DNA of 64,000 nucleotides from Bradyrhizobium sp. NP1 (lineage in GTDB: Bacteria > Pseudomonadota > Alphaproteobacteria > Rhizobiales > Xanthobacteraceae), in NCBI RefSeq assembly GCF_030378205.1, contig NZ_CP127385.1:7648922-7712921 (forward strand). Reading direction: 5' to 3'. Below the pieces are notes generated by a model. That model did not search any database. It saw only the letters and a program-made list of their open reading frames with translations, and had not been told where the DNA came from. Position numbers and translations under genes: made by a program. Below, in pieces: positions 1-64,000 of the stretch. Positions within the stretch are counted from its first letter, which is position 1. Every line of letters starts with the position of its first letter.

Positions 1-2
1 GC

Positions 3-248
3 TATGTCGGTCTGGATACCTATGATGTGGTCAACCAGCACGTCATATCGCACCATTTCCGCTTCAACACGGATGGGCAGGCGACTTTGGTGCGCTCTCG
101 GCATCGCTATATCTGGCCCTCAGAGCTCGACCTCATGGCGCAGATGGCGGGCTTTGAGCTGGAGAGCAGGCATGCCGACTGGATCGGCAACGAATTCACG
201 GCCGAGTCGCGCTCGCATGTGTCCGTCTATCGGCTCGCGCGCGAGTGA
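3..248 (+). CDS. Class I SAM-dependent methyltransferase, C-terminal fragment
   Basis: The reading frame is open from the window edge, so only the last 81 residues are visible. They contain a stretch like the beta-strand end of small-molecule methyltransferases: paired histidines followed by FRFNTDG, then an arginine-rich RSRHRYIWPSELD segment, then a MAQMAGF helix and a final SVYR strand. This matches the C-terminal beta-hairpin of class I methyltransferases that act on diffusible substrates. The SAM-binding glycine motif lies outside the window, so the substrate cannot be named. It ends in TGA, 47 bp from the convergent next gene. Confidence 0.6.
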   Translation, partial: YVGLDTYDVVNQHVISHHFRFNTDGQATLVRSRHRYIWPSELDLMAQMAGFELESRHADWIGNEFTAESRSHVSVYRLARE

Positions 249-295
249 TAGTAGGGATCGCGCTGACGGGTCGTCGGCTTGAAACAACGATTGGC

Positions 296-1021
296 TTACC
301 GGCACTCGCGCCGCTGTCCGCCGTAGGTCCTGTAGGTGTGGGACGCGGCATCATAGGTGCGAAAATGCGTGCAGCCGGGCGGACCCCCGCTGCGCACGCG
401 CGGCTCGAGCCCGGCGCGCCTCGGCAAGGGCGATGGAGCCGGCTGAGCCGGCTCGACCGCCGGTTTGCTGTTGGCTTCCGGTTGCCTCGCGACGACCTCT
501 TCCACCGCCGCAGGCTTGTCGGAGACAGCCGCGCTTTTTTCCTCCGGAGGCGCGGGCTTGTCGGTGGCCGGGCCCTTCTCCTCTGCGGGCGCGGGCCTGT
601 TTTCCGCTATGGCGCCGGTCTCGTCGGCAGGCGGCTGCTTGTCCGCCGCTGCCGCGCTCTTCTCGTCGACGGGAGCGGCTTTCTGTTCGCCTGCAGGCCT
701 GGCTTCGACGGCGGCCGGCTTTGCTTCGACGACAGGCGGTGTCGTGTTCGCCGCCTTCTGCCGCTCGATAAAGTCCTTGCATTGGAAGGGAAAGACGATT
801 TCCCCGGAAACGGTCACGCCGATCGGCATGCAGCTTCCGGGCGGCGGCTCGTCAGCCGTGGGAGCACCGGGCTGGGAGGGCGACGATTTCGCCGCGACAC
901 CTGGCGCCACCGTGCCGGTGGTTTGACCCAAGGCCGCGGTGATCGAGAACACGCTTGACACAAGAAGCGGTGCGCAAATCAGCGCGCGCGAACGGCCGTT
1001 GTGGCGAGGCAATGAACGCAT
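296..1021 (-). CDS. Secreted Ala/Pro/Glu-rich low-complexity protein
   Basis: The 241-residue product has a basic N-terminus and a hydrophobic segment ending in AALGQ near residue 33, which looks like a Sec signal peptide. A short ordered block with two cysteines (GSCMPIG and FQCKDFIER, about residues 60-85) follows. Then come about 110 residues of imperfect repeats rich in K, P, A and E (PAAVE, APVDEK, PAPAEEK), probably disordered. A cysteine-bearing tail near GCTHFRTYD closes the protein. The composition suggests a periplasmic or envelope spacer protein. I recognise no catalytic domain. No strong ribosome binding site precedes the ATG, so the start is the least certain part. Confidence 0.6.
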   Translation of the reverse strand: MRSLPRHNGRSRALICAPLLVSSVFSITAALGQTTGTVAPGVAAKSSPSQPGAPTADEPPPGSCMPIGVTVSGEIVFPFQCKDFIERQKAANTTPPVVEAKPAAVEARPAGEQKAAPVDEKSAAAADKQPPADETGAIAENRPAPAEEKGPATDKPAPPEEKSAAVSDKPAAVEEVVARQPEANSKPAVEPAQPAPSPLPRRAGLEPRVRSGGPPGCTHFRTYDAASHTYRTYGGQRRECR

Positions 1022-1183
1022 AACACAACCAATTATTAACTACGGCCCGGACGCCATCACGCCTTCTGGGCGCTCTCGTGGCACGAACAGGACTACGCGA
1101 TGGTCCGGGCGCGGCCGGGGAATGGCTGTCGAATTTCCTTCACATTCGGAAAATGCCGATCGCGAAGATCGTGAGGCCTTATA

Positions 1184-1215
1184 AAGCAAAACAGACGGCT
1201 CATTGCGAGCCGTCT
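1184..1215 (-). terminator. Rho-independent terminator for the minus-strand gene at 1281-1520
   Basis: A perfect 9-bp stem (AGACGGCTC / GAGCCGTCT) with a 5-nt loop lies at 1193-1215. On the minus strand it is followed by a T-rich run (GTTTTGCTTT). It is placed about 65 bp after the stop codon of the small gene it would terminate. Confidence 0.7.
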
Positions 1216-1280
1216 ATTCAAAATGGGATGGAATACCAGGAGCCAGCCGAGGAAGCGCAACCGGGCCGGCCGAGCAATAT

Positions 1281-1520
1281 TTACGCAGCGATAGCCATTT
1301 CCGGCTGTCGCCCAACCGGCGAAGCCAGCGTCCAGTCGGAAGCGAGGCCGTTGCGCAGGCCAAAGTAGCTTTCGAGCTCGCTGACGGCGCGACGCTCCCA
1401 TTCCTCGGCCTGGTCGAGCAGCGACCATTTCTGCAGCGGACGGAAGGCGGCCGTCTGACGATACAGCGAAGCGATGGCGCGATAGCGGCGCACGTTTTCC
1501 AGGACAGCGTTCCCACTCAT
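1281..1520 (-). CDS. Small conserved-looking protein of unknown function (79 aa)
   Basis: The 79-residue product is mostly helical. It has an N-terminal YRAIASLYRQTAAFRPLQKW segment and a central LLDQAEEWERRAVSELESYFG helix rich in acidic and basic residues. No signal peptide or membrane segment is seen, so it should be cytoplasmic. The helix resembles small Bradyrhizobium hypothetical proteins with an A-E-x-W-E-R-R motif. A G-rich stretch precedes the ATG at 1520, and a good terminator follows the stop, which supports a real monocistronic gene. The function is unknown. Confidence 0.6.
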   Translation of the reverse strand: MSGNAVLENVRRYRAIASLYRQTAAFRPLQKWSLLDQAEEWERRAVSELESYFGLRNGLASDWTLASPVGRQPEMAIAA

Positions 1521-1648
1521 TGTTACCCCCGTTACTTGCGTCAGCGGGACTTTGCGCGGGACCGGTTTTCGATTTGATTAGCCGGCTTGGTAAAAAATAT
1601 GCATGGTTTGTGAACGGTTGAGTTTCGGGCGCCATGACCTGCCGAGGG

Positions 1649-2134
1649 TCAACCGCTCGGCTTCACCACTGAACGAAAGACAGCCGCCGCTTCCTTCGCA
1701 ATCTGCGCGTCGCTCTCCTTGCTCCTGCCGGCGATCCCGACGGCACCCACCACCTCGCCATTGACGAGGATCGGTGAGCCGCCGCGCAATGACATGATGC
1801 CGGCGGTCACGAAAGCTGTTCGGCCCTGATTGATGCTGTCCTCGATCTCCTCGGTCGGGCGCTGCAGCCGCGCTGCCGTTCGAGCCTTCTCGATGGCGAG
1901 TTCCGCGCTCGCGGCGCGCACGCCATTCATCCGCTCGAAAGCGAGCAGGTCGCCGGCGGGATCGACGATCGCAATCGCCGAAGGCGCATTGCGCTTCAGC
2001 GCGTTCTCCTTCGCGGCCGAAAGCACGCTTTCGGCTCCGGCCTGATCCAGGATCCTGACCTGGATGGTCTGGGCGCTCGCTGGCGATGCCAGAACGACCG
2101 CCAAAAGTCCGATGCAGGCAACAAGTTTTGGCAT
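1649..2134 (-). CDS. GlcG/HbpS-family (DUF336) heme-binding-like periplasmic protein
   Basis: From the chosen ATG the protein has a classic signal peptide of about 22 residues ending in ASA-Q. A single GlcG/HbpS domain follows, with the motif AIVDPAGDLLAFERM, then SINQGRTAFVTAGIMSLRGGSPILVNGEVVGAVGIAG and a C-terminal helix. HbpS-type proteins bind heme or act as sensor partners; GlcG-type members are often encoded near oxidoreductases. The frame is open upstream to an ATG at 2257, and further in-frame ATGs at 2149 and 2179 lie in a 15-bp tandem repeat. I chose 2134 because it starts directly at the signal peptide. None of the starts has a strong Shine-Dalgarno sequence. Confidence 0.7.
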   Translation of the reverse strand: MPKLVACIGLLAVVLASPASAQTIQVRILDQAGAESVLSAAKENALKRNAPSAIAIVDPAGDLLAFERMNGVRAASAELAIEKARTAARLQRPTEEIEDSINQGRTAFVTAGIMSLRGGSPILVNGEVVGAVGIAGRSKESDAQIAKEAAAVFRSVVKPSG

Positions 2135-2185
2135 AGCGATTTCTGTCATGGCGACTTTTGCCGTAGCGACTTTTGCCATAGCGAT
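2126..2185 (-). repeat. Four 15-bp tandem repeats over the start region of the GlcG/HbpS-like gene
   Basis: Four consecutive 15-bp units (consensus on the minus strand RTCGCTATGGCAAAA) cover 2126-2185 with only a few substitutions. They encode five-residue units (IAMAK, VATAK, VAMTE, IAMPK). Three of the four units contain an in-frame ATG, so the number of repeats sets the number of possible start codons. Confidence 0.85.
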
Positions 2186-2377
2186 CTGGCATGCGTTTGA
2201 AGCGTCACAGCGCGCGTCGCTGCTCGGCTCGCTCGAGCCCGGCGCCTCACTCCTCATGTAGGGGGAAACAAGCGCCAGACGAGCGAAATGCGCATCACAA
2301 AAAGGTGGAGAGCGCGCTCACTGAAGTGAGGCGGGCGCAAGCCGGCTCACTACCGGGACCCGGTCAGGTCTTCAGGT

Positions 2378-2486
2378 CTAGAGCATTTCCGGTTCTGACT
2401 GAATCAGAACCGATGCTCGAGATTCTTGTTTTGACGCGTTTTCTTCACGCGAACCGGTACCCACTTCGCTCGAAAACGCTCTAGAG
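2378..2486. repeat. Interspersed palindromic repeat, copy 1
   Basis: This is about 109 bp beginning TCTAGAGCATTTCCGG and ending CGAAAACGCTCTAGAGA, so the ends are inverted (TCTAGAGC / GCTCTAGA). It contains an inner dyad (GGTTCTGA / TCAGAACC) and the core TTGTTTTGACGCGTTTTCTT. The same core recurs at 51895-51984 and, inverted, at 53958-54093. It supplies the TAG stop codon of the L,D-transpeptidase gene at 2481-2483. Confidence 0.85.
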
Positions 2487-3128
2487 ACCCAGGACGCGCC
2501 CGATCTGTGCAGTCCGGCCCGGCGCAAGCACGACGACGGTCGTGCCCATCGATACACGGCCGAACAGATCGATGACATCGCTGTTGGTCATGCGGATGCA
2601 GCCGGACGAGATCGCCTGGCCGATATATTCCGGCTGGTTGGTGCCGTGGATCCGATACAGCGTATCCTTGTTGCCTTCGTAGAGATAAAGCGCCCGCGCG
2701 CCCAAAGGATTGGCCGGGCCTCCGGAAACGCGCGCCGGATAGGGACCGAGCCGGGCCTGGATATCCGCCGTCGGGACCCAATCCGGCCACTCGGCCATGC
2801 GGCCGACGGTTGCGACGCCGGAAAAGGCCATCGCCTCCTCGCCCACCGCCACGCCGTAACGGATCGCCTTGCCGCCGGGCAGCACATAATAGAGATAGCG
2901 CGCATCGGTATCGACCAGGATCGTGCCCGGCCGCTCCCGGCGCTGGTAGTCGACGATGTGCCGCTGATATTGATCGGGGATCGAGGCCTGCGCGTAAGGG
3001 GGATGGGCCAGCAGCTGCCGGTCCCTTGGTGTCATGGTGGCGTCCGACGACGGCGAGAGCGTCGCCTGCATGCACCCACCGAGCAGGAAAACTCCCGCGA
3101 GCACCACTGCAGTTGCGGACCTCGACAC
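2481..3128 (-). CDS. YkuD-family L,D-transpeptidase lipoprotein
   Basis: The 215-residue product starts with a lipoprotein signal peptide (lipobox LLGGC, Cys19). The YkuD domain spans about residues 65-205, with the active-site pattern His161 (RIHGTNQPEYIG) and Cys177 (SSGCIRM). Such enzymes make 3-3 peptidoglycan crosslinks or attach proteins to peptidoglycan in the periplasm. The PTADIQARLGPYPARVSGGPANPLGARALYL segment is typical of the alphaproteobacterial ErfK/SrfK branch. The last codons and the TAG stop run into an interspersed repeat, so the original C-terminus may have been altered. The next upstream gene encodes another protein of the same fold class. Confidence 0.88.
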   Translation of the reverse strand: MSRSATAVVLAGVFLLGGCMQATLSPSSDATMTPRDRQLLAHPPYAQASIPDQYQRHIVDYQRRERPGTILVDTDARYLYYVLPGGKAIRYGVAVGEEAMAFSGVATVGRMAEWPDWVPTADIQARLGPYPARVSGGPANPLGARALYLYEGNKDTLYRIHGTNQPEYIGQAISSGCIRMTNSDVIDLFGRVSMGTTVVVLAPGRTAQIGRVLGL

Positions 3129-3275
3129 GGCCTGTCCTCCACGCGTTACACGGCCTCAATGTTGCTGCTTCAATAACGCTGAAATCAAGGCAATCAGCGT
3201 CATCACCCGGCACGGAGGCGAGTGGCCGGCGCCGATGTCGGAGCCGGTCGCGCCTCGAATGGCTTTCCCTTTCAA

Positions 3276-4250
3276 CTATAGCGACGACTGTCGCGTGGGC
3301 GTGGGCCCGCCCGCAGCGAGATTCGGCACGACTGCCAATCGCTTGATGTCGCCTTTCTGATAGGCGGCCAGGAACTTGTCGTAGTCCTTGACTGACACGC
3401 AGCCATTCGAGTCCCCGTTGGGGCCGAGCATATAGGTGTGGACCAACAGGCCGGTGCGGCCAAGCGCGCTTCCTTCGACCGGAAGCATCCGCAACGCCTG
3501 AACACCGTGAAACAGCTGCTCGCGCGGCTTCAGCTCATAGACTGCCGGCGGCGTCGCTCCGACCGAACGCTGGCTGACGTAGCGCGGATCGTCCAGTTTT
3601 TCGCCCAGGCCCGAATGGGCCTCCAGCTTGGAGCCATCGGGCAAATAGACCACGCGGGCCGAGATGTCGTAGACCGCCGTCTGGCCATCATAGCCGCGCG
3701 AGGCCAGGTCCGGCGCGGTCGCAAAAATCCCGTCATTCGGTGTCAGCGAGGCGAGCGTCAGGCGATAACGAAACATCCCCGACAGTTTCTCGAGCAGCGT
3801 CGGGTCTTCGGTATGAGCACTGTCACCGTCACCTGGAAGTGGAAGCGCCTTGGCTTCCGAGGGCCGCGGCCGCGGGACCGGAACGGCCGCTGCGACCACC
3901 TGCTGCGCCGGCTCGTTCGGGGTCACCCGGTCCCAGCTTTCGGTTGTCGGCACCTGAGGCAGGGAGACGTTGACGACCTGGAGCTTGATGTCCGAACCGG
4001 AGGACCGCGGCTTTTCCTGATGCACGGAAAACCCGCCCAGATCGAGAAACGACTCGCGAATCCTTGAGGCGGGGGAGTCGGTCGAAGCCGTCGAAGGCGG
4101 GATCGCAGCGACGGAGTCGCTGATCCAGGACTCGTCCATCCAGGCCGCTGCCGCGGAAGCCACGGCGAAGGCTGCAATGACAACGCTCGCCGGCCCCGCC
4201 CATCGGCGGCGCCGAGCATCCGCACCAGCGATCCTTGTGCCGTGATGCAT
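3276..4250 (-). CDS. tlde1/DUF2778-domain protein, L,D-transpeptidase-like
   Basis: The 324-residue product has an N-terminal membrane anchor or signal segment (about residues 18-37) and a disordered Pro/Ser-rich linker to about residue 150. A C-terminal domain follows, with YLPDGSKLEAHSGLG, His271 (LLVHTYMLG) and Cys284 (NGDSNGCVSV). This is the DUF2778/tlde1 pattern, related to L,D-transpeptidases and to Tlde1 peptidoglycan-acting effectors. In rhizobia many such proteins are housekeeping cell-wall proteins, and I see no secretion or immunity gene next to it. It acts in the periplasm, probably on peptidoglycan stem peptides. It is in the same orientation as the YkuD gene, 147 bp upstream of it. 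Confidence 0.8.
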   Translation of the reverse strand: MHHGTRIAGADARRRRWAGPASVVIAAFAVASAAAAWMDESWISDSVAAIPPSTASTDSPASRIRESFLDLGGFSVHQEKPRSSGSDIKLQVVNVSLPQVPTTESWDRVTPNEPAQQVVAAAVPVPRPRPSEAKALPLPGDGDSAHTEDPTLLEKLSGMFRYRLTLASLTPNDGIFATAPDLASRGYDGQTAVYDISARVVYLPDGSKLEAHSGLGEKLDDPRYVSQRSVGATPPAVYELKPREQLFHGVQALRMLPVEGSALGRTGLLVHTYMLGPNGDSNGCVSVKDYDKFLAAYQKGDIKRLAVVPNLAAGGPTPTRQSSL

Positions 4251-4675
4251 TCAATCCCCAACGGCGTCCCGCGAAACGAATCCCCCATATCGGGGACGCC
4301 ACCCCCATCATGCAGATCGGACTGAGGCAAAATATGGGCGATCCGCCCGATGGAGGGGCAAGAAAGCTGTCCTGCGGCCTCCCCCGGGGAGGGGGCAGGC
4401 CCATCGCGGCGGCATCCGCTTGGCGACGCCGTCCGGCCGCGACGCTTGCGACCACCGCTCCCGGGCGCCCGGCCCAGCCGGATCCCCTCAAATTGTCCGG
4501 CCTTTGAAGAGAAAAACCCGAGACATTGCCGCTTGTTTGCGGCGAAACGGACCGCCGCGAAGCGGCCTGCCGGCCCGCAGGCGAGAGATATCTGTTGCGG
4601 GCAGGACCGCTCTGTCCCTATCTTAGGCTGTAGCCCGCAAAGCAGTCGGATAGGTTTCCGTCCAGGAGGACCGTC
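4251..4675. other. 425-bp divergent intergenic region
   Basis: This region separates the divergent tlde1-like gene and the hdeD-like gene. It must hold both promoters, but I could not identify convincing -35/-10 pairs, FixK boxes or repeats. A clear ribosome binding site (CAGGAGGA, about 4662-4669) precedes the ATG at 4676. Confidence 0.5.
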
Positions 4676-5269
4676 ATGACAAGCGTCTCGGATAGCTCAC
4701 AAGTCCCCGGCCTCAACTCAGCCATCGCACCGCTTCGCGCAAAGTGGGGCTGGATCGTCGCGCTCGGCGTCGTTTACGTCATTGCCGGCTTCATCGCGCT
4801 CGGCAGTATCGTGATGGCGACGGTCGCCAGCGTGCTCGTCGTCGGCATCATGATGATCGTTGCCGGCGTCGCCGAAGTCATCAACGCGTTCCAGATCAAG
4901 ACCTGGGGCAAGTTCCTGCTCTGGGTGCTGCTCGGTGTCCTCTATATCATCGCCGGCTTCATCACCTTCGACAATCCGCTGTTCGCCGCCGTGCTGCTCA
5001 CGCTGCTGCTCGGCGCATCGCTGATCGCTTCCGGCGTGATGCGGATCGTTCTCGCCTTCAGCATGAAGTCCGAGATGCCGTGGATCTGGGTGGCGCTGTC
5101 CGGCGCCGTCACGCTGCTGCTCGGGCTCCTGATCGTCGCGCGCTGGCCGGTCAACAGCGTCTATATCCTCGGCCTGTTCCTCGGCATCGACCTGATCATC
5201 GCGGGCACGGGCTGGATCGGACTCGGCTTCGGCCTGCATCGCAATCCGGCCGGCGTCACTTCCCGCTGA
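4676..5269 (+). CDS. HdeD-family (DUF308) membrane protein
   Basis: The 197-residue protein consists almost entirely of six hydrophobic helices arranged as three related pairs (WGWIVALGVVYVIAGFIAL, KFLLWVLLGVLYIIAGFITF, WIWVALSGAVTLLLGLLIVA). This is the internal repeat pattern of HdeD, an inner-membrane protein linked to acid resistance in enterobacteria. Its exact biochemical role is not established in alphaproteobacteria. A strong AGGAGG ribosome binding site supports the start. The gene overlaps the convergent MCE gene by 14 bp at its 3' end. No FixK-type box was found in front of it. Confidence 0.85.
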   Translation: MTSVSDSSQVPGLNSAIAPLRAKWGWIVALGVVYVIAGFIALGSIVMATVASVLVVGIMMIVAGVAEVINAFQIKTWGKFLLWVLLGVLYIIAGFITFDNPLFAAVLLTLLLGASLIASGVMRIVLAFSMKSEMPWIWVALSGAVTLLLGLLIVARWPVNSVYILGLFLGIDLIIAGTGWIGLGFGLHRNPAGVTSR

Positions 5270-6368
5270 CCGAGACGGTCCACTGCACGAGCTCCCGGGC
5301 AAGGCTGCCGAAGGCCTGGTTGAAGGCTGCGGCCGCCGTCGCCGGGGTCACGGTGTCGATCGGGGCCGACTGCTCGAAGATGCGCGCCGCGCGCAGATGG
5401 CCGCCGCCGTCGACGAGCTTGGCCGACAGCGCGATCGTCGCTTTCGGCCGTGGCGCGACCGCGATGTCGAACTGGCGCAGGTCGATCAAAAGACGCGTCC
5501 CGCCCTCGCTCATCGCATCGGCGCGCAACGGCGCATGCGCGATGTCATAGTTTTCGAAACTCTGCAGCAGTCTTGCCTGAACCAGCGCCGGCAGGCTGTC
5601 GCTCCACTGCGCGTTGTCGAAATCCTCGTGCGGCTCCTCGCTGCCCGCAAACAGCAGGCGCTGCGTCTGCAGCCGCGTCGTCGCCGTCGGCTCGGCGAGC
5701 GCGAGCCCGCTTTCCAGCTGACGCTTCGGCGCGTCGAAGCTCCGCGCCGCATCGAGGTCATAGACGATCTTGCGCGGCGGCGTCGCCCCGCCGGTCATCC
5801 GCTCCAGCCCCGCCACGATACCCTCGAGCCGCGGGGTGTTGCGCGCCAGCCCTTCCGTGAACGTGCTCAAATTGGTGATCGCATCATGCAGCGGCGCGGC
5901 GTTCTCCGACAGCACGGCGTCGACCCGGCGCAGCGCGTCGCGCGCGGCCTGCGTCATGCTCTGGCCGGCGCCCTTCTCGGCGACCAGCGCGCCGCGCACC
6001 GGCGGCGCCGATGCGCTCTCGCCGCCCTCGAGCGACACCACGGGCACGCCGGTCAGGCCCTGAAATTCGAGGCCGACCTTGGTGTCGGCGCGAACCGGGG
6101 TGCGCTCGGCGACCGCGATGGTCGCGTCGATCTCGCGCGGCCGATCGGCGGCGAGCTCGAGCGCGGTGACCTCGCCGACGCGAATGCCGTTGAACAGCAC
6201 CGCTGCCCCGACCAGCAGGCCCGGCACCGGCTCGCGGAACACGATCGCATAGGTCTCGCGCTTTCCGATCCCGCCGGCATTGTTCAGCCAGTAGACGAAG
6301 CCGAACACGGCGACGATCGCGGCGAGCACGAAGGCGCCGACGACGATATAGGGTGCCCGTGTTTCCAT
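5256..6368 (-). CDS. MlaD/MCE-domain protein fused to a PqiC-like auxiliary domain
   Basis: The 370-residue product begins with a single transmembrane anchor (residues 7-29). An MCE domain follows (about 38-120: GLLVGAAVLFNGIRVGEV through VGLEFQGLTGVPVVSLEGG) and then a helical segment. From about residue 195 it looks like the ABC_trans_aux/PqiC family (KIVYDLDAARSF, then LQTQRLLF, DNAQWSDSLPALVQARLLQSFENY and LLIDLRQFDI). PqiC is normally a separate outer-membrane lipoprotein; here it appears fused and has no lipobox. MCE proteins form the periplasmic ring that carries phospholipids between the membranes. The gene is last in the mlaE-mlaF-mlaD-like operon. Confidence 0.85.
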   Translation of the reverse strand: METRAPYIVVGAFVLAAIVAVFGFVYWLNNAGGIGKRETYAIVFREPVPGLLVGAAVLFNGIRVGEVTALELAADRPREIDATIAVAERTPVRADTKVGLEFQGLTGVPVVSLEGGESASAPPVRGALVAEKGAGQSMTQAARDALRRVDAVLSENAAPLHDAITNLSTFTEGLARNTPRLEGIVAGLERMTGGATPPRKIVYDLDAARSFDAPKRQLESGLALAEPTATTRLQTQRLLFAGSEEPHEDFDNAQWSDSLPALVQARLLQSFENYDIAHAPLRADAMSEGGTRLLIDLRQFDIAVAPRPKATIALSAKLVDGGGHLRAARIFEQSAPIDTVTPATAAAAFNQAFGSLARELVQWTVSVSGK

Positions 6369-6384
6369 TGTTGTTCTCCCGGCC

Positions 6385-7131
6385 TCAGGCGCCGTTCAGG
6401 TGAAGCATCTGGGCGCGGGCGCCATGAAAATACGCCCTGACCCAGGGATGATCGGATTCCAGCACGCTCGACAGCGGGCCGAGCGCGGCGATCTTGCCGT
6501 CCGCGAGCGCCGCGACGCGATCGCACACCGCAGCCAGCGTGTTGAGATCGTGGGTGATCATGAAGACGGTGAAGCGCAGCGTCCGCTGCAGCGTCTTGAT
6601 CAGCGCGTCGAATTCGCCGGCCGCGATCGGATCGAGGCCCGAGGTCGGCTCGTCGAGGAACAGCAGCGCGGGATCGAGTGCGAGCGCGCGGGCCAGCGCG
6701 ACGCGCTTGGTCATGCCGCCGGAGAGCTCGGATGGAAACTTGTCGCCATCGCCGGCGCGAAGTCCGACCATTTCGAGCTTGGCATTGGCGATCTCGTCCA
6801 GAAGTTCCGGCGAGAGGTGAGCGGCCTCGCGCAGCGGAAACTGGATGTTCTGCCGCGCGTTGAGCGCCGAGAACAGCGCGCCCTGCTGGAACAGCACGCC
6901 GCGACGGCCGCCGCCCGCCTCGGACTCGAACGCGATTTCGCCGCTGCGCTTTGGCAGCAGCCCGATCAGCGTCCGCATCAGCACCGACTTGCCGCCGCCG
7001 GACGCTCCGACCAGCCCCAGGATCTCGCCCCGGCGCACGTCGAGCGAGAGATGGTCGAGCACGATGCGCTGGCCGAATCCGACCACGAGGTCGCGGACAT
7101 GGATGGCGGCGGGATGGTCCGGCATCGTCAC
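6385..7131 (-). CDS. MlaF-type ABC transporter ATP-binding protein
   Basis: The 248-residue ATPase carries Walker A (GASGGGKS), the signature LSGGMTKR and Walker B (ALLFLDEPTSGLD), followed by the MITHDLNT switch histidine. The LSGGM variant and the following ALARALALDPALLFLDEPTSGLDPI are typical of MlaF/Ttg2A, the ATPase of MCE-type lipid transporters. It overlaps the permease gene by 4 bp (ATGA) and is followed 16 bp later by the MCE gene. It would work on the cytoplasmic side of the inner membrane, driving phospholipid movement. Confidence 0.92.
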   Translation of the reverse strand: MTMPDHPAAIHVRDLVVGFGQRIVLDHLSLDVRRGEILGLVGASGGGKSVLMRTLIGLLPKRSGEIAFESEAGGGRRGVLFQQGALFSALNARQNIQFPLREAAHLSPELLDEIANAKLEMVGLRAGDGDKFPSELSGGMTKRVALARALALDPALLFLDEPTSGLDPIAAGEFDALIKTLQRTLRFTVFMITHDLNTLAAVCDRVAALADGKIAALGPLSSVLESDHPWVRAYFHGARAQMLHLNGA

Positions 7132-8273
7132 ATCCCGATCGAGGCAAAGAACACGGCGAACACGCCGTCGAGCACGATGACGAGGAAGATCGACTTGACC
7201 ACGGAGGTCGTGGTCTGCTGGCCCAGCGATTCCGCCGATCCCTTGACCCGCAATCCCTCGCAGGCCGCGACCAGCCCGATCACCAGCGCCATGAACGGCG
7301 CCTTGATGATGCCGACCTCGAAATGGGTGACCGACACCGCCTCGCGCAGCCGCGCGATGAAGATGGCCGGGCTCATGCCGCCGTAGAGCCAGGCGACCAG
7401 GCCGCCGCCATAGAGCGCGGCCATCGAGCCCAGGAAGGCAAGGATCGGCAGGGCCACGATGAGCGCGAGAATCCGCGGCAGGATCAGCACCGAAACCGGG
7501 TCGAGCCCCATCGTGCTCAACGCGTCGATCTCCTCGCGCATCTTCATCGAGCCGAGTTCGGCGGTGGAGGCACTGCCCGAGCGGCCGGCGACCATGATGG
7601 CGACGATCAGCACGCCGATCTCGCGCAGCACCAGGATGCCGACCATGTCGACCACATAGGATTCCGCACCGAAGCGGCGGAAGTGAAAGATGCCCTGCTG
7701 TGCGATGATCGCCCCGATCAGGAAGGTGATGAGCGCGATGATGGGAATCGCCTGCCAGCCGACGCGGCCGAGCTGATAGATGGTCGGCGTCAGTCGGAAC
7801 GAGCGCGGCCGGCGCAGGGCGTGAAGCAGCGCGATGCTTGTCGCGCCCAGCATATGCAGAAAGGCCGCGCCATCGGCCGTCGTATCGCGCGCGATGCGGT
7901 CGAGCCGCTCGATCAAGGCGCTGCGCCGTGTGGTCGCCGCCGGCCTGGTCCGGTTCAGGCCATGCAGCTCATCCAGCAATCCGGAATAGGAATCGGGGAC
8001 TGCGACAAACCGCGCTTGCGGGGCCGTCGTGCCGCCTGAGCGCGCCAGCTTCTCGAACAGCCAGGCACCCACCGTGTCGAGCGCGGTCACCCCGCTCAAG
8101 TCGATCGCGCCGATCGCGCCTGCACGGACGCCCCTGCAGAGCCGTTCGAGGGTCTCGACATTCTCGACCGTCCAGGCGCCGGTCGGGCGCAGCGCTCGCG
8201 GTTCGTGCGGCGTCACGGTCAGCCCGGGCAAATCGGCGGTGCCGGCGGCGGCCAGAATGGATACGTCAGTCAC
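7128..8273 (-). CDS. STAS-MlaE fusion: ABC permease of the Mla-type lipid transporter
   Basis: The product of about 381 residues has an N-terminal STAS/MlaB-like domain (TGAWTVENVETLERL to AIDLSGVTALDTVGAWLFEKL). A MlaE permease domain follows from about residue 125, with FGAESYVVDMVGILVLREIGVLIVAIMVAGRSGSA and several membrane helices. In E. coli MlaB and MlaE are separate; the fusion is common in alphaproteobacteria. I chose the GTG start at 8273 because AGAAGGAG lies 7 nt before it; an ATG at 8297 has no such signal. A FixK/FNR-type box (TTGA-N6-GCAA) lies 48 bp upstream, suggesting low-oxygen control of the transporter operon. Confidence 0.88.
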   Translation of the reverse strand: MTDVSILAAAGTADLPGLTVTPHEPRALRPTGAWTVENVETLERLCRGVRAGAIGAIDLSGVTALDTVGAWLFEKLARSGGTTAPQARFVAVPDSYSGLLDELHGLNRTRPAATTRRSALIERLDRIARDTTADGAAFLHMLGATSIALLHALRRPRSFRLTPTIYQLGRVGWQAIPIIALITFLIGAIIAQQGIFHFRRFGAESYVVDMVGILVLREIGVLIVAIMVAGRSGSASTAELGSMKMREEIDALSTMGLDPVSVLILPRILALIVALPILAFLGSMAALYGGGLVAWLYGGMSPAIFIARLREAVSVTHFEVGIIKAPFMALVIGLVAACEGLRVKGSAESLGQQTTTSVVKSIFLVIVLDGVFAVFFASIGM

Positions 8274-8320
8274 AGCAAACTCCTTCTCGTTTCTCATAGG
8301 GCCGGGCGCCGCGAAACCAA

Positions 8321-8334
8321 TTGACCCAGCGCAA
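8321..8334 (-). promoter_or_regulatory. FixK/FNR-type box for the Mla operon
   Basis: TTGACCCAGCGCAA fits the Bradyrhizobium FixK2 pattern TTG(A/C)-N6-(T/G)CAA. It is 48 bp upstream of the GTG start of the STAS-MlaE gene, and a second box facing the other gene is 19 bp away. Confidence 0.65.
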
Positions 8335-8353
8335 GGAGCCGCGGTTCACGCCG

Positions 8354-8367
8354 TTGATTCACATCAA
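8354..8367 (+). promoter_or_regulatory. FixK/FNR-type box for the 8416-9608 operon
   Basis: TTGATTCACATCAA has symmetric half-sites (TTGAT...ATCAA as in classical FNR sites). It ends 48 bp before the ATG at 8416, a normal position for activation. Confidence 0.75.
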
Positions 8368-8415
8368 AAACGTGGAACGCGATCCGCCCTAGCGTGCGAC
8401 ACAGGAGATGCGGCC

Positions 8416-8694
8416 ATGACCTATCGCCATGACATTCTGGACGAGCTGCAGGCGCTCAAGCGCGAGGCGGGCCGCCGGCTGCAGGCGGGTGCCGACGAAC
8501 TGCGCGAGGCGTCCAGCGAAACGGCCAAGACCATCGGCGCCGACATGAGGGCATTCGTGACCGACCTTCGCGATGCGCTCTCGCTTGACGAGGCCGAGAT
8601 CGAACGCATCTTCGCCGGACGCGCCGCCGCGGCGCTGACGACTGCGCTGGTGCTCGGCGTCGTGATCGGCGCGACCTTGAGGAAGAAGCCATGA
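8416..8694 (+). CDS. ElaB/YqjD-like (DUF883-type) membrane-anchored small protein
   Basis: The 92-residue protein has a long amphipathic helical N-terminus (HDILDELQALKREAGRRLQAGADELREASSETAKTIGADMRAF) and one C-terminal membrane segment (AAAALTTALVLGVVIGATL) ending in RKKP. This is the layout of ElaB/YqjD/YgaM proteins, which are inner-membrane anchored and have been linked to ribosome binding in stationary phase. CAGGAG precedes the ATG. It overlaps the next gene by 4 bp (ATGA), so the two are translationally coupled. A FixK-type box lies upstream. Confidence 0.65.
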   Translation: MTYRHDILDELQALKREAGRRLQAGADELREASSETAKTIGADMRAFVTDLRDALSLDEAEIERIFAGRAAAALTTALVLGVVIGATLRKKP

Positions 8695-9170
8695 ATGCAA
8701 GCCGGTTCGCAAGCCACGCGCGCGCGCTGTGGCGCACGGAACGCATCGTCGCCGAACTCCGCCTGAAGCGGCTGCTGGGTAACCTCGGATTGCAGGCGCT
8801 GGCCGCGCTGGCAACATCCTGCGCACTGCTGCTGTTCGAGCTCGCGGCCTATTTCGCGCTGGTGCAGAGCTGGAGCGCGATCGCTTCCGCAACGATGCTC
8901 GGTTTCGTCAACCTCGTGGTCGCCGGCCTGCTCGTGCTGTTAGCGTTGCGCCGGCGGGCGGGCCGCGAGCTGACGCTGGCGAACGACGTGCATCGCGAGG
9001 CGCTCGCCGCTTTCGAGACCGAGCTGCAGCACGCGGAGACAACGGCGCCGGCCACGCTGCGCGCCGCGCTCGAAAGCGCCGCCATTCCGCTGTTGCTGCC
9101 ACTGATTCCGCTGGTGATTCGCCGCCTGCGCAGGGCCAGGGCCGCGACGCCTGCGACCGACGATTTGTGA
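8691..9170 (+). CDS. Holin-superfamily/YqjE-like membrane protein
   Basis: The 159-residue protein has two strong membrane helices (LQALAALATSCALLLFELAAYFALV and ATMLGFVNLVVAGLLVLLALRRR). A charged helical region follows, then a third hydrophobic stretch (AAIPLLLPLIPLVIRRLRR). Pairing with an ElaB/YqjD-like gene mirrors the enterobacterial yqjD-yqjE arrangement. The family name includes phage holins, but nothing phage-like is near, so a housekeeping or stress membrane role is more likely. It is coupled to the preceding gene by an ATGA overlap. Confidence 0.6.
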   Translation: MNASRFASHARALWRTERIVAELRLKRLLGNLGLQALAALATSCALLLFELAAYFALVQSWSAIASATMLGFVNLVVAGLLVLLALRRRAGRELTLANDVHREALAAFETELQHAETTAPATLRAALESAAIPLLLPLIPLVIRRLRRARAATPATDDL

Positions 9171-9197
9171 CGCCTGGACGTTTTTTCGGAGAGACCC

Positions 9198-9608
9198 ATG
9201 AACCACCCCGCCTTCCCGCCGCTACGCAACACCGCGTTGCCACACACGTTCCGCCAGATCCGCATCGAGCGCGCACGCGAGCATGGCCATCCCGAGGGCG
9301 ACAGCAGGACCGCCTATATCCTGATCGCGCCGCTCGACGACGAGGGACGGATCGATGCCACCGTGTGGGCTGCGCACAAGGAGGCCTGCCGCGTGGTGCG
9401 CAAGCGCGCCGACGGCGACGACAGCCTCGGACATCTCGTTCGCGGTCCGGGCGGCCACTGGCGTTTCCACTATGACGTGTCCGGCAAGACCGCGGACGAG
9501 TCCGGCCACCATTTCGAGAACGAGCGATTCGAGCTCGGCGAGTATGTCTCGGTGCGCGAGGCGGACGGCCCGCACGCCTACCGGGTGGTTGCCGTCAACG
9601 CGCTCTGA
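9198..9608 (+). CDS. Conserved-looking protein of unknown function (136 aa)
   Basis: This soluble 136-residue protein has no signal peptide. It is rich in His, Asp and Arg and has ordered beta-like segments (TAYILIAPLDDEGRIDATVWAAH, HWRFHYDVSG, FELGEYVSVREADG). I do not recognise the family. GGAGAGACC gives a good ribosome binding site. It is the third gene of the FixK-box operon, 27 bp after the holin-like gene, and ends 1 bp before the convergent Pat-like gene. The context suggests a hypoxia-induced accessory protein. Confidence 0.7.
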   Translation: MNHPAFPPLRNTALPHTFRQIRIERAREHGHPEGDSRTAYILIAPLDDEGRIDATVWAAHKEACRVVRKRADGDDSLGHLVRGPGGHWRFHYDVSGKTADESGHHFENERFELGEYVSVREADGPHAYRVVAVNAL

Positions 9609-9609
9609 G

Positions 9610-12348
9610 CTACCGATTCGGCCGGATCAATCCGGCGTGCCTGATGTGGTCGGGCACCGTGGCGAGGTCGAGCGAGACCTCGACAATGCCGGCATCGTGG
9701 ACGTCGCTCGCGGTCTTGAAGCCGAGCTCGCGGCACATCGCGAGCATCGTCATGTTCTCGCGAAGCACTTCGCCGGTCAAGGTTTTCAGGCCTTCGCTGC
9801 CTGCATAGTCGATCAAAAGCCGCATCAGGCTCCAGCCGAGCCCGCGGCCCTTGAGGTCGGAGCGCAGCAGGATGGCGTATTCGGCGTTCTCGTAGCGGGA
9901 GTCCGAATGCAGCCGGACCACCCCGAGCACCTCGCCGCTTGCCTGATCGAGCGCGACAAAGGCCATCGCGCGGGCATAGTCGAGCTGGGTCAGGCGCGAG
10001 ATGAATTGATGCGAGAACGCCTTTACCGCATGAAAAAAGCGCAGCCGGAGATCCTCGGGTGAAACGCGATCGAGCAGCCTTGCGATCGCGGGCTCGTCCT
10101 CGGGCCGCACCGGACGGACCGCGACCGTCGAGCCGTCGCGCAGCTTGAGCTCGCCCTCCCACTGCGCAGGATAGGGCCTGATCGCCAACCGCGTCTGCCC
10201 CGCGAACAGCCGCGCCGGCGGGCCGATCGCGACGCGCGCGTCGAGCGCCAGCACGCCGCTCTCGTCCGCGATCAGCGGATTGATGTCGAGCCCGCGGATC
10301 TCGGGCAGGTCCGCCGCCATCTGCGACAGCTTTACCAGCGTCAGCGGCACGGCGTCGGGCGGCACTGCGGGCACGTCGCGGTAGGCCGGGAGCAGCCGGG
10401 CGATCGCGGTGCGCCCGACGAGGTCGCGCGCCAGGTTCATGTCGAGCGGCGGCAGCGCCAGCGCCTTGTCCTTGACAACCTCGACCGCGGTGCCGCCGCG
10501 GCCGAACACCATGACCGGGCCAAAGGTGGGATCGTCGGCTATCCCCAGGATCAGCTCGCGCGCCGCAGGCCGCGTGATCATCGGCTGGATCATCACGCCC
10601 TCGATGCGCGCGTCCGGCCTCGCGCGCCGGGCGCGCTCCAGCACCCTGGTCGCAGCATTGCGGACCTCCTCGCCGGTGGCGAGGCCAAGGATGACGCCGC
10701 CGATATCGGACTTGTGGGTGATGTCGCGGGAGAGGATCTTGACTGCGACCGACTGGCCCTGGCCCAGGAATGGCGCGGCCTTGGCAGCCGCTTCGTCGGG
10801 ACTGGCCGCGGCGATCGTCGGCACGATCGCGATGTCATAGGCCGCAAACAGCGCGGCGATCTCGATCGGATCGAGCCAGGCACGGCCCTCCTTCCGGGCA
10901 TTCGCGATCAACTTCCTGGCCGATTCCACATCGGGCGTGAACAGCGACGACACGCCGGGCGGCACCGCCATCAGCGCTTCGATGGCCTCGCGATGCTTCA
11001 CCAGATGCATGAAGGCCCGCACGGCGTCGTCCTCGGTGGGAAAATGCGGGATCGTCGCCTTGTCGAAGATCGGCGCGACCAGCTGGTCGTTGCCGACCCA
11101 GGCCGCAAGCACCGGCTTTGCCGAGTCACGGCGTTGCGCGCGATCCTCGCCCACCCGCGCGGCAACGGCCCGCGCAATCTCCGGCGCCGACGCCACCGCC
11201 GTCTCCACATTCATGACAAGCACGGCGTCGCTGCCGGGGTCGGCGAGCAGCACGTCGAGCGCCGCCCCATAGCGCCCGGCGTCGGCATCGCCGCCGATAT
11301 CGACCGGATTGGCCTTCGACCAGGTCGGCGACAGCGCGGCATCGAGCCGTGCCGCGATATCCTTCGCCAGCACCGCCGCGGTGCCGCCGAGCTCGGCGAG
11401 GCGATCGATGGCAAGGATGCCGAGCCCGCCGCCATTGGTCAGGATGGCAAGGCGCGCCCCCTGCGGCGCCCGGCTCCGGCCGAGCAGCGCCGCACAGTCG
11501 AACAGCTCGCGCAGATCCATGACGCGAAGCAGTCCGGCGCGGCGGAACGCCGCGTCATAGACGGCATCGGAGCCGGCCAGCGCGCCAGTATGGGTGGCGG
11601 CGGCCTTCGCGCCTTGCGCCATCCGCCCCGATTTCACCACCACCACCGGCTTCAACCGTGCCGCGGCGCGCGCCGCCGACATGAACTTGCGGGCATCCTT
11701 GACGCCCTCGACATAGAGCACGATCGCGCGGGTCTTTTCGTCGAGCGCGAAATAATCGAGCAGGTCGGCGACATCGACGTCGAGCTGATCTCCGATCGAG
11801 ACGATGCCGGAGAAGCCGATCGACTTCTCGGCGCCCCAGTCGACCATGGCGGCCGCGATCGCGCCGGACTGCGAGATCAGCGCCAGCGAGCCGGCGGCGG
11901 GCGAGCGCGCGGCAAAGCTCGCATTCAATCCGAGCGCCGGAAACATGACGCCCAGGCAATTGGGGCCGACGATCCGCATCTTGGCGGCATGTGCATCGCG
12001 CAGCACCGCTTCCGCGTGCGAACCCTCGCCATGGCCGAGGCCGGAGGAGATGATGACCGCGCCGGCAACGCCGCGCGCGCCAGCCTCCCGAATGATGCCC
12101 GGGATAGTCTCGGCCGGCGCGGTGATGACGATCAGATCGGGGGTGAAGGGCAGCGCCGCGAGGCTCGGATAGGTCTTCTTGCCGTCGATCGCGGCGTGGC
12201 GCGGATTGACCACCGCGATCTCGCCGGAAAAGCCGGCGGCCTGGAGGTTGCGCAGCACCGCCGCGCCGAGTGAATGCGGCCGAGGGCTGCCGCCCACCAG
12301 CGCGACGCTGCGCGGACGGAAAACCTGTTCTAGGCGAAAGGTGGACAT
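9610..12348 (-). CDS. Bifunctional ADP-forming acyl-CoA synthetase / GNAT acetyltransferase (Pat-like)
   Basis: The 912-residue protein has four modules. A CoA-binding domain (about 8-140, VALVGGSPRPHSLGAAVLRNL) comes first, then a succinyl-CoA-ligase-like domain with the phospho-histidine region ATHTGALAGSD (about 255). An ATP-grasp domain follows (about 490-715: IAIVPTIAAASPDEA, VAVKILSRDITHKSDIGGV, PMITRPAARELILG), and a GNAT domain ends the protein (about 735-890, ending with the motif LKGRGLGWSLMRLLIDYA). Pat/PatZ proteins of this layout acetylate acetyl-CoA synthetase and other enzymes; a working synthetase half would convert acetate plus ATP to acetyl-CoA. It overlaps the CBS gene start-to-stop by 19 bp and shares its FixK-controlled promoter. 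Confidence 0.9.
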   Translation of the reverse strand: MSTFRLEQVFRPRSVALVGGSPRPHSLGAAVLRNLQAAGFSGEIAVVNPRHAAIDGKKTYPSLAALPFTPDLIVITAPAETIPGIIREAGARGVAGAVIISSGLGHGEGSHAEAVLRDAHAAKMRIVGPNCLGVMFPALGLNASFAARSPAAGSLALISQSGAIAAAMVDWGAEKSIGFSGIVSIGDQLDVDVADLLDYFALDEKTRAIVLYVEGVKDARKFMSAARAAARLKPVVVVKSGRMAQGAKAAATHTGALAGSDAVYDAAFRRAGLLRVMDLRELFDCAALLGRSRAPQGARLAILTNGGGLGILAIDRLAELGGTAAVLAKDIAARLDAALSPTWSKANPVDIGGDADAGRYGAALDVLLADPGSDAVLVMNVETAVASAPEIARAVAARVGEDRAQRRDSAKPVLAAWVGNDQLVAPIFDKATIPHFPTEDDAVRAFMHLVKHREAIEALMAVPPGVSSLFTPDVESARKLIANARKEGRAWLDPIEIAALFAAYDIAIVPTIAAASPDEAAAKAAPFLGQGQSVAVKILSRDITHKSDIGGVILGLATGEEVRNAATRVLERARRARPDARIEGVMIQPMITRPAARELILGIADDPTFGPVMVFGRGGTAVEVVKDKALALPPLDMNLARDLVGRTAIARLLPAYRDVPAVPPDAVPLTLVKLSQMAADLPEIRGLDINPLIADESGVLALDARVAIGPPARLFAGQTRLAIRPYPAQWEGELKLRDGSTVAVRPVRPEDEPAIARLLDRVSPEDLRLRFFHAVKAFSHQFISRLTQLDYARAMAFVALDQASGEVLGVVRLHSDSRYENAEYAILLRSDLKGRGLGWSLMRLLIDYAGSEGLKTLTGEVLRENMTMLAMCRELGFKTASDVHDAGIVEVSLDLATVPDHIRHAGLIRPNR

Positions 12349-12806
12349 CGCGCGGTCTCACAGGGGACAAGCGAAGGATCCTGCCGCCCTATGCAGCGCG
12401 CCATGGCCCGCATCACATCTTCCCGCGCGATGATGCCGATCAGGTTTCGCCATTGATCGATGACCGGCAGGCTCTTCACACGATGTTCGACCATCAATTG
12501 CAGGACCCGCTGCAGGTTGGTGTCAGGGCTGACGGCCACCACGTCGGCGGACATGATCTCGTCGACCGTCGTACCCATGCCAACGTCATAGTGCGGCAAA
12601 ATTCGGTCCTTTGTGAAGGCAAACACCTTGAGCGCGTCGAGCTTGGAAACCATGCCGACCAGTCGATCGTCCCGTGCCACCGGATAGGCATCGAAGTCGT
12701 CGACCGCGAACAGCCGGTAGAGATCGCCGACCGCAAGCTCCGGCGCGACGCATCGGACCGCCCGGGTCATGTTCTCTGCAACGGTTTCATGAAGGAATTC
12801 GTACAT
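12330..12806 (-). CDS. CBS-domain pair protein
   Basis: The 158-residue cytoplasmic protein is a tandem CBS pair (Bateman module). The first CBS covers VAENMTRAVRCVAPELAVGDLYRLFAVDDFDAYPVARDDRLVGMVSKLD; the second covers VDEIMSADVVAVSPDTNLQRVLQLMVEHRVKSLPVIDQWRNLIGIIAREDVMRAMA. Such modules bind adenine nucleotides and sense energy or redox state. Being co-transcribed with the Pat-like enzyme suggests an energy-sensing partner, but this is inference. A FixK/FNR-type box lies 63 bp upstream of the ATG. Confidence 0.9.
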   Translation of the reverse strand: MYEFLHETVAENMTRAVRCVAPELAVGDLYRLFAVDDFDAYPVARDDRLVGMVSKLDALKVFAFTKDRILPHYDVGMGTTVDEIMSADVVAVSPDTNLQRVLQLMVEHRVKSLPVIDQWRNLIGIIAREDVMRAMARCIGRQDPSLVPCETARCPPFA

Positions 12807-12868
12807 CGGGCTTTTCCATCATCTGGCTGGAACCGGCCCCGACCTTAAAGGAACGGCGGACTTCGACG

Positions 12869-12882
12869 TTGACCGAGATCAA
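12869..12882. promoter_or_regulatory. FixK/FNR-type box between the CBS/Pat and ADH operons
   Basis: TTGACCGAGATCAA matches TTGA-N6-TCAA. It is 63 bp from the CBS gene start (minus strand) and 54 bp from the alcohol dehydrogenase start (plus strand), so one dimer could serve either or both divergent promoters. Confidence 0.75.
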
Positions 12883-12935
12883 ACAGCCTGCAGACTACGC
12901 GGTCAAATTGAAGCGAACATGATGGGACTTCTTCC

Positions 12936-13919
12936 ATGTACGCCATGGTCCTTGCCGCACGCGGCGCGCCCCTGACGCTTCAGGAACGGCCCGACCCCAA
13001 ACCGGGGCGCGGCGAGGTCGTGGTCAAGGTCAGCGCCTGCGGCGTCTGCCGCACCGACCTGCATGTGGTCGACGGCGAGCTGCCTGACATCGCCTACCCG
13101 ATCGTCCCCGGGCACGAGGTCGTCGGCCGCATCGAGGCGCTCGGCGCCGGCGTCACCGAGCTGAAGATCGGCGCGCGCGTCGGCGTGCCCTGGCTCGGCG
13201 CGACCTGCGGCATCTGTCCCTATTGCCGCGCGGGCAAGGAAAACCTCTGCGACCGGCCGCAATTCACCGGCTATACCCGCGACGGCGGCTTCGCGAGCCA
13301 CCTCGTGGCGGACGCGCGCTACTGCTTTCCGCTCGGCGAAAAGGGCGACGACACGGCCCTGGCGCCGCTGTTGTGTGCCGGGCTGATCGGCTGGCGATCG
13401 CTGGTGAAGGCGGGCGACGGCAAGCATCTCGGCATTTACGGCTTCGGCGCGGCCGGTCATATCGTGGCGCAGGTGGCGCGCGCCCAGGGCCGCGTGGTCT
13501 ATGCCTTCACGCGCAAGGGCGACCGCGAGGCGCAGCTTCTCGCGCTGTCGCTGGGGGCGCAATGGGCCGGCGCATCGGAGGACACGCCGCCGGTCGAGCT
13601 TGATGCCGCCATCATCTACGCGCCGGTCGGGCCGCTGGTGCCGCAGGCGTTGCGCGCCGTGCGCAAGGGCGGCCGCGTGGTCTGCGCCGGCATTCACATG
13701 TCCGACATTCCCGCCTTTCCCTACCAGATCCTCTGGGGCGAGCGTCAGGTCGTCTCGGTCGCCAACCTGACGCGCCAGGACGGCACCGATTTCCTCAAAG
13801 CGGCGGCGCGGGCGCGCGTGCAGACCCACACCACCGTGTTTCCGCTCGAGCAGGCCAATGAAGCGCTGGCGCAACTGCGCGACGGCAAGCTGGTCGGCGC
13901 CGCGGTGCTGGAGCCGTGA
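12936..13919 (+). CDS. Zinc-dependent alcohol dehydrogenase
   Basis: The 327-residue medium-chain dehydrogenase carries the catalytic zinc signature (CGVCRTDLHVVDGELP and the GHEVVGRIEALGAGV helix). The structural zinc cysteines are in CGICPYCRAGKENLC, and the NAD-binding segment is LGIYGFGAAGHIVAQVA. This is the AdhA-type branch that oxidises or reduces small alcohols and aldehydes. With FixK control and a Pat/acetyl-CoA synthetase next door, a fermentative or acetate-recycling role under low oxygen is plausible. The following gene starts within its stop codon (GTGA overlap). Confidence 0.92.
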   Translation: MYAMVLAARGAPLTLQERPDPKPGRGEVVVKVSACGVCRTDLHVVDGELPDIAYPIVPGHEVVGRIEALGAGVTELKIGARVGVPWLGATCGICPYCRAGKENLCDRPQFTGYTRDGGFASHLVADARYCFPLGEKGDDTALAPLLCAGLIGWRSLVKAGDGKHLGIYGFGAAGHIVAQVARAQGRVVYAFTRKGDREAQLLALSLGAQWAGASEDTPPVELDAAIIYAPVGPLVPQALRAVRKGGRVVCAGIHMSDIPAFPYQILWGERQVVSVANLTRQDGTDFLKAAARARVQTHTTVFPLEQANEALAQLRDGKLVGAAVLEP

Positions 13920-15439
13920 CCGCTGTGGAGGACGACCAGAAGGCCGTGCTGGATTTCCTCGGCGGCCGCCGCGAGGTGAAGCGCGTCGACACCCACATCT
14001 CGGTCGTGTTCCTCGAACCGGAGCGCGTGCTGAAGGTCAAGCGCGCGATCCGTTTGCCCTATCTCGATTATGCGACGCTGCAGAAACGCAAGGACGCCTG
14101 CGATGCAGAGCTTGCGATCAACCGGCGCTTTGCGCCGGCAATCTATCGCCGCGTCATCCCAATCACCCGCGGGCCCGCGGGGCCCGCCATCGACGGCGAC
14201 GGCCCCGTGATCGAATGGGCCGTCGAGATGGCGCGGTTCGACGAGCGGAACACCTTCGACCATCTCGCCGCCACCGGGACGATCGGGCCCTCGCTTGCCG
14301 AACATCTGGCCGACACGCTGCGCGCCTCCCATGAACGCGCCGATGTCGCGCGCCAATCATCCTGGCCGCAGTCGATTGCCGGGCTGATCGATCGCAATAC
14401 GGAGAAATTTCGCAGCCACGCGAGCCTCGACCGCCGAAGCGTCGAGCAGCTCGACGCGCTCAGCCGGCAGAAGTCGGCGGCGCTGCGCGCGATCATTGAA
14501 CAGCGTGCCGCCGATGGCATGGTCCGCCGCTGCCATGGCGATGCCCATCTCGCCAATATCGTGCTGATCGACAACGCGCCCGTTCTGTTCGACGCGATCG
14601 AGTTCGATCCGGCAATCGCGACCACCGACGTGCTTTATGATCTGGCATTCCCGCTCATGGACCTCCTCCATTTCGGTCAGGGCGCGGCGGCAAATCGACT
14701 GTTCAACCGGTACTTCGAGGCGAGCTGGCGCCACAATGGCAGCGCGCTCGGCCTGATGCCGCTGTTTCTGTCGATCCGTGCCGCGATCCGGGCGCATGTG
14801 CTGCTCACGCGTTGCGAGCAATCGCCGCACGATGCCTCGGCGGCCGACGCGGCGCGCGCCTATTTCGACCTCGCGCTGCGGCTGATCGCGCCTGCCCCGC
14901 CCGCGCTGGTCGCGATCGGCGGCCGCTCGGGCACCGGCAAGAGTGTGCTGGCGCGTGCGGCCGCCGGGCTGATCGAGCCAATGCCGGGTGCGCTGGTGCT
15001 GCGCTCCGACGTGATCCGGAAAGAGGTGTTCGGCGTCGGTCCGCTCGAGAAGCTGCCGGAACCGGCCTATGCGCCTGACGTCACCGAGAGCATCTACCGG
15101 ATGCTGTGCGAACGCGCGCGGCAGGCTGTTGGCCAAGGCTGCTCGGTCATCGTCGATGCCGCCTATCTGCGCGAGAGCGAGCGCGCCGCGCTTGGCGAGG
15201 AGGCGCGCCGGCTCGGCGTCGCCTTCTTCCCGCTCTTCCTCGATGCCCCGAGCCAGATCCGTTTCGACCGCGTCGCCACGCGCCGGGGCGATGCCTCCGA
15301 CGCAACCCGCGAGGTCGCCGAGCGCCAGGAACGCATGGACCTCGGCCCGATGGAGTGGCCGGTGATCGACGCATCAGGCGCGCCGGAAGAGACGCTGCAG
15401 CGGGCGCGCCGTCACCTGCCAAATCCGATCGCGCCTTAG
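13916..15439 (+). CDS. Aminoglycoside-phosphotransferase-like domain fused to a P-loop kinase
   Basis: The 507-residue protein has an N-terminal APH-fold domain with the catalytic HGD at residues 207-209 (RRCHGDAHLANIVL) and the metal-binding DAIEFDP further on. The C-terminal domain has a Walker A (GGRSGTGKS, 335-343) and looks like an AAA_33 polynucleotide/small-molecule kinase. The fusion is widespread in proteobacteria and its substrate is unknown; an antibiotic-resistance role is not implied. The GTG start overlaps the ADH stop, so it is co-expressed with ADH from the FixK-boxed promoter. It converges with and overlaps the PHA synthase gene by 4 bp. Confidence 0.88.
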   Translation: MTAVEDDQKAVLDFLGGRREVKRVDTHISVVFLEPERVLKVKRAIRLPYLDYATLQKRKDACDAELAINRRFAPAIYRRVIPITRGPAGPAIDGDGPVIEWAVEMARFDERNTFDHLAATGTIGPSLAEHLADTLRASHERADVARQSSWPQSIAGLIDRNTEKFRSHASLDRRSVEQLDALSRQKSAALRAIIEQRAADGMVRRCHGDAHLANIVLIDNAPVLFDAIEFDPAIATTDVLYDLAFPLMDLLHFGQGAAANRLFNRYFEASWRHNGSALGLMPLFLSIRAAIRAHVLLTRCEQSPHDASAADAARAYFDLALRLIAPAPPALVAIGGRSGTGKSVLARAAAGLIEPMPGALVLRSDVIRKEVFGVGPLEKLPEPAYAPDVTESIYRMLCERARQAVGQGCSVIVDAAYLRESERAALGEEARRLGVAFFPLFLDAPSQIRFDRVATRRGDASDATREVAERQERMDLGPMEWPVIDASGAPEETLQRARRHLPNPIAP

Positions 15440-17250
15440 CACTGCAGCACGTAGCGTCCCGGCGCGTCGTCCAGCGCCGCGGCTCGCGACGAACCGCCGA
15501 GCGGCGGCGGCGACACCGGCTCACCCGAATGGCTGCCGAGGAAATCGCGCCACGCCGTCCACCACGATCCTTCGACGTGCAGCGCCTGCTTCAGCCACTC
15601 TTCCGGCCCGACATAGGAGCCATCGACCGGCCGGGCCAATATCTGGTAGCTGCGACCCTCCTCCCCGGTCGGAGGCGCGACGATGCCGGCGTTGTGCCCG
15701 CCACTCGCCAGCACATAGGTGATCGGCGCATCGGCCAGGAAGTGGATCTTGTGGGTCGACCGCCACGGCGCGACATGGTCGTACTGCGTCCCCACCACGA
15801 ACATCGGCATGCGCAGATCGGAAAGCGCGACCGGCACGCCGTCGGCGCGGTAGCGGCCCTCGGCGAGATCGTTGTTGAGGAAGAGCTGCCGCAGATATTC
15901 CGAATGCATGCGGTAGGGCATGCGGGTGGCGTCCGCGTTCCATGCCATCAGGTCGCTCAACGGCTCGCGTTCGCCCATCAGGTAGTCGCGCACCACGCGC
16001 GACCAGATCAGGTCGTTGGAGCGCAGCATCTGAAAGGCGCCGGCCATCTGTCCGGCATCGAGCACGCCGCGTTGCCACATCATGTCCTCGAGGAAAGCGA
16101 CCTGGCTTTCGTTGATGAACAGCGTCAGCTCGCCCGCCTCGGTGAAGTCGGTCTGCGCCGCGAGCAGCGTGACGGAGCGCAGCGCCTCCGGCCGCACCCG
16201 GCCGAGCCGCGCCGCCTCGATCGCGAGCAGCGTGCCGCCGAGGCAATAGCCCGCGGCATGGATCGGACGCTTCGGCACCATCTCGTTGACCGCCTCGATC
16301 GCCGCTTCCACCCCGAGCTTGCGGTAATCCTCGAGGCTGAGGTTGCGATCATCCGAGGTCGGGTTCTTCCACGAGATGATGAAGACGGTGAAGCCGTTGT
16401 CGACGAGATAGCGCACCAGCGAATCCTGCGGCGCCAGATCGAGAATGTAGTATTTCATGATCCACGCCGGCACGATCAGAACCGGCTCGGGGCGAACCAC
16501 CGCGGTCGTGGGCGCATATTGAATGAGCTCGATCAACTCGTTGCGATAGACCACCTTGCCCTTGGTGGCCGCCACCGTCTTGCCGATCACGAAATCCGAT
16601 GCTGCGCCGGGCTTGCCGCCGGCGAAGAGCGCCTTGCAGTCCTCGAGCCAGTTGTGCAGCCCGGAGACGAAGTTGCCGCCGCCCGATTCCATGATCGTGC
16701 GCAGCACCTCGGGGTTCGTCAGCGGGAAATTCGAAGGCGCAGCCGTATCGAGGAGCTGGCGCAGTGCGAAGTCGACGATCGCTGCGTTGGGCCGGGCGAG
16801 CCCGTGCACGCCTGAGGTCGCCGAGTGCCACCATTGCTCGCCGAGCAGGAAAGCCTGGGCCATCATGTTGAAGGCGGGCAGCTCCCAATCCGGATCGGCA
16901 AAGCGGTGGTCGTTCGGCGCCGCCTTGACGACTGACCAGGGCTGGAATTCCGGATGCCTGGGCACCCAGGCTTCAGCGAAGCGCAGCGTGTCGACGAAGG
17001 CCTGATGCGTCAGCGCGAGCTGCTTGCCCGGCGAGGCCGCAAGATGAAGCTGCCAGTCCGCGAAGGCGAGCAGGATCGCGGCCGGCGACAGCCCGCCGGT
17101 CCAGCGCGCGATCGCGGCGTGAGTGGAACGATCGATCGTCTGGAAAGCCGAGTCCGGGTCAGGCGCGGCGACCGGCGGCGATGGCGGTGTCGCAGTGGAC
17201 GGCTCGGCGAAGGAAGTCGGAATGCGGCTGACCGATGCGGTAGGGGACAT
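15436..17250 (-). CDS. phaC: Class I polyhydroxyalkanoate synthase
   Basis: The 604-residue alpha/beta-hydrolase-fold enzyme has the nucleophile elbow GYCLGG with Cys336, the catalytic Asp491 (VGTQYDHVAPW) and His519 (ASGGHNAG). It also shows the PhaC N-terminal signature (ARWTGGLSPAAILLAFADWQLHLA). It polymerises (R)-3-hydroxyacyl-CoA into PHA/PHB granules. No phaA, phaB, phaR or phasin gene is adjacent, so it may be one of several synthase paralogues. A FixK/FNR-type box 51 bp upstream of the start suggests induction when oxygen is limiting, when surplus reductant is commonly stored as PHB. Confidence 0.92.
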   Translation of the reverse strand: MSPTASVSRIPTSFAEPSTATPPSPPVAAPDPDSAFQTIDRSTHAAIARWTGGLSPAAILLAFADWQLHLAASPGKQLALTHQAFVDTLRFAEAWVPRHPEFQPWSVVKAAPNDHRFADPDWELPAFNMMAQAFLLGEQWWHSATSGVHGLARPNAAIVDFALRQLLDTAAPSNFPLTNPEVLRTIMESGGGNFVSGLHNWLEDCKALFAGGKPGAASDFVIGKTVAATKGKVVYRNELIELIQYAPTTAVVRPEPVLIVPAWIMKYYILDLAPQDSLVRYLVDNGFTVFIISWKNPTSDDRNLSLEDYRKLGVEAAIEAVNEMVPKRPIHAAGYCLGGTLLAIEAARLGRVRPEALRSVTLLAAQTDFTEAGELTLFINESQVAFLEDMMWQRGVLDAGQMAGAFQMLRSNDLIWSRVVRDYLMGEREPLSDLMAWNADATRMPYRMHSEYLRQLFLNNDLAEGRYRADGVPVALSDLRMPMFVVGTQYDHVAPWRSTHKIHFLADAPITYVLASGGHNAGIVAPPTGEEGRSYQILARPVDGSYVGPEEWLKQALHVEGSWWTAWRDFLGSHSGEPVSPPPLGGSSRAAALDDAPGRYVLQC

Positions 17251-17300
17251 GGCGAGGCTCCTTGATGGCGGCAGCCTAGCCGTGCCGGCAAGGAGCGCCG

Positions 17301-17314
17301 TTGAGCTGCATCAA
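17301..17314 (-). promoter_or_regulatory. FixK/FNR-type box upstream of phaC
   Basis: TTGAGCTGCATCAA matches TTGA-N6-TCAA and lies 51 bp upstream of the phaC ATG. Confidence 0.72.
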
Positions 17315-17500
17315 ACTGGGGCCGCCCTCGGCCGCAGCCCAGAGCATGATCCGCCCAGGGCGAAGATCCTGGCGCAGCGATGATCGATCCAGACCACGGC
17401 GCGGGCATGGGGCGTCGGCTGCAATGAATTGGCTTGTGTCACGGCGGTTCTCGGCGGTTAAATTGGCTGCAATCTGGCGCGCCTGCGACGCGGTTGCAGT

Positions 17501-17514
17501 TTGACATGCGTCAA
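17501..17514 (+). promoter_or_regulatory. FixK/FNR-type box upstream of the universal stress protein gene
   Basis: TTGACATGCGTCAA matches TTGA-N6-TCAA and ends 76 bp before the ATG at 17591. The 340-bp region 17251-17590 shows no other feature besides this box and the phaC box. Confidence 0.72.
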
Positions 17515-17590
17515 CGCCGGACGCCGGATGACCTGTTCTGATGCCTGTGTTTTCGGGCCTTGCCTGAATCCTCATTCGTGGAGCGCAGAG

Positions 17591-18427
17591 ATGTACAGGA
17601 ACATGTTGGTGCATATCCCGACCGAACGATCGGTGCGGCCGGCGGTCGATGGCTCCGTTTCGCTGGCCCTCGCCTTCGGGGCCCACCTGCAGGCCGTGGC
17701 CGTTGGCTATATCTCGACCAATGTGCCGTTCGTGGCCGAGGGCGGCGCCGCCGTGGCCTCGTTCTATGACATCGAGAACGAGCGTGCGCTTGAACGCGCC
17801 AATGCCGCGATTGCCGTCTTCGAAACCGAGGCGCAGAACGCGGCGATCGCCCATAGCCATCGCGCCTTCACCGGGAGCTATGCCGAGGCGGTGGAAACCG
17901 TCGGCGCGATGGCGCGGCTGACCGATCTGACAATCGTCTCGCAGCCCGAAAGCGGCCGCGACATCTTCGACAACCACGTGCCGCAGGAGATGCTGTTCCA
18001 GTCCGGCGGACCAGTACTGTTCATGCCCTACACGTTTCACGGCGCGCTCAAGGCCGCGCGCGTCGGCATTTGCTGGGACGGCAGCCGCCTCGCCGCCCGC
18101 GCGCTGCGCGACGCCATGCCGTTCCTCACCAAGGCCGACGCCTTGACCGCCATCACCATCAACGAGGCGAACCAGGTCCCATCCGAGGCCTCGCCGGCCC
18201 AGCTTGCAAAATATCTTGCGCAGCTTGGCCTGCCGGTCAGGACCGTCTCGCTGCAGTCGGATCGGGCCAACGTCCAGTCGAGCATCCTGTCGCTGGCGGC
18301 GGACGACAACCTCGATCTGCTGGTGATGGGCGGCTACGGCCACTCCCGACTGCAGGAGAGGATACTCGGCGGGGTCACGCGCGAAATGTTCCGCGCCATG
18401 ACGGTGCCGACCCTGATGTCGCACTGA
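17591..18427 (+). CDS. Universal stress protein (tandem UspA domains)
   Basis: The 278-residue protein has two UspA-like halves. The second is complete, with AARVGICWDGSRLAARALRDAMPFL and the nucleotide-binding end motif MGGYGHSRLQERILGGVTREMF (G-2x-G-9x-G type). Usp proteins of this size are often induced by hypoxia in FNR/FixK regulons and help survival in growth arrest. I chose the ATG at 17591, after GGAGCG, because the frame upstream lacks any domain. A strong terminator follows the stop. Confidence 0.9.
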   Translation: MYRNMLVHIPTERSVRPAVDGSVSLALAFGAHLQAVAVGYISTNVPFVAEGGAAVASFYDIENERALERANAAIAVFETEAQNAAIAHSHRAFTGSYAEAVETVGAMARLTDLTIVSQPESGRDIFDNHVPQEMLFQSGGPVLFMPYTFHGALKAARVGICWDGSRLAARALRDAMPFLTKADALTAITINEANQVPSEASPAQLAKYLAQLGLPVRTVSLQSDRANVQSSILSLAADDNLDLLVMGGYGHSRLQERILGGVTREMFRAMTVPTLMSH

Positions 18428-18462
18428 TCTCGCGACACGACGGCTGCGCGCCGCCAAAAAAG

Positions 18463-18499
18463 GGCCGCTCTGGTCGTTGCGACCGAGCGGCCAAGTTTT
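18463..18499 (+). terminator. Rho-independent terminator after the universal stress gene
   Basis: The stem GGCCGCTC(T)GGTCG pairs with CGACCGAGCGGCC across a 3-nt loop, with a single bulged T, and is followed by AAGTTTTT. It lies 36 bp after the stop codon. Confidence 0.85.
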
Positions 18500-18558
18500 T
18501 GGCGCACGGGTTGGCTGTACGCCGGACCCCATCTTTGCGCGTTCTTCCACGCCTGTTT

Positions 18559-18572
18559 TTGATCGAGATCAA
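18559..18572 (+). promoter_or_regulatory. Distal FixK/FNR-type box upstream of cytochrome c
   Basis: TTGATCGAGATCAA is a textbook FNR palindrome (TTGAT-N4-ATCAA). It ends 114 bp before the cytochrome c ATG and 42 bp before a second box. Confidence 0.78.
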
Positions 18573-18614
18573 CCTCGCGCCAACCTTCCCGCGCTTCCGG
18601 CGCGCTCCCGGCCT

Positions 18615-18628
18615 TTGACCTGCGTCAA
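18615..18628 (+). promoter_or_regulatory. Proximal FixK/FNR-type box upstream of cytochrome c
   Basis: TTGACCTGCGTCAA matches TTGA-N6-TCAA and ends 58 bp before the ATG at 18687. Two boxes in tandem may give stronger or graded activation. Confidence 0.72.
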
Positions 18629-18686
18629 CGGCCGAGGCTGGAAAGCGACTAGCCTTCCAATCAGCTTCAATGGGTGCAGCATCGAA

Positions 18687-19022
18687 ATGTCCTATCCTGC
18701 GATCAAGTCCACGGCCCTCGGCGGCCTGCTTGCCTGCCTTGTGCTTCTCGCCGGCGCAACGCCGCTCGCCGCCTCCAGCGTCGCCCAGGGCAAGCGGCTG
18801 GCGCTGACCCATTGCGCGCGCTGCCATTCGATCGACAAGGTGAGCCCGAGCCCGCTGACGATCGCACCGCCATTCCGAACACTGCACGAGCGCTATCCGG
18901 TCGAGACGCTGCAGGAGGCGCTCGCGGAGGGCATCGTCACCGGCCATCCCACCATGCCGGAGTTCAGCTTCGATGCGGATCAGGTCGGCGACTTCATCGC
19001 CTTCCTGAAGACGCTGGAGTGA
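18687..19022 (+). CDS. Small periplasmic class I c-type cytochrome
   Basis: The 111-residue product has a signal peptide ending near ATPLAASS. One heme-binding motif CARCH is at residues 43-47, and a probable axial Met90 lies in HPTMPEF. The C-terminal FDADQVGDFIAFLKTLE helix is typical of single-heme cytochromes c. It would shuttle electrons in the periplasm, for example in a low-oxygen respiratory branch. Two FixK/FNR-type boxes upstream support oxygen-dependent expression. The ribosome binding site is weak. Confidence 0.9.
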   Translation: MSYPAIKSTALGGLLACLVLLAGATPLAASSVAQGKRLALTHCARCHSIDKVSPSPLTIAPPFRTLHERYPVETLQEALAEGIVTGHPTMPEFSFDADQVGDFIAFLKTLE

Positions 19023-19049
19023 AACGCAGCAATCGAAAGGGAAGCGAAA

Positions 19050-19253
19050 ATGGCATGGATCGTCCGGTTCATCCTGATGCTGGCCACACCGATCGCGGCA
19101 CTGTTCGTGGCGCGTGACGCGCTGAACTTCGGCATCGTCCAGAGCCTGGTGGCGACCGGCCTGGTCGCGGTCGTCCTCGTGACGGTCGCCCGGTGGTCCG
19201 TGGGCCGCGCCGACCGGCCGGCGGACAGCTCGACATCCGAACCTTTATCATAA
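19050..19253 (+). CDS. Small two-helix membrane protein
   Basis: The 67-residue protein has two hydrophobic segments (WIVRFILMLATPIAALFVA and LVATGLVAVVLVTVARW) and a polar tail. It starts 27 bp after the cytochrome c stop, with a purine-rich leader (AAAGGGAAGCGAAA), and is probably co-transcribed. I recognise no family. It could be an accessory of the cytochrome, but that is inference from position only. Confidence 0.6.
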   Translation: MAWIVRFILMLATPIAALFVARDALNFGIVQSLVATGLVAVVLVTVARWSVGRADRPADSSTSEPLS

Positions 19254-19421
19254 TACCGTAAAGCAAGAGCGCGATACCTCCTCCCATTGTTCCGCCAGTG
19301 ATGCTATCCATTGCGCCGTTGTGGAACGACTGGCCCTGCCGGGACCGCTCCGCAACGGGGGGAACGGCTCGCAAAAAAATAACCGTCGCCATTGTTGAAG
19401 CAGGGGCACGCGGAGCGCGGA

Positions 19422-19820
19422 ATGGGCAAGAGATCGTCGGCGTCGGATTACATCCTGCGGCTGCGGCCGTGGTCGGTTCCCTCCCTGCTTCTTGTGCTGC
19501 TGGCGCTATCCATCGCCGTCGCCCTCCGTCTCCTTTTGGACTATCTCGGCACGACGGTTTACTTCGCGACCTTCCTCCCTGCGGTGCTGCTCGCCGCGCT
19601 GCTCGCGGGCGTGCCGGCCGGGATATTTTCCGCATTCGCTTCCGTTGCGATCGTGTGGTGGGCGTTCCTGCCGCCGATCTTCGAATTCAGCCCGCTCACC
19701 GAAACCGATTCGCAGAGTATCGTGTCGTTCTCGCTGTTCAGCGGGCTGCTGATCGGCTTCGCACACATCGCCCGCGAAGCACTGACGTTGCGGCTCGGTA
19801 TGAAAAATACCCGGGCCTGA
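19422..19820 (+). CDS. DUF4118-type (KdpD-like) four-helix membrane protein
   Basis: The 132-residue protein has hydrophobic helices at about 16-40, 45-70, 70-85 and 100-118. The segment LGTTVYFATFLPAVLLAALLAGVPAGIFSAFASVAIVWWAFLPP is characteristic of the DUF4118 module, the membrane part of KdpD-type and other sensor kinases. Here it stands alone, without a kinase domain. ATG at 19422 is preferred over an upstream TTG at 19392. Its role is unknown. It converges with the small lipoprotein gene 8 bp away. Confidence 0.7.
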   Translation: MGKRSSASDYILRLRPWSVPSLLLVLLALSIAVALRLLLDYLGTTVYFATFLPAVLLAALLAGVPAGIFSAFASVAIVWWAFLPPIFEFSPLTETDSQSIVSFSLFSGLLIGFAHIAREALTLRLGMKNTRA

Positions 19821-19828
19821 CGCCGCTT

Positions 19829-20131
19829 TCAGCACTTCAGGTAGACGACGCGATCCGGCGGGCTGCTGGTGATCCCCGGGATCTCGGTCTGGATCGCCTG
19901 CTCGCCGACAACATGGCCGCGGCGGCAATAGGGCCGGATGGTCTGCCGGGCGAGACGGATGCGATCCGCACTCACCTCCGGGTTATAGCCATAATCGTAG
20001 GACGTCCGGACATGGACGACGTAGTCGTAGGGCTGGCCGGCCGGCGCGGCCTCGACCACGGACGCGTCGAGATCGTGAACGCAGCCCAGGCTCAGGCCCA
20101 CGACAACACCTATCGGAACCAGACAATGCAT
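19829..20131 (-). CDS. Small predicted lipoprotein of unknown function
   Basis: The 100-residue product starts with a short hydrophobic signal ending in LSLGC (Cys17), a probable lipobox. It has two further cysteines near RPYCRRGH and at the C-terminal YLKC. GGAGGT sits 9 nt before the ATG at 20131, which makes this start much better than the longer open frame running upstream to 20620. I do not recognise the family. Confidence 0.6.
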   Translation of the reverse strand: MHCLVPIGVVVGLSLGCVHDLDASVVEAAPAGQPYDYVVHVRTSYDYGYNPEVSADRIRLARQTIRPYCRRGHVVGEQAIQTEIPGITSSPPDRVVYLKC

Positions 20132-20223
20132 TGAGCTGACCTCCGCCGGACGCCGTTCGAGCGACGGTGGAATCCTAGCACGTTTCAGGAAGGTCGACGC
20201 CTTCCCTGCGAGCCCGCGATTCG

Positions 20224-20916
20224 TCAGCGAACGGCGGTCTGGCCAAACAGGATCGCCTTCGACTGCTCGGTCACGACAGGCCCGCCGCCGAGCCAGTCGC
20301 GCCCGACCCGCCATCCTTCGCGCACCGCCAGCCGCTCGTTCAGCATCAGGAACCAGCGCTTGAGGTTTTCGAACGCGTCGAGATCCTGACCCTGGAGCCT
20401 GTACGGCTTGATCCAGGGCCAGCAGGCCATGTCGGCGATCGAATAGTCGCCGGCGATGAACGTGCGATCCGCAAGCCGCGCATCGAGCACGCCGTAGAGG
20501 CGGTTGACCTCCTTGGTGTAGCGCTCGGCCGCATAGGGCACCGGCGTGTCGACATATTGCCGGAAGTGATGCGCCTGACCGCACATCGGGCCCAGGCCCG
20601 CCATCTGCCACATCAGCCATTGCGCGACGTCGTAGCGCGCGCGTGGCTCGAGCGGCCAGAAGCGCTGATGTTTCTCGGCGAGATACATCATGATCGCGCC
20701 GGATTCGAAGATCGACAGCGGCGCGCCACCGCCCGAAGGCGCGTGATCGACCAGCGCCGGCATCCGGCGGTTCGGGCTGACAGCGGCGAACTCCGGCTTG
20801 AACTGCTCGCCGGTCGCGATGTTCAGCGGGATCAGGCGATAGGGGACACCGAGCTCGTGCAGCAGGATCGTGATCTTGCAGCCGTTCGGCGTCGGCCAGT
20901 AATAGAGATCAAGCAT
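20224..20916 (-). CDS. Glutathione S-transferase family protein
   Basis: The 230-residue protein has an N-terminal thioredoxin-like domain (LDLYYWPTPNGCKITILLHELGVPYRLIPLNI, then RMPALVDH and a SIFESGAIMMYLAE motif around residues 55-80). The C-terminal domain is all-helical, with ERYTKEVNRLYGVLDARL and FIAGDYSIADMACWPWI. This is the Ure2p/YghU-like GST layout. The start at 20916 gives a canonical domain start, with GGAGCGGGCC before it, and overlaps the upstream GST gene's stop by 8 bp, so the two are an operon. The substrate is unknown. Confidence 0.9.
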   Translation of the reverse strand: MLDLYYWPTPNGCKITILLHELGVPYRLIPLNIATGEQFKPEFAAVSPNRRMPALVDHAPSGGGAPLSIFESGAIMMYLAEKHQRFWPLEPRARYDVAQWLMWQMAGLGPMCGQAHHFRQYVDTPVPYAAERYTKEVNRLYGVLDARLADRTFIAGDYSIADMACWPWIKPYRLQGQDLDAFENLKRWFLMLNERLAVREGWRVGRDWLGGGPVVTEQSKAILFGQTAVR

Positions 20917-21970
20917 GGCCCGCTCCGGTCGGCTCGAAATAGTCCGCGGCGCGCGCTTCACGCAGGATCTCGGCCACGGCGGCGCGCTGGGTGTGCGGGA
21001 TGGCGCGATACTCGTCGCGCAGCACGCGGTAGCATTTGCCGTGATAGCGGAACGGTGCCTGGCAGTAGGTCATGCCGTCGACCTCGAAGGCAAAGGACGG
21101 CGCCGACGCCTGCAAGGCCAGCTCGTTCGCTCTGAGATAGGGTAGATAGAACTCGGCGGCGAACCGAACGAGCGCGATTGCGCCCGTCCCGAGGTCGCGG
21201 CAGGTCATCGCGGCCGGCTCGATGCCGGAGGCGTCCTCCAGAAGCTGCAGGTACGGGAAGATCGCCGGCGCACGCTCTCGCATGATGGCCCAGGGCGACG
21301 GATCGGTCGCCAGCGACTGGAGCTGCCCGTAGAAACCGAAATCGGCCAGTGTCGGGGCGGCACCGAGCAGGAACGTGGTCTCGCCTGGCACGCGCTGCAT
21401 GATCGCAAGAAGCCGTGCAAAGCTTGCCTCGATCAGGGCTGCGTTCTCGGGCGTGCATCCGACCAGCGGCATGCGCGACTGCTGGCGCTCGGCAAAATGC
21501 CGGGCGGCATCGAGAAACACGGTTTCGGGATAGCCGCCGCCAAGCACCTCGCCGGTCACGATCCGGCTCTTGTAGGCGGCGTTGTCGCCGTTACCCCAGC
21601 GATAGTGGAAGGCGATCTTGACCAGCCATTCGTCGGCCATGTCCTCGAGCAGATGCGCAAGGAAGGAAAGCCCGGGATCGGCGGGCACCACCAGGCGATC
21701 CGGATGCTCGTGATCGAGCCGGTAGGCGAGCGTGGTCGATTCGTTGCGGATCACCCGATCGCCGGGGAAATAGATGGCGGGCACGACGCGCGGATTGAGG
21801 TTCTCGATCTCGCGGTTTGCGGCCGCGCTCAGCGGCGGATGCGGCAGGTTGTCCGGAATCCAGTCCAGCGTCGCCGGCACCCAGTCGAAGCAAAGGCGCT
21901 TGTAGCGCATCAACGCGCGCAGTTTCAGCGCGTAGGGTGAGCCGACGGTGCCGAACAGACGATAGCGCAT
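20909..21970 (-). CDS. Glutathione S-transferase-like protein with extended C-terminus
   Basis: The 353-residue product begins MRYRLFGTVGSPYALKLRALMRYKRL, a GST N-terminal domain with a serine in the active-site area (GSPYALK), then VVPAIYF and VIRNESTTLAYRLDHEHP. The C-terminal helical domain includes FLLGAAPTLADFGFYGQLQSLA. About 100 residues beyond a usual GST (from about 250) carry an extra region ending in PFRYHGKCYRVLRDEYRAIP. It is the first gene of a two-GST operon. Confidence 0.82.
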   Translation of the reverse strand: MRYRLFGTVGSPYALKLRALMRYKRLCFDWVPATLDWIPDNLPHPPLSAAANREIENLNPRVVPAIYFPGDRVIRNESTTLAYRLDHEHPDRLVVPADPGLSFLAHLLEDMADEWLVKIAFHYRWGNGDNAAYKSRIVTGEVLGGGYPETVFLDAARHFAERQQSRMPLVGCTPENAALIEASFARLLAIMQRVPGETTFLLGAAPTLADFGFYGQLQSLATDPSPWAIMRERAPAIFPYLQLLEDASGIEPAAMTCRDLGTGAIALVRFAAEFYLPYLRANELALQASAPSFAFEVDGMTYCQAPFRYHGKCYRVLRDEYRAIPHTQRAAVAEILREARAADYFEPTGAGHA

Positions 21971-22191
21971 GGGAGAACGCCCCGGGAATGTGACGGCGCA
22001 GATCGTAGAGGCGCCGTCGCAAGCCCGCTTTGGCTGAGGCCGACAAACGCTGCGGCGAAACCGTCAATCGTGCGCCGGTGGCAAGCGCACCAAACAAGTC
22101 CGTTGCGCCGTATCCGCTGGCGGTTTGGCGAAAGACGGTCTTTTCGGCAGCTGGGATGCTCGCTGGCATCGACCAGCTTGCGAGGGGCTAA

Positions 22192-23775
22192 ATGAACGTC
22201 GGATCCATTCTCACCAGTCACGCCCGGTTTCGTCCCGACCATCCGGCCGTGCTGTTCGGCGGGCAGGTTCTGTCGTACCAGGCGTTCAATGCGCGTGTGA
22301 ACCGGCTCGCCAATGCGCTGATCGCCAACGGCATCAGGGAAGGCTGCAAGATCGCCTGCGTGACGCCGAACTGCCTGGAGATGCTGGATCTCTATTGGGC
22401 GACCGCCAAGATCGGCGCGGTCGCCGTTCCCCTGAGCCCGCTCTTGACCGGCCGCGGGCTGAAACACCTGATCGACCATTCGGATTCGGTGCTCGCCCTG
22501 CTGTCGCCGGAGGCGGCTCTTGCGATGGACCCGGCCGGGCCGCACAGCCCGGCGCTGCCGCCGCACAATCGCATCATCGTCGGCGACGCGCTCGACGGTT
22601 ACCGGAGCTATCAATCCTTCGTCGATAATCATTCCAGCGACGAGCCGCCGGCGGCCGGCACGCACGAGCGCTCGCCGCTGATGATCGTCTATTCGAGCGG
22701 CACCACGGGCGATCCCAAGGGCATCGTGCTCAGCCACTATGCCCGCACCATGTATTGCACGCTCTATGCCGCAGCCTGGCGGATGACGCCGGAAAGCGTG
22801 TCGCTGCATACGGGGTCGCTGGTCTTCAACGGCGCGTTCATGACGCTGATGCCGTCATTCTTCCTCGGCGGCCGCTACATCCTGCACGAGGAGTTCGATC
22901 CCGAGCGGATCATGCAGACGATCGAGCGGGAGAAGGTGACGCATATCGTGATGGTGCCTTCGCAGATCGTCGCGCTGCTCGACTGCCCGACCTTCGACGC
23001 GAAGCGCCTTGCGTCGCTTGAGGCCCTGATCTCGCTCGGCGCCACGCTGCACCTGTCGCACAAGAAGCGGCTGATCGCGGAGCTGGGCGAGTGCTTCTAC
23101 GAGATGTATGGCCTGGCCGAGGGATTCATGACCATCCTGGACCGGTCGCAGGCGAACGCGAAGCTTGCGTCCGTGGGCTGTCCCCCGCCCTTGTTCGAGA
23201 TGCGGATCGTCGACGAGAACGGCGGGGATGCGCCACCCGGCAGCATCGGGGAAATCGTCGGCCGTGGCCCGATCCTGATGGAAGGCTATTACCGCCGCCC
23301 CGACCTCACCGCGAAGGCGATCGTCGACGGCTGGCTCTATTCCGGCGATGTCGGCTTTGTCGATCAGGACGGCTTCCTGCATCTCGCCGACCGCAAGAAG
23401 GACATGATCAAGTCCGGCGGCGTCAGCGTCTATCCGCGCGACATCGAGGAGGTGATCGTCGGCCATCCGGCCGTGCGCGAGGCCGCGGTGTTCGGCGTGC
23501 CGCACGAAAAATGGGGCGAAACCCCGGTCGCCGCCGTCATCGCGGGCGAAGGCAAGGCGATCGCGGCGGACGAGCTCAAGGCGTGGATCAACGCCAATGT
23601 CAGCGCGAAATTCCAGCGCGTGAGCGACGTCGCGGTGTTCGACGTGTTTCCGAAGAACGCCGCTGGCAAGATCCTGAAACGCAGCGTGCAGGAGCAATAT
23701 CTGAAGAGCCGCGAAGCGGCCGCCAGCCATCCGGTTCAGGACATGCAGCTCGCCAGCCCGACTTCTCCGACGTGA
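22192..23775 (+). CDS. AMP-dependent acyl-CoA synthetase/ligase
   Basis: The 527-residue adenylate-forming enzyme carries the P-loop motif YSSGTTGDPKG (167-177), the YGLAEGFM motif, the GWLYSGDVGFVDQDGFLHLADRKKDMIKSGG hinge region and the catalytic lysine segment FPKNAAGKILKR near the C-terminus. It would activate a carboxylic acid to its CoA thioester. The sequence alone does not define chain length or aromatic preference. It stands divergent from the GST pair and convergent with an AraC regulator whose own divergent neighbour is absent. Confidence 0.9.
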   Translation: MNVGSILTSHARFRPDHPAVLFGGQVLSYQAFNARVNRLANALIANGIREGCKIACVTPNCLEMLDLYWATAKIGAVAVPLSPLLTGRGLKHLIDHSDSVLALLSPEAALAMDPAGPHSPALPPHNRIIVGDALDGYRSYQSFVDNHSSDEPPAAGTHERSPLMIVYSSGTTGDPKGIVLSHYARTMYCTLYAAAWRMTPESVSLHTGSLVFNGAFMTLMPSFFLGGRYILHEEFDPERIMQTIEREKVTHIVMVPSQIVALLDCPTFDAKRLASLEALISLGATLHLSHKKRLIAELGECFYEMYGLAEGFMTILDRSQANAKLASVGCPPPLFEMRIVDENGGDAPPGSIGEIVGRGPILMEGYYRRPDLTAKAIVDGWLYSGDVGFVDQDGFLHLADRKKDMIKSGGVSVYPRDIEEVIVGHPAVREAAVFGVPHEKWGETPVAAVIAGEGKAIAADELKAWINANVSAKFQRVSDVAVFDVFPKNAAGKILKRSVQEQYLKSREAAASHPVQDMQLASPTSPT

Positions 23776-23787
23776 CCAAAGGACGGG

Positions 23788-24570
23788 TCAGCCGTCGAGG
23801 AACTGGCCGGGCGTCCGTCCGGTCAGGCGGCGGAACATCTCGATGAACGAGCTTGGATTGTCGTAGCCGGTATCGAGCGCGATCGACGTCACCGGCTGGC
23901 CCTGATGCAGGCGGATGACGGCATCCTGCAGCCGAAGCTGCCGCCGCCATTGCGCAAAGGTCATGCCGGTTTCCTTGTGGAACAGGCGCTCCAGCGTCCG
24001 CGTGCAGCCGCCGGCGACCTTGGACCAGTCCGACAGCGCGCGACTGTCGGCCGGGTTCTGCTTCAGCGCGGCGCAGATCCGCTTCAGGCGCGGATCGCGC
24101 GGCTCGGGGAAGCAGAATGCGATCTCCTTGGCGATGCGGAATTCCATCACCAGCAGGTCGAGGATCTTCGCCTCGCGGCTGTGCTTCTGCACCCACTGCT
24201 CGCCCTCGACCGCGCTGCCGAGCAGCTCGGAAAACAGCGGCGAGATCGAGATCAGGGAGATCGACTGCGGCAGCTCGGGCGCGAGCATGCGCGAGATCTG
24301 CAGGTTGCGCATCTTGGCGTCGGTCGAGGCGGCGACCGCGTGGTCGCAGCCTTCCGGAATCCACAGGCCGGTTCGCCCCGCCACGACATAGGATTTACCC
24401 GCGGCGGTCACGCTGAGCACGCCCGACGGCGCGGTCATGATCTGGCCGCGGTGATGCTGGTGGCGCTCGATGGCGCTGCCATGCACGAGCTCCATCCCGA
24501 GGCCATGGATCGGCGAGGCGCCGATCTCGGCTTCCCAGGAGGCGATGGTCGAAGCACTCAGCGTAAACAT
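23788..24570 (-). CDS. AraC-family regulator with N-terminal cupin domain
   Basis: The 260-residue protein has an N-terminal cupin-like sensor (HQHHRGQIMTAPSGVLSVTAAGKSYVVAGRTGLWIPEG). The C-terminal AraC DNA-binding domain contains CTRTLERLFHKETGMTFAQWRRQLRLQDAVIRL and VTSIALDTGYDNPSSFIEMFRRLTGRTPGQFL. ATG at 24570 follows GGGAG and fits the cupin start; the open frame continues upstream only as an antisense shadow. It lies 53 bp after the MFS gene in the same orientation and probably controls it. Confidence 0.88.
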   Translation of the reverse strand: MFTLSASTIASWEAEIGASPIHGLGMELVHGSAIERHQHHRGQIMTAPSGVLSVTAAGKSYVVAGRTGLWIPEGCDHAVAASTDAKMRNLQISRMLAPELPQSISLISISPLFSELLGSAVEGEQWVQKHSREAKILDLLVMEFRIAKEIAFCFPEPRDPRLKRICAALKQNPADSRALSDWSKVAGGCTRTLERLFHKETGMTFAQWRRQLRLQDAVIRLHQGQPVTSIALDTGYDNPSSFIEMFRRLTGRTPGQFLDG

Positions 24571-24623
24571 CGGCGGCTCCCGCAGCGTTCGGTCGGTTCG
24601 GGTGCCGGTCGCAGGTCGTGTGG

Positions 24624-25934
24624 TCAAGCGAGTGGCCGCCCTCGCGTTTCCGGCATCCACCAGATCGTGACAGCGGTCAAAAGGTTGAGCGCTATCAGAT
24701 AGAAGGAGAAGATATCCATCCGCTCGATGCTCGCAAGCCAATTCTGGATGTAGGGCGCGGTGCCGCCGAACAGCGCGACCGTCAGCGAGTAAGGTATCGC
24801 CATGCCGGTGGCCCTGATCCGCGTCGGGAACAATTCCGCATAGACTGCCGGCGCGATCGCGGTCCACGCCGCGAGGAAGAACAGCGAGATCGAGATCGCG
24901 GCCGTCAGCTCGACAAAGGCGCCCTGGATCAGGCCGACCAGCGGCACGGCGAGCAGCACGGCCATGACCGCACCGATCAAGAGGTTGGGCTTGCGGCCGC
25001 CCTTGTCCGAGATCATGCCCCAGATCGGCTGGGCGATGATGTAGACGATGCAGCCGATCAGGAGGCTCCACAGCGCGCTCTTGGCGTCCATGTGCTTGAA
25101 GTTGATCGCGTAGGTGGTCGCGCCCGATACCCAGGTGTTGTAGCTCAGCGTCGGGCCTGCGGTCAGGCCCACCACGGTGACGATGGCGCCGCGGCAATCC
25201 CACATCGTGCGCCACACCGGCTGGCGGTTGCGATGGGTGGCGTCATAGGCCTGCTCCGCCTTGAAGGCGTCGGGCTCGTCGAGGCCGCGCCGCAGGAAGA
25301 TGGCGTAGACGCCGAGCAGCGCGCCGATCAGGAACGGGATGCGCCAGCCATAGGCCGCCATGGCGCCTTCGGGAAGAACCGCGGTCAGCACCAGCGCGAT
25401 GATGGTCGCGAGCAGCGATCCCATGATCAGGCAGATGAACATGCTGCTCGACCACAGGCCGCGACGCTCCGGCGGCGCGCTCTCGATCAGGAAGGTGAAG
25501 GAGGCACCGATCTCGCCGCCGAGGCCAAACCCCTGGGCGAGACGGCCGAGCACCAGCAGCGTGGGTGCCGCAATCCCGATCGTCGCGTAGGTCGGCGACA
25601 GGCCGATGACGAGGCAGCCCACCGCCGTCACCGACATCGACACGATCATGGCATGGCGCCGGCCCCTGCGGTCTGCGAGCCAGCCGAAGTAGAAGCCGCC
25701 GAGCGGCCGCAGCAGGAAGCCGACGGCAAAGATCGCGAGTGTCGCGAGCAGGGCCGCGGTCTTGTCCTGCGGGTTGAAGAATTGCGGTGCAAAGAACGGC
25801 GCGAAGATCGCGTAGGCCGCAAAATCATACCATTCAAGCGCGTTGCCGATGCCGGCGCCGAAGATCACCGAACGCATGTTGGGCGCGCGCGACACTGGTA
25901 CGATGGCCGTGTCCACGGCCGCTTCGATGGTCAT
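24624..25934 (-). CDS. MFS transporter, metabolite:H+ symporter type
   Basis: The 436-residue, 12-helix transporter has the ProP/ShiA-type signature: the early segment GAGIGNALEWYDFAAYAIFAPFFAPQFF, the loop 2-3 motif GWLADRRGRRHAM and the loop 8-9 motif ISDKGGRKPN. Members import organic acids or osmolytes with protons. It is followed by an AraC regulator, so it is probably an inducible organic-acid uptake system, possibly supplying the nearby acyl-CoA ligase. Confidence 0.88.
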   Translation of the reverse strand: MTIEAAVDTAIVPVSRAPNMRSVIFGAGIGNALEWYDFAAYAIFAPFFAPQFFNPQDKTAALLATLAIFAVGFLLRPLGGFYFGWLADRRGRRHAMIVSMSVTAVGCLVIGLSPTYATIGIAAPTLLVLGRLAQGFGLGGEIGASFTFLIESAPPERRGLWSSSMFICLIMGSLLATIIALVLTAVLPEGAMAAYGWRIPFLIGALLGVYAIFLRRGLDEPDAFKAEQAYDATHRNRQPVWRTMWDCRGAIVTVVGLTAGPTLSYNTWVSGATTYAINFKHMDAKSALWSLLIGCIVYIIAQPIWGMISDKGGRKPNLLIGAVMAVLLAVPLVGLIQGAFVELTAAISISLFFLAAWTAIAPAVYAELFPTRIRATGMAIPYSLTVALFGGTAPYIQNWLASIERMDIFSFYLIALNLLTAVTIWWMPETRGRPLA

Positions 25935-26098
25935 ATCCGCTTCCTCCTCCGTTTTTATTGAACAGTATCAATTGAGGCCGGAGGGGCTTGCGGTGCAGCG
26001 ACATTCGATATGGGAAAAGAGACAGGCTCGCGAGGCGAATGGCGGCCGCCACGGGATCGGCGTGGCGCGCGCGTTTCGCTACTTACGTCACGGGCGAG

Positions 26099-27979
26099 CT
26101 AGATCGCGACCTGCCTGCCGATCTCGACCACCTGGTTGTTGGGCAGGCTGAAGAAGTCGGAGACATGCACGGCGTTGCGCTCCATTGCGACGAAAAACCG
26201 TTCCTGCCAGGCCGGCAATCCAAGGCCGTCCTCACGCCGCACGACAGTCTCATGCCCGACATAGTAGGTCACGTCATCAAGATCGACCTCGCAGCCGAGC
26301 GACTTGCTGGCAGCCAGAACCTCGGGGATGTTCGGGCGCTCCATGAATCCGAACGAGGCCTCGACGCGCCAGAAATTCGGAACGACTTCGCTGACGGTGA
26401 TGCGATCACTCTCGGAAACCCGGGGAATCTGCATCACCTGCACGCGCACCACGACAAGGCGCTGGTGCAGCGCGCGGTTGTGCTTGACATGCCAGAGCAT
26501 GACCGGCGGCGTGCCCTCCGTAAGGCGGGTGAGGAATACCGCCGTGCCCGGCACGCGGGGAACCGCTTCCGCCGCGATCTTCTTCATGAAGTCCGGCACC
26601 GCGACGATCTGCTCGCGCAGGCGCCCGGAAACCGCTGCCGCGCCGCGGTGCCAGATCCACATGATCGTGTAGACGCCGGAAGCGAGGATCAGCGGCACGT
26701 AGCCGCCCTCCGCGACCTTGGCGAGGTTCGCCAGGAAGAACGCGCCGTCGATCGTCAGGAACACGGCGGCGGCGGCGGCCGCGGCCACCACGTTCCAGTG
26801 CCAGATCTCGCGCATGGCGATGAAGAGCAACGCCGAGGTCATCAGCATGGTCAGGGAGACGGCGATGCCGTAGGCGGCAGCCAGATTGTCGGACTTGCGG
26901 AAATAGACCGTCAGCCCCACGGTCGCGAGCATCAGCAGCCAGTTCACGGTAGGCACATAGATCTGGCCGTATCCTTCCGATGACGTCTGCTTGATCTGCA
27001 GGCGCGGCAGCCATCCGAGCTGGATCGCCTGCCGCGTCATCGAGAAGGCGCCGGTGATGATCGACTGGCTCGCGATGATGGTGGCGACGGTTGCGAGAAC
27101 GACCATCGGCAGCAGCAGGCCTTCGGGACACAGCCGGAAGAAGATGTTGCCGTCGGTGGGCGCGCCCTCCAGCACCAGCGCGGCCTGCCCGGCGTAGTTC
27201 AGGATCAGGCTCGGAAACACGATGGCAAACCATGCGAGGTTGATCGGCCGCCGGCCGAAATGTCCCATGTCGGCATAAAGCGCCTCGGCGCCGGTGACGC
27301 AGAGGAAGACGGCGCCGAGCACGAGAAAGCCGGTCATGCCGCTGGAGAACAGATAGTTCAGCCCGTAGACCGGATTGATCGCGGCGAGCGCGGACGGATG
27401 CTTGACGAGGCCGGCGATGCCGAGCGCCGCGATGGCGACGAACCACAGCAGCATCACCGGCCCGAACAGGTGCCCGATCGCCGACGTGCCGTTCGATTGC
27501 AGCGCAAACAGCGTCACCAGGATGACGACCGCGGCGGGGACGATGTAGGGATCGAACGTCGAAGTCACCATGTTCAGCCCTTCGAGCGCCGACAGCACCG
27601 AGATGGCGGGCGTGATGGTGCCGTCGCCATAGATCAGCGCGGCGCCGAACAGCCCGACCGCCACGATCGCCGGCCGCTGGTGCTTCTTGATCCCGAGCAG
27701 CGCCATCAGCGCCAGGATGCCGCCCTCGCCGTCATTGTCGACCCGCATGGCGAAGCAGACATATTTGACGGTCGTGATGATGAAGAGCGTCCACAAGACA
27801 AGCGAAAGCGCGCCGAGGATCGCGAGCCGGTCCGGCCCCTGCGGCGCCGTGCCCAGAATCGCCTTGAAGGTATAGAGCGGGCTCGTTCCGATATCGCCGA
27901 AGACGATGCCTAGCGCGGTCAGCGCCAGGACGGGAAGACGGCCTGAAGGCAGGTGCGGACGGGAGGTAGCCGAAGACAT
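26099..27979 (-). CDS. kup: KUP-family potassium uptake protein
   Basis: The 626-residue protein matches the family length. It starts with TALGIVFGDIGTSPLYTFK, the Kup hallmark, followed by about twelve membrane helices including DNDGEGGILALMALL, IYGDGTITPAISVLSALEGL and FVLGAVFLCVTGAEALYADMGHFGRRPI. A cytoplasmic C-terminal domain of about 170 residues ends in SDFFSLPNNQVVEIGRQVAI. It imports K+ with protons at the inner membrane. ATG at 27979 is chosen because GGAGAATC lies before it and it fits the family start; the frame is open to 28084. Confidence 0.95.
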   Translation of the reverse strand: MSSATSRPHLPSGRLPVLALTALGIVFGDIGTSPLYTFKAILGTAPQGPDRLAILGALSLVLWTLFIITTVKYVCFAMRVDNDGEGGILALMALLGIKKHQRPAIVAVGLFGAALIYGDGTITPAISVLSALEGLNMVTSTFDPYIVPAAVVILVTLFALQSNGTSAIGHLFGPVMLLWFVAIAALGIAGLVKHPSALAAINPVYGLNYLFSSGMTGFLVLGAVFLCVTGAEALYADMGHFGRRPINLAWFAIVFPSLILNYAGQAALVLEGAPTDGNIFFRLCPEGLLLPMVVLATVATIIASQSIITGAFSMTRQAIQLGWLPRLQIKQTSSEGYGQIYVPTVNWLLMLATVGLTVYFRKSDNLAAAYGIAVSLTMLMTSALLFIAMREIWHWNVVAAAAAAAVFLTIDGAFFLANLAKVAEGGYVPLILASGVYTIMWIWHRGAAAVSGRLREQIVAVPDFMKKIAAEAVPRVPGTAVFLTRLTEGTPPVMLWHVKHNRALHQRLVVVRVQVMQIPRVSESDRITVSEVVPNFWRVEASFGFMERPNIPEVLAASKSLGCEVDLDDVTYYVGHETVVRREDGLGLPAWQERFFVAMERNAVHVSDFFSLPNNQVVEIGRQVAI

Positions 27980-28322
27980 TGGATTGAGATTCTCCGCATG
28001 AGGTGCGATCGAGGGCGGCCGCCTGGTTGGCGCTTTCAGGCCGATGCTAGCGCCCCTCGGACAAAGCCCGATGACGCCTGCCATCGTCCAACTATGGCGC
28101 CGCGCATTGCAACGACAAAGGCCGCGTCTCCTTCACGCGCATGGCTCTGCTCGTCGCCATCCTGCACCAACCCTTGTCAGCCCGGACAGACTGACCATAA
28201 TCGGAAATTGCCGGGCGGGCTGAATTTACCAGCACAACAATATGTGCGCAGCACAATAAGAGAATCTGCGACCCGCTCAAAAGAACGCCGGGGCCCTTAA
28301 CCGGTGCAGACAGGGGAAACGC
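27980..28322. other. 343-bp divergent intergenic region
   Basis: This separates kup from the CocE/NonD hydrolase gene. It must contain both promoters. I see no clear palindrome or known box. A near-repeat (CCAGCACAACAA and GCAGCACAATAA, about 28229-28258) is the only pattern noted. Confidence 0.4.
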
Positions 28323-30152
28323 ATGACCAGAACCGCAACAAAAATCGTCGTCGCAGGCCTGATCGCCGCCAGCACGTCCGCCACAAGCAGCATGGCGGCG
28401 CAATTGGCGACAGGGCCGTGCAACGTGACGGCCGAATATGACGTCCCCGCGCGCATGCGCGACGGCACCATTCTGATGGCCAATGTCTGGCGACCGAAGG
28501 AGCCGGGCAGCTATCCGGTGATCCTGATGCGGCTGCCCTACAACAAGGATCTCGGGCAGATGAACGTCTACGCCAAGCCCGAAATCTACGCCTCGCACTG
28601 CTACATCGTGGTCACGCAGGACATCCGCGGTCAATACAAGTCGGGAGGCGTATTCTATCCGTTCCGTCACGAGGCGGACGACGGCTATGACAGCGTCGAA
28701 TGGGCGGCGAAGCTGCCGGGCTCGACCGGCAAGGTCGGCATGTACGGCTTCTCCTATGTCGGCGCGACGCAGTGGCTGGCGGCGACGAAAAAGCCACCGT
28801 CGCTGGTCGCGATTTCGCCGGGCCATACCGCATCCGACTACTACGACGGCTGGACCTATGCAGGCGGCGCGCTGAGCCAGGCCTTCATCCAGTCGTGGCC
28901 GCTGACGACGATCGCGCTGACCGGCACCCGCCGGCTCGGCGATCAGGACGTCACCGATCGCATCATCAAGGGGCGCGACACCGCGCAGCAGACCTACGCG
29001 GCGTTGCCGCTCGCCCGATACACCTGGCTGTCGACGGACGACAAGCGTGTCGCGCCGTATTATCTCGACTGGCTCCGCAACGAGTCGCGCAACGATTACT
29101 GGAAGCAATGGAGCATTCGCGACCGCTATCAGGACATCACCGTGCCGGCGCTCAGCATGGCCGGCTGGTACGACGTGTTCCTGAAAGGCGGAATCGAGAA
29201 CTTTACCGGCATGCGCGCCCGCGGCGGCTCGGAGGTCGCGCGCAAGGGGCAGAAGCTGATCATCACGCCCTATGTCCACATCCCCTGGACGCGCACGGTC
29301 GGCGAGATCGACTTCGGTCCCGAGGCGGAGAACCAGCACGACAGTGTCCAGCTGCGCTGGTTCGACCACTGGCTGAAGGGTGTCGACAACGGCATCGACC
29401 GCGAGCCGCCGGTGAAGCTGTTCGTGATGGGCGCCAATGCCTGGCGCGAAGCCACGGACTGGCCCGTGCCCGGCACGCAGTTCACCTCGTTCTATCTGGA
29501 GAGCACGGGTGCTGCGAACTCCAGCTTCGGCAACGGCAGCCTGAGCCGCACCGCGCCGTCGGCAGCGCAGCCAGCCGATCGCTTCGTCTATGATCCGGCC
29601 AATCCGGTGCCAAGCCGCGGCGGCAACTCCTGCTGCTCGATTGCGTTTGCGCCGGTCGGCCCGTTCGACCAGGCCGCGATCGAGCAGCGCTCGGACGTGC
29701 TGGTCTATTCGACCCCGCCGCTCGCCGAGGACACCGAGATAACGGGACCGGTCACGGTCGATCTCTATGCCTCAAGTTCGGCCGTCGACACCGACTTCAC
29801 CGCCAAGCTGGTCGATGTCCATCCCGACGGCAAGGCCTACAATGTCAGCCAGGGCATCATTCGCGCGCGCTACCGCGACTCGCTGGAGAAGGCAAAACCC
29901 CTGACCCCGGGCGAGGTCACCGCGTTCAAGATCGAGATGATGCCGACCAGCAACGTGTTCAAGGCGGCACATCGGATTCGCCTTGAAATCTCCAGCAGCA
30001 ACTTCCCGCACTACGATCGCAACCTCAACACCGGCGAGCCGATCGCGAGCGGCGAGAAGGCCAAGCGCGCCACGCAGACGATCTATCATGAGCCGCAGCG
30101 GCTCTCGCGGATCGTGCTGCCGATCATGCCGCAGCCGCTGAAAACGCAATAG
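28323..30152 (+). CDS. Secreted CocE/NonD-family X-Pro-dipeptidyl-peptidase-like hydrolase
   Basis: The 609-residue product has a signal peptide (about residues 1-25). The CocE/NonD alpha/beta-hydrolase domain follows, with the oxyanion segment MRLPYNKD, the nucleophile elbow GMYGFSYVGATQWLAA (GxSxxG) and the PALSMAGWYDVFLKG motif. The C-terminal X-Pro-dipeptidyl-peptidase jelly-roll domain runs from about 440 (TPPLAEDTEITGPVTVDLYASSSAVDTDFTAKLVDVHPDG). The family includes cocaine esterase and glutaryl-7-ACA acylase, so an exported esterase or amidase is likely. A perfect 15-bp hairpin follows the stop. Confidence 0.9.
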   Translation: MTRTATKIVVAGLIAASTSATSSMAAQLATGPCNVTAEYDVPARMRDGTILMANVWRPKEPGSYPVILMRLPYNKDLGQMNVYAKPEIYASHCYIVVTQDIRGQYKSGGVFYPFRHEADDGYDSVEWAAKLPGSTGKVGMYGFSYVGATQWLAATKKPPSLVAISPGHTASDYYDGWTYAGGALSQAFIQSWPLTTIALTGTRRLGDQDVTDRIIKGRDTAQQTYAALPLARYTWLSTDDKRVAPYYLDWLRNESRNDYWKQWSIRDRYQDITVPALSMAGWYDVFLKGGIENFTGMRARGGSEVARKGQKLIITPYVHIPWTRTVGEIDFGPEAENQHDSVQLRWFDHWLKGVDNGIDREPPVKLFVMGANAWREATDWPVPGTQFTSFYLESTGAANSSFGNGSLSRTAPSAAQPADRFVYDPANPVPSRGGNSCCSIAFAPVGPFDQAAIEQRSDVLVYSTPPLAEDTEITGPVTVDLYASSSAVDTDFTAKLVDVHPDGKAYNVSQGIIRARYRDSLEKAKPLTPGEVTAFKIEMMPTSNVFKAAHRIRLEISSSNFPHYDRNLNTGEPIASGEKAKRATQTIYHEPQRLSRIVLPIMPQPLKTQ

Positions 30153-30172
30153 GAGCGGACACGGACGACAAG

Positions 30173-30215
30173 CCAAAGCGCGGTGGCGGCTCGACCTGAA
30201 GCCACCGCGCTTTGG
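30173..30215 (+). terminator. Perfect 15-bp inverted repeat after the CocE-like gene
   Basis: CCAAAGCGCGGTGGC and its exact complement GCCACCGCGCTTTGG are separated by 13 nt, 20 bp after the stop codon. There is only a short T run within the stem end, so it may work as a terminator in either direction or as an mRNA-stabilising hairpin. Confidence 0.65.
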
Positions 30216-30347
30216 GCCGCGGCCGCTCACCTGCTTCGGCGATGACCACGCGATTTTGAAGGAAGTTTGCGGGAAGAAACGCGGCACGCCCGGCGTCATG
30301 AATGCTGGTCATCCGACCGCAGGACTCACGTACCGTTCAGCCTTCTC

Positions 30348-31148
30348 ATGCATACGCAAGCCGATCCCACCACCGCAGCCGCGCCGGCCGACAGCGGCAT
30401 CGCCCTGCACACCTTCGGTCGACGAGACCGGCCGCCACTGTTGCTGATCCATGGCATCGGCATGGGTCACCGGTTATGGCTTCGGCAGATCGACGAATTC
30501 AGCGCAACCCATTTCGTCATTGCCCCGGACCTGGCCGGCCTCACCTCGCCCGCCCGCGACGTCCCCATCGATATCGCGCTCGTGGCGCAAAGCCTTGCAA
30601 AGGCGCTGCGCTCGCTGGGCGCCGTCGAGCTTTCCGTGTGCGCCATCTCGGCCGGCGCAAGCGTGGCGCTCGGGCTTGCGCTGCTTGGCAACGTCCGTAT
30701 CCGGCGGCTGATGCTGTCAGCGCCGCAGGCCCGGGCGCCGCGGATCGCGCTCGGCCTTCAAATCGCGATCTGCGCCGCGATACCGGAATCGGCGCTCGTG
30801 AAGGCTGCGGTGAAGGCGATCGGCGGCGGTCCCGACATCGCCGCGGCTGCCGCGGAAGACCACCGCGCCCTCGGCAAGCGCGGCCTGCTTGGCGCGATGG
30901 CGGCGCTCTGACGGCTGGATCTGCGACAACGTCTTCGCGAGATCGATATCCCGACCTGGGTTTTCTGCGGCTCGAACGACCGCGTGAACCTCCCGGCGGC
31001 GCGCGCGATTGCGGCCGCAATGGCGCGCTCCGTCCTGCGCGTCGAGAATGGAATGGGTCACCTGTGGAACGTACAGGACCCCGTTCGATTCAACCGCGCG
31101 ATGCGAGAGGCGATGAGCGGCGACTATCCGAACAACGTGGCAGGTTGA
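30348..31148 (+). pseudogene. Alpha/beta-hydrolase gene split by an in-frame TGA
   Basis: The frame opens at ATG 30348 and shows an alpha/beta-hydrolase fold: PPLLLIHGIGMGHRLW (oxyanion), then a nucleophile elbow CAISAGAS. It meets TGA at 30909-30911 just after GLLGAMAAL. The same frame continues without a shift for 78 more codons and contains the missing part of the fold: RLDLRQRLREIDIPTWVFCG, the acid region SNDRVN and the catalytic histidine NGMGHLW, ending at TGA 31146-31148. Family members often have Trp at the stop position, so TGG to TGA is the likely change. The truncated product lacks the catalytic acid and histidine and should be inactive. Confidence 0.8.
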
Positions 31149-31213
31149 GCGCGCCTCGCGCTGCTCCTGTCCGCCGTGACGTCAGGGTTGGCTGGCGCGC
31201 CCGAAAGGAGGCG

Positions 31214-31786
31214 TCACGTCGCGCCGGCGACGATCCTGCGCGCCTTTTCCAGGAGTGCGAACAGCCGGTCATACTCCTCGGCCGTCAATCCGTCGCGCAG
31301 CGGCTGCTCGGTCGCCATCGCCAGCCCATGCATTTCCAGCATCAGCTTCTCGCCGGCGGGCGTGAGAAACAGCGAGTTGCGGCGACGGTCGCTTGGCGAA
31401 CGGCCGCGGATGGCAAGCCCCCGCGCCTCGAGCCCATCGACAATGGTGACGATGGCGGATTTGTCGAGATTGCCGATCCGCGCCAACTCGGCCTGGGAGT
31501 AACCCGGATTGGCCGAGATCAGCACCATGACCGTCAGCGAGCCCGGACGCAGGCCGTAAGGCAGGAACACGTTGGCGACGCGCTCGCTCAGGAGATGATG
31601 CAGCCGGCGGACCTGAAATCCGAGCCGCAGCGCATGCAGGCCGAGCTGGATGTCGCCGTCCTCGGCTTCGTTCTTGGCGTCAGGGCGCGGCAGTTCCGAT
31701 GCGTCCAGCGTGCTCAAAAAGCAGGGTCCTCTCTCGGTTCGAAATATCCGGCGCTTATGGCCCCAAACTCGGCTCGATTCAACCAT
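31214..31786 (-). CDS. MarR-family transcriptional regulator
   Basis: The product has up to 190 residues. The core GLHALRLGFQVRRLHHLLSERVANVFLPYGLRPGSLTVMVLISANPGYSQAELARIGNLDKSAIVTIVDGLEARGLAIRGRSPSDRRRNSLFLTPAG (in part) is the winged helix-turn-helix of MarR regulators, including the DxRxR wing (SDRRR). Two starts are possible: ATG at 31786, or TTG at 31717 preceded by GAGAGGA. It is divergent from the UGSC/TrxR operon with a 20-bp dyad between them, so it probably represses that operon and itself, with an aromatic or thiol-reactive ligand as inducer. Confidence 0.85.
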   Translation of the reverse strand: MVESSRVWGHKRRIFRTERGPCFLSTLDASELPRPDAKNEAEDGDIQLGLHALRLGFQVRRLHHLLSERVANVFLPYGLRPGSLTVMVLISANPGYSQAELARIGNLDKSAIVTIVDGLEARGLAIRGRSPSDRRRNSLFLTPAGEKLMLEMHGLAMATEQPLRDGLTAEEYDRLFALLEKARRIVAGAT

Positions 31787-31792
31787 CGTAAT

Positions 31793-31812
31793 ATAATCTG
31801 TAACCAGATTAT
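31793..31812. promoter_or_regulatory. 20-bp dyad, probable MarR operator
   Basis: ATAATCTG-TAAC-CAGATTAT has perfect 8-bp arms. It is 6 bp from the MarR ATG and 113 bp before the divergent operon, as expected for a MarR-family operator. Confidence 0.7.
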
Positions 31813-31925
31813 CTGATTGACAACCAATTTTGCTGGCGCATTATTGGGCGACGACAGCGAAAAGCAGCACATACAGGCGAAATATCGCGCCGTTGAGTGG
31901 GATTGGGCTTGGGTAGGAGACAACA

Positions 31926-33593
31926 ATGAACATTGCGGTTCCCGCGCCGTCGATCGTCAAGGACAAGATGATCTGCTTCAATCCGGTTGGTTTTCCACCG
32001 AAAATCAACAAGAAGCGCCTGGCGCCCCGCCTCGATGCCCTCGACGGCAAGACGATCTATCTGGTCGACAGCCGCTTCGACGATTCAATCGACCTCCTGA
32101 AGGAGGTGGAGCGCTGGTTCGTGAACCGCATGCCCGGCGTGCGCGTGAAGCTCGTCTCGCTGGCCGGCTATTACGGGCGCGACGATCAGGAGCTGTGGAA
32201 CCGGATCAGGGCTGACGGCGATGCCGCCATTATCGGCGTTGGGCATTGCTCGACCTGCGCGCCGGCGGTGGCGACCCACGCCGTCACCATGGAGACCCAG
32301 TTCGGCATTCCGACGGTCGCGCTGCACACAGCGACCTATGACCGTGTCGTGCGCTCGGTGACGCGCATGGCGGGGCTCGCCGATGCGCCCGCCGTCTTCG
32401 TCCCGCAGCCGGTGATGGGCAAGAGTGCTGCTGAATTGCGCGCCTATGTCGAGGGCGCCGATCCCGTGACCGGACGGCCCGTGATGGCCGAGATCATCGA
32501 GGCGCTGACGACTGCGCTCGCGGGAACGCAGCCGGTCGAGATCGAGCGCACCACGCCGCGCCTTCTCGAGCCCGCCGCCGAGGAGGAGCTGCATGAGCTG
32601 TTCCTGCGCAACAACTGGACCGACAAGCTGCCGATCATTCTGCCGACGGAGGAGCGCGTCGCGGCGATGCTGGCGGCGACCAGCCAGCCGGCCGACAAGG
32701 TGGTCGGCCGCATGCAGCCGACGCATAACCGCGGCCCCTGGGAATACACGGTCGAGAAGGTCGCGGTGAACGCGGTGATGGCCGGCGCCCGGCCGGAATA
32801 TTTCCCCGTCATCCTCGCGCTCGCGGCCTCGCAGATCTCGGCGCGCGGCTCGACGTCGAGCTCGGGCTCGGCGATGGTCGTGGTCAACGGACCGATCCGC
32901 AACGAGATCGGGATGAACTGCGGCATCGGCGCGATGGGTCCCTACAACCACGCCAACGCGACCATCGGGCGCGCCTATGGGCTGTTGTCGCAGAACCTGC
33001 AGGGCGGCTCGGTGCCGGGCGACACCTTCATGGGCTCGCTCGGCAACGCCTACACCTATAACAACATCACCTTCGCCGAGAACGAGGAGCGCAGCCCCTG
33101 GGAGCCGCTGCATGTGCAGCGCGGCTTCAAGGCCGAGGACAGCGTCGTCAACGTGTTCTTCGGCTGCCGTTCCACCAGCTTCGGGCTCGGCCTGCGCAAG
33201 GACTACTGGCGCGAGCACGTGCGCGACATGCTGGTCGCGGTCGACACCGTCACCGCGCCCTGCCTGTTGCTCGACCCGATCACCGCGCGGCAGTTCATCG
33301 ATCGCGGCGGCTTCGACGCCAAGGACAAGCTGATCCGCTTCGTCCACGAGACGGCGCAGATGCCGGCGGGCCGCTACTGGGACATGCAGCTCGTGCAGAA
33401 CTACATCTATCCGAACGCGACGCTCGGCGTCGAACCGCTGGCGACGCGGGCAAAGGCCGCGCCCGACCAATTGATCCCGATGTTCCTGGAGGGCGAGATC
33501 AATGTCGTCGTGGTCGGCGGCGAGGCCAATGGCTACTGGCAGATCATGGGCGCCAAGCTTCGCGCGCAGGTATCGGTCGACGACTGGCGCTAG
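31926..33593 (+). CDS. UGSC-like CxxC protein (cysteine form of a seleno/redox family)
   Basis: The 555-residue soluble protein has an N-terminal domain whose redox-like motif CSTC (Cys108-Cys111) lies in GVGHCSTCAPAV. This position and spacing fit the UGSC motif family, where the first residue may be selenocysteine. A second, larger domain (about 225-555) contains MNCGIGAMGPYNHANATIGRAYGLLSQNLQGG, FFGCRSTSFGLG and a final VVVVGGEANGYWQIMG, with conserved-looking cysteines. I do not know its reaction. It is followed 15 bp later by a thioredoxin-reductase-like gene, so a dithiol reduced by that flavoprotein is a reasonable model. It is the first gene of a seven-gene operon. Confidence 0.7.
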   Translation: MNIAVPAPSIVKDKMICFNPVGFPPKINKKRLAPRLDALDGKTIYLVDSRFDDSIDLLKEVERWFVNRMPGVRVKLVSLAGYYGRDDQELWNRIRADGDAAIIGVGHCSTCAPAVATHAVTMETQFGIPTVALHTATYDRVVRSVTRMAGLADAPAVFVPQPVMGKSAAELRAYVEGADPVTGRPVMAEIIEALTTALAGTQPVEIERTTPRLLEPAAEEELHELFLRNNWTDKLPIILPTEERVAAMLAATSQPADKVVGRMQPTHNRGPWEYTVEKVAVNAVMAGARPEYFPVILALAASQISARGSTSSSGSAMVVVNGPIRNEIGMNCGIGAMGPYNHANATIGRAYGLLSQNLQGGSVPGDTFMGSLGNAYTYNNITFAENEERSPWEPLHVQRGFKAEDSVVNVFFGCRSTSFGLGLRKDYWREHVRDMLVAVDTVTAPCLLLDPITARQFIDRGGFDAKDKLIRFVHETAQMPAGRYWDMQLVQNYIYPNATLGVEPLATRAKAAPDQLIPMFLEGEINVVVVGGEANGYWQIMGAKLRAQVSVDDWR

Positions 33594-33608
33594 CCGCGGG
33601 GAATCGCC

Positions 33609-34610
33609 ATGCAGGACGCCGATGTCGTCGTGATCGGGGCCGGTGTCGCGGGCCTCACCGCCGCCGCGATCGCGGCGAAGCATGGGCTTTCCACGCTGGT
33701 CATCGAGCAGCTCGCGCCCGGCGGCCAGGTCGCGACGATCGAGAACGTGCAGAACTTTCCTGGCTTTCCCGACGGCATCGCCGGCTACGAGCTCGGTCCT
33801 CTGCTGCAGCAGCAGGCCGAGGCGGCCGGCGCGCTGATGCAGCTCGACACGGTTTCCGCCATCGCCGCTGACGGCGCGTCTTACCGGGTGACCTGCGCGG
33901 GCGAGACGATCGCGGCGCGCGCGGTGATCATCGCGGCCGGCTCGTCGCTGCGCAAACTCGGCGTATCAGGCGAGAGCGAATTGACCGGCCGCGGCGTGTC
34001 GCATTGCGCGGCCTGCGATGGTCCCCTGTTCAAGGGCAAGCCTGTCGTCGTCGCCGGTGGCGGCGACTCCGCGTTCGACGAGGCGGCGACACTCGCGGGC
34101 TTCGCCTCCGAAATCCTGATCGTGCATCGGGGACCTCATCCGCGCGCGCGCCGCCCGGCGGTCGAGCAGCTCGCGGCGAAGCCCGATGTCACGATCATGG
34201 CGGAGGCCGAGATCGCGACGATCCATGGCGCGACAAGCGTCACCGGCGTCGACGTCAGGACCCGTGACGGCACGCTGCATAAGGCATGCAGCGCCGTGTT
34301 CGGCTATGTCGGCTTGCAGCCGCGCACCGGCTGGCTGGACGGATTTGTCGCAACCGACACCGAGGGCCGCATCGTCACCGACGCCATGATGCAGACCTCG
34401 CGTCCCGGCGTCTTTGCCGCTGGCGACATCCGCGCCGGCGCGGTCTGCCTGCTCGCCGCCGCCGCCGGCGATGCCGCCACGGCTGCGACCGCGGCCGCCC
34501 AATACCTGCACGCCGGACCGCAACGATCCGGCGAAAACAAGACAAAGCGATCACCGGGAGGAACTGCCATTGCTGATGGTGAGCGGAGCCGCGTCGCCTC
34601 AGGAGGTTGA
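33609..34610 (+). CDS. Thioredoxin-reductase-like FAD/NAD(P)H flavoprotein
   Basis: The 333-residue protein has the FAD-binding motif VVIGAGVAGLTAA (residues 7-19) and the redox-active disulfide CAAC at 133-136 (SHCAACDGPLFKG). The NADPH-binding motif VVVAGGGDSAFDEA follows, and the C-terminal FAD motif is TSRPGVFAAGDIR. This is the low-molecular-weight thioredoxin reductase fold. Being inside this operon, 15 bp after the UGSC-like gene, it is more likely a dedicated reductase for that protein than the housekeeping TrxB. Its C-terminus overlaps the start of the MFS gene. Confidence 0.9.
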   Translation: MQDADVVVIGAGVAGLTAAAIAAKHGLSTLVIEQLAPGGQVATIENVQNFPGFPDGIAGYELGPLLQQQAEAAGALMQLDTVSAIAADGASYRVTCAGETIAARAVIIAAGSSLRKLGVSGESELTGRGVSHCAACDGPLFKGKPVVVAGGGDSAFDEAATLAGFASEILIVHRGPHPRARRPAVEQLAAKPDVTIMAEAEIATIHGATSVTGVDVRTRDGTLHKACSAVFGYVGLQPRTGWLDGFVATDTEGRIVTDAMMQTSRPGVFAAGDIRAGAVCLLAAAAGDAATAATAAAQYLHAGPQRSGENKTKRSPGGTAIADGERSRVASGG

Positions 34611-35979
34611 ACGCAGCTGGCGGACGCCGTCGCGAGCCTGGTACAGCGTCATCGTGCTGTCCCTGGTCTCGATGATGTCGAACATCGACCGCGGGATCGT
34701 CAACCTGCTGGTCGGGCCGATGAAGCGCGACCTGCATCTGACCGACAGCGAGATCAGCCTGCTGATCGGCGCAACCTTCTCGATCGCCTATGTCTTCCTC
34801 AGCTTTCCCCTGTCGCGGCTTGCCGACACCCGCAGCCGCAAGGTGATCCTGACCACGGGGCTGACGCTGTGGAGCTTTGCCACCATGCTGTGCGGGCTCG
34901 CGCAGGCGCTCTGGCAATTGTTCGCGGCCCGCGCGCTGGTCGGCGCCGCCGAGTCGGTCAAGGGGCCGTGCTCGATGTCGATGATTGCCGACCTCGTGCC
35001 GCATGAGAAGCTGCCGCGCGCGTTCGCGATCTTCCAGCTCGGCATCACCGGCGGCATGGCCGGTGCGCTCGTGGTCGGCGGGCTCCTGCTCACGCTGTTC
35101 AGCGGGCTGCCGCCGCTGTATTTGCCCGGCGGCATCGTCGTGCATGACTGGCACCTGGTGCTGCTGGCGACCGGATTTCCGGGCCTGCTGCTTGCAGCCG
35201 TCATGGCCATGACGGTGCGGGAGCCCGCGCGGCGCGACCGGACCGACCATGACGGCGTGCCGCTGCGCGAGGTGGCGCGTTTTCTTGGCAAGCACTGGCA
35301 GTTCTACCTGCCGCTGTTCGCCGGAATTGCGATCGCCTCGATCGAGAGCTACGGCTTGCAGGCGTGGCGACCCGCCTTCTTCGATCGCAGCTACGGCTGG
35401 CGGCCGGAACGGATCGGGCCGCTGCTCGGCGGCGCCATCCTGGTCGCAACGCCGCTCGGCCTCTATCTCGGCACGCTCGTTGCCGAATATCTCACGCGAC
35501 GACGGCCGCAGGACGCGCTCGTTCTCTCCTGCCTGATCGCCTATGGGCTGGCGATGCCGCTGTTTGCGATCATGCCGCTGATGCCGGATCCTTGGGCCGC
35601 GCTCGCACTTGCCTTTTTCGGCTTCACCGCCTGGAGCATGAGCGCACCCGGCCAGAACGCGGCAATCCAGATCGTGACGCCGAACGCGATGCGCGGCCAG
35701 GTCAGCGCGCTCTATCTGTTTTCGATCAGCGTGGTCGGCGGCGGCTTCGGGCCGACCGCGATCGCCCTGATCACCGACCACGTATTCCGGGACGAGGCGA
35801 TGCTGCGCTACGCGATGGCCACCTTCTCGCTGATCGTGGGCCCCCTGGTGCTGCTGTCGATCGCAAGCGCGGTGAGGCCCTACCGCGCCGCCTATCGGCA
35901 GATGCAGGGCTCGCCGCGCCCGTGGCCGGACACGATCGACAACCCCACGTCTCAAAGGAGGGTCGCTTGTTCAGGATGA
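34576..35979 (+). CDS. MFS transporter, spinster-like
   Basis: The transporter of about 467 residues has 12 predicted helices. It begins WYSVIVLSLVSMMSNIDRGIVNLLVGPMKRDLHLTDSEISLLIGATFSIAYVF, a pattern found in the Spinster/hexuronate-type MFS group, with the loop motif RLADTRSRK. The GGGAGGA site at 34557-34563 is closer to a TTG at 34570 than to the ATG at 34576; both keep the same frame. It overlaps the flavoprotein gene by 35 bp. It may export the product or import an alternative substrate alongside the ABC system. Confidence 0.85.
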   Translation: MVSGAASPQEVERSWRTPSRAWYSVIVLSLVSMMSNIDRGIVNLLVGPMKRDLHLTDSEISLLIGATFSIAYVFLSFPLSRLADTRSRKVILTTGLTLWSFATMLCGLAQALWQLFAARALVGAAESVKGPCSMSMIADLVPHEKLPRAFAIFQLGITGGMAGALVVGGLLLTLFSGLPPLYLPGGIVVHDWHLVLLATGFPGLLLAAVMAMTVREPARRDRTDHDGVPLREVARFLGKHWQFYLPLFAGIAIASIESYGLQAWRPAFFDRSYGWRPERIGPLLGGAILVATPLGLYLGTLVAEYLTRRRPQDALVLSCLIAYGLAMPLFAIMPLMPDPWAALALAFFGFTAWSMSAPGQNAAIQIVTPNAMRGQVSALYLFSISVVGGGFGPTAIALITDHVFRDEAMLRYAMATFSLIVGPLVLLSIASAVRPYRAAYRQMQGSPRPWPDTIDNPTSQRRVACSG

Positions 35980-37040
35980 TGAGCTTGGCGCTGCTCGCGC
36001 TCTTCGGCCTTGGCGAACTCGCAGCCGCGCAGGATGCCGCGCCGGCAAGCCCGGTGCGGTTCGGCTGGCAGGCCTCGACGCCGGTGATGACGTTCTGGGC
36101 GGGCTTCGAGCTGAAGACCTACGAGGCGCAAGGTTTGAGGCTCACGCCCACGAGCTTCAACGACAACGCGCCCGAGATCGAGGCGCTGGTGGCGCGCCAG
36201 CTCGACCTCGCCGCGGTTGCGCCGGCGCCGACCCTGCAGGCGATCAGCTTCGGCGCCCCGCTCAAGATCATCGCCGGCGTCGAATACGCCTTCACCGACA
36301 GGCAGGGCGTGCACTGGTCGGCCACCAACCTGATCGCGCGCAAGGATACCGGCATCCAGTCGCTCAAGGACCTGGTCGGCAAGCGCGTCGCGGTCTTTGG
36401 GCTGTCGTCGAACTGGTACCTCGCCTTGCTCGACCGGCTGCGCGAGGCCAACATCGATCCGAAAAGCATCAAGTTCCTCAGCATGCCCTACACGCAGATG
36501 GAGGGCGCGCTGGCCCACGGCGAGGTCGACGCCGCCATCATGACCGCGATCGGCGCGTTCCATGCCTCGCAGCGCATCCCGACCACGCTGTTGATGACCA
36601 GCGACCAGATCACGGGCATCGCGATCGACATGTCGCAGGTGATCGCGGCCCGCGCCGACTGGCTGAAGGACCACGAGGAAGAGGCGGTCCGCTTCCTGAT
36701 GGGCATGCTGGCGACGCGGAAATTCATCGAGGACGACGTCGCCAAGGGCGGCGCCGGGATCAAGGCGATCGCGCAGAAGACGCTGAAGCTCGACGCCGAC
36801 ACCAACGAGGCGTTCTACCGGCTGCGGGTGGCTTCCGCCGGCCGCGAGCTCGAACTGATCAATTCCCTCGACCTGCCGAAGCAGACCTTCGTGGCCTATG
36901 GCCGCATGCTGACCGATGCCGGCCAGCTTCGCGGCAGGGCGGCCGCGACCTTCGAGCAGATCGTCGATACCAGCTATCTGCGCAAGGCATTTTCCCGGCT
37001 CGGCATGAGCTGGGACAACAGCAAGGTGGCGAGCCAATGA
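35967..37040 (+). CDS. ABC transporter substrate-binding protein, SsuA/NMT1 type
   Basis: The protein of about 357 residues has a signal peptide (MMSLALLALFGLGELAAAQ). A periplasmic domain with the SsuA/TauA/NMT1 layout follows: VRFGWQASTPVMTFWAGFELKTYEAQGLRL, LDLAAVAPAPTLQAIS, IQSLKDLVGKRVAVFG, HGEVDAAIM. Related proteins bind sulfonates, nitrate, pyrimidines or aromatic acids. TTG at 35967 fits AAAGGAGGG best; ATG codons at 35976 and 35979 are alternatives. It is co-transcribed with ATPase and permease genes that follow with 4-bp overlaps. Confidence 0.88.
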   Translation: MFRMMSLALLALFGLGELAAAQDAAPASPVRFGWQASTPVMTFWAGFELKTYEAQGLRLTPTSFNDNAPEIEALVARQLDLAAVAPAPTLQAISFGAPLKIIAGVEYAFTDRQGVHWSATNLIARKDTGIQSLKDLVGKRVAVFGLSSNWYLALLDRLREANIDPKSIKFLSMPYTQMEGALAHGEVDAAIMTAIGAFHASQRIPTTLLMTSDQITGIAIDMSQVIAARADWLKDHEEEAVRFLMGMLATRKFIEDDVAKGGAGIKAIAQKTLKLDADTNEAFYRLRVASAGRELELINSLDLPKQTFVAYGRMLTDAGQLRGRAAATFEQIVDTSYLRKAFSRLGMSWDNSKVASQ

Positions 37041-37843
37041 CCACTAGCGCAATGACAGCCCCTGCCGACGACACGCATGTCGAGATCAGGCGGATCAGCC
37101 AGCGCTATCACACCGGCCGGCGCGGCGAGCTGCTCGCGCTCGATCACGTCGACCTCGCGGTGCGCCGCGGCGAGTTCGTAAGCATCGTCGGCCCCAGCGG
37201 CTGCGGCAAGTCGACCCTGCTCTACATCGTGGCCGGCCTGCTCGAACCAAGCGAGGGCGAGGTTGTCGTCGACGGCAGGCGCATCGACGGCCCGCATCCC
37301 GATCGCGGCCTGGTGTTGCAGAACTCCAGCATCTTTCCCTGGCGAACCGTCGAGGAGAACGTCGCGTTCGGCCCGCAAATGGCCGGCGTGCGGAGCGATC
37401 AGCGCAGGGCGCTGGTCGCCCATCATCTCGACATGGTCGGCCTCTCGAAGTTCGCGACCTTCTATCCGCGCGAGCTTTCCGGAGGCATGAAGCAGCGCAT
37501 CGCGATCGCGCAGATGCTGGCCTGCGCGCCGAGCGTATTCCTGATGGACGAACCGTTCGGCGCACTCGACTCGCTGTCGCGCGAGGTGCTCCAGGACCAG
37601 TTGCTGCAGCTCTGGGAGCGCGACCGCAAGACGGTGCTGTTCGTCACCCACAGCATCGACGAGGCCGTGCTGTTGTCCGACCGCGTGGTGGTGATGTCGC
37701 CGTTGCCGGGGCGGGTCAAAGAGATCGTGCCGATCGATCTGCCACGCCCGCGCGACGATGCGCGCACAAATCCGGCGTTTGGCCGGCTGCGCAACCACAT
37801 CTGGTCGGCGATCCGGGAGGAAACCATGGAGGCGATCGGATGA
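37037..37843 (+). CDS. ABC transporter ATP-binding protein, SsuB/TauB type
   Basis: The 268-residue ATPase has Walker A GPSGCGKST, the Q-loop LVLQNSSIFPWRTVEENV, the signature LSGGMKQR, Walker B VFLMDEPFGALDSL and the switch VTHSIDEAV. The FPWRTVEENV segment is typical of nitrate/sulfonate/taurine importers. It overlaps its neighbours by ATGA on both sides, so it is tightly coupled to the binding protein and permease. Confidence 0.93.
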   Translation: MTTSAMTAPADDTHVEIRRISQRYHTGRRGELLALDHVDLAVRRGEFVSIVGPSGCGKSTLLYIVAGLLEPSEGEVVVDGRRIDGPHPDRGLVLQNSSIFPWRTVEENVAFGPQMAGVRSDQRRALVAHHLDMVGLSKFATFYPRELSGGMKQRIAIAQMLACAPSVFLMDEPFGALDSLSREVLQDQLLQLWERDRKTVLFVTHSIDEAVLLSDRVVVMSPLPGRVKEIVPIDLPRPRDDARTNPAFGRLRNHIWSAIREETMEAIG

Positions 37844-38703
37844 CGATGCTGACGGCCTCGGAACGATCGGTCGTGGCGGATGCCGAGCGACAACCGGGCG
37901 CGCCCGCGCCGGCGGCGAAACCGGCCGCGGCATCGCGCCGGCCCGGATGGAGCCGGCTGCGCGCGATCGCGCGGTACTATCCCGTCTTCCTGGTCTTTCT
38001 TGTCTGGGAGATCCTCTCGCGGCTCGGCGTGCTCGATCCGATGTTCATGCCGCCGCTCGAGGATGTCGGGCGCACCTTCTACAACGAGGTCTTCGTCACC
38101 CACGATCTGCTCGAGCACATCCGCGTCAGCGTGCTGCGGGCGGGTGCAGGGCTCGGCCTCGCCGTCTTCATCGGCATTGCCGCCGGCATCCTGATGGGGC
38201 GGGTGCGGATCGTCGAGAGCTTTCTCGATCCCCTGATCTCGGCCCTGTTTCCGACGCCGAAACTGGCGCTGTTTCCCCTGATGATGATCTTCCTCGGCAT
38301 CGGGGACGCCTCCAAGATCGCGCTGATCTTCCTCGGCTGCTTCTTTCCGATCGCCATCAACACCTATGCCGGGGTCAAGAACGTCGACAAGTTCTTCATC
38401 TGGAATGCGCGAACCAAGGGCTCCGACAGCCGGCAGCTGATCTGGCACGTCATCATCCCCGCCTCGCTTCCCTTCGTGTTCGCCGGCCTGCGGGTCGCGA
38501 CCTCGACCGCGTTCTTGCTGATCGTGGCCTCCGAGCTCATCGCCGCCAATGACGGCCTCGGCTATCTGATCATGTTCGCCGAGCGCTCGTTCGATCCCGC
38601 GCTGATGTGGTGCGGCATCCTTTTGATCGCCGGCATGGGATTCACCGTCGACCGCCTGCTGCTCGCGCTCGGCGCGCGGCTGTTCGTCTGGCAGGACAAG
38701 TAA
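37840..38703 (+). CDS. ABC transporter permease, SsuC/TauC type
   Basis: The 287-residue protein has a Pro/Ala-rich cytoplasmic N-terminus of about 40 residues and then six membrane helices. The BPD_transp_1 pattern includes ISALFPTPKLALFPLMMIFLG and the EAA-like loop ARTKGSDSRQLIWHVIIPASLPFVFAGLR, and it ends with ELIAANDGLGYLIMFAERSFD. It completes the importer whose substrate probably feeds the redox enzymes of this operon. Confidence 0.92.
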   Translation: MTMLTASERSVVADAERQPGAPAPAAKPAAASRRPGWSRLRAIARYYPVFLVFLVWEILSRLGVLDPMFMPPLEDVGRTFYNEVFVTHDLLEHIRVSVLRAGAGLGLAVFIGIAAGILMGRVRIVESFLDPLISALFPTPKLALFPLMMIFLGIGDASKIALIFLGCFFPIAINTYAGVKNVDKFFIWNARTKGSDSRQLIWHVIIPASLPFVFAGLRVATSTAFLLIVASELIAANDGLGYLIMFAERSFDPALMWCGILLIAGMGFTVDRLLLALGARLFVWQDK

Positions 38704-38728
38704 CGGATACGGGAACGGGAGGGCCACG

Positions 38729-39841
38729 ATGGCTGATGCATCCGGAGCCGCGGCAGGTGCGCCGCAAATCACCGCCATCGGGCTTGCACCGAAGACGATC
38801 CACGGCATGCGCTACCGGCGCGTGGGCCGCTCCGGCCTCAGCGTGTCCGAAATGGGCGTCGGGTGCTTTTCGTTCGGCGAGTTCGTCGACACCGCCGGCG
38901 CCGAAGCGGTCGTGCACTGCGCGCTCGATCTCGGCATCAACTATTTCGACACCGCCGACAGCTACGGGCTCGGCGTCTCCGAGGAGAAGCTCGGCGCCGC
39001 CCTGGTCGGCCGGCGCAGCCGGGCCGTCATCGCCACGAAATTCTCGAACCGCATGGACTACGGCCCGAACGACATCGGCACCTCGCGGCTGCACATCGTG
39101 CGCGCCTGCGAAGCGAGCCTGCGCCGGCTGAAGACCGACTACATCGATCTCTACCAGGTGCATTGGCCTGACCGCCGCACCCCGATCGAGGAAACCATGC
39201 GGGCGCTCGACGACCTCGTCCGGGAGGGCAAGGTTCGTTATCTCGGCGTCGCCAATTTCTTCGAATGGGAGATCTGCGAGGCACAGTGGACCGCCGAGAA
39301 ACTCAACCTGAACAAGTTCGTCTCGGCGCAGGATCACTACAACCTGCTCTATCGCGACATCGAAAAGCGCATGGAGCCGTTCTGCGTCAGATACGGCATC
39401 GGCATGAACTCCTATTTTCCGCTCGCCGGCGGCCTGCTCACCGGCCTGTACCGGCGCGACGAGCCGGCGATAACAGGCACGCGGGCGGCGGCAAGCGCGA
39501 GCTATGCGGCGTGGCAGAGCAAGCGCAATTGGGACGTCCAGGAGGCGCTCCAATCGTTCGCAGAGGCGCGCCGATGGTCGCTGCCGCAGATGTCGCTGGC
39601 CTGGCTGTTGTCGCGGCCGGCGATGTCGACGATCATCGCCGGCGCCGACAGGCCCGAGCATCTGATGGACAACGTGAAGGCGCTCGATATCCGCTTCACG
39701 CCCGAGGATCTCGTCGAGATCGACCGCCTGACGCTGGTCGATGAGGACCGCAGCGTCGCGCCGGTCTATCGCCGGCTGCGCCCCGAGAAGGTCCACGAAT
39801 TCGGACCGATGCAGGAAGCGAGAGCAAGGGCGCTTTCGTAG
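38729..39841 (+). CDS. Aldo/keto reductase
   Basis: The 370-residue protein has the AKR (alpha/beta)8 barrel signature. The catalytic Asp and Tyr are in NYFDTADSYGLGVSEEKLG, the lysine region is RAVIATKFSNRM, and YIDLYQVHWPDRRTPIEETMRALDDLVREGKVRYLGVANF and the NAD(P)-binding tail STIIAGADRPEHLMDNV follow. This is the VKC-beta-like group. It is 25 bp after the permease gene, behind GGGAGGG, and is the likely last gene of the MarR-associated operon. It would reduce an aldehyde or ketone intermediate. Confidence 0.9.
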   Translation: MADASGAAAGAPQITAIGLAPKTIHGMRYRRVGRSGLSVSEMGVGCFSFGEFVDTAGAEAVVHCALDLGINYFDTADSYGLGVSEEKLGAALVGRRSRAVIATKFSNRMDYGPNDIGTSRLHIVRACEASLRRLKTDYIDLYQVHWPDRRTPIEETMRALDDLVREGKVRYLGVANFFEWEICEAQWTAEKLNLNKFVSAQDHYNLLYRDIEKRMEPFCVRYGIGMNSYFPLAGGLLTGLYRRDEPAITGTRAAASASYAAWQSKRNWDVQEALQSFAEARRWSLPQMSLAWLLSRPAMSTIIAGADRPEHLMDNVKALDIRFTPEDLVEIDRLTLVDEDRSVAPVYRRLRPEKVHEFGPMQEARARALS

Positions 39842-40138
39842 CGCGGCTGGCGGCGAGGCTTTCGCCGAAACCAGGCGCTGTCGAAATCAAGACTCTGCTA
39901 ACGTTAAGACGCCGCGGCGCGGGCCTGCATGGTTACCACATCGCTCATTCCAGGGCGGCTTGGTCAACGCGCCGTTTAGGTTAAAGGCCGCGGATTCAGT
40001 ACGCGTTAGTGAAGTTCCTGCGGTGCCGTCGGGCTAATTCGAATGCTGCAGGTGCAATTGACTCTTTGTTAGATTCTTTCCGGACTCATGGGAGCGTCAA
40101 GAAAATGACACTTGATAACAACCAGTAGGGACTCAAAC

Positions 40139-41704
40139 ATGACCGGCATTGTGCTTTCCGCCTCGGTTCGCCAGAACCTGCTTTCGCTGCAGTCCACCGC
40201 TTCGCTGCTCGCCAGCACCCAGAATGACCTCGCCACCGGCAACAAGGTCAATTCGGCCCTCGACAACCCCACCAACTTCTTCACCGCCCAGTCGCTGAAC
40301 AACCGCGCCAGCGACATCGGCAACCTGCTCGACAGCATCGGCAACGGCGTCCAGGTGCTGCAGTCCGCCAACACCGGCATCACCTCGCTGCAGAGCCTGG
40401 TCGACAGCGCCAAGTCGATCGCCAACCAGGTGCTGCAGAGCCCGCTCGGCTACTCCGCCAAGTCCAGCGTCACCTCGGCCGCCATCACCGGCGCCACCGC
40501 CAACAACCTGCTCGGCACCACCGGCACCAACGCCACCGTGACCGGCACCGCCGTCAACAACAACCTGACCTCGGCCGTCGCCATCACCAGCGCCACCACG
40601 CTGTCGGGCGCCGCCAACACCGACTCGCTGGCCTCAGCCATCTCCACCGGCGACACCCTGGTCGTCAACGGCACCACCTTCTCCTTCGTTGCCGGCTCGA
40701 CCTCCACGGGCACCAATATCGGCGTCGGCGACACCGTTGCCCACCTGCTCTCCGCGATCGACACGGTGACCGGCGCCACCACCGCCTCCAGCGTCAACAG
40801 CGGCAAGATCACGCTGTCCACCGGCACCAGCCAGAACCTGGTGATCTCCGGCACCGCGCTGACCAAGCTCGGCTTGACCGCCGGCACCACCAATGTCGGG
40901 CCGCCCGCCCTGTCCGGCGAGACGCTGACGATCAACGCCACAGGCGGGGGAACGGCGACCTCGATCACCTTCGGCACCGGCAACGGCCAGGTCTCGACGC
41001 TGAACGGATTGAACGCGGCGCTGGCCGGCAACAATCTGCAGGCGACGATCGATGCCGCGACCGGCAAGATCAGCATCACCACCACCAACGACGCGGCGTC
41101 CTCGACGATCGGCACGATCGGCGGTTCGGCGACCTTGAGCGGCGCGGCCTTCAACGGGTTGACCCCGGCGGCGCCGGTGGCCGATCCGAACTCGCAGGCG
41201 CAGCGTGCGAGCCTGGTCGCGCAGTACAACAACGTGCTGACGCAGATCAACACCACGGCGCAGGACGCCTCGTTCAACGGCATCAACCTGTTGAACGGCG
41301 ACACGCTCAAGCTGACGTTCAACGAGACCGGCACCTCGACGCTCAAGATCACGGGTACCGTGCTGAACTCGGCGGGCCTCGGCCTGTCGACGCTGGCGGC
41401 GGGCACCGACTTCCTGGACAACGCCTCGGCCAACAAGGCGCTGACCTCGCTGACGACGGCCTCCTCGACGCTGCGCTCGGAAGCTTCGACGCTGGGTTCG
41501 AACCTGTCGATCGTGCAGATCCGCCAGGACTTCTCCAAGAACCTGATCAACGTGCTGCAGACCGGTTCGTCGAACCTGACGCTCGCCGACACCAACGAGG
41601 AAGCGGCCAACAGCCAGGCGCTGTCGACCCGCCAGTCGATCGCGATCTCGGCGCTGTCGCTCGCCAACCAGGCCCAGTCCAGCGTGCTGCAGCTCCTGCG
41701 CTAA
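40139..41704 (+). CDS. Flagellin
   Basis: The 521-residue flagellin has a conserved N-terminal D0/D1 helix (VRQNLLSLQSTASLLASTQNDLATGNKVNSALDNPTNFF, in part) and C-terminal D0 (NLINVLQTGSSNLTLADTNEEAANSQALSTRQSIAISALSLANQAQSSVLQLLR, in part). The long central Thr/Ala/Ser/Gly-rich region resembles DUF1522-containing rhizobial flagellins. It polymerises into the filament after type III export. No other flagellar gene is in the window, so it is an orphan locus. The 297 bp upstream (39842-40138) showed no clear sigma-28 or sigma-54 promoter. Synonymous codon choice changes from C-ending to G-ending near 40,900. A strong terminator follows. Confidence 0.92.
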   Translation: MTGIVLSASVRQNLLSLQSTASLLASTQNDLATGNKVNSALDNPTNFFTAQSLNNRASDIGNLLDSIGNGVQVLQSANTGITSLQSLVDSAKSIANQVLQSPLGYSAKSSVTSAAITGATANNLLGTTGTNATVTGTAVNNNLTSAVAITSATTLSGAANTDSLASAISTGDTLVVNGTTFSFVAGSTSTGTNIGVGDTVAHLLSAIDTVTGATTASSVNSGKITLSTGTSQNLVISGTALTKLGLTAGTTNVGPPALSGETLTINATGGGTATSITFGTGNGQVSTLNGLNAALAGNNLQATIDAATGKISITTTNDAASSTIGTIGGSATLSGAAFNGLTPAAPVADPNSQAQRASLVAQYNNVLTQINTTAQDASFNGINLLNGDTLKLTFNETGTSTLKITGTVLNSAGLGLSTLAAGTDFLDNASANKALTSLTTASSTLRSEASTLGSNLSIVQIRQDFSKNLINVLQTGSSNLTLADTNEEAANSQALSTRQSIAISALSLANQAQSSVLQLLR

Positions 41705-41734
41705 GCCTAAAATCAGGGGGCAAACAAACTGGAG

Positions 41735-41766
41735 ACGGCGGGGGAAACCCCGCCGTTTCGCTTTTC
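41735..41766 (+). terminator. Rho-independent terminator after the flagellin gene
   Basis: The 9-bp stem ACGGCGGGG / CCCCGCCGT with a GAAA tetraloop is followed by TTCGCTTTTC, 30 bp after the stop. Confidence 0.88.
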
Positions 41767-41848
41767 ATATCCACTTCGCACGATTCCCCCGGCTTGGAGC
41801 AGCGTCCCCGCTTGCCTATGATAGCCCCGGACGAACAAGGGGAGCGCG

Positions 41849-42490
41849 ATGCTGACCGTTCATCATCTCGGGAAATCGCAGTCGGAGCGGATCGTCTGGC
41901 TGTGCGAGGAGCTGGAGATCCGCTACGAGCTCAAGCGCTACGCGCGCGATGCGGCCACCATGCTGGCGCCTTCGGACTACAAGGCGCTGCACGGCATAGG
42001 CACCGCGCCTGTCATCACCGACGGCGATCTGGTGCTCGCGGAATCCGGCGCCGTGATCGACTACATCATCGCCCGACATGGCGGCGGGCGCCTCGCGCTG
42101 AAGCCGGATCATCCCGATTTCGCGCAATTCCTGTTCTGGTATCACTTCGCCAACGGCACCTTGCAGCCCAGCATGGGACGCAACATGATCCTGAACCGGC
42201 TGAGGCTGCCGGAAGACAATCCGATCCTCACGGTAACCAGAGCGCGCGTCGACCGCGCGTTCGATCTCGTCGACGCAAGATTGCGCGAGGCAGAGCATCT
42301 CGCCGGCCGCGAGTTCACGTCAGCCGACATCATGACCGGCTTTCCGCTCACGACCATGCGCTATTTCCTGCCCTACGACCTGAAACGCTGTCCCAACATT
42401 CTGCGCTATCTCGATCGCATCGGCCGACGCCCCGCCTACCGCCGCGCGATGGAGAAAGGCGATCCCGGAATGGCACTGCTGCTGACGTGA
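41849..42490 (+). CDS. Glutathione S-transferase family protein
   Basis: The 213-residue protein has an N-terminal domain starting LTVHHLGKSQSERIVWLCEELEIRYELKRY with the SQSERI active-site serine. TAPVITD and the LAESGAVIDYIIARHG motif follow. The helical C-terminal domain includes LAGREFTSADIMTGFPL. This is the small bacterial GST group that often has low transferase activity. GGGGAG precedes the ATG. It is followed 7 bp later by a DUF1697 gene, so they are probably co-transcribed. Confidence 0.9.
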   Translation: MLTVHHLGKSQSERIVWLCEELEIRYELKRYARDAATMLAPSDYKALHGIGTAPVITDGDLVLAESGAVIDYIIARHGGGRLALKPDHPDFAQFLFWYHFANGTLQPSMGRNMILNRLRLPEDNPILTVTRARVDRAFDLVDARLREAEHLAGREFTSADIMTGFPLTTMRYFLPYDLKRCPNILRYLDRIGRRPAYRRAMEKGDPGMALLLT

Positions 42491-42497
42491 GCGCGAC

Positions 42498-43010
42498 ATG
42501 CCCAACTATATTGCCCTGTTGCGCGCGGTGAATGTCGGCGGCACCGGCAAGCTGCCGATGACCGAGCTCAAGTCGATGTGCGCGGCGGAGGGTTTTGCCA
42601 ACGTGCAGACCTATATCGCGAGCGGAAACGTGGTTTTCTCCAGCAGCCTGTCCGCGACCAGGGTCAAGGCCGCGCTGGAGAAGCGGCTTGCCGCCTATGC
42701 CGGCAAGCCGGTCGGCGTGATCGTCCGTACCGCGGCGGAAATGGCCGCCGTGCTGCGATCCAACCCGTTCCCCAAAGCGCCGCCGAACTTCACGGTCGCG
42801 ATCTTCCTCGACGAGGCGCCGCCGGCGGACACGCTCGCGTCCGTCCGCGGGCGGGCCGACGAGGAGGTCCGCCTTGGCAAGCGCGAGATCTACGTTGCCT
42901 ATGGCGCGGGGATGGGACGCTCCAAGCTGAAGATCCCGGCGGCCACGAAAGGCACCGCGCGCAACATCAACACCATCGCCAGACTCGTCGCGCTGGCGGA
43001 GGCGCCCTAG
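42498..43010 (+). CDS. DUF1697-family protein
   Basis: The 170-residue soluble protein has the DUF1697 start NYIALLRAVNVGGTGKLPMTELKSMCAAEGFANVQTYIASGNVVFSS and later NPFPKAPPNFTVAIFLDE and GRSKLKIPAATKGTARNINTI. The family is widespread and its function is not established. It is the second gene after the GST. Confidence 0.9.
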   Translation: MPNYIALLRAVNVGGTGKLPMTELKSMCAAEGFANVQTYIASGNVVFSSSLSATRVKAALEKRLAAYAGKPVGVIVRTAAEMAAVLRSNPFPKAPPNFTVAIFLDEAPPADTLASVRGRADEEVRLGKREIYVAYGAGMGRSKLKIPAATKGTARNINTIARLVALAEAP

Positions 43011-43031
43011 CGGGGCAGCCCGGCGCGCACC

Positions 43032-43235
43032 CTACTCCGCATTCGCAATCGCATGCATCAGCAGGAGCGCGGCGAACACGACGAACATCGAGAACCAGTG
43101 GAACTCCACTGGAGCCATATCGACGATGCCGGACAGCCAGTCGATCGGAAGTCCGCCGACCCACAGGATCAGCACCGTGGTAAAGGCGACGAAGACCGCG
43201 TCGAGGACGCGCAAGGCGACCAGCTTCGACGTCAT
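43032..43235 (-). CDS. Small two-helix membrane protein (second of a pair)
   Basis: The 67-residue product has two hydrophobic segments (LRVLDAVFVAFTTVLILWVGGLP and FHWFSMFVVFAALLLMHAIA). It overlaps the preceding small membrane protein gene by ATGA, which explains why it has no ribosome binding site of its own. I recognise no family. Confidence 0.55.
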   Translation of the reverse strand: MTSKLVALRVLDAVFVAFTTVLILWVGGLPIDWLSGIVDMAPVEFHWFSMFVVFAALLLMHAIANAE

Positions 43236-43465
43236 CGCAATGCTGACCGGCGGCGCGAGGCATGGAGGCCGACGATACGGCGGCCGGCGGCCTGCGCGGC
43301 ACGATAGGCCAGCCTGCGCGCGACCCAGCGATCGAACGCGCGCCTGGCGTCGCCGAGCAGGCGGCCAGGCGCGACCATGCCGAGCGTGCCGATGGCAAAG
43401 AGATGCAGTGCGATCGAAATCGTGATGCTGGCGACGATCACCGTCGCCCAATCCAGTCTGCTCAT
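43232..43465 (-). CDS. Small membrane protein (first of a pair)
   Basis: The 77-residue product has one N-terminal membrane segment (WATVIVASITISIALHLFAIGTLGMVAPG) and a basic tail rich in Arg. GGAG sits 8 nt before the ATG at 43465, which I prefer over an ATG at 43528 that has no such site. It is translationally coupled to the next small membrane gene. Confidence 0.5.
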   Translation of the reverse strand: MSRLDWATVIVASITISIALHLFAIGTLGMVAPGRLLGDARRAFDRWVARRLAYRAAQAAGRRIVGLHASRRRSALR

Positions 43466-43583
43466 GAACGGCTCCAACAGAGATCGGGACAAACGCCGCC
43501 AGTCCTGGAAGGCAGCTAATGCGAGCACGCCGCGATGTCTTGGATTGGCACGACATCCTGTCGGACGACGCGGCGACGCGGGC

Positions 43584-44561
43584 TCACGTCCGGTCGCCCC
43601 GCACCTCGCGCGGCGTCAGCCCGTACTGGCGGCGGAAGCGCCGGTTGAAATAGGACAGGTCGCCGAAGCCGACGTCATAGGCGATCGTGCTGATCGCGCG
43701 GTGGTCCGCGCCCGGGTCGCACAACAGCCGATGCGCCCGCGCCAGCCGCTGCCCCAGGAGATAGTCCGAGAAAGTGGTGCCGTCGGCCTCGAACAGCCGC
43801 TGCAGATAGCGTGGCGTCACGTTGAGGCTCGCCGCCAGGCTGACCACGGAGAGCTCGCGGTTGTGGCTGTTGGCAACGACGTAGGATTTCGCCAGCTTCA
43901 GCCGAACCGCGCGAAGCCCGCGCGTGCGTGCCGTATCGGCGAAATCGGGCGACGGGCCGACCGCGAGCGCCAGCAGATCATGCACATGACGGACCGAGAG
44001 GTTCATCAGCGCCTGGTCGATGCCGGCGCCGGCGGCCTTGAACAGCCATCCGGTATAGCTGGAGAGCAGACGCAGGGCGCCGCGATCCGCCGGAATCGGC
44101 CGCATCACGACATCGCCGACGCTGATCACGCTCGATTCGAACAGCGGCCGCGGCACGCGGATGGTGTAGGACTGTCCGACGCTCTTGCGATGAAAGGCGG
44201 CCTCCTCGCCGCCGCTCAGCACGACGGCCTCGCCTTCGCGCAGATCCTGTTCGCGGCCGCCGGAGGTGACGGTCACCGACCCCGAGCGGTTGTAGCAAAG
44301 CAGGATGTCGTCATTGCCGTCGGCGAGATAGACGCCGCGACGGGAGATCCGCACCGGAGAGGACGTGCCGTCCACGAGCTGCAGTCCGGGGAGCGCCATG
44401 GTGGAAAACTTCGCCTCGAAGCTCCGATCCCGCGCCGGCTCGAGGTCGACGCGAAACATCATCTGTCCATAGTGCTCCCGCCAGACGGCGATGCGGTCTT
44501 TTTCGGGAATGGCGCTGGTGGAAAATTCGACGATACGGTTCAAATCAGTCATGCGTATCAA
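43584..44561 (-). CDS. AraC-family regulator with FeaR-like ligand domain
   Basis: The 325-residue protein has an N-terminal AraC-binding-like domain (REHYGQMMFRVDLEP, VYLADGNDDILLCYNRSGSVTVT). The C-terminal HTH pair contains LAASLNVTPRYLQRLFEADGTTFSDYLLGQRLARAHRLL and ISTIAYDVGFGDLSYFNRRFRRQYGLTPREVR. FeaR-like regulators respond to small amines or aromatic compounds. The divergent neighbour across 231 bp is the GFA gene, a possible target. No operator was identified in between. Confidence 0.9.
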   Translation of the reverse strand: MIRMTDLNRIVEFSTSAIPEKDRIAVWREHYGQMMFRVDLEPARDRSFEAKFSTMALPGLQLVDGTSSPVRISRRGVYLADGNDDILLCYNRSGSVTVTSGGREQDLREGEAVVLSGGEEAAFHRKSVGQSYTIRVPRPLFESSVISVGDVVMRPIPADRGALRLLSSYTGWLFKAAGAGIDQALMNLSVRHVHDLLALAVGPSPDFADTARTRGLRAVRLKLAKSYVVANSHNRELSVVSLAASLNVTPRYLQRLFEADGTTFSDYLLGQRLARAHRLLCDPGADHRAISTIAYDVGFGDLSYFNRRFRRQYGLTPREVRGDRT

Positions 44562-44792
44562 GCCAATCGATTAAAACGTTAGCTTCCCCGCCGTGCGCAT
44601 TCCTCTGCCCACGCCCCTGTTAGCCCCTTTGTGCGCCGCCCCGCATCCCCTGATCGGAGGACATCGGGCAGCCGCCGGCGGCTGGCACCAAAGCCGCTGT
44701 CGCGCTAGGCTTGGTCTTGGTCGCAGCCGTCCAAGACCCGGTGCGACCACGATGATCTCTGTCCCGTTCATTTTTGACAGGCGAGGACGCCA

Positions 44793-45215
44793 ATGACACT
44801 CACGGGCAAATGCTTTTGTGGTGCGGTCGAGATCGAGGTTTCGGGCTCGCCGGAAGCGATGGGATATTGCCATTGCAGCTCCTGCCGCTCCTGGTCGGGC
44901 GGTCCGGTGAACGCGTTCAGCCTGTGGAAGCCGCAGGCCGTCCGGATCACTGCCGGTGCCGGCAACGTCGCGATGTTCCAGAAATCGCCGCTGAGCCAGC
45001 GGCAGTATTGCGCCAAATGCGGCGGCCATCTGATGACCAGCCATCCGCCGCTCGGCCTGGTCGACGTGTTCGCGGCCACCATTCCCGGCCTCGACTTCAA
45101 GCCCGGCGTGCATGTCAACTATGCCGAGACGGTGCTGCCGATTCGCGACGGTCTGCCGAAGCTGAAGGATTTTCCGAGCGAGTTCGGCGGCTCGGGCGAG
45201 ATGATCGCGGAATAA
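44793..45215 (+). CDS. GFA (glutathione-dependent formaldehyde-activating/CENP-V) family protein
   Basis: The 140-residue protein has the zinc-ligand cysteines of the GFA fold: Cys7 and Cys9 (CFCG), Cys26, Cys28 and Cys31 (YCHCSSC), and Cys73 and Cys76 (YCAKCGGHL). The fold binds zinc and is associated with S-hydroxymethylglutathione formation, although many members have other or unknown roles. It is divergent from an AraC regulator. Confidence 0.9.
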   Translation: MTLTGKCFCGAVEIEVSGSPEAMGYCHCSSCRSWSGGPVNAFSLWKPQAVRITAGAGNVAMFQKSPLSQRQYCAKCGGHLMTSHPPLGLVDVFAATIPGLDFKPGVHVNYAETVLPIRDGLPKLKDFPSEFGGSGEMIAE

Positions 45216-45264
45216 CCACCGTTCAACGCGGCGGCGCGGGCCGGCGCTTGCCGGCCGCCGGGCC

Positions 45265-45792
45265 TTATTCGGCCGCCACGACCAGCCGCTTGTCGAAGCG
45301 AATGGCGCGCCAGTCGAGCGAGCGTGAAAACGCGAAGCCCGCGCTGCGCGCCATGCACTTCATTTCCTGGTTGCTGCGCAGCGTCTCTCCGAACAGCTCG
45401 AAATTGCCGAGGCTGACGGCGCGGCTTTGCAGGGCATCGAGCAGCGCCGAGCCAAGACCGCGCTGCCGCCATTGCTCCGCAACCGAGATCGCAAACTCGC
45501 CGCAGCCTTGCGCGCGGTCGAAGCCATAGCTCGCCTCGCCGACGATGCGGTCACTGCGGGCCTCGCGCGATTCGGCGAGCAGCGTGAAGAATTCCGCCGA
45601 GCCGGCGTTCTTCAGGCAGTCGAAGGCAATTCTCGAAAAATTGCTCACCGCGCCCATGAAGCGGTTGTACTGCGCGGGCGGCGAGAGCTCCTGAAAATAC
45701 ACGGCGAGAGCCTCGAGATCGGCCACGGTCGCGGTGCGGATCCAGACCGGTCCTGCCGCCTCGATCACGATGGTTTGCGACACGCTCGTCAT
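45265..45792 (-). CDS. GNAT-family N-acetyltransferase
   Basis: The 175-residue protein has the GNAT fold with the acetyl-CoA-binding motif EQWRQRGLGSALLDALQSRA (Q/RxxGxG/A) and a preceding strand GEFAISVA. The substrate is unknown. The C-terminus converges with the GFA gene; between them a GC-rich inverted repeat (GGGCCGGCG / CGCCGGCC-like, about 45236-45262) may end both transcripts. Confidence 0.85.
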   Translation of the reverse strand: MTSVSQTIVIEAAGPVWIRTATVADLEALAVYFQELSPPAQYNRFMGAVSNFSRIAFDCLKNAGSAEFFTLLAESREARSDRIVGEASYGFDRAQGCGEFAISVAEQWRQRGLGSALLDALQSRAVSLGNFELFGETLRSNQEMKCMARSAGFAFSRSLDWRAIRFDKRLVVAAE

Positions 45793-46104
45793 TTCACTGC
45801 GTCGGGCAGACGCCCGGCCTCTCGATGCAGCAGATCACATTCCGACATTGCACACCTCGCCAGGATTTGACCGCGCCGCATGCAGAGCACGACGCACGCC
45901 GACCGCACTTGGACGGAACCGTCAATCAAGCGGCGTCATACGAAGGTTGTGAGGTGGCGCACATAAGCCCGATCAAGACTGTGCTTGCTTGAACCTAAGC
46001 AGCCCTGCCGCGACTCATGACGGGGAATTCCGTCAACTGGCTGGGGTTCATCACATCGCGTGCCGCTGTCCCTGCGACGCGGCGCCTTCAATCGAGGAAC
46101 CAAC
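45793..46104. other. 312-bp intergenic region
   Basis: This lies between the divergent GNAT and PAS/LuxR-type genes. I see no gene or repeat. GAGGAACCAAC (46093-46103) is the probable ribosome binding site of the GTG start at 46105. Confidence 0.45.
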
Positions 46105-47241
46105 GTGAAGTGTGATCTCTATGTGCAGGCCGTCGAGGCGGTGTATGCCTGCGGCCATGAAGGGGAAGGCGTTTCTGCGGCGCTGGCTTTGACCAGCCAA
46201 CTACTCGGCGCGGTCGGAGCAACGTTCGAGGTGATCGACAAGGCGACGCGTCAGCCGCTCGTGTTCTGTTCGGCCGGCCTGCCGCCGGTCGCCGGAACGC
46301 AATATGTCGAAGAATTCGCGGCTCTCTGCCCGCGCCACCCGCCGGTCCTGTCGCAGCAGCCCGGCCAACTGAGCTGGGACTACAAGTTCCTCGATGAAAG
46401 CGCGATGGATCGCGATCCCTTTTATTCCGATTTCCTGCCAAAAAACGACTTGCGCTATTTCATTGCCGCCGTGCTCGAACAGACGCCGGAAAGAATCGCT
46501 GTCGTGTCCGTGCAACGCTCCCGCCGCCAGGGCCATGTCAGCGACCGCGAGATCGCGCTGATGCAGAAACTCTGCCCGCATTTTCAGAGAGCCTACATGA
46601 TGAGAGCCCAGCTCACCGCTGTCCCTGCCCGCACCGACGCCCTGGAGGATGCCTTCAACCTCTTGGCCGACGGCGTCGCGTTGCTCAGCCGCGACGGCCG
46701 GATCGTCTATGCCAACGAGGCGCTGCGCATGATGGCGGCGAGCGGCGGCGATTTCCGTCTCGACCGCGACACCGTAGCGTTCTCAAGCACCGAGCTGCGC
46801 AGCCGTTTCACGGCGGCGCTCGGCGCGGCGCTGCGCGCCGGCGATCCTTCCGCGGCCTTTGCGCTGACCGACTTCGCCGTGCCGCGCCAAGACGGCGCAC
46901 CGCCCTACACGGTGTCGCTGCGGCCGCTGTCGCGGGCACGGACGGACACGCAGCACAATCCCGATGCGGTGGCGATGCTCCTGATCCACGATCCGCTGCA
47001 GCAGAATTCGGCGATCTGCCGCATGCTGCAGGAGCTCTACGGGTTGACCAGGGCCGAAGCCCATCTGGTGCAGGCGCTCGGCACCGGCATGACGGCGGTT
47101 GCCTATGCGCGCAGCCGGGGCTTGAGCGTCACCACGGTCTACACCCATCTGCGGCGGACCCGCGAGAAGACCGGCTGGCGCAGCGTCGCCGAGCTGACGC
47201 GGCGCTTCTACGAGCTCAACGTCGCGCTGCGCGCGAACTAG
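46105..47241 (+). CDS. PAS-domain LuxR-type transcriptional regulator
   Basis: The product of about 378 residues has an N-terminal sensor region. A PAS-like block follows (AFNLLADGVALLSRDGRIVYANEALRMMA, about 190-220), and a C-terminal LuxR-type helix-turn-helix (YGLTRAEAHLVQALGTGMTAVAYARSRGLSVTTVYTHLRRTREKTGWRSVAELTRRF, in part) ends the protein. GTG at 46105 follows GAGGA; another GTG at 46060 is possible. It lies 101 bp before the LVIVD-repeat gene on the same strand and may control it. Confidence 0.85.
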   Translation: MKCDLYVQAVEAVYACGHEGEGVSAALALTSQLLGAVGATFEVIDKATRQPLVFCSAGLPPVAGTQYVEEFAALCPRHPPVLSQQPGQLSWDYKFLDESAMDRDPFYSDFLPKNDLRYFIAAVLEQTPERIAVVSVQRSRRQGHVSDREIALMQKLCPHFQRAYMMRAQLTAVPARTDALEDAFNLLADGVALLSRDGRIVYANEALRMMAASGGDFRLDRDTVAFSSTELRSRFTAALGAALRAGDPSAAFALTDFAVPRQDGAPPYTVSLRPLSRARTDTQHNPDAVAMLLIHDPLQQNSAICRMLQELYGLTRAEAHLVQALGTGMTAVAYARSRGLSVTTVYTHLRRTREKTGWRSVAELTRRFYELNVALRAN

Positions 47242-47342
47242 CTCTTTTCCGCATCACTCCCATGACGATCGCGCGATTGCAGCGGGCCGCGATCCATACG
47301 AGGCTTGCCGCAAACCAAAGACCAAAAAGGGAGAATGGTTTG

Positions 47343-48629
47343 ATGCGGGCGATGGCGCACGTTGCGGCCGCAGCACTTCTGTGCGGCATCCATGCTGGTT
47401 CGGCCAGTGCCGATCCGCTGCCGCCGGGCGCGGTCGGTTACAACATCGAAGCGGTCGGCTACAGCAACCTCAACGACAAGCCCGGCTTCAAGATGTCGAT
47501 CCAGAAGGTCGGCGAGCGCTGGTATCTCTATCTCGGCATGCTCTGGAACGAGGGCTGGCAGATCGTCGACGTCACCGACCCCAGGGATCCGAAGGTAGTG
47601 AAGGAGATTCAGGGTCCCGACAACACCGCGACCGACCAGATGGAGATCGCCGACGGCAAGATGATAACCGCGCTGGCGAAGATCTCGCCCGGCTGGGGCG
47701 GCGACCCCGCAAAACCCTTCGACGAGGGCGTGCTGATCTGGGATCTGAAGGACCCGCTCAATCCGCAGAAGCTCGGCCAGTACAAGACGGGCTCGCTCGG
47801 CACCCACCGCAACGGCTATGCCGGCGGCAAGTACATGCATCTGTCGGCGCAGATGCCGGACTTCAAGGGCAACATCTACGTCATCGTCGACATCTCCGAT
47901 CCGGCGCATCCGAAGGAAGCCGGGCGCTGGTGGGTGCCGGGCCAGAAGGACGGCGAGACACCCGCCGCACCGCCCGGCACGGTGATGCATGGGCCCGCCT
48001 TCGTGGCCGGCAACCTGTCCTATCTGCCTTACGGCGGCGCGGGGATGATCATCCTCGACATTTCCGATGTCGCGCATCCGAAGAAGGTCGGCCAGCTCTC
48101 GATGAGCCCGCCCTTTGCCGCCAATATCGGCGTGCATACGGTGATCCCGCTGCCGGAGCGCGGCATCGCCTTCATCAATTCCGAGGCGATCCAGGAGGAT
48201 TGCAAGGAGCCGTTGCAGCACGCTTCCGTGGTCGACATCTCCGACCCGGCGAAACCGCGGCTGATGGCGCTGTTTCCATTGCCGCTGCCGCCGGCGGACT
48301 GGCCGATCAAGAGCTTCTGCGAGCGTGGCGGGCGCTTTGGTCCGCATAACCAGAACACGCTGTTGCACAATCCGTTCGTGCAGCCGCAGGGAAACCTGGT
48401 CTACCTCACCTATTTCAACGCGGGCCTGCGCATCTATGATGTGGCGACGCCGACCGCGCCGCGCGAGGTCGGCTATTTCCTGCCGCCTGATCCGACCCGT
48501 CGCTACGGCACCTTTCCCAAGGGCAAGCTGGTGGCGCAGACCGAGGATGTGCTGGTCGATACCAGGGGCTACATCTACATCACCCACAAGAACCAGGGGC
48601 TTTGGATCCTGAAATACACCGGCAAGTGA
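47343..48629 (+). CDS. Exported LVIVD-repeat protein
   Basis: The 428-residue protein has a signal peptide (AHVAAAALLCGIHAGSASA). A series of LVIVD-type repeats follows, each with the pattern x-V-DVTDP-x-P-x (GWQIVDVTDPRDPKVVKEI, VYVIVDISDPAHPKEAGRW-like, GMIILDISDVAHPKKVGQL, ASVVDISDPAKPRLMALF, LRIYDVATPTAPREVGYF). The repeats probably form a beta-propeller. The function of these secreted proteins is not known; binding or scaffolding is usual for such folds. AAGGGAG precedes the ATG at 47343. Confidence 0.88.
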   Translation: MRAMAHVAAAALLCGIHAGSASADPLPPGAVGYNIEAVGYSNLNDKPGFKMSIQKVGERWYLYLGMLWNEGWQIVDVTDPRDPKVVKEIQGPDNTATDQMEIADGKMITALAKISPGWGGDPAKPFDEGVLIWDLKDPLNPQKLGQYKTGSLGTHRNGYAGGKYMHLSAQMPDFKGNIYVIVDISDPAHPKEAGRWWVPGQKDGETPAAPPGTVMHGPAFVAGNLSYLPYGGAGMIILDISDVAHPKKVGQLSMSPPFAANIGVHTVIPLPERGIAFINSEAIQEDCKEPLQHASVVDISDPAKPRLMALFPLPLPPADWPIKSFCERGGRFGPHNQNTLLHNPFVQPQGNLVYLTYFNAGLRIYDVATPTAPREVGYFLPPDPTRRYGTFPKGKLVAQTEDVLVDTRGYIYITHKNQGLWILKYTGK

Positions 48630-48675
48630 GCGGCGCCGATCGATCCCGCGATCTGCCTCGACGCTTTAGTCCGCC

Positions 48676-49458
48676 TCACAGGCTCGGCGCCGGCTCCAGC
48701 GCCAGCGCGGCGAGCCCGCCGAAGCGGCGCTCGCGCCGATGGAAGGAGGCAAGCGCCTCGGCGAGATCCTGCGCATCGAAATCCGGCCACATCCGGTCGG
48801 TGAAGTGCAGCTCGGCATAGGCGCCTTCCCACAGCAGGAAATCGGACAGCCGCTTCTCGCCGCTGGTGCGGATGATGAGGTCGACGTCGCGCAAGCCCGC
48901 TTCGCCGGTCACCAGCGCCGAAAAAGCTTCGCGTGTGAGATTGGCCATGCCGGCGACCCGCGCGGCGGCGGCAAGAATGGCGTCGCGCGCGGAATAGTCG
49001 ACCGCGATGCGCAGGTGCAGCGCCGCGCCGCCTGCGGTCGCGCGCTCGGCGCGGGCGATCGCGGACGCGATGCCGTCCGGCAGACGGTCACGCCTGCCGA
49101 TCACGGAGAGGCGGACACCGTTCCTGACCAGGCTCTCGACCTCGTTCGCCAGATAGAACCGCAGCAGCGTCATCAGCGCCGCAACCTCCGCCCTCGGCCT
49201 TCGCCAATTGTCGGTCGAGAAAGCATAGAGCGTCAGTGTACCGACGCCCTGATCGGGCGCCGCCTCGACGATCCGGCGGATCGCCTCGACGCCGGCCTCA
49301 TGCCCGCGCGCCCGCGACAGGCCGCGATGCGTCGCCCATCGGCCGTTGCCGTCCATGATGATGCCGACGTGCAGTTTCTGCTGCAGTTTCTCCTGTAGTT
49401 TCTCTTGTAGTTTCTCTTGCGCCGCAGCCGGCCGCTCGGAAGCACGATGACTTTGCAT
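48676..49458 (-). CDS. uppS: Cis-prenyl transferase (undecaprenyl diphosphate synthase family)
   Basis: The 260-residue protein has the family motifs: [10 protein letters not shown] with the catalytic Asp36, [28 protein letters not shown], and the C-terminal [35 protein letters not shown]. It condenses isopentenyl diphosphate onto farnesyl diphosphate to make C50/C55 lipid carriers. It has no cdsA, frr or dxr neighbours, so it is probably a second paralogue rather than the housekeeping copy. The N-terminus carries four QEKL-type repeats from a 12-bp tandem repeat. Its start codon lies inside a 17-bp palindrome shared with the upstream gene. Confidence 0.92.
49372..49419 (-). repeat. Four 12-bp tandem repeats in the uppS N-terminus
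   Basis: Four 12-bp units (consensus on the plus strand YAGTTTCTCYTG) encode [12 protein letters not shown] and QQKL, just before the catalytic DGNGRW motif. The in-frame unit length allows copy-number change without frameshift. Confidence 0.88.
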
Positions 49459-49466
49459 TGCAAAGT
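49450..49466. promoter_or_regulatory. 17-bp palindrome over the uppS start codon
   Basis: ACTTTGCATTGCAAAGT has perfect 8-bp arms around a central T. The uppS ATG (49458-49456 on the minus strand) is inside it. A near-identical palindrome lies at 50487-50503. Confidence 0.7.
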
Positions 49467-49488
49467 TCCTGTCTAAAAGGGGGGACGA

Positions 49489-49863
49489 TCAGGTCGGCAG
49501 GATGCCAAGCCGGGCCAGCGCCGACTGCTCGCGGCCGGCGGCCTTCGCCGCATCGCGCACCAGGCGCTCGAGCACGGCGAGATAGTCGAGGAAGCGACGG
49601 CGGCCGGCCTTGGTCAGGCGGCAACTGGTATGCGGCCGGTTGCCCTCATAGCCCTTGGTGACCTCGACGAGGCCGGCTTCCTGCAGCACCTGCAGATGGC
49701 GGCTGAGATTGCCGTCGGTCAGCCCGCAGAGCTGCTTGAGGTCGGCGAAGGCGAGCCCCTTGGGATGGGCCATCAGCGAGGTGAGCAGGCCGAGCCGCGC
49801 CTTCTCGTGGATCACGCGATCGAGCCCGTCATAGGAGAACGGGGCGCTGTCAGTCTTCGGCAT
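49489..49863 (-). CDS. Winged-helix transcriptional regulator (ArsR/MarR-like)
   Basis: The 124-residue protein has a single winged helix-turn-helix: LDRVIHEKARLGLLTSLMAHPKGLAFADLKQLCGLTDGNLSRHLQVLQEAGLVEVTKGYEG and a wing HTSCRLTKAGRRRFLDYLAVLERLV. This matches the small regulators often paired with a membrane protein gene. It overlaps that gene by 14 bp upstream and is followed 30 bp later by uppS. The two matching palindromes at 49450-49466 and 50487-50503 are candidate operators, suggesting control of its own unit. Confidence 0.88.
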   Translation of the reverse strand: MPKTDSAPFSYDGLDRVIHEKARLGLLTSLMAHPKGLAFADLKQLCGLTDGNLSRHLQVLQEAGLVEVTKGYEGNRPHTSCRLTKAGRRRFLDYLAVLERLVRDAAKAAGREQSALARLGILPT

Positions 49864-50467
49864 CGCTGTCTCCGGATGCGAAATAGATGATGGCGGCCAT
49901 CAGCACCTGTCCCGCCGCGAACGGCAGGCCCATGGTCCATGGCGAGAGCGTGTGGCTGTGGCTTGCGATCATCACGACCGAAAAGCCCGCGACGAAATAC
50001 CAGGCGCCGGCGATCGCGACGCTGCGCGGCAGCGAGCGGACCGAGGCGAAAATGCCGAGCGAGACCAGGATCTGCCACAGCCCCGGCAGCATCCACAGCG
50101 TCTCCGGCGCGAATTTCCAGAGCACCGCCGCGAGCAGCACGCCAGCCACGCCGGCGGGCAGGAACTGCTCGACCGCCTGGTGGATCATCGCGTCGGCAAG
50201 GCCGGAATGATGGCGGCGCGAGCGCGCCCGCATCTCGATCCAGATCATGGCGGCCGACAGCACGGCGGCCACCGACCAGCCGGCGAAGAACAGGATCGGA
50301 TTATGCGTGGGATCGGCGAGCCAATGGTGCTGCAGGATCGCGGTCAGGAGCGCGACCGCGCCGGTCGCGGCAATTGTCGCCGGGCCGTAGCCGCGAAACG
50401 CGGTACCGGCCGCGAGCTGGCTGCGAATCGCGACGATGTCGGCCAGCGCCTTGTCGAGATCTCGCAT
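49850..50467 (-). CDS. Polytopic membrane protein paired with the winged-helix regulator
   Basis: The 205-residue protein has six hydrophobic segments (ATIAATGAVALLTAILQ, ILFFAGWSVAAVLSAAMIWIEMR, AGVAGVLLAAVLWKF, LPGLWQILVSLGIFA, AIAGAWYFVAGFSVVMIA, GLPFAAGQVLMAAIIYF). A short N-terminal helix precedes them. I recognise no named family beyond being a regulator-associated membrane protein. ATG at 50467 is preferred because it follows the palindrome by 20 bp. It overlaps the regulator gene by 14 bp. Confidence 0.8.
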   Translation of the reverse strand: MRDLDKALADIVAIRSQLAAGTAFRGYGPATIAATGAVALLTAILQHHWLADPTHNPILFFAGWSVAAVLSAAMIWIEMRARSRRHHSGLADAMIHQAVEQFLPAGVAGVLLAAVLWKFAPETLWMLPGLWQILVSLGIFASVRSLPRSVAIAGAWYFVAGFSVVMIASHSHTLSPWTMGLPFAAGQVLMAAIIYFASGDSDAED

Positions 50468-50486
50468 CCGAAAAGCGGTCCCATTA

Positions 50487-50503
50487 ACTTTGCAATACAA
50501 AGT
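50487..50503. promoter_or_regulatory. 17-bp palindrome upstream of the membrane-protein/regulator unit
   Basis: ACTTTGCAATACAAAGT has 6-bp inverted arms (ACTTTG / CAAAGT) and agrees at 15 of 17 positions with the palindrome at the uppS start. It lies 20 bp upstream of the first gene. Confidence 0.68.
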
Positions 50504-50642
50504 ATACCGGGCCGCAAGGCAAATGCAAGGGTGCCGGCGCGGGCCGCTCCCTCCCGCGCGACATTTCTGCCATGGCTACTTGCGGTTGCCATCCGGCCGT
50601 GCGGACCCGTAAGATGCCGCGGGTCAGTTGCTGGGGGTGGTC

Positions 50643-51893
50643 ATGATACGGTCGTTTGTCGTCGCGTGCGCGTTCCAGTTGGCGGTCGCCGCCACCGCGC
50701 AGGCCGCAGGCCCGTTCGGGAGCATCCGCGTCGGCAACTGGGTCGGGGGCGCGTTCACCGACGACAATAGCGGCGCCTTCTCGCACTGCGCGGCGACCAC
50801 GACCTATGCCAGCGGCGTGTCGCTCGTGGTCGGCCAGAACGCAACCAATTCCTGGCTGCTCAGCTTCGCGAGCTCCGCCTTTCGCTACACCAAGGGCGAG
50901 GGCACCCAGATCGACGTCCTCTTTGACGGCCAGATGCCGGCGCGACTGTTTGCAAACGCCAATTCGCAGATCATGACGACCGCGATCCTGCCGCCGAACA
51001 TCGCGCGCGTGTTCCAGAAGGCGAGCCTGATGGTCGCGAATCTCGGCGGCAACACGCTTCAATTCAATTTGACCTCGACCGGTCCATTGATCGCAGCGAT
51101 CGCCACTTGCGTCGCCAAGGTCAAGGCTGACGGCATCAATAGCGCCGGCGATTTCTCCGCGCCGAAGATGGCATCCGCAGGAAAGCCCGCCGCGCCCGGC
51201 GATGCGTCGGCGCCCGGGAAGCCCGCGCAGCCCGTCAGCAAGAGCGGCACCGGTTTCGTGATCAGTCCGCAGGGCCACATCGTCACCAACCAGCACGTGA
51301 TCTCGGGCTGCAATGCGGACAGCATCCGCGGCAATCTCGGCGGCCAGCCGGCGAGCCTGCTGCGGGTCGTCTCCAGCGACGAGCGGAACGATCTTGCGGT
51401 GCTGCAGGGGCCGGCCGATACCTTCAAGAGCTATGCGAGGATTCGCGACCGATCAATTCGCTCGGGCGATTCCGTGGTCGCGATCGGCTATCCGTTTCAC
51501 GGCCTGCTGAGCTCCGACTTCACCGTGACCACCGGCATCGTCAGTTCGCTGAGCGGCACCCTGAACGACACACGCGTTCTGCAGATCAGCGCCGCGGTCC
51601 AGCCCGGCAACAGCGGCGGGCCGCTGCTCGACACCAGCGGACTCATCGTCGGCATGGTGGCGGCGAAGCTCGACGCCCTGCGGGTCCTGCGCGTCACCGG
51701 CAATATTCCGGAAAACATCAACTTCGCCATCAAGACCGGCATGATCCGCGATTTCCTGGATAACAGCGTCGTGCCGTACGAAACCGCAGCCACCGGAACC
51801 GAGCTCAAGACCGCCGAGGTCGCGGACAAGGCCCGCGCCTTCACCCTGCTGATCACCTGCACCGGCAAGGAACCGGCCGAGGCGAAGAGGTAG
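50643..51893 (+). CDS. Secreted trypsin-like (S1C-type) serine protease
   Basis: The 416-residue product has a signal peptide ending near AQAAG. An N-terminal domain of about 170 residues of unknown type is followed by a Pro/Ala linker (about 175-198). A chymotrypsin-fold protease domain follows with the catalytic triad His218 (TNQHVISG), Asp250 (ERNDLAVL) and Ser324 (QPGNSGGPL). No PDZ domain follows, unlike DegP. It acts in the periplasm or outside. The stop codon directly abuts an interspersed repeat. Confidence 0.9.
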   Translation: MIRSFVVACAFQLAVAATAQAAGPFGSIRVGNWVGGAFTDDNSGAFSHCAATTTYASGVSLVVGQNATNSWLLSFASSAFRYTKGEGTQIDVLFDGQMPARLFANANSQIMTTAILPPNIARVFQKASLMVANLGGNTLQFNLTSTGPLIAAIATCVAKVKADGINSAGDFSAPKMASAGKPAAPGDASAPGKPAQPVSKSGTGFVISPQGHIVTNQHVISGCNADSIRGNLGGQPASLLRVVSSDERNDLAVLQGPADTFKSYARIRDRSIRSGDSVVAIGYPFHGLLSSDFTVTTGIVSSLSGTLNDTRVLQISAAVQPGNSGGPLLDTSGLIVGMVAAKLDALRVLRVTGNIPENINFAIKTGMIRDFLDNSVVPYETAATGTELKTAEVADKARAFTLLITCTGKEPAEAKR

Positions 51894-51894
51894 T

Positions 51895-51984
51895 GCTAGA
51901 GCATCGGTTCTGATGCTCTAGCATTCTTGTTTTGACGCGTTTTCTTCACGCGAACCGGTACCCACTTCGCTCGAAAACGCTCTG
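51895..51984. repeat. Interspersed palindromic repeat, copy 2
   Basis: This is about 90 bp sharing with copy 1 the block GATGCTCTAG-CATTCTTG, then TTTTGACGCGTTTTCTTCAC and GCGAACCGGTACCCACTTCG, and ending CGAAAACGCTCTGG. It lacks the first half of the inner dyad present in copy 1. It begins 1 bp after the protease stop codon. Confidence 0.85.
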
Positions 51985-52042
51985 GCTGCAGCAGCTAACC
52001 GGCGCGCACAGGAAAGCGCGTCAAGCGCTCATGCCCGAAATC

Positions 52043-52351
52043 TCAGTCGTCGTAGCCGGGATAGCCGTACCAGCCAAAACCGGGAGAGTAGTAGCCGGGC
52101 GCCGCATAGCGCGGCCGCCGCGGTTGCTGCACGCGGAAGGCAACACGCGGGTTGATGTTGCAATAATCGAACGTGCCCGACGCGGTCGCCTGGCACTGCT
52201 CATAGGTCTGATAGGCGCATTCGCCGGGAATCCCGTGCTCCCTGCCCTGCAGGCACCACGGGTAATCATAGGCCGCAGCCGGACCTGACGTGGCGATGGT
52301 CGCAGCACCAGCCGCCGTCACAGCCATCATCGCCAACACAAGCTTGCGCAT
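52043..52351 (-). CDS. DUF3551-family small exported protein
   Basis: The 102-residue product has a signal peptide ending GPAAAYD. The DUF3551 pattern follows: YPWCLQGREHGIPGECAYQTYEQCQATASGTFDYCNINP (in part) with four regularly spaced cysteines, and then a Tyr/Gly/Pro-rich tail. The family is very common in Bradyrhizobium and its function is unknown. It is probably periplasmic with two disulfides. Confidence 0.9.
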   Translation of the reverse strand: MRKLVLAMMAVTAAGAATIATSGPAAAYDYPWCLQGREHGIPGECAYQTYEQCQATASGTFDYCNINPRVAFRVQQPRRPRYAAPGYYSPGFGWYGYPGYDD

Positions 52352-52424
52352 CTGAAAAACTCCTCACCTCGCGGATACCGCCGTCTGTCGGGTCAATTCT
52401 AGCATCGGCGAGCGATCATGCCGA

Positions 52425-53402
52425 TCACTCTACCTTGAGGCCGGCGAACTCGACCACCTTCTTCCACTTCTCGGTTTCCGCCTTGATCATGTCGCCGAAC
52501 GCTTCCGGCGACTGGATCAGCGGGTCGCCGCCGAGATCGGCGAGCCGCGCCTTCATGTCGGGCTCGGCGAGCACCGCGTTGATCTCGCTGTTGAGCTTTA
52601 CGATGATTTCCTTCGGCGTGTTCTTCGGCGCCCCCATGCCGAACAGCGCGCTCGCCTCGTAGCCCGGCACCGTCTCGGCGATCGCCTGCACGTCGGGCAG
52701 TTGCGGCGAACGCTGCGTCGTGGTGACGCCGAGCGCGCGCAACGCGCCGGAACGGATATGCTGGATGATCGAGGGCATGTTGTCGAAGATCACCTGCACC
52801 TGGCCGCCGAGCATGTCGGTGATCGCGGGTGCCGCGCCGCGATAGGGCACGTGCTGCATCGTCGTGCCGGTCATCGCCATGAACATCTCGCCCGACAGAT
52901 GCACCGAGGTGCCGTTGCCGGAGGAGGCCATGTTCACCTTGCCGGGATTGGCCTTCACATAGGCGATGAACTCGGCGACGTTCTTCGCCGGCACGTCCTT
53001 GTTGACCGTCATCACGTTGGGCACGCGGTTGAAGGAGGCGACCGCGGCGATGTCGCGGACGAAGTTGAACTTCAGGTTGGTGTAGAGCGTGGTGTTGATG
53101 TAGTTCGCCGGGTTGACCAGCAGCACGGTGTAGCCGTCCGGCTCCGCGTTCACCGCGGTCTCGGTGCCGATATTGTTGCCGGCGCCCGGCTTGTTCTCGA
53201 TCACGAATTGCTGGCCGAGCCGCTCCGACAGCCGCTGGCCGATCAGCCGCGCGATGATGTCGGTGGCCCCGCCCGGGGGATAGCCGACCAGGAACCGCAC
53301 CGGCCGCGTCGGATAGTCGAGCGCGGATGCGCCGCGCGCCGACGCGAGCAGGGCCGGCAGGCCGATTCCGATCAGGCCGAGAGCGCTGCGGCGTGAAGTC
53401 AT
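52425..53402 (-). CDS. Bug-family (TTT) periplasmic substrate-binding protein
   Basis: The 325-residue product has a signal peptide (RRSALGLIGIGLPALLASARGASA, Tat-like RR). The Bug/TctC signature follows: YPTRPVRFLVGYPPGGATDIIARLIGQRLSERLGQQFVIENKPGAGNNIGTE, then HVPYRGAAPAITDMLGGQVQVIFDNMPS. Such proteins bind carboxylates for tripartite tricarboxylate transporters or signalling. No tctA/tctB membrane genes are adjacent, so it is an orphan, as is common. GGGAGAAACCGC precedes the ATG at 53402. Confidence 0.92.
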   Translation of the reverse strand: MTSRRSALGLIGIGLPALLASARGASALDYPTRPVRFLVGYPPGGATDIIARLIGQRLSERLGQQFVIENKPGAGNNIGTETAVNAEPDGYTVLLVNPANYINTTLYTNLKFNFVRDIAAVASFNRVPNVMTVNKDVPAKNVAEFIAYVKANPGKVNMASSGNGTSVHLSGEMFMAMTGTTMQHVPYRGAAPAITDMLGGQVQVIFDNMPSIIQHIRSGALRALGVTTTQRSPQLPDVQAIAETVPGYEASALFGMGAPKNTPKEIIVKLNSEINAVLAEPDMKARLADLGGDPLIQSPEAFGDMIKAETEKWKKVVEFAGLKVE

Positions 53403-53551
53403 GCGGTTTCTCCCAGGATTTTGTTCGTTGAAGTGAAGGCGTTGTGCGTTGTAACAAACAACATCATGCACGACCAGAGCAGGCTAGTGGTCCGATTCTA
53501 ACATTCGCTATCCGCTTTTGCGCTCCACGAGATGCGACGAAAGGATAAGCC

Positions 53552-53957
53552 ATGACCGTGACGGTGAATGCGCTCGACCACATCGTGATCAACGTCGCCG
53601 ACGTCGCGCGGACGGCGCAGTGGTACCGCGCCATCCTCGGCATGGAGGTCAAGGTGTTCGATCCGGGTGAGGGCAAGCCGAAGCGCACCTCGCTCGTGTT
53701 CGGCAGCCAGAAGATCAATGTGCGGCCACGTGACGCCGGCACGGTCGAGTGGTTCACCGCCGATCACGTTGCGGCCGGCAGCGACGATCTCTGCTTTCTG
53801 ACGTCGAGCACACCGGACGAGGTGGTCGCGCACCTCAAGGCCCATGGCGTCGCGATCGAGGAAGGCCCGACCAGGAAGCAGGGCGCGCGCGGCATGCTGT
53901 TGTCGGTCTATTGCCGCGACCCCAGCCTGATCGAGATTTTCGTCCTACGAGAAGTGA
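53552..53957 (+). CDS. VOC/glyoxalase-family protein with a frameshifted C-terminus
   Basis: The protein has a complete VOC pattern: LDHIVINVADVARTAQWYRAILGMEVKVF, then INVRPRDAG, DLCFLTS and SVYCRDPSLIEI. The family is usually about 130 residues, ending with a short SSYEK-type tail. Here a run of four T (53937-53940) shifts the frame; dropping one T gives EISSYEK and TGA at 53955-53957, for 134 residues. As written, the frame misses that stop, runs through the adjacent repeat and continues antisense to the HD-GYP gene up to 55177. I therefore end the gene at the native stop. The extra T may be a real mutation or a sequencing error. AAAGGA precedes the ATG. Confidence 0.8.
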
Positions 53958-54093
53958 GGCGCTGGAGCGTTTTCGAGCGAAAGCCTGCCCCGAACTTGAT
54001 CCGGGCTGGGCACCGGTTCGCGCGAAGAAAACGCGTCAAACCAGGAATCTGGAGCATCGGTTCTGATTCCATCAGAACCGAACATGCTCTAAT
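53958..54093. repeat. Interspersed palindromic repeat, copy 3 (inverted, long form)
   Basis: Read on the minus strand this copy repeats copy 1 (TTAGAGCATGTTCGGTTCTG, the dyad, TTTGACGCGTTTTCTTCG, GCGAACCGGT). It has an extra segment of about 30 bp containing CCCGGATC-AA-GTTCGGGG before the end CGAAAACGCTCCAG. It fills the gap between the VOC gene and the HD-GYP gene. It supplies the TAG stop codon of the latter at 54089-54091. Confidence 0.85.
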
Positions 54094-55186
54094 ACGCGCC
54101 GAAGGCGACCGGGCGGAACGCCTGCAGCAGCTGCTGGTCGAGCTTGCCGCTCATGCCTTCCATCAGCGCAAAGGCGCGCGCATGCGTGAACGGCATGCGG
54201 TAGGCGCGCTTCTCCACCAGCGCCGCGTAGATGTCGACGATGGTGGTCAGCCGCACGATGTCGCTGATCTGGTTGCCCGAGAGCCCGTTCGGGTAGCCGC
54301 TGCCGTCGAGCATCTCGTGATGGTGCAGCACGACGTCGAGCATCTCCGCGGGGAAACCGCCCTGCGCCGCCAGCGCCTCGTAGCCGCGGCGCGGGTGCTG
54401 GCGGATCTCGTACATCTCTTCCTCGGTGAGCGGCGTCTTCTTGTCGAGGATCGCGACCGGCACGAAGGCCTTGCCGATATCGTGCAGCAGCGCGGCGCGC
54501 GCCAGGCGCCGCTGGTCGTCCTCGCGCATGCCGAGATTTTGCGCAAAGGCGACCGCGAAGCCCGTCACGAACAGGCAATGGCGATAGCTGTCGATATGGT
54601 GGCAGCCGACCGCGGTCAGCCATTCGCGCAGCGAGGTGTGCTTGATGGCCTTGAGGATCTTGTTCTCGGCCTGCATGACGTCCTCGATCGTCAGCGGCTC
54701 GCCCGCCGGCAGCTTCTCGAACATCTTCACGATGACCGCGTGCGCGGCCTCGACGCCACGGTTCAGCGCCTTGCCGCGGTCGGTCGCGTCATAGGCGGCG
54801 CTGTCGGGGAATGCGGCGCGGACGCGCTGCAGAATCGCGGCTGCGTCGAATGGCCGCGAGATGGTGTCGGTCGCGCCCAGTGCCCAGGCCTGCATCGACG
54901 CGTGGTGCAGCGCATCGGCGAGCACGAACAGCCGCGGCATGCTGCGATAGGCTTCGCCGCGCAGCTTGTTGCGGACGCGCTGCACGCTCTCGGCCGAACG
55001 CAGGTTGATGTCGACGACGATGCCGGACACCTCGCTCGCCGGCTTGTCCGGAATGTCCGACGTCGCAATCGCCTGAACCTCCCCCACCGAGCGCAGGATA
55101 TGCGCAAGCTCGTTGCTCTGGTCGGCCTGGTCAGAGGCAAGGAGAAGATGGCGCTTGGGCTGTTTCTGGGAGGCTGAGGCGGTCAT
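54089..55186 (-). CDS. HD-GYP phosphodiesterase with N-terminal receiver-like domain
   Basis: The 365-residue protein has a receiver-like N-terminal domain (about 12-125) with an acceptor-type Asp59 in IVVDINL. An HD-GYP domain follows, with HD at 235-236 (ALLHDIGKA) and the HHExxDGxGYP motif at 289-299. Such proteins hydrolyse cyclic-di-GMP in the cytoplasm. No partner kinase is next to it. ATG at 55186 is preferred to an upstream TTG at 55225. The stop codon belongs to the adjacent repeat, so the last residues (VAFGAY) abut repeat DNA. Confidence 0.9.
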   Translation of the reverse strand: MTASASQKQPKRHLLLASDQADQSNELAHILRSVGEVQAIATSDIPDKPASEVSGIVVDINLRSAESVQRVRNKLRGEAYRSMPRLFVLADALHHASMQAWALGATDTISRPFDAAAILQRVRAAFPDSAAYDATDRGKALNRGVEAAHAVIVKMFEKLPAGEPLTIEDVMQAENKILKAIKHTSLREWLTAVGCHHIDSYRHCLFVTGFAVAFAQNLGMREDDQRRLARAALLHDIGKAFVPVAILDKKTPLTEEEMYEIRQHPRRGYEALAAQGGFPAEMLDVVLHHHEMLDGSGYPNGLSGNQISDIVRLTTIVDIYAALVEKRAYRMPFTHARAFALMEGMSGKLDQQLLQAFRPVAFGAY

Positions 55187-55315
55187 GGATTTCCGGCAGC
55201 TTGCGAGGGACGACTGGTCACGCAACTTACCGACAATGGGTTCCCTGCCGCTTAATGGGCGTCATGAACGGACTTGCTCGATGAAAGCTACAATTTTAGC
55301 GAATGCGCCTCGCGC

Positions 55316-55348
55316 AAAAAAGTCCGCCGGAGGCTTGCTCCGGCGGAC
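55316..55348 (-). terminator. Rho-independent terminator of the molybdenum hydroxylase operon
   Basis: The 11-bp stem GTCCGCCGGAG / CTCCGGCGGAC has a 5-nt loop. On the minus strand it is followed by TTTTTT. It is 28 bp after the stop of the large subunit gene. Confidence 0.9.
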
Positions 55349-55376
55349 CGTGGTCGTGTTCGCGTGCTGACGCGCC

Positions 55377-57683
55377 TTACGCCTTCATCGCCGCCTTCAC
55401 CGCCTCCGCCGAGATCGGCAGCGAGCGCACACGCGCGCCGACCGCGTTGAACACCGCGTTGCCGATCGCGGGCGCGACCACCGTCACCGCGGGCTCGCCG
55501 ACGCCGGTGGCGTGCTCGCCATTGGCGATCACGGCAACCGCGACCTCCGGCAGCTGGCTCATGCGCAGCGGCGTGTAGCTGTCGAAGTTGGTCTGCTCGA
55601 TGCCGCCGTCCTTCAGCGTCGCCTTCTCATAGAGCGCGAGCGAAAGCCCCCACAGCGCCGCGCCCTCGACCTGGGCGCGGATGTTGTCGGGATGCACCTG
55701 GGTGCCGACGTCGGTGGCCACGGTCAGCTTCTTGACCTTGACCTCGCCCGATGGCGCGACCGCGACATGGGCGACGCAGGCGGTCCAGCTTGCGGTGGCG
55801 CGCTCCTGCGAGGAGACGCAGGCAACGCCCATGCCCTCGCCCTGCGGCAGCTGCCTGGTGCCGTAGCCGGCGAGCCCCATCGCGGCGAGCAGCGTGTTGC
55901 GCAGCCGCTGCGCGCCGCCGGCATTGGCGCCCTTGCCGTCGAGCATGTCGATGCGGTACTGCGCCGGGTCGCGTCCGACCGCATGCGCGAGCTCATCGAC
56001 CATGCTTTCGACCGCCCAGAACGTCCAGCCCGGCGCCACCGAGCGCAGCTGCCCCGACGGCGTGGCGGTATGCGCCATCTCGTTGAGGATCGCCCGCACA
56101 TTGTGATTGGGCACGGTGTAGAAGAAGTCCGCGCCGTTCACGGTGAACGCATCCAGCGAGCCCTTCTTGTCGACCGAGGGCGACAGGAAGTCGGGAATGC
56201 CCCAACGCTTGGTCGGCCACGCCGAAACCACGTCGTGGTTCATCGCGATCAGCTTGCCGTCGCCGTCGAGACCGGCCTTGATCTTCTGGTAGGTCAGCGG
56301 ACGCGAGAAATCCATCGTCATGTCGTTCTCGCGCGAGTAGATCACCTTGACCGGCTTGCCGACTGCTTTCGCGGCCTGCACCGCCGGCACCATCATGTCG
56401 GCATCGAGCCGCCGGCCGAAGCCGCCGCCCAGCCACATCTGGTGCATGACCACGAATTTGGGATCGATCCCGGCCGCACCGGCGGCGATCGCGCCGGAGC
56501 GCGTCGCGAACTGGTTGCCGGAATAGACGTGCAGGATGTCGCCCTTGAACTCCGCCGTGGCGTTCATCGGCTCCATCGGCGCGTGGATGTTGATGCTGGT
56601 GGTGTATTCCGCCTCCAGCACCTTCGCGGCGGTGCCGAGCGCCGCCTTGGTGTCACCGTCCTTGACGAAGAACTCTCCGGAATCGTCGAGCGCCTGCAGC
56701 CTTTTGGCTTCGGTCAATAGCGATTCACTGGTCAGCTTCGCGTTCGGACCACCGTCATAGGCAACCTTCAGCGCATCCGCCGCCTTGCGCGCATTGGCAT
56801 AGGTGTTGGCGACCGCCACCACCCAGCCCGTGGTCGTTCCCGTCTTGTCGTCGAGCGTCACCGCCTTGATGAAGCCGGGCAGCTTTTTCGCGGCACTGTC
56901 GTCGACCGATGTCACGGTCGCGCCGTAGCGCACCGGCGGAGTGACGACCGCGCCGTACACCATGCCCGGCAGCATCACGTCGATGCCGTATTTCGCCGCG
57001 CCGTTGGTCTTGGAGGGGATGTCGAGCTGCGGCACCGAGACGCCGATCAGCGTGTACCGGTCCGGCGTCTTCAGCTTGATCGCCTTCAGCTCGTCCGGCG
57101 TGAAGGTCTTGGTCGCCTTGCCGCTCTTGACGACGTCGCCAAAGCTCATCTGCTTCTTCGCCTTCGCATGCGCGATCATGGAGTCGCGCACCACGAGCTC
57201 GGAAGCCGGCACGCCCATGATGCCGGCGGCCGCTTCGGTGAGCGCGATGCGCCCCGCGGCGCCGGCACGGCTCATCGCCTCGAAATTCATCATGGTCGAC
57301 CAGCTGCCGCCGGTGATCTGCACGCCCAGCACGGGATCGTTGAATTTCGGATCGTTGGAGGCGAGCTGGACCCGCATGTCCTTCCAGTTCGCGCCGAGCT
57401 CTTCGGCGACGATCTGCGCCATGGTGGAGGCGATGTGCTGGCCCATGTCGGCCTTGCCGCAGGTCACGGTCACGATGCCGTCGGGCGCGATCGAGTACCA
57501 GACGCTGGGATCGAAATTGGCGGGCGCGGCGAGCGCCTGGTCGGCGCCGAGCATGCCGGGAACGGCGGAATAGCCGAGCGCGAGCCCTGCGGCCGCGGTG
57601 CCCACGAGGAAATGGCGGCGGCTGAGATCGGCCGCGTCGGGCTGACTGATCCTGGTCTTGTCGATTTTCACGTGGCTGTTCAT
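55377..57683 (-). CDS. Tat-exported molybdopterin-binding subunit, xanthine oxidase family (IorB-like)
   Basis: The 768-residue protein starts with a Tat signal ([14 protein letters not shown], twin Arg 22-23). Molybdopterin-binding domains follow, including the repeated domain typical of the IorB/CoxL-like single large subunit ([46 protein letters not shown]). It would hydroxylate an N-heterocycle or oxidise an aldehyde in the periplasm, passing electrons through the 2Fe-2S partner. No FAD subunit is present, as in isoquinoline 1-oxidoreductase. ATG at 57683 follows GGAGGG and overlaps the small subunit gene by 4 bp. Confidence 0.9.
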
Positions 57684-58168
57684 GTCGCCCTCCGCTCGCC
57701 GGCGTTGGAGGCGGTGCGCATCTCGGACGCGGCCCGCATGATCGCCTTCTGGATCCGCGAATAGGTCATGCAGCGGCAGAGATTGCCGTCCATGGCGTCG
57801 ACGACCTCTTCCCGCGTCGGGTTGGAATTCTTGGCGAGCAGGGCTGCGGCCTGCATGATCTGGCCCGACTGGCAGTAGCCGCATTGCGGCACCTGCTCGG
57901 CGATCCAGGCCTTCTGCAGGGGATGATCGCCCTTGGGCGCGAGCCCTTCGATGGTGGTGATCTTCTTGCCGACGGCGTCGCCGAGCGCGGTCTGGCACGA
58001 ACGCACCGCCTCGCCATTGATGTGAACCGTGCAGGCGCCGCACAGTCCCGCGCCGCAGCCGAACTTCGTGCCCGTCATCTGCAATTGCTCGCGGATGACC
58101 CAGAGGAGCGGCGTATCGTTGGCCGCCTCGACGGACATATTTCGTCCGTTGATATTGAGACTAGGCAT
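57680..58168 (-). CDS. (2Fe-2S)-binding subunit of the molybdenum hydroxylase (IorA-like)
   Basis: The 162-residue protein has a plant-type ferredoxin cluster site (Cys38, Cys43, Cys46, Cys58) and a C-terminal four-helix [2Fe-2S] domain (Cys96, Cys99, Cys131, Cys133 in [14 protein letters not shown] and NLCRCMTY). It carries electrons from the molybdenum centre. It has no own signal peptide and probably travels with the Tat-tagged partner. GGAAGGGG precedes the ATG at 58168. It is the first gene of the two-gene operon. Confidence 0.93.
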
Positions 58169-58448
58169 TAGAGCATCCCCTTCCGGTGTACGAGGCCGCT
58201 TACGGCGGCAGTCACTTTTGGGTAACCGGCACCCACCGGGCCAGTGTCGGAGCTGGGAAGAATGATCGCGTTCGTTTGCGGTGGCAATCCGATTCGGACT
58301 CCCGCTGTGCGGGTAAAAATGTTTTTGAAAATTTTGCTTGTGCGCTGCGACAAAAAACTTGTCACAATCTCGCCGAACTGCGCCGGATTTCCTCACCCGG
58401 CAAAGCCGCGATACAGTTAGCGCGATCGAAAAAAGCCGGAAGAGCTTC

Positions 58449-59243
58449 ATGCCAACCATCGACCGCGACGGGGTCAAGATCCACTACGAGGTGCATGGCG
58501 ACGGCCCGCCCTTGATCCTGACCCACGGATTTTCCGCGACATCGGCGATGTGGGCGGATCAGATCGAGGCCTTGGCGCAACGGCACACGCTGGTGCTGTG
58601 GGACATGCGCGGCCACGGCCGTTCCGACTACCCCGACGATCCCGCCGCCTACAGCGAAGCGCACACCGTCGGCGACATCGCGGCGCTGCTGGACGCGGTC
58701 GGCGCTGCCAGCGCCATCGTCGGCGGGCTTTCGCTCGGCGGCTACATGTCGCTCGCGTTCTGCCATGCCCATCCCGAGCGGGTCCGCGCGCTCCTCATCA
58801 TCGACACCGGGCCCGGCTTCAGGAAGGACGACGCGCGCGAGGCCTGGAACGCTCGCGCGCTCGGCATCGCGGACCAGTTCGAGCGCGAGGGGCTGGCCGT
58901 GCTGCGGTCGGCGAGCCGCGAGCGCGCGACCGCCATCCATCGCGATGCATCGGGCCTGGCGCGCGCCGCGCGCGGCATGCTGACCCAGCGCGATGCGCAC
59001 GTGATCGAGCATCTCGCCGCGATCAGGGTGCCGGCGCTGGTCGTGGTCGGCGCCGACGACACGCCGTTTCTCGCCGCCTCCGACCATATGGCAGCGAAGA
59101 TTCCTGCCGCCCGGAAAATCGTGATCCCCGCCGCCGGCCATGCCGTGAACATCGACCAGCCGCAGGCGTTCATCGATACGGTCCTGCCGTTCCTGCACGG
59201 CCTGCCGCGGGAGGCCGCGGCGGAGTCCGCGATGCGTTCCTGA
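58449..59243 (+). CDS. Alpha/beta-fold hydrolase
   Basis: The 264-residue protein has the oxyanion segment [16 protein letters not shown], the [11 protein letters not shown] motif, and the nucleophile Ser95 in [13 protein letters not shown]. The acid region is [13 protein letters not shown] and the catalytic His is in [11 protein letters not shown]. It resembles 3-oxoadipate enol-lactonase-type hydrolases, but the substrate is not defined. AAGAGC precedes the ATG. A dienelactone-hydrolase-like gene follows 52 bp later, which hints at related lactone or ester chemistry. Confidence 0.9.
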
Positions 59244-59295
59244 CGGCGCCGCCCAAACGACGATCCCTCAACCCTCAAACCAGATGGAATAGACC

Positions 59296-59967
59296 GTGGG
59301 AAAAGACATCAAGCTGACGGCATCGGACAAGTTTCAGCTCGGCGCTTATCGCGCCGATCCAGCGGGCGCGCCCAAGGGCGCGATCGTGGTGATCCAGGAG
59401 ATCTTTGGCGTCAACCACCATATCCGCAGCGTCTGCGACCGGCTGGCCGCTGAAGGCTATGTTGCGGTTGCGCCATCGATCTTCGACCGCATCGAGCCGA
59501 ATTTCCAGAGCGGCTATTCGCCCGACGAGGTCGCCAATGCACGCAAGTTCGTCGCCAATCCGGATTTCCCGGCGATGCTGCGCGACACAGAGGCCGCGAT
59601 CGATTCCGTGCAGAGCGTCGGCCCGGTCGGCATCGTCGGCTTCTGCCTCGGCGGCAGCATCGCCTATGCGGCGGCGACAAAACTCTCCGGGCTGAAGGCG
59701 GCCGTCGGCTATTATGGCGGCGCCATCGTGCGCTTTGCCGACGACAAGCCGAAGGTGCCGACCGAGCTGCATTTCGGCGAGAAGGATGCCGGCATTCCCC
59801 TGAGCGATGTCGAGGCCATCAAGGCGAAGCGGCCGGAGGTCGAGATCTACATCTATCCGGGTGCCCAGCACGGCTTCCATTGCGACGAGCGCGCGAGCTA
59901 CGACAAGAAGAGCGCCGACATCGCCTGGCCGCGCACCCTGGAATTTTTTCGGAAGCACTTGAGGTGA
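59296..59967 (+). CDS. Dienelactone hydrolase family protein
   Basis: The 223-residue protein has the DLH fold with nucleophile Cys117 in IVGFCLGGSIAYAAA and the catalytic His in YPGAQHGFHCDERASYD. The early PKGAIVVIQEIFGVNHHIRSVCDRLAAEGYVAVAPSIFDR is a hallmark of the family. These enzymes open lactones or cleave esters in aromatic-compound breakdown. The start is GTG at 59296. It ends 42 bp before the convergent export gene. Confidence 0.92.
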   Translation: MGKDIKLTASDKFQLGAYRADPAGAPKGAIVVIQEIFGVNHHIRSVCDRLAAEGYVAVAPSIFDRIEPNFQSGYSPDEVANARKFVANPDFPAMLRDTEAAIDSVQSVGPVGIVGFCLGGSIAYAAATKLSGLKAAVGYYGGAIVRFADDKPKVPTELHFGEKDAGIPLSDVEAIKAKRPEVEIYIYPGAQHGFHCDERASYDKKSADIAWPRTLEFFRKHLR

Positions 59968-60009
59968 CGCGCAGCGTCAATCTGGTCTGACGACGGACTG
60001 CGTCCTTCG

Positions 60010-60741
60010 TCAGAACCAGCGCTCGCCCACCTGCACGGTGTCGCCTGGACCGAGCGGGGTGCCGAGCGGCACCGAGGTGCGGCTGGGGCCGCCGGCATTG
60101 CTGTGGGTGAGCGTCACCACGTCGCGGCGCGCACGCGGCGAGAAGCCGCCGGCGATCGCGATCGCGCTCTCGACCGTCATGTTGGGGACGTAGGGGTATT
60201 GGCCGGGCGCCTGAACCTCACCGAGGATGAAGAACGGGCGATAGGCCTCGATCTCGACCGCGACCGACGGCTCGCGGATATAGCCGCGGCGCAGTCGCGC
60301 GCCGATCTCGGCAGCCAGGCCCGCGGGCGTGCGGCCGCGCGCCGGCACCTGTCCGATCAGCGGCATGGTGATCGAGCCGGCGGCATCGATCGCATAGGTG
60401 TTGGTGAGGCCTTCCTGGCCATAGACCACGACGCGCAGCTTGTCGCCGGCATCGAGCTGATAGCCGCCGTCGTAAGCCACCGGCGCGGGCGCCGCGGCGT
60501 AGGCAACGGGCGCCGGCGCGTAAGACGGCGCGCGCGTGGAGGCAAAGCTGTTGCGCAGCGCGCCGATCGCGCCGCCGCCGCTCGCACCGGCCGCGGCCGG
60601 CTGGTTATAGAGCGGGCCATAGGCCATGGTGTCGAGATCGCCGGGACCCGCGACCGGATATGTCGTCTGCATGCAGCCGGACAGCGCGAGCGCGACCGCA
60701 GCGGCAATGATGGGCAATCGAAACGCGCGCACAGCCCGCAC
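60010..60741 (-). CDS. Wza-like polysaccharide export (OPX) lipoprotein
   Basis: The 243-residue product has a lipoprotein signal (ALALSGCMQ). A Pro/Ala-rich linker follows, then the Poly_export domain (YQLDAGDKLRVVVYGQEGLTNTYAIDAAGSITMPLIGQVPARG, in part) and SLBB-like repeats (FFILGEVQAPGQYPYVPNMTVESAIAIAGGFSPRARRDVV). OPX proteins form the outer-membrane pore for capsule or exopolysaccharide. No glycosyltransferase or wzc gene is adjacent. The start appears to be GTG at 60741. Confidence 0.9.
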   Translation of the reverse strand: MRAVRAFRLPIIAAAVALALSGCMQTTYPVAGPGDLDTMAYGPLYNQPAAAGASGGGAIGALRNSFASTRAPSYAPAPVAYAAAPAPVAYDGGYQLDAGDKLRVVVYGQEGLTNTYAIDAAGSITMPLIGQVPARGRTPAGLAAEIGARLRRGYIREPSVAVEIEAYRPFFILGEVQAPGQYPYVPNMTVESAIAIAGGFSPRARRDVVTLTHSNAGGPSRTSVPLGTPLGPGDTVQVGERWF

Positions 60742-60889
60742 CCCTTCAAGCGAGATGCCTCAGTCTTGCACCGGTTATGGTTAACAAACGGTTTTCGCGA
60801 GGCACCGTGCGCCAAGTCTCGCTCTCCCCGCTTGCGGGGAGAGGTCAACTGGTCCGTGGGCAGACCGATCGAAAGGATCGCGATCGAGA

Positions 60890-61549
60890 TCAGGCGGCGT
60901 TGACGCCGACCCCGATCGGGCAGGACACGCCGGTGCCGCCGAGGCCGCAATAGCCGGCCGGGTTCTTGGCCAGATATTGCTGATGATAGTCCTCGGCGAA
61001 ATAGAACGGCCCGGCGGGCGCGATCTCGGTCGTGATGGAGCCAAGCCCCTTGGCGGCGAGCGCCTTCTGATAGAGCGCCTTCGACGCCTCGGCGGTTTTG
61101 CGCTGGGCTTCGCTCGTGGTGTAGATCGCCGAGCGATATTGCGTGCCGACGTCGTTGCCCTGGCGCATGCCCTGCGTCGGGTTGTGATCTTCCCAGAACG
61201 TCTTCAGCAGTTTCTCGTACGAGATCTTTTTCGGATCGAACACGACCAGCACCACCTCGGTATGGCCGGTGCGCCCCGAGCAGACCTCTTCATAGGTCGG
61301 GTTCGGCGTGTGGCCGCCGGCATAGCCGACGGCGGTGACATGGACGCCGTCGCCAAGCTCCCAGAACTTGCGCTCGGCGCCCCAGAAGCAGCCGAGCCCG
61401 AACACCGCCTGCTCCGAACCTTCCGGATAAGGCGGCTTGAGGTTATGGCCGTTGACGAAATGCGTGATCGCGGTCGGGATCGGCTGCGAGCGGCCGGCCA
61501 GCGCCTCGGCGGCACTGGGCAGCGCGGTGGTCTTGCGCATGAACAACAT
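60890..61549 (-). CDS. msrA: Peptide-methionine (S)-S-oxide reductase MsrA
   Basis: The 219-residue enzyme has the catalytic GCFWGAER motif (Cys54), [25 protein letters not shown] and [26 protein letters not shown]. The C-terminal resolving cysteines are in GYCGLGG and GVSCPIG. It reduces methionine-S-sulfoxide in proteins with thioredoxin as donor. No signal peptide is obvious, so it is probably cytoplasmic. Its length is usual for the longer MsrA group with an extended N-terminus. Confidence 0.96.
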
Positions 61550-61680
61550 GGATGGTCTCCAGGCGGCAATGAGGACGCCGTCCGCGACGGACGCGCGCGT
61601 CCCTGCTGTGAGCCTTTATATAGGTCTTTACGGGCGGATTGGCACGTCCGTTACGCCGGGAGCCTCTGGCGGGCCCGGCG

Positions 61681-61998
61681 TCAGTCGCGCGAATAGCCGA
61701 TCAGCGGCTTGCGCGGCCGGAACAGGATCATCAGCACAAGGCCGATCACGCCAAGCACCGCAAAAACCGGCTGGTCCAGCACCACCCGGACCACCCAGCC
61801 CCACAGCCACGGCGCGTGGCCCTCGACCCAGGTCCGGAAGGCCTGCTGGCTTGCCTGGTTGATGTCGTTCCAGAACTGGCCGAACCGGGTGAAACGCAGG
61901 CTCTGGTCGGCGACGAAACGCGCCCCGTCATAGACCAGGAAAATGAATCCGCCGGCCAGCAGCAAAAGCCCGATAAATCGGAAAAACCCGCGGATCAT
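61681..61998 (-). CDS. Small membrane protein, PetM/YqaE-like size, unknown family
   Basis: The 105-residue protein has two membrane helices (FFRFIGLLLLAGGFIFLVYDGARF and VFAVLGVIGLVLMILFRPRKP). The aromatic-rich periplasmic loop (FGQFWNDINQASQQAFRTWVEGHAPWLWGWVV) lies between them. I do not recognise the family. It is separated from msrA by 131 bp and from the rpsT promoter by about 120 bp, divergently. Confidence 0.7.
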   Translation of the reverse strand: MIRGFFRFIGLLLLAGGFIFLVYDGARFVADQSLRFTRFGQFWNDINQASQQAFRTWVEGHAPWLWGWVVRVVLDQPVFAVLGVIGLVLMILFRPRKPLIGYSRD

Positions 61999-62119
61999 GG
62001 CTCACCTTATATAGACCGGATGCCAGCCATTACCGGGGCGACCGTGGAAATTCAACCTCGTCAGTGGCTTATCCAACCCCCGGAGACGCTTTTCGCGGCC
62101 AAAGCGAGGGCGGAAAGCG

Positions 62120-62148
62120 TTGACGCTGCCAACCCTCGCCTCTATAAG
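62120..62148 (+). promoter_or_regulatory. Sigma-70-type promoter, probably for rpsT
   Basis: TTGACG at 62120-62125 and TATAAG at 62143-62148 are separated by exactly 17 bp, a near-consensus housekeeping promoter. No other plus-strand gene lies before rpsT at 62504. Confidence 0.75.
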
Positions 62149-62157
62149 GGCGGCGAT

Positions 62158-62191
62158 GGCGGCGGGCGCAATCCCGCCGCCGCTGTTCTTT
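62158..62191 (+). terminator. Attenuator-like hairpin in the rpsT leader
   Basis: The 9-bp stem GGCGGCGGG / CCCGCCGCC with a 6-nt loop is followed by GCTGTTCTTT. It starts 10 bp downstream of the -10 element, so it would be at the very 5' end of the transcript. It may be an attenuator or only a stable 5' hairpin. Confidence 0.4.
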
Positions 62192-62248
62192 GAGCGGCGC
62201 CGCCAGATGGGCCTTGTTGCCCGCGGGGCAGGCTTGCTCGAGAATATG

Positions 62249-62327
62249 CTAGTGTGGCGGTTCAGAAGTCCGCATCATTGTGGCCCACGAATTCGTCATG
62301 CGGACTTCCGAACCAAAGCCACACTAG
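62249..62327. repeat. Palindromic (MITE-like) element, copy A
   Basis: This is a 79-bp inverted repeat with outer arms CTAGTGTGGC / GCCACACTAG and inner arms GGTTCAGAAGTCCGCAT / ATGCGGACTTCCGAACC. It lies in the leader between the rpsT promoter and rpsT. Confidence 0.85.
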
Positions 62328-62338
62328 GTCAACACGTC

Positions 62339-62414
62339 GCTAGTGTGCTTCGATTCCGAAGTTCGCAAACGGGGGCCCGCACAATGATGCGGACTTCGGA
62401 ATCGAGACACTAGC
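62339..62414. repeat. Palindromic (MITE-like) element, copy B
   Basis: This is a 76-bp inverted repeat with ends GCTAGTGT / ACACTAGC and inner arms CGATTCCGAAGTTCGCA / ATGCGGACTTCGGAATCG. It shares the CTAGTGT ends and GTCCGCAT-like inner arms with copy A, 11 bp away. Confidence 0.85.
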
Positions 62415-62503
62415 GACAACTTGAAGCTTGGATCACAGGACTGAGCGGCCGGTGCGCTTTCAGCCGACCAGCAGCGACCGGTCACCGAAGGACATTTGAG
62501 ATC

Positions 62504-62767
62504 ATGGCCAATACCACTTCCGCCAAGAAGGCGACGCGCAAGATTGCCCGCCGCACCGCCGTCAACAAGTCGCGCCGCACCCAGATGCGCGGCGCCGTTC
62601 GCCAGGTCGAAGAGGCGATCAAGAGCGGCGACCGCGCTGCAGCAGTAAAGGCGATGGCGCATGCCGAGCCGGCGCTGATACGCGCAGCGCAGCGCAACAT
62701 CGTTCACAAGAACAATGCCAGCCGAAAGGTGTCGCGCCTCACGCGCCAGATCGCGAAGCTGAAGTAG
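62504..62767 (+). CDS. rpsT: 30S ribosomal protein S20
   Basis: The 87-residue basic protein starts [33 protein letters not shown] (in part) and contains the S20 helices [41 protein letters not shown] (in part). S20 binds 16S rRNA near its 5' domain during assembly. GAAGGACA precedes the ATG. In many alphaproteobacteria rpsT is close to dnaA, which is not in the window. A good terminator follows. Confidence 0.97.
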
Positions 62768-62809
62768 ACCGATCGCGAATAAACTGATCGAAACGCATAT
62801 TCGTCACTC

Positions 62810-62836
62810 GAGCCCGGCATGCGCCGGGCTCTTTGC
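62810..62836 (+). terminator. Rho-independent terminator after rpsT
   Basis: The 9-bp stem GAGCCCGGC / GCCGGGCTC with loop ATGC is followed by TTTGCTTTTC, 42 bp after the stop codon. Confidence 0.9.
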
Positions 62837-62841
62837 TTTTC

Positions 62842-64000
62842 AGACGACGCATTGTGACACGAAGCGGCACACCTTTTGTCGCCACGCACCGCATTCATGC
62901 TTTGCGCGCCCGTAGTTTCACTTGATGCAGTTTTGCCTCACCTGAAACACGGCGATGCATTGCGAGAAAGCCAATGATGACAGGGACAAAGGCAATGCGG
63001 CGATCGATCGCATGCTGCGGCCCGCGTGGGAGTTACCCTGCAAAAAGAGTCGCAAAAAACTCCGCTTCGATAATCACTTATCCCCATAGCGAAACGAAGT
63101 ATTTGGAAAATTCGGTTTAGCCGCGTTCGCTTGAAGAATTTGTGAATTTTTTTTGGCCAGTCTTGCCAATTGTGACGACGCGCGTGACATGCGCGAATCT
63201 GTACGCTGATTCAAAAACTTGCTTTCAACTTTGGAAACCTTTTCGCCGCGACTGCGAAGCCGGCGATGGTTCTTCGCGCGCCCATCTTGAATCAAATGCA
63301 TTGCGAGACGACACGCATCGTGTAATTTCAATTTCGTTCGCGGCGCCTACGATCTTGAGACCAGCGCGGTTTTAGAAACGAGGCGGACGTGCAAATCGGC
63401 GGCGGTGTGCGCGTTGGCGGCGCTTTCCAAGCGATTGTCGAGCCGTAGCCCATAGCAATATGGGAGCGGGAGTCCTGTGTCTAAATTTCTCGAGCGAGGC
63501 GTTTTTTTCGTCTCCGCTGACCAACCAGAGAAATAAGAAGCAGGACAATCGGCAAGAAGCGGAAACGAAGCTCAGGCGAATGGGTTAGTGACGGGTGAAC
63601 AGACGGCCTTGCGGCTGACACTGTGTTTGCACGGGGCTGATTTTTGTAACACGCAGGATGACAACTTGCCGTGAGCAATCGCGGCGAGGCGGGGAGGTTG
63701 CATGCTTTACGGAAACATCGCGGTATTCGCTTCGAAACCATTTTCCACCGATGCCGTAACGGATGCGACAGGCTCGTCCTGCGCGGAGGCACCCACCAGA
63801 CCTTCGAGTATTTGCTGACCTCGCCGGCCTTTTCTTCGATCCAGCATTGATGTCTGCCTGACGGCGGTTTCGCCGAACGGCGTCTCATGCCCGGACGACG
63901 GAAGGCTCGCTTGAGGTCGCGTCACCGCGGGAAACCGGCAACTACTCTCGCGGGGCGCATCACCAGCCGCCTTTACTCTCTACGGAAAAGTTCTCAGACA
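62842..64000. other. 1.16-kb AT-richer region without a convincing gene
   Basis: No open frame here looks like a known protein; the longest (63481-63888 and 63074-63331, both minus) have no ribosome binding site or recognisable domain. Base composition drops between about 63050 and 63350, with A/T runs (TTTTTTTTGG, AATTTCAATTTC). One near-consensus DnaA box TTATCCCCA is at 63079-63087. By the usual rpsT-dnaA order of relatives this may be the dnaA upstream or replication-origin region, but a single box is weak evidence. Confidence 0.35.

Follow-up and report, generated by a model that had tools for sequence, protein, structure and literature searches.

A putative import-and-reduce operon around a selenium-free UGSC protein in Bradyrhizobium sp. 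NP1

The 64,000-nucleotide stretch of Bradyrhizobium sp. NP1 DNA analysed here (the window) carries seven co-directional genes (31926-39841, plus strand), which, on the evidence of sequence comparisons, we read with about even confidence as an inducible import-and-reduce operon built around a selenium-free relative of selenoprotein B of glycine and D-proline reductases. The protein encoded by the first gene seems to be the Cys version of a widespread, functionally unexplained selenium enzyme, and the next gene seems to encode a partner that supplies it with electrons. UGSC proteins rank with the more common selenoproteins of the sea, making up 8.2% of the selenoprotein genes in PMC9402790. Since this Bradyrhizobium-type genome has a Cys form that does not depend on selenium, together with a linked reductase and a dedicated importer, the function can be tested: the binding protein gives access to the substrate, and no Sec insertion is needed to produce the enzyme.

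Gene order, regulator and recurrence

The layout given in the preliminary description, of the MarR-controlled type with a divergent MarR gene, a perfect dyad and seven same-strand genes, was confirmed in the sequence (Table 1), and the gene families of all operon members were backed by Pfam matches. The genes are closely spaced: a 15-nt gap separates the UGSC gene from the TrxR-like gene, which overlaps the MFS gene by 35 nt; three 4-nt overlaps follow, and a 25-nt gap lies between the permease and aldo/keto reductase genes.

Table 1. Features of the operon and its upstream region (positions in the window)
Feature	Position	Strand	Basis or remark
MarR-family regulator, divergent	31214-31786	-	PF12802/PF01047
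Perfect inverted repeat 8+4+8, ATAATCTG-TAAC-CAGATTAT	31793-31812	.	Probable MarR operator, from sequence
Promoter-like TTGACA at 31817 (4 nt behind the dyad) and weak -10 about 17 nt on	31817-31845	+	Consensus match only
UGSC protein, 555 aa: UGSC domain 19-178, UGSCc about 200-555	31926-33593	+	PF24696; UGSCc without Pfam match
CSTC codons	32247-32258	+	First codon TGC in the window, TGA (Sec) in many relatives
TrxR-like flavoprotein, 333 aa, CAAC 133-136	33609-34610	+	PF07992
MFS transporter, start codon chosen by us	34576-35979	+	PF07690
NMT1/SsuA-type solute-binding protein (SBP)	35976-37040	+	PF09084
ABC ATPase, Nrt/Tau/Ssu type	37037-37843	+	PF00005
ABC permease, TauC/SsuC type	37840-38703	+	PF00528
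Aldo/keto reductase	38729-39841	+	PF00248

The complete eight-gene set was found again at three loci (L002, L027, L083), and seven of the eight genes at L082, where simple gene calling gave an antisense ORF at the place of the ATPase. L081 is on the same contig as L002 and was left out of this count. The set is conserved, and not the rare association that would have spoken against the preliminary description. The MarR gene is divergent also in L002, L027, L052 and L081-L083. When the 139-nt intergenic stretch was base-shuffled 2000 times, 27 of the shuffles contained a perfect 8-nt dyad with a gap of 0-8 nt; among aligned relatives the perfect dyad is not conserved, and the AGATTATCT-TTGACAAC stretch is so only in part. 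The dyad is the probable candidate for the MarR operator.

The UGSC protein and its redox site

The first operon protein had been called UGSC-like, and its homology to a redox family was borne out: it matches PF24696 over residues 19-178 with 82.1 bits (gathering score 25). The score against the equivalog model NF041046, 'UGSC family (seleno)protein', was 51.1 bits, below the cut-off of 125. The redox pair of the family (UxxC or CxxC) is present as CSTC at residues 108-111; in an alignment of 24 UGSC domains no column other than those of its two residues is invariant, if Sec is counted as Cys. Two thirds of the protein belong to a second domain of about 350 residues, UGSCc, to which the substrate may bind. 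The preliminary description had overlooked UGSCc as a separate domain that co-occurs with the UGSC domain.

UGSC and UGSCc domains occurred together in five of 398 genomes of the phylum. The UGSCc domain itself is abundant: of 8000 scored candidates, 7999 matched a stand-alone copy, and none of the 120 matches listed had a Pfam domain. Relatives have weak Trx-like domains fused to UGSCc or beside it, and split systems consist of a Trx-like-UGSCc protein, a UGSC protein and a TrxR. Ser390 is invariant in the 22 fused rows; across 63 aligned rows of UGSCc no Cys or Ser is, so pyruvoyl chemistry is not evident. Searched by sequence against solved structures, neither the UGSC protein and its profiles nor a PrdB-like protein found anything beyond chance-level matches.

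Selenocysteine forms of the protein, mentioned in the preliminary description, are common among the relatives. Residue 108 was covered in 66 places from 65 loci, the window's own included: an in-frame TGA stands exactly there in 31 places and a Cys codon in 35, residue 111 is Cys in all 66, and further in-frame stops occur only at residue 202 (L024 and L061). The window has TGC at codon 108, and its protein is thus not a selenoprotein. For each place the folding of the 48 nt from codon 108 was compared with that of 60 base shuffles. The mean z was -1.04 in the Sec places versus +0.41 in the Cys places (Mann-Whitney p 5e-8). Selenocysteine-insertion-like hairpins lie behind most of the TGA codons, with a recurrent GGTC loop and stems that vary in sequence yet keep pairing; some Sec places fold no better than shuffles. 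At L045 selA and selB adjoin the UGSC locus. The window's genome gave no match for SelA. In a quick tree with midpoint root the Cys rows all fall in a single clade (SH-aLRT 100) inside the Sec rows; because of this nesting the window gene probably once encoded a selenoprotein.

The relation to selenoprotein-B-type reductases put forward earlier holds as a remote link. Aligned by hhalign with eight proteobacterial PrdB-like proteins, the UGSC domain gave E 1.7e-6 and probability 90 over 85 columns, with CxxC on CxxC, which points to remote homology with the UxxC domain of this PrdB/GrdB-like set. In the controls, a TrxR set reached E 7.5e-4 across 10 columns around the CxxC, a value that a bare CxxC alone already attains, and four Asp/Glu-racemase sets gave E 0.021-0.12; Asp/Glu racemase was rejected as parent of the UGSC domain on these values. 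Of the HMM families anticipated for the product of 31926-33593, UGSC was thus matched and the Grd models were not: PF07355, TIGR04483 and TIGR01917/8 gave no match at E <= 1e-3, and the split UGSC domain of L075 did not match PF07355 at E 1. The PF09338 (GrdE/PrdA) profile had zero matches in the 398 genomes, and zero in the controls also.

The flavoprotein partner, the importer and the neighbouring genes

The second gene had been labelled a flavin reductase, a name that has to be replaced: its product is thioredoxin-reductase-like. It scored 278.7 bits with TIGR01292 (thioredoxin-disulfide reductase), under the cut-off of 343.45, and is 37% identical to its nearest paralogue in the genome. 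Its pairing with the UGSC gene is kept elsewhere: a TrxR-like gene lies on the same strand within 300 bp in 36 of the 61 full-length UGSC loci, that is, in 27 of 34 Cys loci versus nine of 27 Sec loci; the outermost Sec group, with eight loci, has no adjoining TrxR-like gene at all. Forty TrxR matches were located within 3 kb of UGSC genes and none farther out over 507 kb. The UGSC and TrxR distance matrices were correlated (r 0.765, n=26, species phylogeny not factored out), with none of 2000 permutations as high. In a tree with two distant paralogues the UGSC-linked TrxRs are not one clade, and a housekeeping-like group is among them.

The importer had been described as SsuABC-type. It is of Ssu/Tau/Nrt type; the sulfonate assignment did not stand, as all curated SsuA, SsuB and SsuC cut-offs were missed (TIGR01728, 84.5 of 163.5 bits; PRK11247, 173.2 of 395; PRK11365, 127.5 of 347). 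Because of these scores, and because the operon has no desulfonating gene, a sulfonate role was set aside.

Gene neighbours vary widely among UGSC loci. In L018 the UGSC gene is directly preceded by an aldo/keto reductase gene whose product is a 67% relative of the window's, and relatives have an SDF symporter, TctA/TctC or a PhnS-like SBP nearby. Malonyl-CoA decarboxylase and synthase genes, absent from the window operon, stand beside the UGSC gene in 13 of 61 loci, 11 of them with one common gene order; the synthases of L012 and L052 scored 780 and 781 bits (cut-off 558). Because of this adjacency the neighbourhoods hint at malonate as reaction product. A RutC identity of the Rid proteins of L025 and L030 was rejected, their scores being under the cut-off.

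Proposed mechanism, alternatives and known systems

In the mechanism that we propose, MarR bound at the dyad would repress the operon until the substrate or a metabolite is present. The ABC importer, perhaps with the MFS carrier, would take up a small organic acid or related compound. Judging from linkage and correlated divergence, electrons of NADPH would pass through the TrxR-like flavoprotein to the CSTC disulfide of the UGSC domain, a predicted route comparable to the NADPH-TrxR-Trx-GrdA-GrdB relay described in PMC3091704. By analogy with the attack of Sec on the substrate proposed for PrdB in the same source, Cys108, in the ancestral place of selenocysteine, would attack the substrate bound on UGSCc; a C-N (or C-O, N-O, C-S) bond would be broken, Cys111 would resolve the adduct and the disulfide would be recharged. 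A carbonyl product may go to the aldo/keto reductase, and the relatives' malonyl-CoA genes faintly suggest a product at the level of malonate or malonic semialdehyde.

A wider reading, tentative and with the balance leaning against it, is that UGSC plus UGSCc stands for a large and so far unrecognised class of enzymes in environmental bacteria that resemble glycine/proline reductases but work without a pyruvoyl group. The class would comprise Sec and Cys as well as fused and split forms, and the window would have the selenium-free version with its own flavoprotein. Such enzymes would act by reductive cleavage of a C-N, C-O or N-O bond in a small acid that is abundant; conversion of aminomalonate to malonate, or of an N-O heterocycle to malonic semialdehyde, would be an example. 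Judged by titles and the beginnings of abstracts, none of the 10 papers listed of 36 matches deals with bacterial breakdown of aminomalonate.

Detoxification is a frequent role of MarR regulators and MFS carriers, aldo/keto reductases clear aldehydes, and a paper cited in PMC3091704 reportedly, by its title, deals with peroxidase activity of GrdB. The operon could accordingly be a stress or detoxification module: fed with electrons by the TrxR-like protein, the UGSC protein would reduce peroxides, disulfides or a reactive xenobiotic, and the MFS carrier would export the product, with no gain of carbon. We consider this unlikely: the operon contains a complete importer, relatives have other uptake systems and malonyl-CoA genes nearby, and the large UGSCc domain would be left unexplained.

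It is improbable that the CxxC has no redox role and instead binds a metal or acts in covalent catalysis, as in a lyase or hydrolase, the TrxR-like gene serving a different purpose. The passages of the UGSC literature consulted state no function or activity, and 22 of the 61 loci had no TrxR match within the available flanking sequence, which would suit such a role; however, Sec in first place with Cys at +3 is the typical pattern of a redox site, and the weak Trx-like domains fused to UGSCc or beside it point the same way. That the operon consists of two unrelated pieces, UGSC/TrxR as one unit and the importer with the aldo/keto reductase sharing its transcript by chance in this lineage, appears quite improbable. 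In other clades UGSC/TrxR is accompanied by importers of other families, as this would predict, but the whole set with its overlapping starts is kept at the further loci, and the flanking ORFs of L081-L083 fall in no shared cluster.

The import-and-reduce reading can be compared with four known systems. With the UGSC family (PF24696; NF041046), which a review groups with Trx-like folds (PMC13188914), a point against this reading, the window protein shares the above-cut-off domain match and has CxxC in place of UxxC; it differs in having Cys instead of Sec, in its fusion to UGSCc and in its score below the NF041046 cut-off. The UGSC/Unknown_1 fusion selenoprotein of the Global Ocean Sampling set (PMC2398784) likewise joins a UGSC domain to a second, functionally uncharacterised conserved domain and is possibly the same fusion, Unknown_1 being compared with UGSCc by description only; the source describes it merely as a fusion with a likely Trx-like fold. 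Like thioredoxin-disulfide reductase (TIGR01292), the flavoprotein has FAD and NAD(P)H domains and a CxxC, but it is below the equivalog cut-off, and a long branch separates it from the nearest paralogue in the genome. From GrdB/PrdB (PF07355, TIGR04483) the window protein differs in lacking a direct HMM match and an evident pyruvoyl residue and in having Cys, and GrdA, GrdC, GrdE and PrdA genes are absent from the operon's Pfam matches. It resembles them in the profile-profile match with the redox motif aligned, in a likely reductive role, and in an operon that has a TrxR gene as the grd cluster described in PMC2897892 has trxB.

Domains of the UGSC protein and the residue at position 108

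The homology of the first operon gene to UGSC proteins, suspected from the sequence, was confirmed by a Pfam match of residues 19–178 to the UGSC domain (PF24696). Residues 200–555, here termed UGSCc, matched no Pfam family at E ≤ 1. Searches with the full-length protein and with a stand-alone UGSCc yielded at least 7823 and at least 7999 matches, respectively (8000 candidates scored in each). Among the matches listed (120 per search) most were nameless, and the named ones were mostly hypothetical proteins, with some UGSC family (seleno)proteins and one thioredoxin. Of 398 genomes sampled evenly across the phylum, 5 contained PF24696, and these five also contained UGSCc (chance probability of the overlap 7e-11); one further, marginal UGSCc match (E 7e-4) lay in a 3741-residue frame. 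Ten of 265 genomes of the genus had a match: a fusion in four, UGSCc and UGSC as neighbouring genes in five, and a weak UGSC-domain match only in one. Two relatives (loci L024 and L061) have a stop at codon 202, between the two domains. A non-systematic look revealed no CxxC partner alongside the stand-alone UGSCc of locus L065.

The proposed relation to selenocysteine (Sec) forms was borne out by tblastn across 65 loci, which gave 66 places covering residue 108, the window's own included. Codon 108 is TGA in 31 and Cys in 35, among them the window; residue 111 is Cys in all 66. The 48 nt from codon 108 formed stabler hairpins where that codon is TGA (mean z −1.04 vs +0.41, p 5e-8, a value inflated by near relatives), with a GGTC loop and a stem in which the sequence varies and pairing is kept; a few TGA places had no excess of stability. 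The window has kept the upstream arm of the element, which encodes conserved residues, and has lost the pairing. In locus L045 selA and selB adjoin the UGSC gene. The L045 member of a 402–420-aa family encoded downstream of Sec UGSC genes (Table) had no Pfam or NCBIfam match. SelA had no match in the window's genome; the control matched in E. coli.

In a quick 48-row UGSC tree, built with the residue-108 column left out and rooted at the midpoint, the Cys rows formed a single clade (SH-aLRT 100) nested in the Sec rows. A single replacement of Sec by Cys along the ancestry of the window gene is likely on this evidence, its direction being likely rather than proven because the root is a midpoint.

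Operon setting and the TrxR-like partner

The eight genes and the dyad have the layout of the preliminary description (ORFs, Pfam), and the dyad lies directly ahead of TTGACA. AGATTATCT adjoining TTGACAAC is partially conserved 5′ of homologous operons; the perfect symmetry is not conserved. The window sits near one end of a genome that forms a single contig of 7.71 Mb. The alpha/beta-hydrolase-like frame upstream of the MarR gene is probably a decayed gene.

Pairing of the UGSC gene with a TrxR-like gene, the other proposal, recurred in other genomes. Among 61 full-length loci (the window, L081, which is a copy of L002, and partial loci left out), 27 of the 34 with Cys and 9 of the 27 with Sec had a relative of the window TrxR in the same orientation, no more than 300 bp away. 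Three further Cys loci had it at 1.1–2.3 kb, and the partial locus L078 at 6.5 kb. There were 40 TrxR matches within 3 kb of the UGSC gene and none beyond over 507 kb; 22 of the 61 loci were without a match, several of these ending near the UGSC gene. All linked TrxRs carry CASC or CAAC. Many pairs of the UGSC tree were also found in the TrxR tree, and the distances correlated (r 0.765, 26 pairs). We regard the gene set, the selenium pattern and the UGSC/TrxR pairing as firm.

The nearest paralogue of the window TrxR in its own genome (37% identical) clustered with the TrxRs of split loci and apart from the linked TrxRs; the branch is long (0.98) and has support 100. When two very distant paralogues were added, the split-type group sat among the linked TrxRs, with support 97 for a place beside the Sec-linked ones, and a single clade of linked TrxRs is therefore not established. 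The window protein scored below the thioredoxin reductase cut-off and the split-type TrxR of L116 above it (403 bits).

Features located in the window and in relative loci
Feature	Locus	Position	Strand
Alpha/beta-hydrolase-like frame, one in-frame stop near 30910	window	30300–31147	+
GC 0.573 (0.63–0.70 elsewhere in window)	window	62001–64000	
Short MetE-like protein (PRK06520), 3′ of UGSC gene	L025	10947–12473	
Same	L030	11027–12478	
402–420-aa family, directly 3′ of Sec UGSC gene, then MFS gene	L045	10620–11828	
Same	L047	3385–4647	
CPTC protein, 114 residues	L063	8584–8928	
Stand-alone UGSCc	L063	8953–10032	
Two tandem UGSCc genes beside TGA-holding UGSC gene and TrxR-like gene; rhodanese-like gene adjoins	L118	7119–11148	−
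Stand-alone PrdB/GrdB-like protein with CPVC, window's genome (G000:C1, about 3422090–3423120)	L144	8094–9116	−

Split loci and neighbouring genes

Of the five split loci of the genus, four encode UGSCc joined to a thioredoxin-like domain with CETC, next to genes for a symporter, a thioredoxin reductase and a GntR regulator; one genome of the phylum sample (G405, locus L116) shares this arrangement. Matches to the Trx-like domain were weak, at 22.6 bits for L075, 21 for L077 and 16.3 for L116, all below the Pfam cut-off of 23.5. These three loci, the ones tested, have a symporter of the sodium:dicarboxylate family. In L063, from environmental assemblies, a separate CPTC protein (Trx 22.1 bits, below cut-off) directly precedes a stand-alone UGSCc.

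In 13 loci the UGSC gene has members of the malonyl-CoA decarboxylase and malonyl-CoA synthase families as neighbours (clusters F11 and F13; members from L012 and L052 confirmed with family models). The gene order is common to 11 of them, from Rhizobiaceae, Chelativorans and an unplaced member of Rhizobiales; the genes are divergent in L028 and downstream in L052 (Sphingobium), which also has a MarR gene. The window operon is without them; two malonyl-CoA decarboxylase genes lie at other places in the genome. Further neighbours, each present in one or a few loci, are Rid-family proteins (L025 and L030, the gene lying 5′ of the UGSC gene, directly in the former and past the TrxR gene in the latter), an aldo/keto reductase (window group, L018), luciferase-like monooxygenases (L026, L117), CoA-transferase III with a TPP enzyme (L078) and TctA/TctC carriers. 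Many Sec loci (Chloroflexota and others) have none of these neighbours. A product at the level of malonate or malonic semialdehyde would fit several of them; aminomalonate or an N–O heterocycle as substrate are guesses from chemistry, not data.

Comparison with glycine and D-proline reductases

The suggested link to selenoprotein-B-type reductases held at the level of profiles and not as a direct HMM match to Grd/Prd models. The comparison set was eight PF07355-related proteins (L092–L099), seven of them over the Pfam cut-off; L092 matched the PrdB model TIGR04483 at 7e-24, under that model's cut-off. The UGSC domain alignment matched theirs with E 1.7e-6 and probability 90 over 85 columns, CxxC on CxxC. 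Four racemase control alignments gave E 0.021 to 0.12, and a TrxR control E 7.5e-4 with probability 25. Because the TrxR match covers only 10 columns around CxxC, the motif accounts for part of the PrdB/GrdB-like score, not for its length. Among the ORFs listed around the PrdB/GrdB-like gene of L144, no UGSCc- or TrxR-like protein was seen.

The UGSC passages of the accessible selenium and trace-element literature, mostly without subscription papers, give neither a UGSC function nor a Grd link. Two papers assign UGSC to Trx-like folds (PMC2398784, PMC13188914), a possible alternative that is at odds with the Grd link; the former also describes UGSC fused to a domain of unknown function.

Counting against Grd/Prd membership of the UGSC protein are the missing direct match, GrdE/PrdA, of which none was seen, and UGSCc, in which no Cys or Ser is invariant across 63 rows (Ser390 is invariant in 22 fused rows); for these reasons the UGSC system is not classed as Grd/Prd. 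The reductase mechanism that we infer has real but limited support. Glycine reduction draws electrons from NADPH, which reach GrdA and GrdB by way of thioredoxin reductase and then thioredoxin; the proposal for D-proline reductase is that the PrdB Sec attacks the alpha carbon and the PrdB Cys resolves the selenoether (PMC3091704). The grd cluster of Brachyspira pilosicoli includes trxB and sodium:alanine symporter genes (PMC2897892). The split UGSC loci, with TrxR, Trx-like-UGSCc, UGSC and symporter, resemble this Grd relay with its trxB and symporter, and the UGSC system may work like the Grd/Prd system.
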